Source: a virus
Strand: one strand, 5' to 3'
DNA length: 24,356 nucleotides
IMG/VR virus record: IMGVR_UViG_3300036828_000592
Span: 1-24,356 of that record
In this document: positions 1 to 24,356 of the stretch, one piece after another
How the letters are laid out: each line of letters starts with the position of its first letter
Numbering within the stretch: the stretch's first letter is position 1
Translations under genes and position numbers: made by a program
The notes under the pieces: model-generated
What the model saw: only the letters and a program-made list of their open reading frames with translations
Told to the model about the DNA's origin: nothing
The model's database searches: none

Positions 1-2
1 CG

Positions 3-536
3 ACCGCCATCGGCTCCGCTGGAAGCGACGATCAGTGGGGCTCGGATATAAGCGATTTGCGCCAATACGCGCCTGGGCAAGGACCAGCTGGGCGCAACAT
101 CCTCGTGCCGGCGCCATCTTCGATCCAGACGATTCCAGACGTGCAGAAGATGGCGCACAACGAAGCAAAATGGTCGGACGGCACAAAGATACAAGCGAGC
201 GTGGTCGTCCAGGGCTGGATGAGACCTGGAACAACTTCGCTCTGGCGCGCCGGGGACAACGTCAGTGTCTGGGCGCCGATGGCAGTCATCAACAATCAAA
301 TTATGAAGATACAGACGGTCACGTTCACTCAGGATCGCAACAGCGGCACCGAGACGACGCTCGATCTCGTGGTGCCATGGCTCTTGAACGACAAGGTAAA
401 GGGTGTCGTCGACCTGATGCAGGATTCGCAGGACATCATCGACACTGCCGGCGGATTCAGAAACACGCTGCAAACTTCGCAGCAGCAGCAAACAACCCCG
501 TCGCCATCGCAACAGCCATTTCCATTTGAAGAATAA
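3..536 (+). CDS. Mu gp44/P-like baseplate hub protein, C-terminal part
   Basis: The reading frame is open from the first complete codon at base 3 to TAA at 534-536, so the 5' end lies outside the window. The visible 177 residues end in a Gln/Pro-rich tail. The section reading GWMRPGTTSLWRAGDNVSVW followed by a strand-rich stretch resembles the C-terminal part of Mu-like tail protein gpP (gp44), which forms the baseplate hub around the spike. The next genes are gp45-, gp46-, gp47- and gp48-like in the canonical Mu order, which is the stronger argument. An internal ATG at 57 is not preceded by a good ribosome site and is probably not the start. Confidence 0.7.
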   Translation, partial: TAIGSAGSDDQWGSDISDLRQYAPGQGPAGRNILVPAPSSIQTIPDVQKMAHNEAKWSDGTKIQASVVVQGWMRPGTTSLWRAGDNVSVWAPMAVINNQIMKIQTVTFTQDRNSGTETTLDLVVPWLLNDKVKGVVDLMQDSQDIIDTAGGFRNTLQTSQQQQTTPSPSQQPFPFEE

Positions 537-539
537 GCC

Positions 540-1574
<1,035 letters not shown>

Positions 1575-1576
1575 TC

Positions 1577-2095
1577 GTGCCCGACATCCGACTCATCCAA
1601 TACGGTGGGCCGCTCGATTGGGGCATCGACTGGCTCTTGCTTGGCGACGGCACGCTCGATGATACGCAGGCCTTAGCGACCGCCGTCATCGTCGCGCTGG
1701 GAACCAACAGGTTGGCGCTGCCGAGCGACGTACTGCCAGACCCAGATTCGACGGACCGCCAAGGATGGTGGGCCGACCTTGACGCGGCCGAGATATGGGG
1801 AGGTTGGACGATCGGGAGCAGACTTTGGCTCCTGCGGCGCTCCAAGATCGTCGGCACGGGCGCGCGCGAGGGGGCGACCGTGACGCGTGTCGAGCAGTAC
1901 ATTCGAGAAGCGATTCAGCCATTCATTGATCTGAAGGCAGCGACCGAAATGTTCGTCCAGGCGACGCGCGTCGGGATCGAGCGCATCGACGCGATCGTTC
2001 GGCTTTATCGAGGCCAGGAGATCGCCGTCGATCTCAGATACCAAGTGCTCTGGGACGAAATCCCGATCCGCGCCATCCCCTCGCCATATCCGTGA
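1577..2095 (+). CDS. Mu gp46-like baseplate protein
   Basis: 172 aa from GTG at 1577, which begins 2 nt after the spike gene's TGA. An ATG at 1538 in the same frame would overlap the spike gene by 37 nt and is less likely. The protein reads like the phage GP46 family: a short N-terminal DIRLIQ motif, an early block ending in TAVIVALGTNRLALP, a WWAD/WGGW aromatic segment, then a helical C-terminal half with a final strand. In Mu-type phages this small protein is part of the wedge/baseplate between gp45 and gp47, which is where the gene lies here. Confidence 0.8.
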   Translation: MPDIRLIQYGGPLDWGIDWLLLGDGTLDDTQALATAVIVALGTNRLALPSDVLPDPDSTDRQGWWADLDAAEIWGGWTIGSRLWLLRRSKIVGTGAREGATVTRVEQYIREAIQPFIDLKAATEMFVQATRVGIERIDAIVRLYRGQEIAVDLRYQVLWDEIPIRAIPSPYP

Positions 2096-2098
2096 ACG

Positions 2099-3244
2099 AT
2101 GCCCTGGTCCACCCCAACACTCAAGCAAGTGCGCTCGCTCGTGCGCGATGCCGTCGCGGCCAACCTGCCAGGCGCCGATGCGAACGTGCCCAACAGCGTC
2201 CTGCGCGTTCTTTCCGATGCGATGGGTGCGCTCTGCCAACTCGCGCTGCAATACATTGACTGGCTGGCATTGCAGCTCTTGCCGGACACGGCCGAGACGG
2301 TATGGCTGGACCGGCACGGAAACATATGGTTGACGAATTCGGACGGCTCGACCGGGCGGAAGCTCGCGACTGTGGCCACCGGCACGGCGGATTTCGTCAC
2401 CTCGGCCGGCAGCGTGGCCGTCCCGACCGGCACGCTGCTTTCCTATGCAACTGGCATTGATTATCAGACGACTGCCGACATTCTGACCGATCCGACCGGC
2501 CTGCCGACAACGGCGCCGATCACCGCCCTCGATTCTGGCAGCCTCGGCAATCTCGATCCCGGCACCGCGCTCGCCCTGCTGACGTCGCTCACCGGCTCAG
2601 TGGATTCTATCACGGTCGACACGCTCACCGGCGGCACCGACGACGAAACCGACGACGAGCTGCGCGCCCGCGTGCTTTTCCGCATCCGGCAGCCGCCGAT
2701 GGGCGGCGATGCCGACGACTATGTCGCCTGGACACTCGCGGTCGGAGGGGTGACGCGCGCCTGGTGCTCGCCGATGGAGATGGGCGTCGGCACCGTTTCG
2801 GTGCGCTTCATGATGGACGATCTGCGCGCCAGCAATGGCGGTTTTCCATTGCAGTCGGATTGCGACACGGTTTCTGCCTATCTCGACACCGTGCGTCCGG
2901 TGACCGTGAAGGAATGCTACGTCCTCGCGCCGCTCAAGCAACCGATCGATTTCGATATCGCCAATCTCAATCCCGACACGACGGCGGTGCGAGCGGCGAT
3001 CGAGCAGGCGATCCTCGACATGCTTTTCCAGTACGCCGCGCCTGGGCAGACGATCTTCGCGGCCTGGAAATTTGCCGCCGTGATGGGCGCGGCCGGCGTC
3101 GTCTCCTTCGACATGACCACGGTCGAGGACGACATCATGCCGGACGTCGGCCACATGGCGACCTTGGGCGACATCTACTACAGCACCGCGCCGGTGCCCC
3201 CGCCGGTTTCCCAGCAAAGCATCGCTTTTTCGAGTCATGGCTGA
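2099..3244 (+). CDS. Mu gp47-like / baseplate J protein
   Basis: 381 aa. Baseplate J family proteins build the wedge subunits that surround the hub and trigger sheath contraction. Family features seen: an N-terminal helical segment (about 5-60) with the ETVWLDRHGNIW motif; a strand-rich middle with SAGSVAVPTGTLL; the motif TGGTDDETDDELRARVL followed by QPPMGGDADDYVAWTL, which is the recognisable J signature; and a C-terminal domain with the VRPVTVKECYVLAPL segment. The length is normal for the family. The gene's end overlaps the following gp48-like start by 8 nt, so the two are probably translationally coupled. Confidence 0.9.
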   Translation: MPWSTPTLKQVRSLVRDAVAANLPGADANVPNSVLRVLSDAMGALCQLALQYIDWLALQLLPDTAETVWLDRHGNIWLTNSDGSTGRKLATVATGTADFVTSAGSVAVPTGTLLSYATGIDYQTTADILTDPTGLPTTAPITALDSGSLGNLDPGTALALLTSLTGSVDSITVDTLTGGTDDETDDELRARVLFRIRQPPMGGDADDYVAWTLAVGGVTRAWCSPMEMGVGTVSVRFMMDDLRASNGGFPLQSDCDTVSAYLDTVRPVTVKECYVLAPLKQPIDFDIANLNPDTTAVRAAIEQAILDMLFQYAAPGQTIFAAWKFAAVMGAAGVVSFDMTTVEDDIMPDVGHMATLGDIYYSTAPVPPPVSQQSIAFSSHG

Positions 3245-3968
3245 TGGCCCCGACGTTCATGTTCGCCGCAGCGGCTCGGATTACGCCGAGGCTTTCCTGG
3301 CGCTGTTGCCATACGGACCGGCTTGGCCGAGGCATGCGTTGTCAACTCTGGTCGAGGCCTGCTACGGGCTCGCCGATTATTGGGGCTTCGTCGACAGCCG
3401 CGCCGCCGATTTGTTGGAGACCGAGTCCGACCCGCGGTTGACGATTGAATTGCTGCCGGATTGGGAGCGCGCGTGGGGATTGCCCGATCCATGCGTGAAA
3501 ACCCCGCAAGGCATCGTCGCGCGCCGGCAAGCGCTGCTGTTGAAGATGACGCTTTTGGGCGGGCAGTCGCGCCAGTACTTCATCGATGTGGCGGCGGCGC
3601 TCGGCTACACCATCACGATCACCGAGTATCTACCCTACATTTGCGGCATCTCGCGCGTCGGCGACACGCGCTCGACGCTCGATAATCCCGGCGATCCTAC
3701 GCGCTATATGTGGCAGCTCGGGCCGCCGGAAATTCGATACCAGTGGACCATTCACGTCAATGCGCTCTCGCTGACCTACTTTCGCACCGGCATCAGCGAG
3801 TGCGGCGTCGACCGGTTGCTGGCGATCGGCGTCCCCGAAGACCTCGAATGCGTGCTCGGCCGCTGGAAGCCGGCGCACACCGAGATCGTCTACGACTTCT
3901 CGTCGGTCATGGCGCTCGATTTCTCCCAGACGTTCAACACCTCCTATCTCGGCTTGGGGATAATGTAG
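3237..3968 (+). CDS. Mu gp48-like (DUF2313/YmfQ) tail protein
   Basis: 243 aa, with its start overlapping the end of the baseplate J gene. The N-terminal half carries family hallmarks: the LLPYGPAWPR motif near residue 24, the ETESDPRLTIELLPDWERAW segment (about 60-80), and the RRQALLLKM...SRQYFIDVAAALGY stretch (about 95-120). The C-terminal part around KPAHTEIVYDF is also typical. Members sit at the outer end of the baseplate wedge between J and the fibres. It is somewhat longer than Mu gp48. Confidence 0.88.
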   Translation: MADGPDVHVRRSGSDYAEAFLALLPYGPAWPRHALSTLVEACYGLADYWGFVDSRAADLLETESDPRLTIELLPDWERAWGLPDPCVKTPQGIVARRQALLLKMTLLGGQSRQYFIDVAAALGYTITITEYLPYICGISRVGDTRSTLDNPGDPTRYMWQLGPPEIRYQWTIHVNALSLTYFRTGISECGVDRLLAIGVPEDLECVLGRWKPAHTEIVYDFSSVMALDFSQTFNTSYLGLGIM

Positions 3969-4652
3969 ATGGCGGACAACAAACAAATCAAAGACGGCGT
4001 GGGCGACGTCTTCGGCATTCGCATGCGCGATCTCTCGCCGGCCGGCGACGGGTCATTGCAGCGCTCGATGATTTTTGCGACCGGATATCCGATCGATTAC
4101 GGCACCGGCGGCATGTTCCAGCATTGCGCCAAGAGCGGCGTCATGGCCGCCGGCCTCGCCGCCAATGCGCCGATCTATTCATTCTACTGGCCGGCGTCCT
4201 TGCTCGGCCTGGTGCGGCGTGTGCGGCTCAATGCTTGGACGCTCGGCACCGCGTTCGCGGCCGGGCTTGCGACCTTCGACCTTTTTGCCGCCCGCAACTT
4301 CACCGCGCCCTATGGCGGCGGCGCGCAGGCCGATCTCAGCGGCGATCATGCGGCGCTGCGCACCAGCATGGGTTCGTCGCGGGCAGACATCATGGTCGCC
4401 ACCACGGCGGCGCTGACGCCGGGAACGCGCACGCTCGATCCCGATCCGCTCGACTCGCGCACCGTGAACGCACCGGTCGCCGTCAACACGACGTTCACGA
4501 CGGGCCCCCTGACGCTTTTTGAAAAGCTGCAGGACGCGCATCCGCTGATGCACGTCACCAACGAGGGCTTCGTGATCCGCACCACCGTGCCGGCGACCGG
4601 CGTCTGGTCGTTCGCGGTGACGACCGAGTGGGACGAGGTCGTGGTTTTCTAA
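3969..4652 (+). CDS. hypothetical tail-associated structural protein
   Basis: 227 aa; its ATG directly abuts the gp48-like TAG. I do not recognise the family. The sequence is Ala/Gly/Thr-rich with alternating hydrophobic strands and no signal peptide or Cys cluster. Residues about 35-115 include a YPIDYGTGGMFQ segment and a hydrophobic stretch. The C-terminal 60 residues are strand-rich and end TTEWDEVVVF. Its place between the baseplate wedge genes and the tailspike suggests a baseplate-peripheral or fibre-attachment part. That is a positional inference only. Confidence 0.55.
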   Translation: MADNKQIKDGVGDVFGIRMRDLSPAGDGSLQRSMIFATGYPIDYGTGGMFQHCAKSGVMAAGLAANAPIYSFYWPASLLGLVRRVRLNAWTLGTAFAAGLATFDLFAARNFTAPYGGGAQADLSGDHAALRTSMGSSRADIMVATTAALTPGTRTLDPDPLDSRTVNAPVAVNTTFTTGPLTLFEKLQDAHPLMHVTNEGFVIRTTVPATGVWSFAVTTEWDEVVVF

Positions 4653-4664
4653 AAGGAGGCAATT

Positions 4665-5987
4665 TTGAAATACAATCAACCTTTCGATCAACCGTCGAAT
4701 CCGAACGCGTCTTATGTCGACGGCAACCCGGCGGCGGGCATCCAGGGTTCCATCGTGCCGGCGGCATCGATCGAATTTCCGCAGCGTGAAATCGTGAACG
4801 CGCTCCAGGCGGCGGGGCTGGTCGGCACCAATGCCGATCTCACGCAGCTGCTGCAGATGCTCAAGATCATGGACGTGTTCAACAAATTCAAAATGGGGGT
4901 CAATCAAGGCAACGCTTCGCAATGGAGCTGCACGGTCCCGACGCTTCCGATCATGCCGCCGCCGACCGGCTGCATGATCTGGTTCGAGCCGCTTTACGCC
5001 AGCGTGAATGGCGGCACGGTCTTTTCAGTCAACGGTAGTTCGTTCATGCCGGTGACCAACGCCGATCTCACGCCTTTAACAATCGGCGACGTGATGGGGC
5101 CCGGCTGGCTGCAACTGTTCTTCGACGGCACGCAATGGGAGATCGTTTCCGGTTCGAAAGGACGCATACCGGGCGTGTTGCCGCTGCTGAAGGCAAATGC
5201 CTACTGGTACGTCAACGGCACAACCGGCGATGACAACAACTACGACGGCACTTCGGCGACCGTCGGGGTCGGAAAGATCGGACCGTTCAAGACGATCCAG
5301 CGCGGCGCCAACGAGTGCCCGAAGTACAATATGAACGGCTACAATCAATATGTGAATGTCGCCGATGGCAACTATGCTCTGGCGGTCCTTCCCAACACCA
5401 ACGGCGTCGGCACCGTTCATCTCCTTGGCAACTCGGCGAACCCGCAGAATTGCGCGGTCTCGGCGTCTGGGACTCAACAATGCGCGATCATCCAAACTAG
5501 TGGGAATTATGACATCGAGGGCTTCCGCCTTTCGACCGCGTCTGGCGCGCTCGATGGCTATGCTTCGAACGGTGGAAAAGCCGCCGTCCGCAATCTCCGC
5601 TTCGGGCCGTGTGCTCGTTACCATATGTCGTCCGCTATTTCTGGCTCGGTCTTGCTTGATGGCGGAACGATCACGATCGAGGCCGGGGCAAACTGCGCAG
5701 GGCATGTCGAAGCCTCCTACGCCGGGCTTCTCAGTTCGAACGCCAATACGCCGCCCGCTCTCATCATCCAAGGCGCTGTGGCATGGGCACAGGGTTTCTC
5801 CAACGCGGCCGACCTCGGCATTGCCGAGGTATTCTATTCGACCATCACCGGCGCCGCCAACGCGACCGGGCCGCGATATACTGCATCCATGAATGGCGTC
5901 GTTGATACCTTTTATCATACCGGTGGCCAAACCTACTACCCCGGCTCCACGCCAGGAACGCTTACGACCGGCGGTCAGTATCAGTGA
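4665..5987 (+). CDS. tail fibre / beta-helix tailspike-like protein
   Basis: 440 aa from TTG at 4665, chosen because a strong GGAGG at 4655-4659 precedes it. Residues 1-65 (the PSNPNASYVDGNPAAG region, then a helical EIVNALQAAGL segment) resemble baseplate-attachment domains of phage fibres. From about residue 185 the sequence reads YVNGTTGDDNNYDG, followed by a GPFKTIQRG step and regular short hydrophobic strands. That pattern is typical of right-handed parallel beta-helix tailspikes, many of which bind or degrade surface glycans. No catalytic residues can be assigned from the sequence alone. It probably contacts the host surface. Confidence 0.65.
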   Translation: MKYNQPFDQPSNPNASYVDGNPAAGIQGSIVPAASIEFPQREIVNALQAAGLVGTNADLTQLLQMLKIMDVFNKFKMGVNQGNASQWSCTVPTLPIMPPPTGCMIWFEPLYASVNGGTVFSVNGSSFMPVTNADLTPLTIGDVMGPGWLQLFFDGTQWEIVSGSKGRIPGVLPLLKANAYWYVNGTTGDDNNYDGTSATVGVGKIGPFKTIQRGANECPKYNMNGYNQYVNVADGNYALAVLPNTNGVGTVHLLGNSANPQNCAVSASGTQQCAIIQTSGNYDIEGFRLSTASGALDGYASNGGKAAVRNLRFGPCARYHMSSAISGSVLLDGGTITIEAGANCAGHVEASYAGLLSSNANTPPALIIQGAVAWAQGFSNAADLGIAEVFYSTITGAANATGPRYTASMNGVVDTFYHTGGQTYYPGSTPGTLTTGGQYQ

Positions 5988-5994
5988 GGTTGGC

Positions 5995-6378
5995 ATGTCT
6001 GGTCCCGCTTATTACACCGGTACGATGAACATCGCGATGAACGATGATTGGATCGTGCCGTTCCTCTATGAATCCCTCGGTAGCGATGGCGTCACCTTGA
6101 CGCCGATCGATCTCACCGGGTCGACGTTGATGATGGAAGTCAGAACAAGCGAGAGTGATCACAACGTCGCCGTCTCAGTGTCATCGTCTCCTCCTAGCAG
6201 TGGGATTCAAATCACCAATGCGACCGGTGGCATGTTCACCATCACCTTAGATCGCAATCGCTTGAGCCAATTGTCGCCGGGCAACTACGTCAGCGATCTC
6301 GTGCGGCTGATGCCGTCCGGCTGGCAAGAACGGCTCTGGGAAGGCACCGTCACCGTTGTCGAGGGCACGACGCGGTGA
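5995..6378 (+). CDS. small fibre-cluster protein, function unknown
   Basis: 127 aa. ATG at 5995 was chosen because it lies just after the tailspike stop and leaves only a short gap; a longer frame upstream would overlap the tailspike gene. The sequence is beta-rich (an [13 protein letters not shown] strand near the start, an [11 protein letters not shown] strand, then [15 protein letters not shown]) and looks like a compact Ig- or jelly-roll-like domain. Small proteins of this kind often sit between tail fibre genes in Rhizobiales phages, possibly as fibre adaptors, but I do not recognise a named family. Its TGA overlaps the GTG start of the next fibre gene. Confidence 0.55.
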
Positions 6379-7742
6379 GCACGCAAGTTCTCACGGTCCC
6401 GCAGACTGGACCCCCCGGTCCGGTCGGACCGACTGGGCCGCAGGGCGTTCCTGGTCCGCCTGGTCCGCAGGGCCCCGGTGGCACCGGCCAGCAGGGCGAG
6501 CCGGGACCGCAGGGGCCAATCGGGCCGCAAGGCCCAGGTGGCACAGGGCCGGCGGGACCGCCGGGGCCGCAAGGGCCGACGGGGCCGCAGGGGCCGATCG
6601 GCCTGCAAGGCCAGATGGGCACCCCGGGGCCGGCAGGGCCGACTGGCGCGCCCGGCCCACAGGGCCCGGCCGGCGATATCACCGGCGCCGTGCGCTACGA
6701 TCAAACGCAGGTGCTCACGGCGCCGCAGGCGCTCACGGCCAGGCAGAACATTTTTGCCGCGCCGATCGACAGCATGATCGAGAATAATCTGATCATCAAT
6801 GGCAGCTTCAACGTCGCGCAGCAGTACGGAAGCAATGTAGTCAGCCTTGGCACCGGCAACAATTCGGTTTGGGTTCTTGACCAGTGGAACACGGTTCAGA
6901 ACAGTTCGGTGATGACCTCCGCGTGGAATAAGCAGACGTCGAATTTTCCGTATGGCTATTCATCCGGGATCGGAGGTAGCGTCGGCACTGCCAACCCAAG
7001 TCCAGCGGCCACCGACTATCTCTCTCACCAGCAGAAGATCGATGGGGCTCAGATAGCACGACTGCAGTGGGGCTCGGGGGGCGCCCGGCCCGTGACGCTC
7101 GGCTTCTGGGTCGCGATGACCGTGCCCGGCACCTACTCGGTGACACTTCGTGACACCGTCTCGGGGCAGTGCTATCCGGCGACCTACACGATCAACGCGG
7201 CGAACACCTGGGAGTACAAGACCATCGTCATCCCGGGCTGCACCGCAGGCACCTCGTGGAGCGGTGGGCTCTTCATAGTCTTTACGCTGGTGTGCGGCTC
7301 CAACTATCTCGGAGTGCCGAACACCTGGCAGAGCGGCAACATCGTCGCCGCCAATAACACGAATAATTTTGCGGCGGTCGTCAACAACGCCTGGATCACA
7401 GGTGTGTCCCTGCTGCCGGGCAACGACGCGCCGGCCAGCGATCGCGCCCCGCTGCTGATGCGAAGCATCGCGAACGAGCAGCTGATGTGCGAGCGCTGGT
7501 TCAGATACCTGCGCGGCGTGGGCTTCTACGGCTACGCCCCGACGTCGATAACAGGCATCGGAGGCATCGTCTTTCCGGCTATGCGCAAGGCACCGGCGGT
7601 GACGTTCGCCAACACGACCTACACCAACGGCAGCGCCCTCGCATTGAACGCGGCCAGCGTGAATGCGGCAGTCGTGCAGTGGACGATAGCCGGCGCCCCT
7701 AGCTTCGTCTCAACCGACATCCTGCTCGACGCGAGGTCTTGA
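6375..7742 (+). CDS. collagen-like tail fibre protein 1
   Basis: 455 aa from GTG at 6375 (GTGA overlap with the upstream stop). Residues about 12-100 are uninterrupted Gly-X-Y collagen-like triplets, which form a rigid trimeric shaft. After a DITGAV linker comes an [10 protein letters not shown] motif typical of phage fibres, then a beta-rich C-terminal domain (about 140-455) beginning with an [13 protein letters not shown] segment that resembles carbohydrate-binding or receptor-binding fibre tips. The shaft contains 37 codons identical at DNA level to fibre 2. Together the two genes look like duplicated receptor-binding adhesins. Confidence 0.75.
6417..6527 (+). repeat. 111-bp identical direct repeat, copy 1 (fibre 1 shaft)
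   Basis: This stretch is identical by eye to 7858-7968 (offset 1441 bp). It encodes 37 residues of Gly-X-Y shaft in both fibre genes in the same frame. Sequence flanking the block diverges, including at third positions, so recent exchange rather than slow divergence is likely. Confidence 0.9.
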
Positions 7743-7743
7743 A

Positions 7744-8967
7744 GTGTCAAACGGCGGCGAGCGATTCAATCTTTCCAGCGGCACGCCGCGCATCACGCTG
7801 ATCAAGAGCGCGACGGCGGAAAATCAAACGCTGACGGTGCCGGCGCAAGGCCCGGCGGGTCCGGTCGGACCGACTGGGCCGCAGGGCGTTCCTGGTCCGC
7901 CTGGTCCGCAGGGCCCCGGTGGCACCGGCCAGCAGGGCGAGCCGGGACCGCAGGGGCCAATCGGGCCGGCGGGCGTACAAGGGCCGATAGGAAATACCGG
8001 TGCGACGGGCGCGCAGGGGCCGCAAGGCACGACCGGCGCGACCGGCGCGCAAGGGCCGATCGGAAATACGGGGCCGGCAGGGCCGACTGGCGCGACAGGG
8101 CCGCAGGGGCCGGCCGGTCCGGTGCCCGAAGCGCCGACCGACGGCGCGACCTACGGGCGATCGAATTCCGCCTGGGCGGGTGTCTTGCCGATCATTGGCG
8201 GCACGCTGACCGGGGCGCTGACGCTCAATGCCGATCCGGCATCGAACCTCCAGGCGGCGACCAAGCAGTACGCCGACCACAACGTCCGCTGGGACGCCGC
8301 GCAAGCTCTGACGGCGCCGCAGCAGGTCCAGGCGCGCGCCAACATCAACTCGTTTTCGCTGCGCACCCGCACCGTCATAACAACCGGCAGCGGCACCTAC
8401 ACGACGAAGGCCAACTGCGTTGCCATCAACGTCCGCATGGTCGGCGGCGGCGGCGGCGGCGGCGCTGGCGGCACCGGCGGCAACGATGGCTCGAACGGAA
8501 CGGCGTCGACGTTCGGATCGCTCTCGGCCGGCCCCGGCACCGGCGGCCTGCAAAGTCAAGCAGGCAAACCCGGCAGCGGTGGCATCGCATCAGGCGGCGA
8601 CGATAATCAGACCGGCGGCGCCGGCGGAAATGGTTTTACTATTCAATCAGCCTCCGCCGGCCCTGGCGGCTACGGCGGCAATAGTCTCCGTGGTGGCGCA
8701 GGCGCGTGCGGCACGGGCAACGTCGGCCCCAGTGCCGGCACGCCCAACAGCGGCGGCGGTGGTGGTGGTGGCACCTCCATCACCAGCAACCAATGCACGG
8801 GCGGCGGCGGCGGCGCTGGCGGCTATTGCGAGAAGCTGATCGTCCCGCCGGCTGCGAGCTACGCCTTTGCCGTCGGCACAGGCGGCGCCGCAGGAACCAT
8901 CGGCACAGGAAGCCAGCCTGGAGCCGCAGGCGGTTCCGGCATCATCATCATCGACGAGTATTACTGA
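7744..8967 (+). CDS. collagen-like / glycine-rich tail fibre adhesin 2
   Basis: 407 aa from GTG at 7744, 1 nt after the fibre 1 stop. Residues about 35-129 are collagen-like triplets. A helical segment follows (about 160-205, with an [11 protein letters not shown] motif common in phage fibres and an [17 protein letters not shown] motif). From about 225 the protein is a Gly-rich sandwich of short Gly runs and Ser/Thr/Asn segments, ending with a conserved strand-rich close ([10 protein letters not shown]). The Gly-rich half resembles polyglycine-II type adhesin tips known from T-even-like phages, so receptor binding is the likely role. Confidence 0.72.
7858..7968 (+). repeat. 111-bp identical direct repeat, copy 2 (fibre 2 shaft)
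   Basis: Second copy of the segment at 6417-6527, in the same codon phase. Recombination between the copies would produce a hybrid fibre with the N-terminus of fibre 1 and the tip of fibre 2, and would delete about 1.44 kb. Confidence 0.9.
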
Positions 8968-9289
8968 TGGCCTGCCGGTTCTGCCGCTCGATCGATACGC
9001 AATTGTTGTTTCCACCATTCGTAGCCCGGCGGATACCAAGATGAAATCACGCCCATCGCCGCCTCTGTCTGTTCGCGGCAGGGCGCCTCGTCGGCGAAGC
9101 ACTTGAGGCACGGGCTCGTGGCTTTGATGCTGTCACGCGGAAGGTTAATTCATCCCCGGCATGAAGGGCAAGCGGCCCAATAGGTGAGGCCGCACTGAGG
9201 TTTCGGCGCCTCGCGCGCCGTCCGACGTCCGTTGGTTCCGGCACTTGTCCTCCCGACGGACTACTCCCTGAACCTTGCCCCGGCTTCAC
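8961..9289 (-). pseudogene. possible broken Cys-rich small gene
   Basis: On the minus strand, two adjacent frames read like one real protein. Upstream, a frame closing at TGA (9150-9152) ends APKPQCGLTYWAACPSCRG. A second frame from about 9149 down to TAA at 8961-8963 contains CLKCFADEAPC and WYPPGYEWWKQQL. Neither frame has a good start. A third frame has a GTG preceded by GGGAGG and could be the original start before frameshifts. The Cys spacing suggests a small zinc-binding phage protein. It overlaps the end of fibre 2 and the terminator. I read it as a frameshifted remnant with modest confidence; it could also be two short genes with unusual starts. Confidence 0.3.
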
Positions 9290-9306
9290 AGCCGGGGCTT
9301 TTTTTT
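9277..9306 (+). terminator. intrinsic terminator of the tail operon
   Basis: A perfect 9-bp GC-rich stem (GCCCCGGCT at 9277-9285, AGCCGGGGC at 9290-9298) with a TCAC loop is followed by eight T residues at 9299-9306. It stops plus-strand transcription from the fibre genes before it runs into the convergent minus-strand tas operon. On the minus strand the T-run becomes an A-run, so it does not act in that direction. Confidence 0.93.
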
Positions 9307-9352
9307 AAGCAGCTTCCTTCTCAGTGATCGGAGCGAAGAAGTGCGTTGCCTG

Positions 9353-9853
9353 TCATTGCAACGTCCCGCGCGGCGGCAGCATGCCGACCATCCGGCCTTC
9401 CGACTGGAGCGCAGCGCCACGCGGTTCGATCAGCACCTCAAGCGGCGCCAGGTAGGGTCTCTGATTGGCCGGCCGCATGATGCGGCGGTGCGCCACGATC
9501 TGTCCGCAGTCCCGATCCTCGCCCTGGATCACGACAACCTCAACCCGGTCAGGATGCGATGCAACGCCGTGCCGGTAGATCGAGTCCAGCTCTGCCTTGT
9601 CGTTGATAGCGCGCTCGATGGTCCACGCCTCATCAACGAAAACATAGCGCACCACATCCTTTGTTTTGAAAAAAGCGCGGACCATGGCGACGCACGTGTC
9701 TTTGCCGAGAAACGACGGCGGCTCCACATCAAACTTCTCGCCGCTCGCCGAGACCGCAAACCACATCGGAGCTACCATCCCTGTCCCGCGGAATGCGACG
9801 TCGCATGCGCGAGAGGTGACGGCGATCATCTTGCGTAGCTCTTTTTCGCTCAT
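9353..9853 (-). CDS. unknown protein at the 3' end of the tas-like operon
   Basis: 166 aa. ATG at 9853 was chosen because GGAGG lies about 7 nt upstream; an in-frame TTG 6 nt earlier is less likely. I do not recognise the family. It is a mixed alpha/beta soluble protein: an N-terminal helix (SEKELRKMIAV), strands around APMWFAVSASG, a helix with CVAMVRAFFKT, the strand-rich VVRYVFVDEAW, then RVEVVVIQGED near residue 110. No membrane segment or recognisable catalytic motif is seen. It is the last gene of the minus-strand operon and is separated from the tas-like gene only by a solitary guide-array unit. That placement links it to the system, perhaps as an accessory factor, but this is inference. 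Confidence 0.7.
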   Translation of the reverse strand: MSEKELRKMIAVTSRACDVAFRGTGMVAPMWFAVSASGEKFDVEPPSFLGKDTCVAMVRAFFKTKDVVRYVFVDEAWTIERAINDKAELDSIYRHGVASHPDRVEVVVIQGEDRDCGQIVAHRRIMRPANQRPYLAPLEVLIEPRGAALQSEGRMVGMLPPRGTLQ

Positions 9854-9875
9854 TTGCAATCCTCCGGTTTTAGGG

Positions 9876-9973
9876 GTGAGCCCGGCACACTTAACGTGGG
9901 CATCACTTGGGAAGTGGCCGGGCTCGACGGTCGCATCACGTCCTTGGGCTTCAGTGCGCTATTGGCGACCGCA
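9876..9973 (-). repeat. solitary double-hairpin guide unit (U1) downstream of the tas-like gene
   Basis: Same architecture as the main array, placed exactly in the gap between the tas-like stop (9977) and the next start (9853). Stem 1 arms are at 9878-9886 and 9917-9925, stem 2 arms at 9927-9934 and 9965-9972. Plus-strand 9-mers are cacttaacg and cttgggaag in loop 1 (core tgggcatca), and tcacgtcct and gtgcgctat in loop 2 (core tgggcttca). The first base of the stem 2 left arm is A instead of G, which becomes a G-U pair in a minus-strand RNA. Because it lies outside any ORF, it argues that the element works as RNA or DNA rather than as coding sequence. Confidence 0.9.
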
Positions 9974-9976
9974 ACT

Positions 9977-10864
9977 CTATGCTGCTGGACGACGGTCAAG
10001 CGCGCGCTTTTTCGCCTTTGCCTGGACCGGCTTCTTCGCCTTCGCCGACTTCACCTTCGGCTCGACCGGCTGCACGGTGGGATTCTTCCACTCGACCAAC
10101 AAGTCGATGAGGAATTGCTTCATCGCAATGCGAATCCCGTCCATGCGGCGGTGGCCATCGGACCAATCCGGATGCGTTTCAATCGTGTGCTTGCGCCGCG
10201 CAGCATAAACTTCGCCATATGGGCCATTTGGTTTGCCTTCGCCGTCATCGGTCTTAGCTTTGCCGATCCACTGCGAGTTAACGAGCCATAATGCGATTTG
10301 ATGCATCAGCGCGTAACGCTCGCCCGAGAACGGATGCGCCTTCCACTCTTCGCTCGAAAGCACGCGATGCCGCCATGTTTTCCTTTTCCACGTCGAGCCA
10401 GCGAGGCCTTCAAAAGGGGCGAAACCAAGCCTCGACCAGAGCTTCGCCGGGTTCGCGTAGTTTGATAGATCGCCGGCCTCGGCCACGATCGTCGCCAGCC
10501 CGAGCGCGCCGGCACCATGCACGCTCACGATCCATGGGTAGACCGGGAGCTGCATCGCCAGTTCCGCGATGCGGGCCTCGGTTGCCTCCCGGCTATCATC
10601 AGCCGGCGCGCGCGCCTTGTCGCTCACCATCACCGTATCGGCGTATTCGTGATCTGCTCCAGCGCGGATCGCCTTGATGGTCGCGCGGACTTCCTTGTTG
10701 ATTTGCGCGCGCTCGGCCTCGCTCATCTCTGGGTGCCACTCGGTCGTGTTGATGCGTAAGAAGCTCTCGAGCGCGCGATCGAGCTTCTGTTGTATCTTCA
10801 TTGCGAACCGGCGACGCCGATGATGTCGGCGGATTTCGTTGATGATCTCTTCAGTTGTAGCCAT
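9977..10864 (-). CDS. Tas-like protein with IS110 Transposase_20 / Nop-like core
   Basis: 295 aa. ATG at 10864 was chosen for the GAGGAG about 8 nt upstream; longer upstream frames run through array unit U2. Residues 1-105 are helical and charged, like the coiled-coil part of IS110 proteins. Residues about 107-200 match the Transposase_20 pattern: VHGAGALGLATIVAEAGD (helix-hairpin-helix), then LSNYANPAKLWSRLGFAPFEG, with a serine in LAGSTWKRK where IS110 enzymes carry their SG motif. Residues 216-260 contain YGEVYAARRKHTIETHPDW and a final helix. Residues 268-292 are a Lys/Arg-rich tail. No RuvC DEDD domain or clear HNH is seen. With guide-like array units on both sides, this fits a TIGR-associated (Tas) RNA-guided protein, probably nuclease-less. 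A domesticated IS110 recombinase is the alternative. Confidence 0.8.
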   Translation of the reverse strand: MATTEEIINEIRRHHRRRRFAMKIQQKLDRALESFLRINTTEWHPEMSEAERAQINKEVRATIKAIRAGADHEYADTVMVSDKARAPADDSREATEARIAELAMQLPVYPWIVSVHGAGALGLATIVAEAGDLSNYANPAKLWSRLGFAPFEGLAGSTWKRKTWRHRVLSSEEWKAHPFSGERYALMHQIALWLVNSQWIGKAKTDDGEGKPNGPYGEVYAARRKHTIETHPDWSDGHRRMDGIRIAMKQFLIDLLVEWKNPTVQPVEPKVKSAKAKKPVQAKAKKRALDRRPAA

Positions 10865-10889
10865 TGCCTTTCTCCTCGTTCGAGAAAAA

Positions 10890-10987
10890 GTGAGCCCGGC
10901 ACGAGCAGCTTGGGCATCAACGCACGCGTGGCCGGGCTCGGCGGTCGCATTCGCCTTATGGGCATCAACCCGGTGTTGGCGACCGCA
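10890..10987 (-). repeat. solitary double-hairpin guide unit (U2) upstream of the tas-like gene
   Basis: A complete unit fills the gap between the 201-aa gene (ends 10995) and the tas-like start (10864). Both stems are perfect (stem 1 GAGCCCGGC/GCCGGGCTC, stem 2 GCGGTCGC/GCGACCGC). Plus-strand 9-mers are cgagcagct and acgcacgcg (core tgggcatca), then ttcgcctta and acccggtgt (core tgggcatca). It would be transcribed in the leader of the tas-like gene, so it could give guides from the same mRNA or influence tas expression. Confidence 0.92.
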
Positions 10988-10994
10988 ACTCTCT

Positions 10995-11600
10995 TCATGG
11001 CGAGCTTGGCGGCCCGATCTCCTGCACATGCGCCGCGGCAACAAGGTCGCGCGCCATCTTGGCGCCGCCGTCGCGCAGCAGCTCCGCCGCGCTGATTTTC
11101 GCCTTCTCCATGATGGTGGTCACGACGCCGGGCTTGATGGCTTCCTCGACCGTGACGAACGGATCGGCGGTGACGCAATGCTTCGACAGCATAATGCAGA
11201 GGAAAGTCTCCACCGCGTCGTCGTAGCCACGCTGCAGGAAGCTTGTCGCCGTCGTCGCCGACGCCTCGGCGATCGCGTGCAGGTCGTTGATCCGGATATC
11301 GCCCAGCCGGCGGCCACCGCGCATTGGTTTATCGAAGATCGCTTTCGTGTAGATTTTCTCAGCCGCCAGCGCGCCGGCCTTCTGCGCTTTGCTCGGCATC
11401 GGTGATCGGTGCGGGCCCTCGCGCCGTCGCGATGGGGTCTCCTTCTTTCTTCTGTTGCTGAGCGGCGTGAGATAATTCGACGCGATGGCGACGCGCAGCT
11501 CGCCATCGGTCTTGAGCATGGCCGCCAACGCGTTGACCGCGGCGGTAATGGATTTATGCTCCTTGAGAAGTGCCTTTGCGCTTGCTTCGAGCTTGCTCAT
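10995..11600 (-). CDS. unknown basic protein between guide array and tas-like gene
   Basis: 201 aa. ATG at 11600 was chosen for the GAGGA 7 nt upstream; an upstream ATG would start inside the array. I do not recognise it. Residues 1-42 are predicted helical (a KALLKEHKSITAAVNALAAM stretch), residues 44-66 are strongly basic (NRRKKETPSRRR), and the rest is helical with a DDAVETFLCIMLSKHCV segment near 127-143 and a C-terminal helix before a PPSSP end. An alternative start at residue 68 (MPSKAQK) is possible. Its position between the array and the tas-like gene, on the same strand, suggests a dedicated partner, for example for RNA or DNA binding, guide processing or nuclease recruitment. No motif proves any of these. 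Confidence 0.72.
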   Translation of the reverse strand: MSKLEASAKALLKEHKSITAAVNALAAMLKTDGELRVAIASNYLTPLSNRRKKETPSRRREGPHRSPMPSKAQKAGALAAEKIYTKAIFDKPMRGGRRLGDIRINDLHAIAEASATTATSFLQRGYDDAVETFLCIMLSKHCVTADPFVTVEEAIKPGVVTTIMEKAKISAAELLRDGGAKMARDLVAAAHVQEIGPPSSP

Positions 11601-11616
11601 GTTGGTGTCCTCTGTT

Positions 11617-12942
11617 TCAAAAGTGTGAGCCCGGCACAAGGTCACTGGGCATCAGGGCTGGCATGGCCGGGCTCGGCGATCGCATCGGTTGATTGGGCCT
11701 CAAAGAGGCGTTGGCGACCGCAACAGGAATAGGTGAGCCCGGCATTGAGGTCGTGGGCCTCAACAAGACCCTGGCCGGGCTCGGCGGCCGCAGGCTCTTG
11801 CTGGGCTTCACCGAAGCGATGGCGACCGCAGTTCGAAAGGGGGAGCCCGGCACAAGATAGTTGGGCATCAGAGGCGCCCTGGCCGGGCTCGGCGGTCGCA
11901 TCGCTGACATGGGCATCAATCTTGGGATAGCGACCGCAGTTCGATTAGGTGAGCCCGGCACGCCGTCACCGGGCGTCAGTCGTTCGTTGGCCGGGCTCGG
12001 CGGTCGCAAGTCATCTCTGGGCTTCACAAGCTCGCTGGCGACCGCAATAGGGAGAAGGGGTGAGCCCGGCACGCCGCCTCTGGGCTTCATCAGGAGGTTG
12101 GCCGGGCTCGGCGGTCGCAATTGATTCCTGGGCATCATTCCGCCGGTGGCGACCGCATTCGAAAAAAAAGGTGAGCCCGGCACTCCCATTCTGGGTTTCA
12201 GGGCGGCCCTGGCCGGGCTCGGCGGTCGCAGGGGCCCGATGGGGCTCAAGGTCCGAATGGCGACCGCAACGTGAATAAGGGAGCCCGGCACAAAAGTCCT
12301 GGGCTTCAGGTGCAGATTGGCCGGGCTCGGCGGTCGCAGCCGAGGTATGGGATTCACGGCTCGCTTGGCGACCGCATTCGGTTTGATAGGTGAGCCCGGC
12401 ATCCTCGTAGTGGGCATCACGGCATCGATGGCCGGGCTCGGCGGTCGCAATTTCCTTTTGGGCTTCACGTAGCCATTGGCGACCGCATTCTCGTTGATAG
12501 ATGAGCCCGGCAAAACGTCATTGGGCATCATGACTATTCCGGCCGGGCTCGGCGGTCGCACGGTGTACCTGGGCTTCAGACCCGCGATGGCGACCGCAAC
12601 TTGATGAAGAGGTGAGCCCGGCATCCGGTTTCTGGGTTCCAAGGTCTGCCTAGCCGGGCTCGGCAGTCGCAAGCGAGCCGAGGGCTTCACTTCATCTATG
12701 GCGACCGCATTCTGATTGAAGGGTGAGCCCGGCAATCCATTTCTGGACATCAACGTCATCGTGGCCGGGCTCGGCGGTCGCAAGGCCAGGATGGATTTCA
12801 CGGGAACGCTGGCGACCGCATTCGAGATGAAAGGTGAGCCCGGCATCTTGCCCTTGGGTTTCATGGTCATGATGGCCGGGCTCGGCGGTCGCAAGATCGC
12901 GATGGGTTTCATCGGGCGGATGGCGACCGCATTCGAATTCAT
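11617..12942 (-). other. 441-codon open frame running through the whole array
   Basis: The minus strand is open from ATG at 12942 to a stop at 11617-11619. The frame encodes a periodic Pro-rich peptide with a conserved NAVA-(3-4)-KP-(3-4)-RPPSPA-(4)-KP-(4)-PGSP pattern every 36-37 residues. Its ATG overlaps the TGA of the upstream 73-aa ORF (ATGA), and AGAGG lies about 10 nt upstream. All 11 linkers are 10 or 13 nt, so the frame is never lost. Against a protein role, isolated units occur outside ORFs, and three of the stem substitutions inspected change amino acids while keeping RNA pairing. One reading is that ribosomes traverse the array to prevent premature (Rho-type) termination, or that the frame is fortuitous. 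Confidence 0.35.
11625..12931 (-). repeat. TIGR-like guide array: 12 double-hairpin units, 24 modules, 48 nine-nt spacers
   Basis: Unit starts are 11625, 11733, 11841, 11949, 12060, 12171, 12279, 12390, 12501, 12612, 12723 and 12834; each body is 98 bp, linkers 10 or 13 nt. On the plus strand each unit is GAGCCCGGC-A, 9-mer, core, 9-mer, TG-GCCGGGCTC, then GCGGTCGC-A, 9-mer, core, 9-mer, TG-GCGACCGC. Nine-mers per unit, loop 1 pair; loop 2 pair: caaggtcac gggctggca; tcggttgat aagaggcgt | ttgaggtcg acaagaccc; ggctcttgc ccgaagcga | caagatagt gaggcgccc; tcgctgaca atcttggga | cgccgtcac gtcgttcgt; agtcatctc caagctcgc | cgccgcctc tcaggaggt; attgattcc ttccgccgg | ctcccattc gggcggccc; ggggcccga aggtccgaa | caaaagtcc ggtgcagat; gccgaggta cggctcgct | tcctcgtag cggcatcga; atttccttt cgtagccat | aaacgtcat tgactattc; cggtgtacc gacccgcga | tccggtttc aggtctgcc; agcgagccg cttcatcta | atccatttc acgtcatcg; aggccagga cgggaacgc | tcttgccct tggtcatga; agatcgcga tcgggcgga. 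No 9-mer recurs. The minus-strand core consensus is TGANGCCCA. Stem substitutions preserve pairing only on the minus strand, matching the strand of the neighbouring tas-like gene. Confidence 0.95.
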
Positions 12943-13160
12943 GACCAGCGATCCTCTTCGTTTTCCTCGAGACGTCCGCCGATCGTCACCGACGCCTCGC
13001 GAATCGTTGCGAAGAAGAGCGCTCTGCAGCGCGAATTCTGTCGCACGACGGAGCGGCGGATCGAGCCGACCAGCTCGCCATCAGTGGCGCCCGGCGCGGT
13101 CAAGTACGCGTTCAAGAACGCTCCCTCTTCACGCATCGTCAGGCGCCCGCGCTCGGTCAT
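12939..13160 (-). CDS. small unknown protein upstream of the guide array
   Basis: 73 aa from ATG at 13160, which overlaps the TGA of the excisionase-like gene (ATGA); an upstream in-frame ATG at 13184 would overlap further. I do not recognise a family. The sequence has an EEGAFLNAYLTAP segment, then GELVGSIRRSVVRQNSRCRALFFATIREASVTIGGRL, and an acidic end. Its own stop overlaps the start of the frame through the array. It is either a real small coupled gene or the coding leader from which transcription enters the array. Confidence 0.5.
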   Translation of the reverse strand: MTERGRLTMREEGAFLNAYLTAPGATDGELVGSIRRSVVRQNSRCRALFFATIREASVTIGGRLEENEEDRWS

Positions 13161-13360
13161 TGACGCGTCCATCGCTCCCGCCATTCTTCAGCGGCGGCGC
13201 GGCTGATCCGCACATGCCTGCCGATCATGATCACTGCGGGGCCATCCCCACGGTCGCGCATTGAGTAATAAAGGCGAGGGCTGATGCGGTTGAGTGAACA
13301 GAATTCCGCGATTGTAAGCATGTCGGAATCAGCGGTTTGTCCTTTGTCCTGGCTGGGCAT
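13157..13360 (-). CDS. excisionase / AlpA-like helix-turn-helix protein
   Basis: 67 aa. The sequence LTIAEFCSLNRISPRLYYSMRDRGDGPAVIMIGRHVRISRAAAEEW has the layout of MerR-type winged HTH DNA-binding proteins of the excisionase/AlpA group: a HTH (about 15-35) and a wing ending in an RISRAAAEEW helix. Such proteins control excision directionality or activate phage promoters. It is the first gene of the minus-strand operon and is divergent from the integrase across about 460 bp. That suits a recombination directionality factor, and it places the guide array and tas-like gene under the same promoter. The 13360 ATG is used because an internal ATG at 13321 has no ribosome site. Confidence 0.78.
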   Translation of the reverse strand: MPSQDKGQTADSDMLTIAEFCSLNRISPRLYYSMRDRGDGPAVIMIGRHVRISRAAAEEWRERWTRQ

Positions 13361-13819
13361 TGGGGCGTCCCTTTTGGTCAGCGCCCGTTTTTGAGCCCCG
13401 TTACCCGCGCCCGTCTAGTGTGCACGGGGCTGCACCGACGTGCATGTGTCCAGTTTCCCATGGATTATTTTTGTGGTTCGCTGCGGGGTCGGACCGGCCG
13501 CGGCGCCTCGTTTTGGGCGGCCGCGTAAGGGACGGGTACCAGGAAGTGACTTGGATTTGTAAGTCGTTGATTTTGCAGGGTGGTTTCGCAGAGGCTCAAC
13601 CCATAAAAGTGGGGTGCGCGGGGGTGCTCTGACCTCACCATGTGTCCAATCTGGCCCATCCTAAGCCATCGGAATACCTCGACATTTTCAGCATTTTTCA
13701 TGCACCGGAATGCGCCGGGGTGCTTGCGTATACCCATGCGTCTCGCTAAATATATGGGGAACGGTCAGGGTCGGTTTTCGCCCCGATCAGGGACTCAAGA
13801 AAACGAAGGAGAACGAAAA
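13361..13819 (+). other. divergent xis-int control region, possible attP
   Basis: 459 bp without a convincing gene. It should hold the minus-strand promoter for the xis/array/tas operon and the plus-strand integrase promoter. An AT-rich TAAATATAT lies at about 13747-13755, 65-70 nt before the integrase start, and could be a -10 region. A 10-bp direct repeat, catgtgtcca, at 13443-13452 and 13639-13648 might be an integrase or Xis arm site. Several G/C-rich inverted stretches are present. I cannot identify the attachment core without the host sequence, and no tRNA 3' end is evident. Confidence 0.4.
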
Positions 13820-15070
13820 GTGAGCATCCACAAATTGACGGCTACCAAGGTCGACCGGCTGATCCAAGGGCGCAAGCTCGGCAAGCACAGCGACGGCGGC
13901 GGCCTGTACCTGCGGGTCGACGAGGGCGCCGATGGCGGCACGCTCTCGTCCTGGGTTTATCGCTACCAGCGCGGCGGAGGCGATACCATGATGGGCATCG
14001 GCCCCACCCATATGTACGATCTTGAAGCCGCGCGCGAGCGAGCCCGGAAGGCGCGCGTTGACGTCGCGGAAGGCCGAGACCCGAGGACCGGCGTCAAGGT
14101 CGGCGGCACCAGCAAGACCTTCGCCGAATGCGCCGACGAGTGGTTCCCGAAATATCGGGCAGACCTCTCGGGAGCCAAGGGCGCCAACGATCTAAAGGTC
14201 GCCTTTGAAGCCTACGTCTACCCTGTGCTGGGCTCAGTTCCGGTCGACGCGATCGACCATCACCTCGTCCTCAAGGTGGTCGAGCCGATCTGGCTGACGC
14301 GTCGCAAGCTCGCCCCGGCACTACGCGGCAAGATCGAGAAAATTCTGGAGTACGCAAAAACCCGCGGCTACCGCACGGGTGACAACCCGGCGCAATGGTC
14401 GCTGCTGTCGACGGTGCTGCCGTCGGCTTCCTACGTCCCCAAGAACCATGCTGCTCTGCCTGATGCCGACTTGCCGGCCTTCATGATCGAGCTGCGCAAG
14501 GAGACGGGCGTTGCGGCGCGCGCGCTCGAGTTCTCCATCCTGACCGCCTGCCGGACGGGCGACATCAAGGGCGGCGATCAGTCGGATGCCGAGCCGCGGC
14601 CGCCGATGCAGTGGTCGCACATCGATTTCGAGGCGCGCTGCTGGAGCATCCCGATCACCAAGAACGGGTTGAAGCACAAAATCCCGCTCTCCGATCGCGC
14701 GATCGCCATCCTCAAAGAGATGCGCGGCTACGGGCTTGATGACCAGCTCGTGTTCCCCTCGCTCGACAATCCAGGCCGGCCGATGTCCCATCGCGCCCTG
14801 CCGGCGGTGCTCAAGCGCATGGGGCGCGCCGGCCAAGTCACGGTCCACGGGTTCCGCGCGACCTTCAAGACGTGGGCGGAAACGCGGAAGCCGAATAAAT
14901 TCGACGAGCGTGTTGTCGAGGCTGCGCTCGCGCATACTCCGGAAAAACTCCGCAAGGCATATTTCCGGAACGACCATTACGACGACCGCATCCCGCTGAT
15001 GGCGGCGTGGGCGGCTTACGCGAACGGCGGCGCGCAGATCATTCCGTTCCGCAGCGCAGAGGTGGCGTGA
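13820..15070 (+). CDS. int: tyrosine recombinase integrase (P4-like, DUF4102 N-terminus)
   Basis: 416 aa from GTG at 13820, selected because AAGGAG lies 9 nt upstream; an in-frame ATG at 13640 lacks a site. Residues 1-90 are the arm-binding DUF4102-like domain (KVDRLIQGRKLGKHSDGGG, YLRV). Residues about 100-200 are the SAM-like core-binding domain. The catalytic domain has R245 in ILTACRTGDI, K281 in ITKNGLKHKIPL, H343/R346 in VHGFRATF, H372 in ALAHTPEKL and nucleophile Y381 in RKAYFR, so all key residues are present and it should be active. It integrates and, with the divergent Xis-like protein, excises the phage genome. It is immediately followed by a partial duplicate of its N-terminus. 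Confidence 0.95.
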   Translation: MSIHKLTATKVDRLIQGRKLGKHSDGGGLYLRVDEGADGGTLSSWVYRYQRGGGDTMMGIGPTHMYDLEAARERARKARVDVAEGRDPRTGVKVGGTSKTFAECADEWFPKYRADLSGAKGANDLKVAFEAYVYPVLGSVPVDAIDHHLVLKVVEPIWLTRRKLAPALRGKIEKILEYAKTRGYRTGDNPAQWSLLSTVLPSASYVPKNHAALPDADLPAFMIELRKETGVAARALEFSILTACRTGDIKGGDQSDAEPRPPMQWSHIDFEARCWSIPITKNGLKHKIPLSDRAIAILKEMRGYGLDDQLVFPSLDNPGRPMSHRALPAVLKRMGRAGQVTVHGFRATFKTWAETRKPNKFDERVVEAALAHTPEKLRKAYFRNDHYDDRIPLMAAWAAYANGGAQIIPFRSAEVA

Positions 15071-15072
15071 TT

Positions 15073-15396
15073 ATGAACATCCATAAATTGACCCCGCTTA
15101 AGATCAACCGGCTGATCCAGGGTCGCAAGTTCGGCAAGCACAGCGATGGCGGTTGCTTGTATCTGCGGATCGCCGAGGGCGCCGACGGGTCCGTTCTGAC
15201 GTCATGGTTCGTCCGCATCTATCGCAACGGGCGCGAGAGCCAGATTGATTTCGGCGATAGCAGTCTGACCACCGCGCGCGAAATGGCCAAAAAGGCGCGC
15301 ATCGATCTTTGGGAAGAGCGCGCGCACGAACGCGCTGAACTCCATGGCACTGGTGCATACGCACTAATCAACCAACCGAAGGAAATACTCCGCTGA
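15073..15396 (+). CDS. truncated second copy of the integrase N-terminal domain
   Basis: 107 aa beginning just after the integrase stop. Residues 1-46 (IHKLTPLKINRLIQGRKFGK, HSDGGCLYLR, EGADG, SW) closely match integrase residues 2-45, and the following KARIDLWEERAHERAE aligns with the end of that domain. There is no core-binding or catalytic domain. DNA identity between the copies is also high, so this is a tandem partial duplication. As an arm-site-binding module without catalysis it could compete with integrase at arm sites and modulate recombination; it could equally be a decaying fragment. The intact frame and adjacent start favour expression. Confidence 0.75.
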   Translation: MNIHKLTPLKINRLIQGRKFGKHSDGGCLYLRIAEGADGSVLTSWFVRIYRNGRESQIDFGDSSLTTAREMAKKARIDLWEERAHERAELHGTGAYALINQPKEILR

Positions 15397-15408
15397 ACTC
15401 TCGACGGG

Positions 15409-15425
15409 GCGTGCCAATGGCACGC
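15409..15425 (+). other. short perfect hairpin between the integrase fragment and the next gene
   Basis: GCGTGCC and GGCACGC form a 7-bp stem with a 3-nt AAT loop, flanked by TCGA on both sides. No T-run follows, so it is a weak terminator candidate at best. It may attenuate or punctuate transcription between the integrase unit and the early operon. Confidence 0.4.
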
Positions 15426-15477
15426 TCTATCGAGCGATCATCCCGACCGCTCAACCAACCAACCGAAGAAGGAAGCA

Positions 15478-15720
15478 ATGAACACCAACGAAACGTATAT
15501 CGCCGTCACCTGTGCGGGGAACCTAGAAACCGCCCTCGAGGCGCTGATTGATCGGCACGGGCTCACGCATGTCGTCAACACCCTGGCGGTGCTCTGCACC
15601 GAGAAGGCCGAGCACATCCGCACCAATTGGCAGGATCGCTCGACCGCCAGGGCCTGGGAAATCGACGGCCGCACGCTCGACAAGGCGGCGCGGTCAATCT
15701 GCTCGGACGGAGGTGCGTGA
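15478..15720 (+). CDS. small unknown early protein (80 aa)
   Basis: First gene of the early operon, with GAAGGAAG about 5 nt before the ATG. The protein is acidic and helical, with a segment NLETALEALIDRHGLTHVVNTLAVLCTEKAEHI (about 15-47) typical of small alpha-helical phage proteins, then WQDRSTARAWEIDGRTLDKAARSI. I recognise no family. The stop overlaps the next ATG (TGATG), so the two genes are coupled. Confidence 0.65.
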   Translation: MNTNETYIAVTCAGNLETALEALIDRHGLTHVVNTLAVLCTEKAEHIRTNWQDRSTARAWEIDGRTLDKAARSICSDGGA

Positions 15721-15938
15721 TGTTGACCCGATCCAAGTGGCACAAGTCGATTACTGATGACGTGCTCGTCGATGCGTGCGAGCGGCAGATGAACGACCTG
15801 GACAATCCCGGCTTCTGTCTAGCGTGCGGCTGCGAGAATGGCGGCTGCGAGCCCGATGCGCGCGGTCGCAAATGCGAGGCTTGCGGCGAGCCGCAGGTTT
15901 ACGGCGCGGAAGAGCTTGCCATCATGGTTGCGCTCTAA
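15720..15938 (+). CDS. small Cys-rich zinc-ribbon-like protein
   Basis: 72 aa starting in a TGATG overlap with the previous stop. The first half is helical (SITDDVLVDACERQMNDLDN); the second half has CLACGCENGGCEP, then KCEACGEPQVYGAEEL. The six Cys arranged as CxxCxC...C...CxxC are consistent with one structural zinc site plus extra thiols. Phages commonly encode such small zinc-ribbon proteins next to one another in early regions. A DNA- or protein-binding role is plausible but unproven. Confidence 0.75.
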   Translation: MLTRSKWHKSITDDVLVDACERQMNDLDNPGFCLACGCENGGCEPDARGRKCEACGEPQVYGAEELAIMVAL

Positions 15939-15962
15939 ATGACCAACAATCGAGGGACCAAA

Positions 15963-16154
15963 ATGACTGACCTAACTGTCGAAAATCACGGCTCGATCTT
16001 TTTGCTGCGAGGCGAAAGCGATCTTGGCCGCGAGTGGATTGCGGAGCATATCCCCGAGGATGCCATGACCTTTGGCAGCGCCATCGCGATCGAGCACCGC
16101 TACATCGGCGCGATTGTCGATGGTGCTGTTGCCGATGGGCTGGAGGTGCAATGA
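15963..16154 (+). CDS. small conserved phage protein (63 aa)
   Basis: ATG at 15963 is preferred because GAGGG lies 7 nt upstream; an in-frame ATG at 15939 directly after the previous stop would add 8 residues. The sequence MTDLTVENHGSIFLLRGESD, then REWIAEHIPEDAMTFGSAIAIEHRYI, resembles a small alpha/beta protein often seen in alphaproteobacterial prophages and mobile regions. Its function is unknown. Its TGA overlaps the next gene's ATG (ATGA). Confidence 0.72.
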   Translation: MTDLTVENHGSIFLLRGESDLGREWIAEHIPEDAMTFGSAIAIEHRYIGAIVDGAVADGLEVQ

Positions 16155-16372
16155 CCAATCAACAACTCGCGCTGCGCATCCTTGCGGCGTCGCCCATCGG
16201 CGGCACCTTGGACGCGCTGCGGTCTCGTGGGGTGCGGCCCGCCACGCTCGACGTGCTTGAGCGTGACGGGCTGGCCACGACGCGCGTCGCCACCATGGCG
16301 GTGCCGAAGGGTCTCAAGGTTACTTGGTACAACATCACGCCGGCCGGACTGGCCGCCAGTTTAGAGGGATAA
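16151..16372 (+). CDS. small winged-helix-like protein (73 aa)
   Basis: ATGA-coupled to the previous gene. Residues about 5-45 look like helices of a winged-helix domain, and residues 40-70 (ERDGLATTRVATMAVPKGLKVTWYNITPAGLAA) read like the wing and final helix of MarR/PadR-type small regulators. Possible transcriptional regulator; no effector site is visible. Confidence 0.6.
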   Translation: MTNQQLALRILAASPIGGTLDALRSRGVRPATLDVLERDGLATTRVATMAVPKGLKVTWYNITPAGLAASLEG

Positions 16373-16373
16373 A

Positions 16374-17084
16374 ATGACCACCCAGAAGAGAATGCAAGAT
16401 ATAATCATCATAGGCAGCGTCCTCGTAGGCGTCATCTTGTATGTGACGAGCCAGCGAGCACCTGAGCGCACCTTCGCGCAAGTCATCGCTCAAACGCAGC
16501 CTGCTAAGCCGACGCCGACGCCGACGCCGACGAAGTGGCTCGATGGATTATGCCGGGGAGAGGAGTACAACGCCCCTTCTCCATATTCGAGTCCGGCGAA
16601 AATGTACGAGGCCTTCCAAAGTTTTGGCTGGCACGTCGAGCTAATCGATCACGGCGACGCGGTCAAGATAGAAGCCACGGTGGGCGGCGAGTCGGCGGGC
16701 GGGTCTGAATGGGGCCGCACCTTCTATCGAACAATGGCGGCGTGCAAGGCTGCCAAAGCTGCGGATGCCGCCGCCGTTGAGCGCCATGAGCGATCGCTCG
16801 ATAAATATCGTTCAGACGCTGAATTGGAAACAATTCGATCGAACGGGATGCGGAAAATCTGCACATCCGGGACTAACGGCCTTTGCTCGGAAGCGCAAAA
16901 GAAAGTGCTCAATTGGCTGAGTCCGAATTACACGGTCTTCGACGGATCGATTATCCATGAGGCCGACGTCGAGGGCGACGACAATCTTGCCAACAAAATC
17001 GCGGCCGTGATGGATCATTGTACAGTGGTAAACAACTACAGGCCAACCATGCCAGGCCCCACGGATGTTTGCACATCTAGGTGA
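16374..17084 (+). CDS. membrane-anchored extracytoplasmic protein, unknown
   Basis: 236 aa. Residues 10-26 (IIIIGSVLVGVILYVTS) form a single N-terminal transmembrane anchor or uncleaved signal. A Thr-Pro spacer (KPTPTPTPTK, about 45-54) follows, then a folded domain with four well-spaced Cys (in LDGLCRGEE, MAACKAAKA, KICTSGTNGLCSEAQKK) that could form disulfides in the periplasm. I recognise no family. Among early phage genes, periplasmic membrane-anchored proteins are sometimes superinfection-exclusion factors, but nothing here proves that. Confidence 0.68.
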   Translation: MTTQKRMQDIIIIGSVLVGVILYVTSQRAPERTFAQVIAQTQPAKPTPTPTPTKWLDGLCRGEEYNAPSPYSSPAKMYEAFQSFGWHVELIDHGDAVKIEATVGGESAGGSEWGRTFYRTMAACKAAKAADAAAVERHERSLDKYRSDAELETIRSNGMRKICTSGTNGLCSEAQKKVLNWLSPNYTVFDGSIIHEADVEGDDNLANKIAAVMDHCTVVNNYRPTMPGPTDVCTSR

Positions 17085-17129
17085 CATCATGAACGAGCAA
17101 ATTATTCTATTCGATCGAAGGCGACCAAA

Positions 17130-17333
17130 ATGCCCGTGATGATGGAGAAGTTGTACGACGCGCTGCGGTCTGCCGGTGCCGACGACGACAAAGCGCGTGC
17201 TGCCGCCGTCGAGGCCGCCAACTTCGAGAGCGCGCTGGCCGATTTACGATCGACCCAACGACTGCATACTTGGATGCTCGGCTTCACGCTCGCGTTTGTC
17301 GTGGCAATAGCTTTCAAGCTCTTTCTTCATTGA
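17130..17333 (+). CDS. small coiled-coil protein with C-terminal TM anchor
   Basis: 67 aa. An Ala-rich heptad-like helix (about 5-45, KLYDALRSAGADDDKARAAA) is followed by one transmembrane helix near the C-terminus (WMLGFTLAFVVAIAFKLFL, residues 48-66). The arrangement resembles DUF1640/CCDC90-like small tail-anchored proteins that are frequent in proteobacterial phages. It was probably made for the inner membrane; function unknown. Confidence 0.7.
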   Translation: MPVMMEKLYDALRSAGADDDKARAAAVEAANFESALADLRSTQRLHTWMLGFTLAFVVAIAFKLFLH

Positions 17334-17361
17334 GTTTGCCGCCGCAGGTGGAGGAGCGATA

Positions 17362-17571
17362 ATGGGCTACTTCTACGCAATGGGCCCGTGCATCTCCTGC
17401 GGCGGCATTTTCTCGTTCAACGCGAACCTCGTGCCGAGCAGCAGCGCGCTGACCGGGCATCGCGAGCCGATCTGCGGCAACTGCATCGAGCGCATTAACT
17501 CGATCCGGATCGAGAAAGGCCTCGCGCCGATCGTGCCACTGCCGGGCGCCTATGAGGCGCAAGAGGAGTGA
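17362..17571 (+). CDS. small zinc-ribbon protein (CxxC...CxxC)
   Basis: 69 aa with GGAG upstream of the ATG. Two CxxC knuckles, CISCGG near residue 10 and CGNC near residue 38, form a typical zinc-ribbon, followed by a helix ERINSIRIEKGLAPI. The MGYFYAMGPCISCGG start is characteristic of a small phage and actinobacterial/rhizobial protein family of unknown function. Probably a small nucleic-acid- or protein-binding module. Confidence 0.8.
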   Translation: MGYFYAMGPCISCGGIFSFNANLVPSSSALTGHREPICGNCIERINSIRIEKGLAPIVPLPGAYEAQEE

Positions 17572-17577
17572 CCACCC

Positions 17578-17838
17578 ATGGCAGCCTTAAAAATTGAGTG
17601 GGTCGATGGAGGGCGCGAGCCACAGTGCCAGCCTGATCCAAATTTCCCGAACGGTATAGATATCGACCGTCGGTCCAATCGCGCGGCGCCATCCTGCAAG
17701 GCCGATCTACCTTACCCGGCGGTGCGGTGCGGTTACTACTTGATCGAATGCTCCAAGTGCGGGCTCCGCGTGATGGTGACGACCGCCGGCCGCCGCGATG
17801 ATCCGCGCTCCATTCTGATGACGTGCAAGTTGAGCTGA
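17578..17838 (+). CDS. small Cys-containing conserved protein (86 aa)
   Basis: The gene begins 6 nt after the previous stop. A Cys at about 17 and one at about 40 precede a clear CGYYLIECSKCGLRVMVTTAGR knuckle-like segment (Cys near 52, 58 and 61), then a final Cys. The pattern suggests a zinc-binding ribbon. The family is common as a hypothetical in Rhizobiales genomes and phages; no biochemical role is evident. Confidence 0.72.
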   Translation: MAALKIEWVDGGREPQCQPDPNFPNGIDIDRRSNRAAPSCKADLPYPAVRCGYYLIECSKCGLRVMVTTAGRRDDPRSILMTCKLS

Positions 17839-17857
17839 GAAAAGAGAGAGACGCACC

Positions 17858-18112
17858 ATGAAGCGTGTTTGTTTGATCATAATCACGCTGGCGCTCGGCG
17901 TCGGCGCGGCGGGAGCTGGAGAAGACCGGCGCCTCTACGGGCCCGATGGGCGCAGCGCAGGGACTGCATCGACTGACAGCGCGGGCAGCACGGTTGTTCG
18001 CGACGCGCAGGGGCGCGTCACCGGCACGGCCTCGACCGATAGCGCAGGGACGACGACATTCCGCGACGCGCAGGGCCGCGTCACGGGAAGCGTGTCGGCG
18101 CCGAGGCGATAG
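17858..18112 (+). CDS. secreted repeat protein (84 aa)
   Basis: The gene has AAAGAGAGAG upstream of ATG. Residues 1-20 (a KR start, then CLIIITLALGVGAAGA) form a Sec signal peptide, possibly cleaved after AGA. The mature part is about three near-identical copies of a 19-residue module around RDAQGRVTGTASTDSAG. The repeated GR-TG turns resemble short beta-repeat cell-surface proteins. It may be a phage-encoded periplasmic or surface moron product. A degenerate array-type hairpin follows the stop. Confidence 0.7.
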   Translation: MKRVCLIIITLALGVGAAGAGEDRRLYGPDGRSAGTASTDSAGSTVVRDAQGRVTGTASTDSAGTTTFRDAQGRVTGSVSAPRR

Positions 18113-18125
18113 GGGAAGGAAGAGG

Positions 18126-18167
18126 GAGCCCGGCGCTGTGGTGCTTGGCTGATGCTCGGCCGGGCTC
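18126..18167 (+). repeat. solitary degenerate stem-1 hairpin related to the guide array
   Basis: GAGCCCGGC (18126-18134) and GCCGGGCTC (18159-18167) are exactly the array stem 1 arms, 5-6 kb from the array. The loop is 24 nt instead of 30 and contains ttggctgatg in place of the conserved core. It is followed by CGCGGCCGCA, close to the left arm of stem 2, with no right arm. It may be a decayed unit or an independent hairpin (for example a weak terminator, but no T-run follows). Confidence 0.6.
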
Positions 18168-18215
18168 CGCGGCCGCAGCACGAGCCTAACGCATAAAACC
18201 CTCGGGGGACAAGCG

Positions 18216-19325
18216 GTGAGACTCTCAGATCATATCCTGGCTGCGCGCGGATCGCTCTTCGACATCGGCGGCTTTGCAACCTTCATGCGGCCTTGGATCG
18301 AGCGTGCCGAGCGCTTCGAGGTCACGGACGAAGTCGCCCGCGCCGCTGGCGAGCTGGTCTACTCGCGACCCTCGAGCCTTGCCGCAGCGCTGCCGCTGTG
18401 CCGGCTGCCCTATGAGACGATGTGGATCGAGTATCGAGGCGGCCTTGGTTCTGGCCCGGGGACGAGCCCAGGCGGCAGGATTTTCGACGGCGCGCCGGTG
18501 CCGGCCAAGCAGGGCGTGCTCGTCGAATCGATGCCCGGAGGCCAGAAGGGATTCATGACGGTCGCCTGGCTTCACAAATACGACCGCGGCCTCGAGGTCA
18601 ACGGCGTCAACATTTCGCCGGTCGGCATTTATTTCGATTGGCGCGAGGACGGCGACGTGCGCGAGATCGTCCGCAGCGCGCACCAGACCATCATCGAGGC
18701 AATCCCGGACGAGGGCGCGCGATCGATCGTCGATGCCTACCGGCAGGTAATCGAGAGCAAGTGGATGCACTGGGCCGATACGACCTCGATCCAGCACCTC
18801 ATGACCGGCAGCCGGTCCTGGGACAAATTCGTCGGCAATCCGCGCGAGATCGAGGCGATGAAAGTGCTCGATCGGCACGCGATGCCTGGCATCTCACCAC
18901 ACGGCACGGGTCTGATCGCTTTCATCCTATCGCGGACGAACCCAGATGAGATGCGCGATTTCATGACCAAATGGGAGGCCGACGTCCAGGGCGAAGGGGC
19001 GTGGGTGCAATGTTTCCTGGCCATGTTGAACTCGAAGAACCCGTGCGTCGAGCACGAAGTCATGGACCTCGTGAAGCTAAACAAATCGCGGCGCAAGCTC
19101 GGCCGCGCCGAGATGCTGCCCTACAGCCGCACGCGGCTTGCAATGTCTCGCTCGCAGGCGCGGATCGCCGCAGCGCGCGGCATCGATCGTGAGGCGGCAC
19201 GGGCGCATCTAGTGCGCGGGCATTTCAAAATCAGGCGCACAGGCGTTTTCTGGTGGTCGCCGTTCCTGCGGGGCGATGCCAGCAAGGGAGAATTGAAGCG
19301 GCAGGAATACGACGCGGTTCTGTGA
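18216..19325 (+). CDS. large conserved unknown phage protein (369 aa)
   Basis: GTG at 18216 follows GGGGGAC by about 7 nt. The N-terminal half has no recognised fold: a LAAALPLCRLPYETMWIEYR segment near 55, then a mixed alpha/beta central region. The C-terminus (about 290-365) has basic KLNKSRRKLGRAEMLPYSR and RGHFKIRRTGVFWWSPFLRG, an aromatic/basic motif repeatedly found at the end of hypothetical proteins in alphaproteobacterial phages. It is the largest gene of the early region. A nucleic-acid-related role is plausible from the basic C-terminus, but the family is unassigned. Confidence 0.75.
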   Translation: MRLSDHILAARGSLFDIGGFATFMRPWIERAERFEVTDEVARAAGELVYSRPSSLAAALPLCRLPYETMWIEYRGGLGSGPGTSPGGRIFDGAPVPAKQGVLVESMPGGQKGFMTVAWLHKYDRGLEVNGVNISPVGIYFDWREDGDVREIVRSAHQTIIEAIPDEGARSIVDAYRQVIESKWMHWADTTSIQHLMTGSRSWDKFVGNPREIEAMKVLDRHAMPGISPHGTGLIAFILSRTNPDEMRDFMTKWEADVQGEGAWVQCFLAMLNSKNPCVEHEVMDLVKLNKSRRKLGRAEMLPYSRTRLAMSRSQARIAAARGIDREAARAHLVRGHFKIRRTGVFWWSPFLRGDASKGELKRQEYDAVL

Positions 19326-19350
19326 GGCCGGGGGACATGGGGAGGGATTT

Positions 19351-19542
19351 ATGGCGCAACCAAACATGGTCGAATATCGACTGCTACTGCGAACTCCAGG
19401 GGCGATCAAACTGCTGCAGGACTTCGGATCGCTCACGAGACCGCTTCAGGATAGAGTTCTGCTCCTGATTTCGGCAATCGCGGCTGATGGTAGGCGAAGA
19501 GATATCGAGCCAGGCATCAGGTTTGACCGTGACGAAACCTGA
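19351..19542 (+). CDS. small unknown protein (63 aa)
   Basis: GGGAGGG lies about 5 nt before the ATG at 19351, which makes this small gene credible. The sequence is helical (VEYRLLLRTPGAIKLLQDFG, then RPLQDRVLLLISAIAADGR) with a charged end. No family recognised. About 110 bp of apparently noncoding sequence separate it from the next gene. Confidence 0.55.
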   Translation: MAQPNMVEYRLLLRTPGAIKLLQDFGSLTRPLQDRVLLLISAIAADGRRRDIEPGIRFDRDET

Positions 19543-19653
19543 CAAAACGCAGGCGCGGCGGCAGCGCGCGAGGTGACCAACCTTCTTCCACCAACAAGAT
19601 CGTGTTCGGGTCCATCCCGTGAAACGCGATAAGCCGCCACATCGAGGCACCAG

Positions 19654-20097
19654 ATGGCCATTCTTTTGATTGGCGAGAGAGAGAAAGTTGAGATCGCGAA
19701 GGCGCTCGAGCTGGCGCGGGCGCACCCGATTCCGCTGAGCTTCGTTCGGGTGGCCTCGGTTCCGGATAAGGCGGTCGTTAAGCTCTCGGATCGCAAGCCT
19801 GGATTCCAGCGACCGCGGCGCCCAGAGGAAGTCCTGATCCCGGTTGGATATCGTGCCTGCGTCAGCGTCGAGGAACAACCGGCCGGCCTGTTCCTGCACT
19901 TGTCGATCTCGGTCGAGCGCACCGACAAAACCAAGATGCCGAGCCTTCACGCTGCGGCGGCGATTGCCGATGAGTTTGGCGTCAACCTTGCGACCGCTGA
20001 GCAGCAGGGCCTGATGTGGCTGGAAGAATATGACCCCGGGCGCCTTGCTATCAACGCGCTCAAGTTGATCGTTCCCAGGCAAGAGGGACACGCATGA
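19654..20097 (+). CDS. unknown phage protein (147 aa)
   Basis: Soluble mixed alpha/beta protein: an N-terminal helix with EREKVEIAKALELARAHPI (about 8-26), strand VRVASVPDKAVVKL, a central Arg/Pro-rich turn, then a strand-rich domain with LFLHLSISVER near 90 and a helix-rich end. I recognise no family. Its stop overlaps the next ATG, so it belongs to the same operon as the zinc-ribbon gene downstream. No clear ribosome site precedes the start. Confidence 0.6.
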   Translation: MAILLIGEREKVEIAKALELARAHPIPLSFVRVASVPDKAVVKLSDRKPGFQRPRRPEEVLIPVGYRACVSVEEQPAGLFLHLSISVERTDKTKMPSLHAAAAIADEFGVNLATAEQQGLMWLEEYDPGRLAINALKLIVPRQEGHA

Positions 20098-20360
20098 CCC
20101 ATCGCATGAGGGAGCATTATTGCCTGCGCTGTGATGAATTGCTCGACGCGGCGACGGCGGTCCCCGGCTGCGATGACGATCGCCCCGTTCGCGGTGACGT
20201 ATCGATCTGCTTAAGATGCAATCACATCGCCGTCTTTACGCGCGGCGGCAAGCTGCGCGAGCCGCGGCCCGACGAATTGCGGAAGTTCATGACCGATCCG
20301 CGCGTCAACAAGGCGCGCACCGTATTGAGCTTGCTGCACGTGAGAGGGAGGCTGAATTGA
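20094..20360 (+). CDS. small zinc-ribbon-like protein (88 aa)
   Basis: ATGA-coupled. An N-terminal CLRCDELLDAAT segment (about 10-21), a Cys near 30 and a second knuckle CLRCNHIAVFTR near 43 give a CxxC...C...CxxC pattern typical of a zinc ribbon, followed by a DELRKFM helix. Similar small phage proteins are annotated hypothetical. It is probably structural or nucleic-acid-binding. Confidence 0.75.
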   Translation: MTHRMREHYCLRCDELLDAATAVPGCDDDRPVRGDVSICLRCNHIAVFTRGGKLREPRPDELRKFMTDPRVNKARTVLSLLHVRGRLN

Positions 20361-20635
20361 CAAAGAAACCTGAACGGCTCGGCGACGCGCCGATCGAACC
20401 GGAATACCTCGAGCTTATGAACGCGACGGCTTCCGCGCTTGACGAGATGTTCAACGGCGAGGCGCGTGGCGCCGAGCGCAAGGTAGGCTTCGTGCTGCTG
20501 GTCTTCCCATTCGGCGAGAAGGAAGGCCGCTGCAATTACATCAGCAACGGCGCCGACCGACGCGACATCGTCACGCTGTTCAAGGAGCAGATCAAACGCT
20601 TCGAAGGTCAGCCGGACATGAAGGGGCACGCATGA
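20357..20635 (+). CDS. small unknown protein (92 aa)
   Basis: TTG at 20357 (TTGA overlap with the upstream stop), with GAGGGAGG about 5 nt before. The fold appears to be alpha/beta: a helix EYLELMNATASALDEMFNG, then KVGFVLLVFPFGEKEGRCNYISNG near 45-68, ending in a helix DIVTLFKEQIKRFEGQ. The GFVLLVFPFG...CNYISNGADR pattern is a recurrent small phage protein signature with no assigned role. Confidence 0.72.
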   Translation: MTKKPERLGDAPIEPEYLELMNATASALDEMFNGEARGAERKVGFVLLVFPFGEKEGRCNYISNGADRRDIVTLFKEQIKRFEGQPDMKGHA

Positions 20636-20844
20636 CAACCAAGACCTTCATCATCGCCCATCTTCCGGCCGCGCTCGAAAAGGCGTTCCTTCAGTACGTC
20701 CGCGATTTCGACGTCGCGCATCCAGGTTGCCATTTCGAGATAGGTCTTGAGTCGCCAGACGTCTCGCTGGCCGAGGCGGTCGAGATCATACGCGTCGAGC
20801 CCGGCCTGACATTCAGCGCTGTTTTCCAAAGAGCGGAAAAATGA
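20632..20844 (+). CDS. small unknown protein (70 aa)
   Basis: ATGA-coupled on both sides. Predicted beta-alpha-beta: TKTFIIAHLPAALEKAFLQYV, a strand with CHFEIGLES, then helix AEAVEIIRVEPG and a final strand. No recognised family. Confidence 0.68.
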   Translation: MTTKTFIIAHLPAALEKAFLQYVRDFDVAHPGCHFEIGLESPDVSLAEAVEIIRVEPGLTFSAVFQRAEK

Positions 20845-21437
20845 CCGATTGGCGAGCTGTCCCGATTCCAGATCGCATGAAGCGGCTGCCGCGCGACCCG
20901 CGAGGCTTCCCGATCTTCGTGATGGCCTATCTGGACGCTAGTGGCCGGGCGCACTTCACGATCAATGACGAGGACGTCCGCCAAGTCTTGATTCAAACCG
21001 ACCGTTGCTCGATCTGCGGCCAGCACCTATTCCGCGGTCGGTGGTTCATCGGCGGCGAGAAGTCCGCATTTGATCCGCGCGGCGCCTACATCGATCCGCC
21101 CATGCATTCCGAATGTGCGCACTATGCCCTGCGGGTCTGCCCTTATCTTGCGGCCCCGACCTACGTCAAGCTGGTCGGCGGCGCCACGATTCCGAAGGAC
21201 GACACGACGACGCTCGTCAGTCCGACAGCAATCATTTCGCCATCGACCGTCGACGAGGTGCGGCCGGTCTTGTTCGTCGCGGTTCACGCGCGCGGTCAGC
21301 GTGTGGTCGGCCCGCTCGCCCGCGTCATCGTTCCGGCGCGACCCTACATCGCGGTTGAATACTGGCAGCACGGCGCGCAGCTCGCCCGCGCGGTCGGCGA
21401 GGCGATCATGGCCGATCTTGAAAGAGCAGCAACATGA
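20841..21437 (+). CDS. conserved Cys/His-containing phage protein (198 aa)
   Basis: The N-terminal part WRAVPIPDRMKRLPRDPRGF, then a short strand block, a CSICGQHLF knuckle near 55, an FIGGEKSAF segment and DPPMHSECAHYALRVCPYLA near 90, matches a widely distributed phage/bacterial hypothetical family with a conserved CxxC and HxxC pair that probably binds zinc. The C-terminal third is variable and strand-rich. ATGA-coupled to the previous gene. I cannot assign an enzymatic role. Confidence 0.78.
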   Translation: MTDWRAVPIPDRMKRLPRDPRGFPIFVMAYLDASGRAHFTINDEDVRQVLIQTDRCSICGQHLFRGRWFIGGEKSAFDPRGAYIDPPMHSECAHYALRVCPYLAAPTYVKLVGGATIPKDDTTTLVSPTAIISPSTVDEVRPVLFVAVHARGQRVVGPLARVIVPARPYIAVEYWQHGAQLARAVGEAIMADLERAAT

Positions 21438-21706
21438 AGGGCAAAGCCAAGCTGGTTGGATCGATCGTCGACGCCATCATGCCGTTGCTTGAGGGCAAGC
21501 CGCCGGAAGTCCAGGGCGCTGTGCTTGCCGATCTGCTCGCGATGTTCCTGGCCGGCCACCTCGACATGGATGAAATCGGCGCCAAGGCCAAACCAAATAC
21601 CGATCAAATCCGCGAGGAGGTGCTCACGCTGCACATCGAAAAGGTGCGTGAGCTGACCACCATCAACGAAAAGATCATCCTGGCGCGACTGCTAGCGGAG
21701 CGATGA
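21434..21706 (+). CDS. small helical protein (90 aa)
   Basis: ATGA-coupled. Mostly helical (VGSIVDAIMPLLEGKPP, then GAVLADLLAMFLAGHLDMD and a charged helix EEVLTLHIEKVRELTTINEK). No family recognised; compatible with a small accessory or regulatory protein. Confidence 0.66.
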   Translation: MKGKAKLVGSIVDAIMPLLEGKPPEVQGAVLADLLAMFLAGHLDMDEIGAKAKPNTDQIREEVLTLHIEKVRELTTINEKIILARLLAER

Positions 21707-21948
21707 TGCCGACAGGCAAAAAAGTTAAGGCGAAGTTCGCTCCGATCTCGATAGCGGAGCTGGCGGTTCGCATGTGCGAGGCGAGCTACGGGCTGCGCCG
21801 TCCGCCTGAGATGACCGGCGGGCAGGCGCTCGAGGAGATGGAGCCGGATTGCCGCGATGGGTGGCTGCGCGCTGCGCACGCCGCAATGAATTATTGGGAA
21901 GAGTGCATCGATGCGGCGATGAAGGGAAATCCAGATGATCACGCGTGA
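21703..21948 (+). CDS. small unknown protein (81 aa)
   Basis: ATGATG start overlapping the previous stop. A basic N-terminus is followed by helix IAELAVRMCEASYG, then GGQALEEMEPDCRDGWLRAA and a helical end. The WLRAAHAAMNYW segment is typical of small alpha-helical phage proteins. No function recognised. Its end overlaps the next gene's start by 14 nt. Confidence 0.66.
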   Translation: MMPTGKKVKAKFAPISIAELAVRMCEASYGLRRPPEMTGGQALEEMEPDCRDGWLRAAHAAMNYWEECIDAAMKGNPDDHA

Positions 21949-22567
21949 CGAGATCGAAGCCGAAGCGGCCTTCATCCGGCATTTGATTGATACCGCAAAC
22001 CCGACCGGCGGCCAGCATACGCCGACGCCGTGGCAAAAGGCGCGCTCCCGGGAGATTTTCAGTATTGCAAGAGCCGACGACATCGGGGCCTTGATCGCCA
22101 ATTTTCTGAACGAAGCCGACCGCGATCTCGCGCTCTATTTCGTCAATGCCCACGCCGGCATCCTGGCGCTGCTGCGCTCGCAAGCCGATGCCTTCGGCTT
22201 CGTTGCCATGGCCACGGCTGACGAAGGCTTGCGCGAGTACGCCTACAACATGGCCGAGCTTGGCCGCACCTATCAGGCCGGCTTCGCCAGCATGGGCGAG
22301 ACCTTCGCGCAAGCCAAAGCGCCCGAGCCGGAACCGGAGCATACCTATCCGAGCAGGGACGACCCGCGCGTGCCGGACGCCTCGCCGGCCCTCGTCGCGG
22401 CATTCGCCGTGATGGACTTGCTCAAGCCCGGCGCGATCAGCCACACGGCGCGCGTCTATTTGGCCGGCATCATCCAAGGGCTGATCGAAAGCGCTTATGA
22501 GCAAGGCGCCGACGGCGAGCGGCTGCAATTCGAGCGGTCGCCGATTTGGCCGAGGCCATCGGAATGA
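21935..22567 (+). CDS. Ead/Ea22-like early phage protein (210 aa)
   Basis: An N-terminal helix with DEIEAEAAFIRHLIDTA is followed by HTPTPWQKARSREIFSIARA and DDIGALIANFLNEADRDLAL. The HTPTPW...I...A...D pattern occurs in many phage early proteins of the Ead/Ea22-like or small hypothetical group. The rest is helix-rich and ends with a Pro/Glu-rich linker plus a final helical block. The role in phage biology is unknown. Its end overlaps the next gene (ATGA). Confidence 0.6.
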   Translation: MITRDEIEAEAAFIRHLIDTANPTGGQHTPTPWQKARSREIFSIARADDIGALIANFLNEADRDLALYFVNAHAGILALLRSQADAFGFVAMATADEGLREYAYNMAELGRTYQAGFASMGETFAQAKAPEPEPEHTYPSRDDPRVPDASPALVAAFAVMDLLKPGAISHTARVYLAGIIQGLIESAYEQGADGERLQFERSPIWPRPSE

Positions 22568-23367
22568 GGTTCGACGCAAAAGACATCGCAGGCCTGCCGG
22601 TCAAGACGGCGCGCGACCTGATGCGATTGTTCCTCAAATACCGCATCGATGCGAAGACGGTGCTGGATTTCCTCAATGAGCGGCATTGGCGAGCCACGGT
22701 TGATGCCGCCCGCGCGGCCGACCCGAGCATCCCGAAAGAGGTTCGAGAGTATGACTATGCCTACAAACGAATGTGTGAAATCTGGGGCTTCAAATTCAAG
22801 CCGATCAAGCCCGCCGAAGCCGAGCGGCTGATCGCTGCGTTGCTTGCCGAAGGCTATCTTGAACCGCATAAACCGAAGGCCGAGTGGGATACGCGCGAAT
22901 TCGAACTCAGTCGGAAGGGGCGCCAGCTCGCGGCTGCGAATCTGCTAAAACGCTTGGACCGCGCCAAGGCTGATAAAGAGATTGCAGACCTTATTGCACG
23001 CGCCAATGAGATCAACGCGCGCGACGAGCTGATATATTTCGTGCGCAAGATCATCGTGTTTGGATCGTACCTGACCGACGGCAGCGATTTCGGCGACATC
23101 GATCTCGTGGTCACGATTTCGCCGCGCCGGCCCGGCCGCATCATTAAAGAAAGCCAGCGTCGTGCCGACATCGGAGGCAAAGGATTGGATTGGCGTGGAA
23201 GCCACTACTACTGCGAAAACGAAGTCCTGCGGTTGTTGCGGGCGCGCAAGGCGCGGCTATCGTTCAATGCGGAAGTTTCTTTTGAGCAAATCAAAACCGA
23301 ATCCCGGTCGCTGTTCGAATGGGAGCCAGACGCCAAGCGTCGGGCCGAGATGGAGCGATTCCGATGA
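22564..23367 (+). CDS. nucleotidyltransferase-fold protein with HTH-like N-terminus
   Basis: 267 aa; ATG at 22564 was chosen for its ATGA overlap with the upstream stop. Residues about 60-130 look like a winged helix (KPAEAERLIAALLAEGYLEP, then FELSRKGRQLAAANLL). Residues 163-184 carry a minimal nucleotidyltransferase signature: FGSYLTDGSDFGDIDLVV, with G167-S168 and Asp178/Asp180 as metal ligands. The HTH-plus-NTase fusion could modify a nucleic acid or protein by adding nucleotides, as toxin/antitoxin and antiviral NTases of this fold do, or regulate transcription. No partner gene of a classical MNT/HEPN pair is seen nearby. Confidence 0.78.
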   Translation: MRFDAKDIAGLPVKTARDLMRLFLKYRIDAKTVLDFLNERHWRATVDAARAADPSIPKEVREYDYAYKRMCEIWGFKFKPIKPAEAERLIAALLAEGYLEPHKPKAEWDTREFELSRKGRQLAAANLLKRLDRAKADKEIADLIARANEINARDELIYFVRKIIVFGSYLTDGSDFGDIDLVVTISPRRPGRIIKESQRRADIGGKGLDWRGSHYYCENEVLRLLRARKARLSFNAEVSFEQIKTESRSLFEWEPDAKRRAEMERFR

Positions 23368-23609
23368 TCACGTTCCGACTGGCGCCCTACACGGGCGGCA
23401 AGGAAATCGTCGAGGTGCTATGCGACGGTGAGGTCTGCGCCGCGATCTATCCGAGCGCAAGCATGATCAAGATCGTCAGCGCCCACATGACGGCGACCAC
23501 GATCGAGGACGGCCGCAAAAGCACACCACCGATCCCGGCCGTCGCCATCTCGTTCGCGCCCGAGCCCTTCATCATCCAGCACGGCAGCATCATAAGGAAT
23601 CGCCGATGA
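23364..23609 (+). CDS. small unknown protein (81 aa)
   Basis: ATGA-coupled. Beta-rich small protein with ITFRLAPYTGGKEIVEVLCDG and AAIYPSASMIKIVSAHM, then a PPIPAVAISFAPEPF strand. The pattern resembles a small phage protein of unknown function that is repeatedly found beside NTase or zinc-ribbon genes; no motif assigns activity. Confidence 0.65.
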   Translation: MITFRLAPYTGGKEIVEVLCDGEVCAAIYPSASMIKIVSAHMTATTIEDGRKSTPPIPAVAISFAPEPFIIQHGSIIRNRR

Positions 23610-23788
23610 TCGATTATAAAAAGCTGCTCTGGAAATACATGAACCACGTCGGACGCGAGGAAGGTCTCACGTATGTCGGCCGCATCCACAGAGGGGACGA
23701 CGAGGCTTTTGTCGGCGACGAGTTTTTCACCAAGGAGGAATTCCTTGCGCTGCGCGAGATCGAGGATATGCCGCGATCATTCCTATGA
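23606..23788 (+). CDS. small unknown protein (60 aa)
   Basis: ATGA-coupled. Short acidic/aromatic protein (DYKKLLWKYMNHVGREEG, then FFTKEEFLALREIED). Similar small proteins are common in phages and have no known role. Confidence 0.68.
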   Translation: MIDYKKLLWKYMNHVGREEGLTYVGRIHRGDDEAFVGDEFFTKEEFLALREIEDMPRSFL

Positions 23789-23856
23789 TCGAACACGAGC
23801 TTTGAGGCAGGCGACGACGATGGAGACTGGGAGGATTAAAGGAAGGAGGAGCGCCG

Positions 23857-23970
23857 ATGAGACGATTAGATCAGATACCGATCCCGGTTCTCATGCTCGC
23901 CACGTTCGTCCTGATCGCTGCCGCGGTGGCGATTCTGCATCCCTGGTCTAACATCGGAGTCAACCCTTGA
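23857..23970 (+). CDS. small membrane protein (37 aa)
   Basis: This very short gene has one of the best ribosome sites in the window (GGAAGGAGGAG about 7 nt before ATG). MRRLDQIPIPVLMLATFVLI, then AAAVAILHPW, is one transmembrane helix with a basic cytoplasmic start. The stop overlaps the TTG start of the next gene. Function unknown. Confidence 0.65.
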   Translation: MRRLDQIPIPVLMLATFVLIAAAVAILHPWSNIGVNP

Positions 23971-24167
23971 CGGACCGCCATCTCAAGCCAGCAAAGACCG
24001 TGCGCGCACGCAACGCCGAGGCCTATGCGCTCGGCCGGCAGGAGCGCGGCGGCTTCCATGTGCGGCGGGTGGTGTGGGGCCGGCTGATGGCGCGCATGGA
24101 GCGACGCGAGGGCGAGAAGATCAGGCGCGCTTTGATCCTGGTCGAGAGCGACCGAGGGCGGCGATGA
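23967..24167 (+). CDS. small basic protein (66 aa)
   Basis: TTG start in a TTGA overlap with the membrane protein gene. Highly Arg-rich (RHLKPAKTVRARNAEAYALG, then RRVVWGRLMARMERREGEK), consistent with a small nucleic-acid-binding protein. No family recognised. Confidence 0.6.
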   Translation: MTDRHLKPAKTVRARNAEAYALGRQERGGFHVRRVVWGRLMARMERREGEKIRRALILVESDRGRR

Positions 24168-24340
24168 CAAAGGCTGAAATGCAGGCACGTCTCGATCGGA
24201 TCGACGCCAGCAGGGTGCTCGCCAAGATTCGCGCCGATCTCGCCTACCGGATGCCGCAAAGCGGCCGGCCGCTCGGCCACATCGTTATCCCCCGCGAAGA
24301 TGCCGAGCAGCTGATCGAGGACATAGGAGCGCCGCAATGA
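24164..24340 (+). CDS. small unknown protein (58 aa)
   Basis: ATGA-coupled to the previous gene and to the next, which runs off the window. Helical N-terminus (KAEMQARLDRIDASRVLAKI), then a short strand and an acidic end. No function recognised. Confidence 0.62.
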   Translation: MTKAEMQARLDRIDASRVLAKIRADLAYRMPQSGRPLGHIVIPREDAEQLIEDIGAPQ

Positions 24341-24356
24341 ACATCATCGACGTCAA
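24337..24356 (+). CDS. next early gene, N-terminal start only
   Basis: An ATG overlapping the previous stop (ATGA) begins MNIIDV before the window ends. The operon clearly continues. Confidence 0.5.

What the first reader, a model, noticed from the sequence alone, without database searches (positions are those of the whole stretch)
9876..12931. Phage-encoded TIGR-Tas-like RNA-guided system: paired-9-mer guide array beside an IS110/Nop-type protein
Seen: 14 copies of a double-hairpin unit (12 in tandem, 2 solitary). Each loop has two unrelated 9-nt sequences around a conserved 9-nt core, giving 28 modules and 56 distinct 9-mers. The units surround a gene with a Transposase_20-like core. Known: TIGR arrays produce guides with paired 9-nt spacers and loop repeats, and Tas proteins are related to IS110 recombinases and Nop proteins; IS110 bridge RNAs also use split guides in loops. 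Inference: this is a phage-borne TIGR-Tas relative, possibly for immunity against other mobile DNA, control of host or phage genes, or DNA rearrangement.
Basis: partly seen in the sequence, partly recalled or inferred. Interest (0 to 1): 0.97.

Follow-up and report, generated by a model that had tools for sequence, protein, structure and literature searches.

The report
Phage array of paired RNA guides
This phage carries a bank of 28 hairpin guide RNAs, built in pairs, next to the protein that should carry them to matching DNA; it belongs to the recently described TIGR-Tas family, but the pairing of hairpins and an internal base pair inside each guide are not described in the text of the founding paper.

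Summary
Observation confirmed. On the minus strand, 28 hairpins form 14 doublets (12 tandem, 2 solitary) with 56 distinct 9-mers. Each loop reads CCA-N9-UG....CCA-N9-UG, the box C/D layout of TIGR guides. The 295-aa neighbour is a solo-Nop TasA: NCBIfam's TIGR-Tas model is its best family (E 5e-16), and its predicted fold matches TasH/TasR first, then IS110, then Nop5. About 24 related phage loci extend it. (1) The heritable unit is a polar doublet of two different stems 0-5 nt apart, like a bridge RNA's two stems; 276 of 318 hairpins have exactly one partner. (2) Spacer bases A9 and B9 pair with each other (251 of 365 Watson-Crick or wobble, 158 expected, 0 of 10,000 permutations), so each half-guide is probably 8 nt; the founding paper reports no A/B covariation. 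(3) Spacers turn over faster than the protein. (4) A companion gene occurs in 14 of 17 records. Likely function: RNA-guided DNA binding without cutting. No target was found. Homologues with unannotated hairpin arrays occur in cultured mycobacteriophages, so the native role is testable.

The parts
9977..10864 (-). tasA: 295-aa solo-Nop TIGR-associated protein, no nuclease domain
   Evidence: NCBIfam TIGR_Tas_endo E 4.8e-16, IS110 8.8e-11; profile vs PDB: TasR 9mty E 3e-6; AF2 pLDDT 78, Foldseek top 11 all Tas-tigRNA complexes
11627..12931 (-). main TIGR stem-loop array: 24 hairpins = 12 doublets, linkers 12 or 15 nt
10892..10987 (-). solitary doublet upstream of tasA
9878..9973 (-). solitary doublet downstream of tasA
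12836..12931 (-). first doublet of the array, as template: stem GCGGTCGC|CA A-spacer UGAAACCCA B-spacer U|GCGACCGC, then stem GAGCCCGGC|CA A UGAAACCCA B U|GCCGGGCTC
   Evidence: folds as two hairpins, -47.8 kcal/mol, z -5.6
10995..11600 (-). companion gene, 201 aa, no known domain, between array and tasA
   Evidence: homologues in 14 of 17 related records, most lying close to tas; no Pfam, PDB or fold match
9353..9853 (-). downstream gene, 166 aa, unknown; an accessory at most
   Evidence: homologues in 5 of 17 related records, elsewhere in the genome in several
13157..13360 (-). HTH_17 protein upstream on the same strand (excisionase-like), probable start of the operon
   Evidence: Pfam E 1e-7, phrog_66

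Best explanation
This is a phage-borne stem-loop TIGR-TasA system. The minus-strand transcript of the operon carries 28 hairpins in 14 two-hairpin units. A TasA dimer should grip the two box C/D sites of each hairpin (at the stem foot and in the loop core), so that the two spacers pair with opposite strands of one short DNA site. The last base of each spacer pairs with the other inside the RNA, which leaves about 8+8 guiding bases. With no nuclease domain, the complex should bind, open and bend DNA without cutting it, and so block transcription, replication or mobility of competing phages or of chosen host genes. The doublet is the unit that is inherited and probably the unit that is released, as one RNA of about 100 nt carrying two TasA dimers. 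Shown: protein family and fold, hairpins, boxes, doublets, A9-B9 covariation, spacer turnover. Inferred: expression, processing, DNA binding, outcome.
For: Protein: NCBIfam TIGR-Tas best hit; profile hits TasR alone at E<0.1 in the PDB; fold matches TasH/TasR (prob 1.0), then IS621/ISCro4, then Nop5. Array: boxes found without asking for stems, 238 of 245 flanked by complementary arms; 116 different arm pairs with compensatory changes. Doublets: 276 of 318 hairpins have exactly one partner within about 5 nt, against 25 of 3,800 random places; of 56 clusters with two or more hairpins 51 have an even number; stem order fixed with rare exceptions. A9-B9: 251 of 365 against 158 expected, the strongest of 153 position pairs, and held on new loci (40 of 68 against 28.6, permutation fraction 0.002). 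Turnover: 472 of 476 spacers distinct; Tas 98% identical but 4 of 14 hairpins shared. No DEDD, HNH or RuvC hit.
Against: No RNA data. No target found: no exact 18-bp site in 15 related phage contigs and the window, near matches at control level, two virome scans gave only chance-type hits. NCBIfam score is below its equivalog cut-off (59 against 100 bits). The alternation of stems has a simpler possible reason (rival 1).
Confidence: 0.78

Rival explanations
1. Each hairpin works alone, as in the published stem-loop array. Two stems alternate only so that the 3' arm of one hairpin does not pair with the 5' arm of the next; the doublet has no function of its own.
For: In a generic model with random stems and A-only loops, tandem identical stems mispair badly (0.08-0.32 correct pairs) and alternating stems less so (0.50-0.53). 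The founding paper saw single stem-loop RNAs (PMC12045711). No covariation between spacers of the two hairpins.
Against: Does not predict a 0-5 nt junction within doublets against mostly 6-17 nt between them, a fixed order, even cluster sizes, or 24 isolated units that are doublets. Mycobacteriophage arrays avoid mispairing with stems all different and single hairpins.
Confidence: 0.4
2. The system is an IS110-type recombinase working in trans, with doublets as bridge RNAs that hold target and donor sites for strand exchange, perhaps with the phage integrase.
For: Two-loop guide, four half-guides, IS110 as second-best fold family, an invariant serine (S157) near the place of the IS110 nucleophile.
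Against: The protein begins with the coiled-coil and has no DEDD domain. The two loops share no common core bases, as recombination would need.
Confidence: 0.05
3. The 9-mers are not guides: the array is a repeat-protein gene or a set of DNA or RNA hairpins for a binding protein.
For: One sense frame is open through all 12 doublets (441 aa), and 54 of 74 linkers are multiples of three.
Against: Stops in that frame are not clearly depleted over all spacers and occur in arrays of other phages. Stems covary, spacers are almost all different, and boxes match the Nop-binding motifs.
Confidence: 0.03
4. A9-B9 complementarity is not an RNA pair: the two half-sites overlap by one base pair in the target, so the same pair is read on both strands.
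For: Strict complement is the most enriched class (164 against 91.5), and the order B then revcomp(A) puts A9 and B9 side by side.
Against: G-U wobbles are enriched too (87 against 66.8; U-G 36 against 23), which an overlapping DNA pair does not predict, and U-U, G-G and C-U are depleted.
Confidence: 0.2

Closest known systems
Stem-loop TIGR-TasA locus of the Peromyscus gut contig (Faure et al. 2025, PMC12045711)
   Same: Solo-Nop TasA, hairpins with two spacers of 8-12 nt flanked by box C (CCA) and box D (UG), several subarrays split by genes
   Different: There each RNA is a single stem-loop processed at linkers; here two different stems are joined with 0-5 nt as a doublet, loop cores are of constant length, and A9 and B9 covary
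Dual-repeat TIGR arrays with TasR/TasH
   Same: CCA/UG boxes, paired 9-nt spacers, Nop protein; nearest solved structures (9mty, 9w03)
   Different: No edge repeats and no nuclease; A/B covariation is said to be absent there
IS110/IS621 transposase with bridge RNA
   Same: Two-stem guide with split guides in each loop; related Nop-like fold and C-terminal domain
   Different: No DEDD domain, many units instead of one, no core shared by the two loops, no element boundaries sought or found
Box C/D snoRNP (Nop5/Nop56)
   Same: Nop fold and box C/D logic
   Different: No K-turn, no fibrillarin or L7Ae, DNA rather than RNA target expected

Membership tests
TIGR-Tas | Protein with a Nop domain of the Tas kind | tested here: met
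   NCBIfam TIGR_Tas_endo E 4.8e-16, best family though below the equivalog cut-off; Foldseek top hits TasH/TasR; profile vs TasR E 3e-6
TIGR-Tas | Array of units with two 8-12-nt spacers, beside the tas gene | tested here: met
   28 hairpins with 9+9 nt on both sides of tas
TIGR-Tas | Box C (CCA) and box D (UG) at both ends of both spacers | tested here: met
   245 box-perfect hits, 238 with stems
TIGR-Tas, stem-loop subclass | Palindromic stem in place of the edge repeat | tested here: met
   8-9 bp stems, 116 distinct arm pairs, compensatory changes
TIGR-Tas, dual-repeat subclass | Edge repeat without a stem, 36-nt period | tested here: not met
   Period 108-111 nt, extended stems
TIGR-Tas | Array RNA processed and bound by Tas | not testable with these tools
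   no RNA data
TIGR-Tas | Spacers direct binding to both strands of a DNA target | not testable with these tools
   No target found by pattern search; binding needs experiment
TasR / TasH | RuvC or HNH nuclease domain | tested here: not met
   Pfam and NCBIfam find none; model starts with the coiled-coil
IS110 transposase | N-terminal DEDD RuvC-like domain | tested here: not met
   295 aa; IS110 profile matches only from its position 116
IS110 transposase | Mobile element ends and target-site core shared by both loops | tested here: inconclusive
   No core covariation between the two loops; element ends not sought
CRISPR-Cas | 25-36-nt direct repeats with single spacers and cas genes | tested here: not met
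   Unit structure differs; no PADLOC hit

The most novel reading that the evidence does not exclude
The doublet is an array-borne bridge RNA: one transcript unit with two stems and four half-guides that seats two TasA dimers on two different DNA sites and holds them together, giving programmable DNA bridging or looping without cutting, a living intermediate between TIGR guides and IS110 bridge RNAs.
Probability: 0.3. Interest if true: 0.9.

Novelty: new variant of a known kind. Interest (0 to 1): 0.74.

Why it matters
TIGR-Tas was described in 2025 with its native targets, array evolution and the role of nuclease-free TasA open. This clade gives three handles: a two-stem guide unit that sits between single tigRNAs and IS110 bridge RNAs, a covarying internal base pair that redefines which bases guide, and pairs of nearly identical phages whose spacers differ. 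The homologues found in cultured phages of the laboratory host M. smegmatis make the native function open to direct genetics.

Tried and rejected
Targets in related phages, both orders, gaps 0-4, exact and near matches: at control level. Virome scans for two conserved hairpins: 4 and 11 hits; the hits read for the first looked unrelated, and ten of eleven for the second have the same gap and look like common codon runs (KAGxAK), so rejected. Host through genome contigs by Tas profile and by integrase: nothing. Plasmids: none. Rfam: none. Companion gene by Pfam, PDB profile and fold: nothing. Coding-repeat reading: not supported. Core homology between the two loops of a doublet: none. Recalled name VIPR: a different system with GGY/NN guides. 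Targets of 17 hairpins of cultured actinophages in four mycobacteriophages and three partial loci: nothing above weak 3-mismatch hits; A9-B9 pairing there 8 of 17, too few to tell.

Full report
WHAT IS THERE. The window is a 24.4-kb IMG/VR virus record with baseplate and tail-fibre genes and a tyrosine integrase, so a temperate tailed phage. Read on the minus strand, 9878-12931 holds 28 hairpins in 14 doublets. Each doublet is stem GCGGTCGC, then directly stem GAGCCCGGC. In each hairpin the stem ends in C, followed by CA, nine variable bases, UG....CCA, nine variable bases, and UG whose G pairs with that C. Within a doublet the two stems are all but contiguous; between tandem doublets lie 12 or 15 nt. 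The 56 nine-mers are all different.

MORE THAN CHANCE. A shuffled window gives none. A scan that demands only the ten box letters finds 245 places in the window and 15 other phage sequences; 238 of them are flanked by arms with at least 6 of 9 pairs, in 116 different versions with compensatory changes. The doublet folds as two hairpins at -47.8 kcal/mol, z -5.6.

THE PROTEIN. Pfam sees only Transposase_20 at the border of its cut-off. NCBIfam's TIGR-Tas model is the best family at 4.8e-16, IS110 second at 8.8e-11. The profile of seven relatives hits one PDB sequence clearly, TasR 9mty, at 3e-6. The AlphaFold2 model (pLDDT 78, pTM 0.71) matches TasH and TasR tigRNA complexes in the first 11 places, then IS621 and ISCro4 recombinases, then Nop5. 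There is no RuvC, HNH or DEDD domain, so it is a TasA.

RELATIVES. Three virome scans gave about 24 further distinct loci at 47-64% identity. Nearly all carry the same kind of array; L079 showed only isolated box hits. In a control-tested survey 276 of 318 hairpins have exactly one partner within about 5 nt, three have two, 39 none; random places pass in 25 of 3,800. Of 56 clusters with two or more hairpins 51 have an even number, 24 of them isolated doublets; 29 single hairpins also occur, several far from tas. Which stem comes first is fixed, with rare exceptions. Stems change from phage to phage (GCGCGCGGC, ATCTCGGC with GCCGAGGGC, and others) while the doublet stays. So the doublet is the unit of inheritance. 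Whether it is also the unit of action is not shown. A generic folding model shows that alternating stems also avoid mispairing.

AN INTERNAL PAIR. Among all pairs of spacer positions, only A9 and B9 (the bases just before each box D) covary clearly. In 365 distinct hairpins 164 are Watson-Crick (91.5 expected under within-phage permutation) and 87 are G-U (66.8 expected); none of 10,000 permutations exceeds 190 for the sum, against 251 observed. Both hairpins of the doublet show it. It holds in the subset found without asking for a stem (171 of 238) and on loci fetched afterwards (40 of 68 against 28.6). Since spacers are almost never shared, common descent cannot explain it. Enriched wobble pairs point to an RNA-RNA pair rather than to one target base pair read twice. 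In the founding paper A and B 'do not show obvious covariation' (PMC12045711). My reading: the guiding part is 8+8 nt, closed by a pair on the pseudo-twofold axis of the guide.

TURNOVER. L072 and L074 have Tas proteins 98% identical and share 4 of 14 hairpins, two of them with one base changed; L070 and L072 (91%) share one spacer; L006 and L007 (92%) share none exactly. In G012 one hairpin has the A spacer of one sister and the B spacer of another, as if recombined in the loop core. This is how guides, not structural RNAs, behave.

NEIGHBOURS. The 201-aa gene between array and tas has homologues in 14 of 17 related records. No known domain or fold was found. The 166-aa gene downstream is not tied to tas.

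TARGETS. No exact site lies in 15 related phage contigs and the window, with either order of half-sites; near matches equal the re-paired control. Two virome scans were at chance. The host is unknown.

CULTURED RELATIVES. A weak hit led to Arthrobacter phage Talia1610 gp255 and from there to 85 cultured phage records, 76 of them from Mycobacterium phages, annotated as transposase, DNA-binding or hypothetical protein. Those read carry short arrays of single hairpins with 30-39-nt loops near the gene, with CCA boxes and mostly CG in the place of UG; stems are largely kept and spacers differ between Pinto, BPBiebs31, Tripl3t and Pari. In Pinto the gene lies three genes from one annotated as superinfection immunity.

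VERDICT. A stem-loop TIGR-TasA system: known kind, new variant. Paired hairpins and the A9-B9 pair are the new parts, with the caveat that the paper's supplement could not be read. I put membership at 0.93, non-cutting DNA binding at about 0.7, the doublet as one RNA at about 0.55, and DNA bridging by the doublet at 0.3.

Noticed in passing
L095:3566-4249; L097:2507-3217; L110, L111, L112, L113: Cultured actinophages (85 records, 76 Mycobacterium phages such as Pinto, Pari, BPBiebs31) carry an unrecognised solo-Nop TasA homologue annotated as transposase, DNA-binding or hypothetical; those read have hairpin arrays nearby, with largely conserved stems and differing spacers in the Fromanvirus phages compared.
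   Followed up: partly
window 10995-11600 and 14 of 17 related records: Conserved companion gene of tas, all-helical by prediction, no known family.
   Followed up: partly
window 11617-12942 minus strand; other arrays: One frame is open through the whole array (441 aa), and 54 of 74 linkers are multiples of three. In L005, L007 and L015 the tas reading frame runs on into hairpins. Unexplained.
   Followed up: partly
G012 hairpins at 9535, 11492, 11602: One hairpin combines the A spacer of one sister with the B spacer of another, suggesting recombination in the loop core as a source of new guides.
   Followed up: no
L070, L072, L074: Near-identical Tas proteins with partly shared hairpins, some with single-base changes in one spacer: a natural series for finding targets that mutate.
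   Followed up: partly
window 9977-10864, residue S157: Invariant serine in AGS(T/S)W near the place where IS110 has its nucleophile, although the DEDD domain is absent.
   Followed up: partly
L010:5960-6000: A hairpin lies inside the start of the tas reading frame, so the guide may compete with translation of its own protein.
   Followed up: no
G008, about 5600-16000 and 36000: Single hairpins with AGGCCCGGCC-type stems scattered along the genome far from tas.
   Followed up: no

What the first reader, a model, noticed from the sequence alone, without database searches (positions are those of the whole stretch)
9876..10987. Solitary guide units placed precisely in the two gaps flanking the tas-like gene
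U1 lies between the tas-like stop and the next start, U2 between the 201-aa gene and the tas-like start, each filling the gap almost completely. They are full units with their own four 9-mers. Placement in the mRNA leader and trailer of tas suggests a fixed role, for example guides with conserved self or regulatory targets, or autoregulation of tas by Tas binding its own transcript.
Basis: partly seen in the sequence, partly recalled or inferred. Interest (0 to 1): 0.72.

Follow-up and report, generated by a model that had tools for sequence, protein, structure and literature searches.

The report
Phage guide-RNA cassettes between operon genes
A phage carries a recently described RNA-guided DNA-binding system whose guide RNAs sit not only in one array but also, one at a time, in the gaps between operon genes; related phages keep the position and scaffold of these guides but change what they aim at, so they look like exchangeable ammunition rather than fixed regulators.

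Summary
Observation confirmed. U1 (9878-9972) and U2 (10892-10986), read on the minus strand like the genes, are complete two-stem guide units with four 9-nt spacers, in the gaps after and before a nuclease-less Tas (TasA-type) gene. Each starts 4-8 nt after a stop codon and ends 24-27 nt before the next ATG, sparing the ribosome site. The system is a stem-loop TIGR-TasA system (Faure 2025).

The placement is a family rule, not tas-specific. Among 24 non-duplicate Tas records, a unit directly follows the Tas stop in 14 and the F1 (201-aa partner) stop in 13; units also follow RecE (6/17) and RecT (3/14). Some relatives have gap-free junctions, so unit plus ribosome site looks like an inserted cassette.

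Spacers are not conserved. In three relatives (Tas DNA 89-96% identical) the U1-position unit differs at 6/186 scaffold sites but 76/108 spacer sites (pairwise). U1/U2 have no better-than-random joint match in their own contig. 'Conserved self or regulatory targets' is not supported; autoregulation by Tas binding its transcript is untested.

Unexpected: three Tas-less records carry exactly one orphan unit after RecE. Natural targets remain unknown.

The parts
9878..9972 (-). U1: two-stem guide unit (stem 1 GCGGTCGC, stem 2 GAGCCCGGC; 4 spacers of 9 nt), after the Tas stop
9977..10864 (-). Tas-like gene, TasA type: Nop-domain protein, 295 aa, no nuclease domain
10892..10986 (-). U2: two-stem guide unit between the F1 stop and the Tas start
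10995..11600 (-). F1: 201-aa partner gene, helical, no known fold; found in 24 of 24 non-duplicate Tas records
11627..12930 (-). main array: 22 half-units = 11 two-stem units
9353..9853 (-). next gene downstream of U1 (166 aa from ATG), unknown function; its Shine-Dalgarno lies between U1 and the ATG
13157..13360 (-). small excisionase/HTH-like gene upstream of the array, same strand (weak PHROG match)

Best explanation
U1 and U2 are ordinary guide cassettes of a stem-loop TIGR-TasA system. Shown: the family places two-stem guide units, each followed by a ribosome site for the next gene, in stop-to-start junctions of a phage operon (F1, Tas, and in many relatives RecE and RecT), on the same strand as the genes; scaffold and position are kept, spacers are replaced, and whole units or half-units appear to reassort between related phages. 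Inferred: the operon mRNA is cut into its units, each stem-loop being loaded as a tigRNA onto the TasA dimer, which binds but cannot cut DNA matched by the two 9-mers of a loop; the targets are variable foreign DNA (most simply competing mobile elements) and not the phage's own tas. The intergenic position is a place to carry extra guides without breaking a reading frame, not a signal for tas.
For: Tas identity: predicted model matches TasH Z 14.2 and TasR Z 13.2; NCBIfam TIGR-Tas model E 4.8e-16. Boxes CCA and TG flank the 9-nt spacers on the gene strand, as in Faure 2025. Junction rule. Inserted-cassette reading: eight unit-less loci have RecE/RecT overlapping by 1 nt (TGATG or TAATG), four unit-bearing loci have TGA-AAGTTT-[unit]-ACCATCTTTAACCAACGAGGAAATGAG-ATG (alignment); F1/Tas overlap by 4 nt in five carriers without a unit there. 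Spacer turnover with constant scaffold: Tas-trailer unit 76/108 vs 6/186, RecE-RecT cassette 129/216 vs 9/372 pairwise differences. Reassortment: G008 shares half 1 with G018 but half 2 with G011 and G053. No self target; no clear excess of carrier or sibling targets over shuffles.
Against: No target was found for any guide, so 'foreign DNA' is inference. Three Tas-less records carry a single orphan unit, which guides for a co-encoded TasA do not explain. The local change between G008 and G009 could reflect recombination hitchhiking rather than selection for new spacers. About ten guide pairs are nearly shared between or within records, so some targets may persist. The order of the two 9-mers at the target was inferred from the overhang described in the paper.
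Confidence: 0.7

Rival explanations
1. Autoregulation: Tas binds the unit scaffolds in the leader and trailer of its own mRNA, or processing there cuts the mRNA, so tas is repressed or its transcript end is set. Spacers are irrelevant.
For: A unit lies close before the Tas domain start in 17 of 24 records and follows the stop in 14 of 24; scaffold is conserved.
Against: Same placement at F1, RecE and RecT; five carriers have F1 and Tas overlapping with no unit before Tas, and seven of 24 have none within 160 nt before it.
Confidence: 0.15
2. Structural element: units act as intercistronic hairpins that separate or protect cistrons, and the guides are secondary.
For: Position after stop codons; orphan units in Tas-less phages; two stable stems.
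Against: Orphans keep the 9-nt spacer length and box motifs, which a hairpin does not need (one orphan has CCT in place of one CCA box); unit-less relatives do without any element at the same junction.
Confidence: 0.08
3. Guides with conserved self or host-core targets fixed beside tas.
For: A few guides are nearly shared (10 pairs with at most 4 of 18 differences, within or between records, against 2, 3 and 0 in three shuffles), so some targets may persist.
Against: Spacers at the U1 position are near random between close relatives; no own-contig match. Host genomes could not be searched.
Confidence: 0.05

Closest known systems
Stem-loop TIGR-TasA systems (Faure et al. 2025, PMC12045711)
   Different: Here two different stems alternate strictly, 2-6 nt apart, as one unit; single units fill junctions of an operon with F1 and in many relatives RecE/RecT; orphan units occur without Tas. 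The paper's main text does not contain the word RecT; it describes three subarrays separated by about 450 nt and dual-repeat arrays sometimes between tasParB and tasA
IS110/IS621 transposase with bridge RNA
   Same: Homologous fold (Z 12.0 to 8wt6) and an RNA made of two guide-bearing loops
   Different: No DEDD/RuvC domain (IS110 profile matches only from position 116); many units; no transposon seen
Box C/D snoRNP (Nop5, Nop56/58)
   Same: Same fold class (Z 7.8 to Nop5), C and D boxes, two guides per RNA
   Different: Fibrillarin and L7Ae were not searched for; TIGR systems target DNA, not RNA (paper)

Membership tests
TIGR-Tas | Nop-domain Tas protein | tested here: met
   AF2 model vs TasH Z 14.2, TasR Z 13.2; NCBIfam TIGR_Tas_endo E 4.8e-16 but 59 bits, below that model's cut-off of 100; the model is named for the endonuclease
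[quoted passage not shown]
   26 half-units with 9-nt spacers, CCA and TG boxes (the scan tolerates one missing box letter)
TIGR-Tas, stem-loop type | palindromic sequence closing each unit | tested here: met
   8-9 bp stems; stem position 9, outside the scan's own criterion, pairs in 257 of 375 vs at most 207 in 200 shuffles
TIGR-Tas | units processed into tigRNAs bound by Tas | not testable with these tools
   needs RNA sequencing
TIGR-Tas | the two spacers of a unit pair with opposite strands of one DNA target | tested here: inconclusive
   no clear excess of joint matches over shuffles in 1.9 Mb (both strands) of carriers or 0.4 Mb of siblings
TasH/TasR | HNH or RuvC nuclease domain | tested here: not met
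   295 aa aligned to the Nop part only, no other Pfam/PHROG domain
IS110 transposase | N-terminal DEDD domain | tested here: not met
   profile match of P0001 starts at IS110 position 116 of 343

The most novel reading that the evidence does not exclude
The functional guide is the whole two-stem unit: a four-spacer, bridge-RNA-like RNA with which nuclease-less Tas holds two DNA sites at once; such units travel between phages as self-contained junction cassettes (unit plus ribosome site), exchanging half-units, and orphan cassettes in Tas-less phages work in trans with a Tas supplied by another phage. Supporting pattern: 104 stem1-stem2 steps with 2-6 nt linkers, 66 stem2-stem1 steps with 8-36 nt, only 3 like-like steps; all three orphans are full two-stem units.
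Probability: 0.2. Interest if true: 0.85.

Novelty: new variant of a known kind. Interest (0 to 1): 0.6.

Why it matters
Faure et al. call the origin and turnover of TIGR arrays and the function of nuclease-less TasA open questions. This family offers near-identical phages that differ in single units, empty and filled junctions side by side, orphan units without Tas, and a constant unknown partner (F1): material with which guide turnover, unit mobility and TasA function can be tested directly. It also links a TIGR system to a phage RecE/RecT recombination operon.

Tried and rejected
Self-targeting: U1/U2 and all window guides against the window, both spacer orders, gaps 0-2; best matches 4-6 mismatches for U1/U2 (random guide pairs mostly 4-5): rejected.

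Carrier and sibling phages as targets: 319 half-units against 1.9 Mb of both-strand carrier sequence (no difference from controls) and 375 against 34 de-duplicated sibling loci of 46 (60 hits with at most 2 mismatches against 42, 42, 47 and 56 in four shuffles): no clear excess.

RecE/RecT as targets: suggested by single matches (G016 guide against G009 RecE, 17 of 18; G011 guide against sibling RecE genes). Counting guides with a hit in RecE, RecT or Tas gave 7, 8, 1 against 3-11, 1-9, 0-5 in 20 shuffles: rejected as a general rule.

Guides tracking codon wobble of a protein target: looked striking by eye for two guide families (SPW[TS]LE and T[SL]SHVP); a permutation test over seven guide pairs that I had picked gave P 0.71: rejected. 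Viral-contig scans with these two patterns gave 3 and 7 hits; one each fell in the expected frame in a phage exonuclease (L125, phrog_5715) and a major capsid gene (L187, similar to the PAJU2 head protein): not clearly more than chance, kept only as leads.

Hosts: in GTDB contigs 46 stretches matched a Tas peptide pattern but none was confirmed, and the unit pattern had no match; no match in plasmids, three partial matches (21% of the query) in INPHARED phages. Host unknown.

F1 identity: 10 weak Pfam labels, best DUF6195 E 4e-4, 4 of 12 members; no PDB sequence match below E 0.2, no Foldseek match below E 0.6: not assigned.

Cassette flank: a scan for the 25-base RecT-side flank found only the five contigs already known, so it added no new spacers.

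Full report
What is there. The window is a 24,356-base linear virus record. On its minus strand lie, in order of transcription, a small excisionase/HTH-like gene (13157-13360), an array of 11 guide units (11627-12930), F1 (201 aa, ATG at 11600), U2, a Tas-like gene (10864-9977), U1, and a 166-aa gene of unknown function. The other strand carries baseplate and tail genes before it and an integrase after it. U1 and U2 are at the stated places: U1 begins 4 nt after the Tas stop and ends 24 nt before the next ATG; U2 begins 8 nt after the F1 stop and ends 27 nt before the Tas ATG. What remains of each gap is a short ribosome-binding stretch.

Anatomy of a unit. The guide strand is the gene strand. 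One unit reads stem 1 (GCGGTCGC), CA, 9-nt spacer, a 9-nt loop element of the form TGAnnCCCA, 9-nt spacer, T, stem 1 complement; then after 2-3 nt the same again with stem 2 (GAGCCCGGC). The CCA and TG boxes at the spacer ends are those described for TIGR guides (Faure et al. 2025, PMC12045711; I read parts 1-5 of 12 of the text and passages by word search; no figures or supplements). In the main group of carriers (22 records) stem 1 and stem 2 alternate: 104 stem1-stem2 steps have linkers of 2-6 nt, 66 stem2-stem1 steps have 8-36 nt, and only 3 steps join like with like; 11 further steps involve a stem that my labels could not place. So the two-stem unit with four 9-mers is a real module. U1 and U2 fold as expected. 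Pairing at stem positions 1-8 is partly built into my scan; position 9 is not, and pairs in 257 of 375 half-units against at most 207 in 200 shuffles.

The protein. P0001 gave weak IS110-transposase matches. A profile of 14 relatives (A1) hits chain 9mty, E 3.7e-5, whose entry is TasR. An AlphaFold2 model (mean pLDDT 80) aligned to TasH (Z 14.2, 195 residues, 3.8 A), TasR (Z 13.2), IS621 (Z 12.0) and Nop5-type proteins (Z 7.8). NCBIfam's TIGR-Tas model matches 14 of 14 relatives, P0001 at E 4.8e-16 but under the model's cut-off. No nuclease domain was found, so it is of the TasA type.

Relatives. P0001 found 8 viral loci, the alignment 27, unit patterns 17 and 31 stretches; these overlap. I took 33 records (window included), whole or in part; 27 carry Tas, 24 after removing three near-duplicates (G017, G026, G032). 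F1 was found in all 24 (about half of them had been used to build its profile) and in none of 45 records without Tas that were searched with it (where the four Tas carriers included as controls all matched). F1 is helical without a known fold. Of the 30 non-duplicate records 17 hold a RecE-like exonuclease gene and 14 a RecT-like gene in the part read.

Placement. A unit starts within 15 nt after the stop codon of Tas in 14 of 24 records, F1 13 of 24, RecE 6 of 17, RecT 3 of 14; a unit lies within 160 nt before the domain start of F1 in 18 of 24, Tas 17 of 24, RecE 4 of 17, RecT 6 of 14. Gene order changes between phages but units still sit in the junctions. So U1 and U2 follow a general habit of the operon.

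Empty junctions. In eight unit-less loci closely related in RecE (some near-duplicates of each other) RecE and RecT overlap by one base (TGATG or TAATG). In four of the six unit-bearing loci inspected the same junction holds TGA-AAGTTT, a two-stem unit and ACCATCTTTAACCAACGAGGAAATGAG before the RecT ATG; the other two have other flanks (26 loci inspected). F1 and Tas likewise overlap by 4 nt in five carriers that lack a unit there. Unit plus ribosome site therefore behaves like a cassette; whether it was gained or lost in each case is not proven.

Spacers. In G008, G009 and G016 (Tas DNA 96.4, 88.9 and 88.6% identical pairwise) the unit directly after the Tas stop, the equivalent of U1, differs at 6 of 186 pairwise scaffold sites but at 76 of 108 spacer sites, near the 75% expected for unrelated sequence. 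In G008 and G009 the two half-units found nearest upstream of Tas are identical (36 of 36 spacer bases) and the third downstream one is 17 of 18, so turnover is local. The linker next to the changed G009 unit resembles that of G016, which points to exchange of whole units. In the RecE-RecT cassette of four phages the figures are 129 of 216 and 9 of 372, and G008 shares half 1 with G018 (14 of 18) but half 2 with G011 and G053 (16 and 15 of 18), which points to exchange of half-units. This speaks against conserved targets for the flanking units. No close relative of the window itself was found (nearest Tas about 62-64% identical), so the turnover is shown in relatives, not for U1 and U2 themselves.

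Targets. None found. Own-window matches of U1/U2 are as poor as random guide pairs; carriers and siblings give no clear excess, and RecE, RecT and Tas genes are not enriched. A codon-wobble signal that looked convincing by eye failed its test. The spacer order used first (spacer B, then the reverse complement of spacer A) is my inference from the 3' overhangs stated in the paper; the other order was run as well.

Orphan units. Of 58 viral loci with RecE relatives, 49 were searched through their records; the other nine lie in records already read. None of the 49 has Tas, 46 show no unit, and three (G018, 27 kb; G031, 47.6 kb; G053, 55.4 kb) have exactly one two-stem unit, directly after RecE. 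The Tas profile found 10 of 10 known carriers in a control run. These records may be fragments, so a Tas elsewhere cannot be excluded. G007 (40.6 kb) likewise has several units and no Tas match. Orphans may be remnants of a lost system, or guides used in trans.

How it most likely works. The operon transcript carries guides in its gaps and array. By analogy with the pull-down data of Faure et al. for a stem-loop TasA locus, each stem-loop is released and bound by Tas. Without a nuclease, Tas can bind but not cut. The exchange of spacers at fixed positions fits a changing set of foreign targets better than regulation of tas. Steps shown: anatomy, strand, protein family, placement, turnover in relatives. 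Steps inferred: transcription, processing, binding, targets, benefit.

Against print. Three literature searches of the held library returned one primary paper on TIGR-Tas and one review of it (PMC12385481, listing and start of abstract seen only), besides papers that mention it in passing. The primary paper mentions dual-repeat arrays between tasParB and tasA and subarrays separated by about 450 nt, but not RecT in its main text; its figures and supplements, where such loci may appear, were not seen. I therefore call this a new variant of a known kind, not a new kind.

Noticed in passing
G053 (L155:6928-7030), G018 (L132:6934-7040), G031 (L166:6924-7020): Exactly one orphan two-stem guide unit directly after RecE in records with no Tas and no F1 match.
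   Followed up: partly
L166:3086-4471: A protein that looks ParB-like by eye (recalled, not searched) lies upstream of RecE in the Tas-less record G031; Faure et al. describe a tasParB partner.
   Followed up: no
L017 (G011), L005 (G003), L006 (G004): Guide half-units lie inside the reading frame of the Tas C-terminal tail, as if a stop codon had been lost and a trailing unit absorbed into the protein.
   Followed up: partly
L019:1541-1702 and G012 about 650 nt upstream of Tas: Three half-units combine two A spacers and two B spacers: GGTCAGGTT/CTCCACGGA, CTCCTTCGG/CTCCACGGA, CTCCTTCGG/GCCGGCAAC, suggesting reassortment even within a loop.
   Followed up: no
window 13821-14002 and 15074-15255: Duplicated start of the integrase gene: a second, short ORF with only the arm DNA-binding domain.
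   Followed up: no
window 6375-8967: Two adjacent collagen-like (Gly-Pro repeat) genes in the tail region that share near-identical repeat stretches (seen by eye).
   Followed up: no
L026:4558-5040: The gene downstream of U1 has a 40% identical relative in another record (G019) that starts with a guide array.
   Followed up: no

What the first reader, a model, noticed from the sequence alone, without database searches (positions are those of the whole stretch)
11625..12931. Stem substitutions preserve pairing only in a minus-strand RNA
Stem 1 is invariant in all 14 units. Stem 2 has four base changes, each in one arm only: A at 9927, A at 11679, C at 11788 and A at 12665 (plus strand). On the plus strand every one gives an A-C mismatch; on the minus strand every one gives a G-U wobble. 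A fifth change, at the loop-closing pair of the unit at 12501 (C at 12540), also becomes G-U on the minus strand. This is direct evidence that the transcribed strand is minus and that the hairpin is selected as RNA.
Basis: seen in the sequence. Interest (0 to 1): 0.75.

Follow-up and report, generated by a model that had tools for sequence, protein, structure and literature searches.

The report
Phage TIGR-type dual-spacer guide RNA array

Summary
In detail: all five bases are as described, and both stem inventories are complete. The strand claim is right. The claim of "direct evidence" is too strong: five of five one-way changes are weak alone (1/32), and fold energy prefers the plus strand in 10 of 14 units.

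Read on the minus strand, every hairpin loop is CCA-N9-UG-NNNN-CCA-N9-UG: the box C / spacer A / box D / loop repeat / box C / spacer B / box D anatomy of tigRNAs (TIGR-Tas, PMC12045711). UG is kept in 28/28 and 28/28 places, CCA in 25/28 and 26/28. The gene between array parts (9980-10864 -) is a Tas protein without a nuclease domain: profile E=1.8e-9 to TasR; the predicted fold's best hits are TasR and TasH.

Relatives show strong stem covariation, G-U over A-C on this strand (38 vs 14), arrays on the tas strand in 26 of 26 loci, and no reading-frame constraint.

New in my reading: hairpins come in dyads (93 of 101 intervals alternate); an unknown partner gene B stands by tasA in 24 of 24 loci; recT and integrase genes lie nearby. 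No DNA target was found.

The parts
11627..12930 (-). Main TIGR stem-loop array: 12 dyads, 24 hairpins, spacing 108 or 111
10892..10986 (-). Single dyad between gene B and tasA, ends 27 nt before the tasA ATG
9878..9972 (-). Single dyad between tasA and gene D, ends 24 nt before the gene D ATG
9977..10864 (-). tasA-like gene, 295 aa, solo Nop domain
   Evidence: PF02371 E=4.9e-4, just under the curated cut-off; profile to 9mty TasR E=1.8e-9 and to TasH E=3.5e-4; fold
10995..11600 (-). gene B, 201 aa, helical, no known family; partner of tasA in 24 of 24 loci
9353..9850 (-). gene D, unknown; relatives in L138 (tas operon) and L025
12939..13184 (-). gene A, 81 aa, unknown, upstream of the main array
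11679..11679 (-). Stem 2 change, G-U on minus
11788..11788 (-). Stem 2 change, G-U on minus
12665..12665 (-). Stem 2 change, G-U on minus
9927..9927 (-). Stem 2 change at the outermost pair, G-U on minus
12540..12540 (-). Box C change CCA to CCG, opposite the U of box D
11617..12942 (-). 441-aa open frame through the array; judged not to be a gene (rival 1)
13640..15070 (+). Tyrosine integrase, divergent from the array operon

Best explanation
The array is a TIGR stem-loop array of a temperate phage. It is transcribed from the minus strand with the genes it sits between, and cut into hairpin guide RNAs (tigRNAs). Each hairpin presents two 9-nt spacers between box C (CCA) and box D (UG). A dimer of the adjacent TasA-like Nop protein holds the boxes, and the two spacers pair with opposite strands of one target DNA site. 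Because this Tas protein has no nuclease domain, the likely outcome is programmed DNA binding, bending or blocking, perhaps in the service of phage recombination or integration, helped by the unknown partner gene B. Shown here by sequence and predicted fold: array anatomy, Tas homology, strand, RNA-level stem conservation, partner conservation. Inferred from the published TIGR work: processing, two-strand target pairing. Pure inference: biological role and gene B function.
For: Loop anatomy CCA-N9-UG-N4-CCA-N9-UG in all 28 hairpins with few box changes; the TIGR paper has the same 'start UG, end CCA' rule, 9-nt spacers and a stem-loop subtype. Spacers hardly ever repeat: 598 distinct among 606 in 303 guides. 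Tas profile hits 9mty TasR at 1.8e-9 and TasH at 3.5e-4; 9MTY is the paper's TasR. AlphaFold model, pLDDT 79: Foldseek ranks 1-9 are all TasR/TasH, then IS621/ISCro4; VIA Z 15.4 TasH, 14.1 TasR, 12.4 ISCro4, 8.3 Nop5. Relatives: 27 tas loci, arrays in 26 of them, all 26 on the tas strand. Loop-selected hairpins, stems not used in the selection: 193 of 221 have 7 of 7 pairs, 219 of 221 at least 5.
Against: No expression or binding data. No target: 319 guides against 2.15 Mb gave no exact 18-nt dual match and no clear excess over shuffled partners. Fold energy alone favours the plus strand in 10 of 14 units. L152 has tas but no array by the strict pattern. Helical folds give middling Z easily, although the top hits stand well above the unrelated rows. 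Residues 150-180 and 268-295 of the model are low confidence. Pfam Transposase_20 hits only 5 of 11 members.
Confidence: 0.93

Rival explanations
1. The array is a protein-coding repeat: a 441-aa repeat protein on the minus strand, and the conserved 'stems' are conserved codons.
For: The minus frame is open over the whole array, 0 stops against 7 and 28 in the other two minus frames; unit spacing 108/111 is a multiple of 3; 0 stops in 92 free spacer codons; its ATG overlaps the stop of gene A.
Against: In other loci the same frame has 29 stops in 1104 spacer codons, like the other frames (33/1104, 55/1656), so no avoidance. Hairpin distances elsewhere include 49, 50, 52, 62, 109, 112. Three of the four stem 2 changes alter the amino acid by my codon reading, yet keep pairing on minus. 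Box D is always nTG at codon positions 2-3, a nucleotide rather than an amino-acid constraint. No Pfam or PHROG hit for this frame.
Confidence: 0.03
2. The hairpins are cis-acting leader elements or RNA processing sites that control the gene just downstream, not guides.
For: Array parts fill gaps between genes: 71 clusters, 65 with a following start, median distance 29 nt; in the window 26, 27 and 24 nt.
Against: A regulator site would not need two 9-nt stretches that differ in almost every copy while boxes and spacer length are fixed; a Nop-domain protein of the Tas family is encoded in the same operon. A second, regulatory role is not excluded.
Confidence: 0.04
3. The hairpins act as DNA (cruciform, recombination or protein-binding palindromes).
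For: Covariation alone cannot tell RNA from a DNA palindrome; an integrase is close by.
Against: The one-way wobble excess 38:14 and the fixed orientation relative to tas in 26 of 26 are not expected of DNA palindromes.
Confidence: 0.02
4. The wobble polarity comes from C-to-T mutation bias on the transcribed operon's coding strand, without selection for pairing. This bears on the reader's argument, not on the TIGR assignment.
For: Three of four stem 2 changes are C to T on minus. It predicts the same polarity.
Against: It does not explain covariation of both arms: 94% against 55% paired; 47 distinct 6-nt arms (a set that still held a few chance genome hits). It would still imply minus-strand transcription.
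Confidence: 0.25
5. It is an IS110-type transposon with bridge RNAs.
For: Transposase_20 similarity; IS621 and ISCro4 among fold hits; two-hairpin units resemble a bridge RNA.
Against: The model aligns only to residues 123-315 of the IS110-family chains and starts at model residue 3-4, so an N-terminal DEDD catalytic domain is absent. TasR and TasH rank above IS110 by fold. Many guides, not one.
Confidence: 0.03

Closest known systems
TIGR stem-loop array with TasA (Faure et al. 2025, PMC12045711; abstract, sections 4, 6, 7, 9, 10, 24, 44 and passages of others read)
   Same: Palindromic stems in place of edge repeats, two spacers of 8-12 nt between box C and box D, sub-arrays split by other sequence, nuclease-less Nop protein, mobile-element context.
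   Different: Here stems are constant within the locus rather than variable, the loop repeat is nearly constant, hairpins come in dyads with two stem classes and a 1-nt junction, and gene B stands with tasA. The sections read describe none of these; fig. S13 could not be seen.
Dual-repeat TIGR arrays with TasR or TasH
   Same: UG...CCA repeats, 9-nt spacers, Nop domain.
   Different: No 36-nt unit, real stems instead of short edge repeats, no RuvC or HNH domain.
IS110 recombinases with bridge RNA
   Same: Nop-like RNA-binding region; two-loop RNA.
   Different: No DEDD domain, many guides; element ends were not looked for.
Box C/D snoRNP (Nop5/Nop56/58)
   Same: Nop fold (Z about 7-8), box C/D logic.
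   Different: K-turn and methylase partners were not looked for; DNA rather than RNA targeting is inferred for the TIGR kind.

Membership tests
TIGR-Tas (stem-loop array, TasA type) | Tandem units with two 8-12 nt spacers, each flanked by box C (CCA) and box D (UG) | tested here: met
   28 hairpins, all spacers 9 nt; UG 28/28 and 28/28, CCA 25/28 and 26/28
TIGR-Tas (stem-loop array, TasA type) | Palindromic stems in the place of edge repeats | tested here: met
TIGR-Tas (stem-loop array, TasA type) | Adjacent Tas protein with Nop domain | tested here: met
TIGR-Tas (stem-loop array, TasA type) | No nuclease domain (TasA) | tested here: met
   Model residues 2-265 align with TasH from about residue 62 on, and residues 9-265 with TasR from 112 on; nothing precedes them. 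Prediction only.
TIGR-Tas (stem-loop array, TasA type) | Array transcribed and processed into Tas-bound RNAs | not testable with these tools
   needs small-RNA sequencing
TIGR-Tas (stem-loop array, TasA type) | Spacers pair with opposite strands of a DNA target | tested here: inconclusive
   No target in 2.15 Mb of held phage DNA
TIGR-Tas (stem-loop array, TasA type) | Place of the protein in the Tas tree clades that carry stem-loop arrays | not tested
   the paper's sequences (table S1) were not at hand
TIGR dual-repeat array | 36-nt units with short non-hairpin edge repeats | tested here: not met
   hairpin spacing 48 and 60-63 nt, 8-9 bp stems
IS110 transposon | N-terminal DEDD/RuvC-like catalytic domain | tested here: not met
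   alignment to IS621/ISCro4 covers only residues 123-315 of those chains and starts at model residue 3-4
Protein-coding tandem repeat | Reading frame kept in relatives | tested here: not met
   29 stops in 1104 codons, as in other frames

The most novel reading that the evidence does not exclude
A TIGR lineage in which guides work in pairs. Each dyad (two hairpins of distinct stem class, 1-nt junction) is one RNA that brings together two DNA sites held by two TasA dimers, as a bridge RNA does for IS110, and, with gene B and the neighbouring RecE/RecT or integrase, steers phage recombination by RNA.
Probability: 0.12. Interest if true: 0.92.

Novelty: new variant of a known kind. Interest (0 to 1): 0.62.

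Why it matters
TIGR-Tas is a newly found RNA-guided system, and its authors state that natural targets, TasA function, array growth and RNA maturation are open. These phages offer a coherent set of loci with constant stems, paired guides, a conserved partner gene, and linkage to recT and integrase genes. That makes three questions testable: does gene B act with TasA, are dyads cut into single hairpins, and is TasA used in phage recombination.

Tried and rejected
Rfam: no match in the window. Promoters: one sigma-70-like match, on plus, no more than in shuffles. Targets: spacers taken as A + reverse complement of B with 0-2 nt gap (geometry worked out by me from the paper's cut rules), plus control orientations. 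Window against itself: best 3 mismatches, no better than controls (23 of the 28 guides, those with strict boxes). In 561 kb, one cell (gap 0, 2 mismatches) had 18 against 9.5 expected; with 2.15 Mb the same cell was 53 against 48.4 and the excess vanished. One-mismatch hits for the predicted orientation were 11 against about 6 in shuffles, not significant. Gene B: no PDB sequence relative under E 0.4; Pfam weak hits in a few of 21 members only; no PHROG; no PADLOC; no Foldseek PDB hit under E 1 and no VIA row at Z 8 or more among 100 chains; no profile similarity to the Tas protein. Genome scan for the pattern: 100 stretches, nearly all chance or coding repeats; only L109 looked like a real hairpin, and its genome gave no tas match with A1. 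Of 397 genomes of that order, one has a distant tas. Integrase-based scan for related phages found only one weak relative. Loci judged near-identical to others (L142, L146, L156, L162) were left out of the 24-locus gene B count; they are included in the 26-of-26 strand count and in the 28-record counts. Genome loci L116-L135 were part of the counts and were removed.

Full report
WHAT WAS CLAIMED AND WHAT IS THERE. All 28 hairpins of the 14 units were laid out on the minus strand: hairpin 2 arms are invariant, and hairpin 1 has four changes, all in its 3' arm, all transitions, all G-U on minus. The fifth change lies in what turns out to be box C. A single transition in a stem must give G-U on one strand and A-C on the other, so five of five is a 1/32 event one-sided. 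It is a hint, not direct evidence.

TEST IN RELATIVES. A stem-blind pattern (two loop repeats at fixed distances) found 25 stretches in virus contigs, and a profile of the tas protein found 27 loci. Hairpins were selected by the loop only. Of 221 distinct ones, 193 pair at 7 of 7 stem positions, and 219 at 5 or more. Reduced to 72 distinct arm pairs, 94% of positions pair, against 55% when arms are shuffled (highest of 1000: 62%). Cells that are not Watson-Crick are 38 G-U, 14 A-C and 16 other; p=0.0012 for G-U against A-C. Helices with exactly one odd pair: 22 G-U, 9 A-C, 4 other; without the window 19 to 9, p=0.087. By contig at the six inner pairs: 13 favour G-U, 3 favour A-C, of 34 (p=0.021). 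Distinct arms within a contig share ancestry and a few contigs are near-identical, so these p values are rough. Against the claim: predicted RNA energy is lower on the plus strand in 10 of 14 units, and for unit 11951 the z-score is -4.0 on plus and -2.6 on minus. Energy therefore does not name the strand.

WHAT IT IS. On minus each loop reads CCA-N9-UG-NNNN-CCA-N9-UG. The TIGR paper says that edge and loop repeats both start with UG and end with CCA, that spacers are 9 nt, that these boxes bind the Nop domain of Tas proteins, and that some Tas clades have stem-loop arrays with palindromes in place of edge repeats (PMC12045711: abstract, sections 4, 6, 7, 9, 10, 24 and 44 and passages of others read). 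On the plus strand the order of boxes is wrong. The gene at 9980-10864 (-) lies between array parts. Profile search against PDB sequences: TasR 9mty E=1.8e-9, TasH E=3.5e-4. Its AlphaFold model (mean pLDDT 79) has TasR and TasH chains as the nine best Foldseek hits, then IS110-family recombinases; by VIA, TasH Z 15.4 (rmsd 3.0 over 200 residues), TasR 14.1 (3.2 over 186), ISCro4 12.4, IS621 11.7, Nop5 8.3. It lacks anything in the place of the HNH, RuvC or DEDD domain, so it is TasA-like by prediction.

STRAND. In 26 of 26 tas loci with a detected array (27 loci in all; L152 had none by the strict pattern) the array is on the tas strand. The same holds in the window. This, with the box order, is better evidence for minus than the wobbles.

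NOT A PROTEIN. The window frame is open over 441 codons and spacing is 108 or 111. But in relatives the same frame meets stops as often as the others: 29/1104 against 33/1104 and 55/1656. The open frame of the window (0 of 92) is then a mild chance event helped by the fixed boxes.

DYADS. Distances between neighbouring hairpins alternate short (46-53) and long (54-83): 93 of 101 neighbouring pairs of intervals alternate. Hairpin 1 and hairpin 2 have different stems in the window (GCGGTCGC and GAGCCCGGC) and a 1-nt junction. Array parts sit between genes; the next start codon is a median 29 nt away (65 of 71 clusters have one within 200 nt). The sections of the TIGR paper that I read do not describe dyads; its supplement was not at hand, so this may be shown there.

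PARTNER AND NEIGHBOURS. A profile of gene B built from 13 members finds a gene B in 24 of 24 tas loci (the window plus 23; near-identical loci dropped); the 11 not used in training score E 3.6e-13 or better. A scan for close gene B relatives gave 8 loci, all on contigs already known to carry tasA (contig names). One distant bacterial genome (1 of 397 of the order of L109) has tasA and gene B side by side, with two hairpins upstream whose loops read CCA-N9-TG around a different, 13-nt loop repeat (read by eye). Gene B has no known family or fold that I could find and no profile similarity to the Tas protein. RecT (PF03837) is present in 15 of 28 records, always on the tas strand and within 9 kb of tas, in 10 of 15 within 3 kb (distances by subtraction). 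Six proteins of two recurrent neighbour families (9 loci each), drawn from three loci, are YqaJ/RecE-like or RecT. An integrase is found in 12 of 28 records, within 6.5 kb of tas in all 12. The window has an integrase but no RecT. Early phage genes cluster, so linkage is suggestive only. Records are fragments, and some are near duplicates.

TARGETS. See Tried and rejected: none found.

LITERATURE. Searches for TIGR-Tas or tigRNA, TasA with stem-loop or Nop domain and tandem interspaced guide RNA gave the discovery paper, a review and passing mentions (search listings and starts of abstracts only, apart from the discovery paper). None of the listed titles or abstract starts treats dyads, a partner like gene B or RecT linkage. 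The library holds open-licence papers only.

Noticed in passing
L139:4719-6604, L137:3234-5218, L144:3424-5550: RecE-like (YqaJ) and RecT genes in tas operons, with hairpins between genes in some of them.
   Followed up: partly
   Followed up: partly
L024 5587-7131, L020 10598-11902, L026 10262-11233: Tas open frames run on into array sequence at one end.
   Followed up: no
L029, L015/L143, L031/L018: A few single spacers are shared between guides while the other spacer differs (8 of 598), as if half-hairpins recombine.
   Followed up: no
window 6375-7742 and 7744-8967: Collagen-like Gly-Pro-Pro repeats in two tail-fibre-like proteins.
   Followed up: no
window 9277-9298: Strong terminator-like hairpin with T run at the end of the plus-strand tail genes, facing the end of the minus-strand array operon.
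   Followed up: no
L164-L172: Closest relatives by the baseplate protein (87-96% identity) show no array in the held DNA, as expected of an accessory module; not all of them reach the corresponding region.
   Followed up: partly
window 22546-23367: Nucleotidyltransferase-fold protein (PF01909).
   Followed up: no
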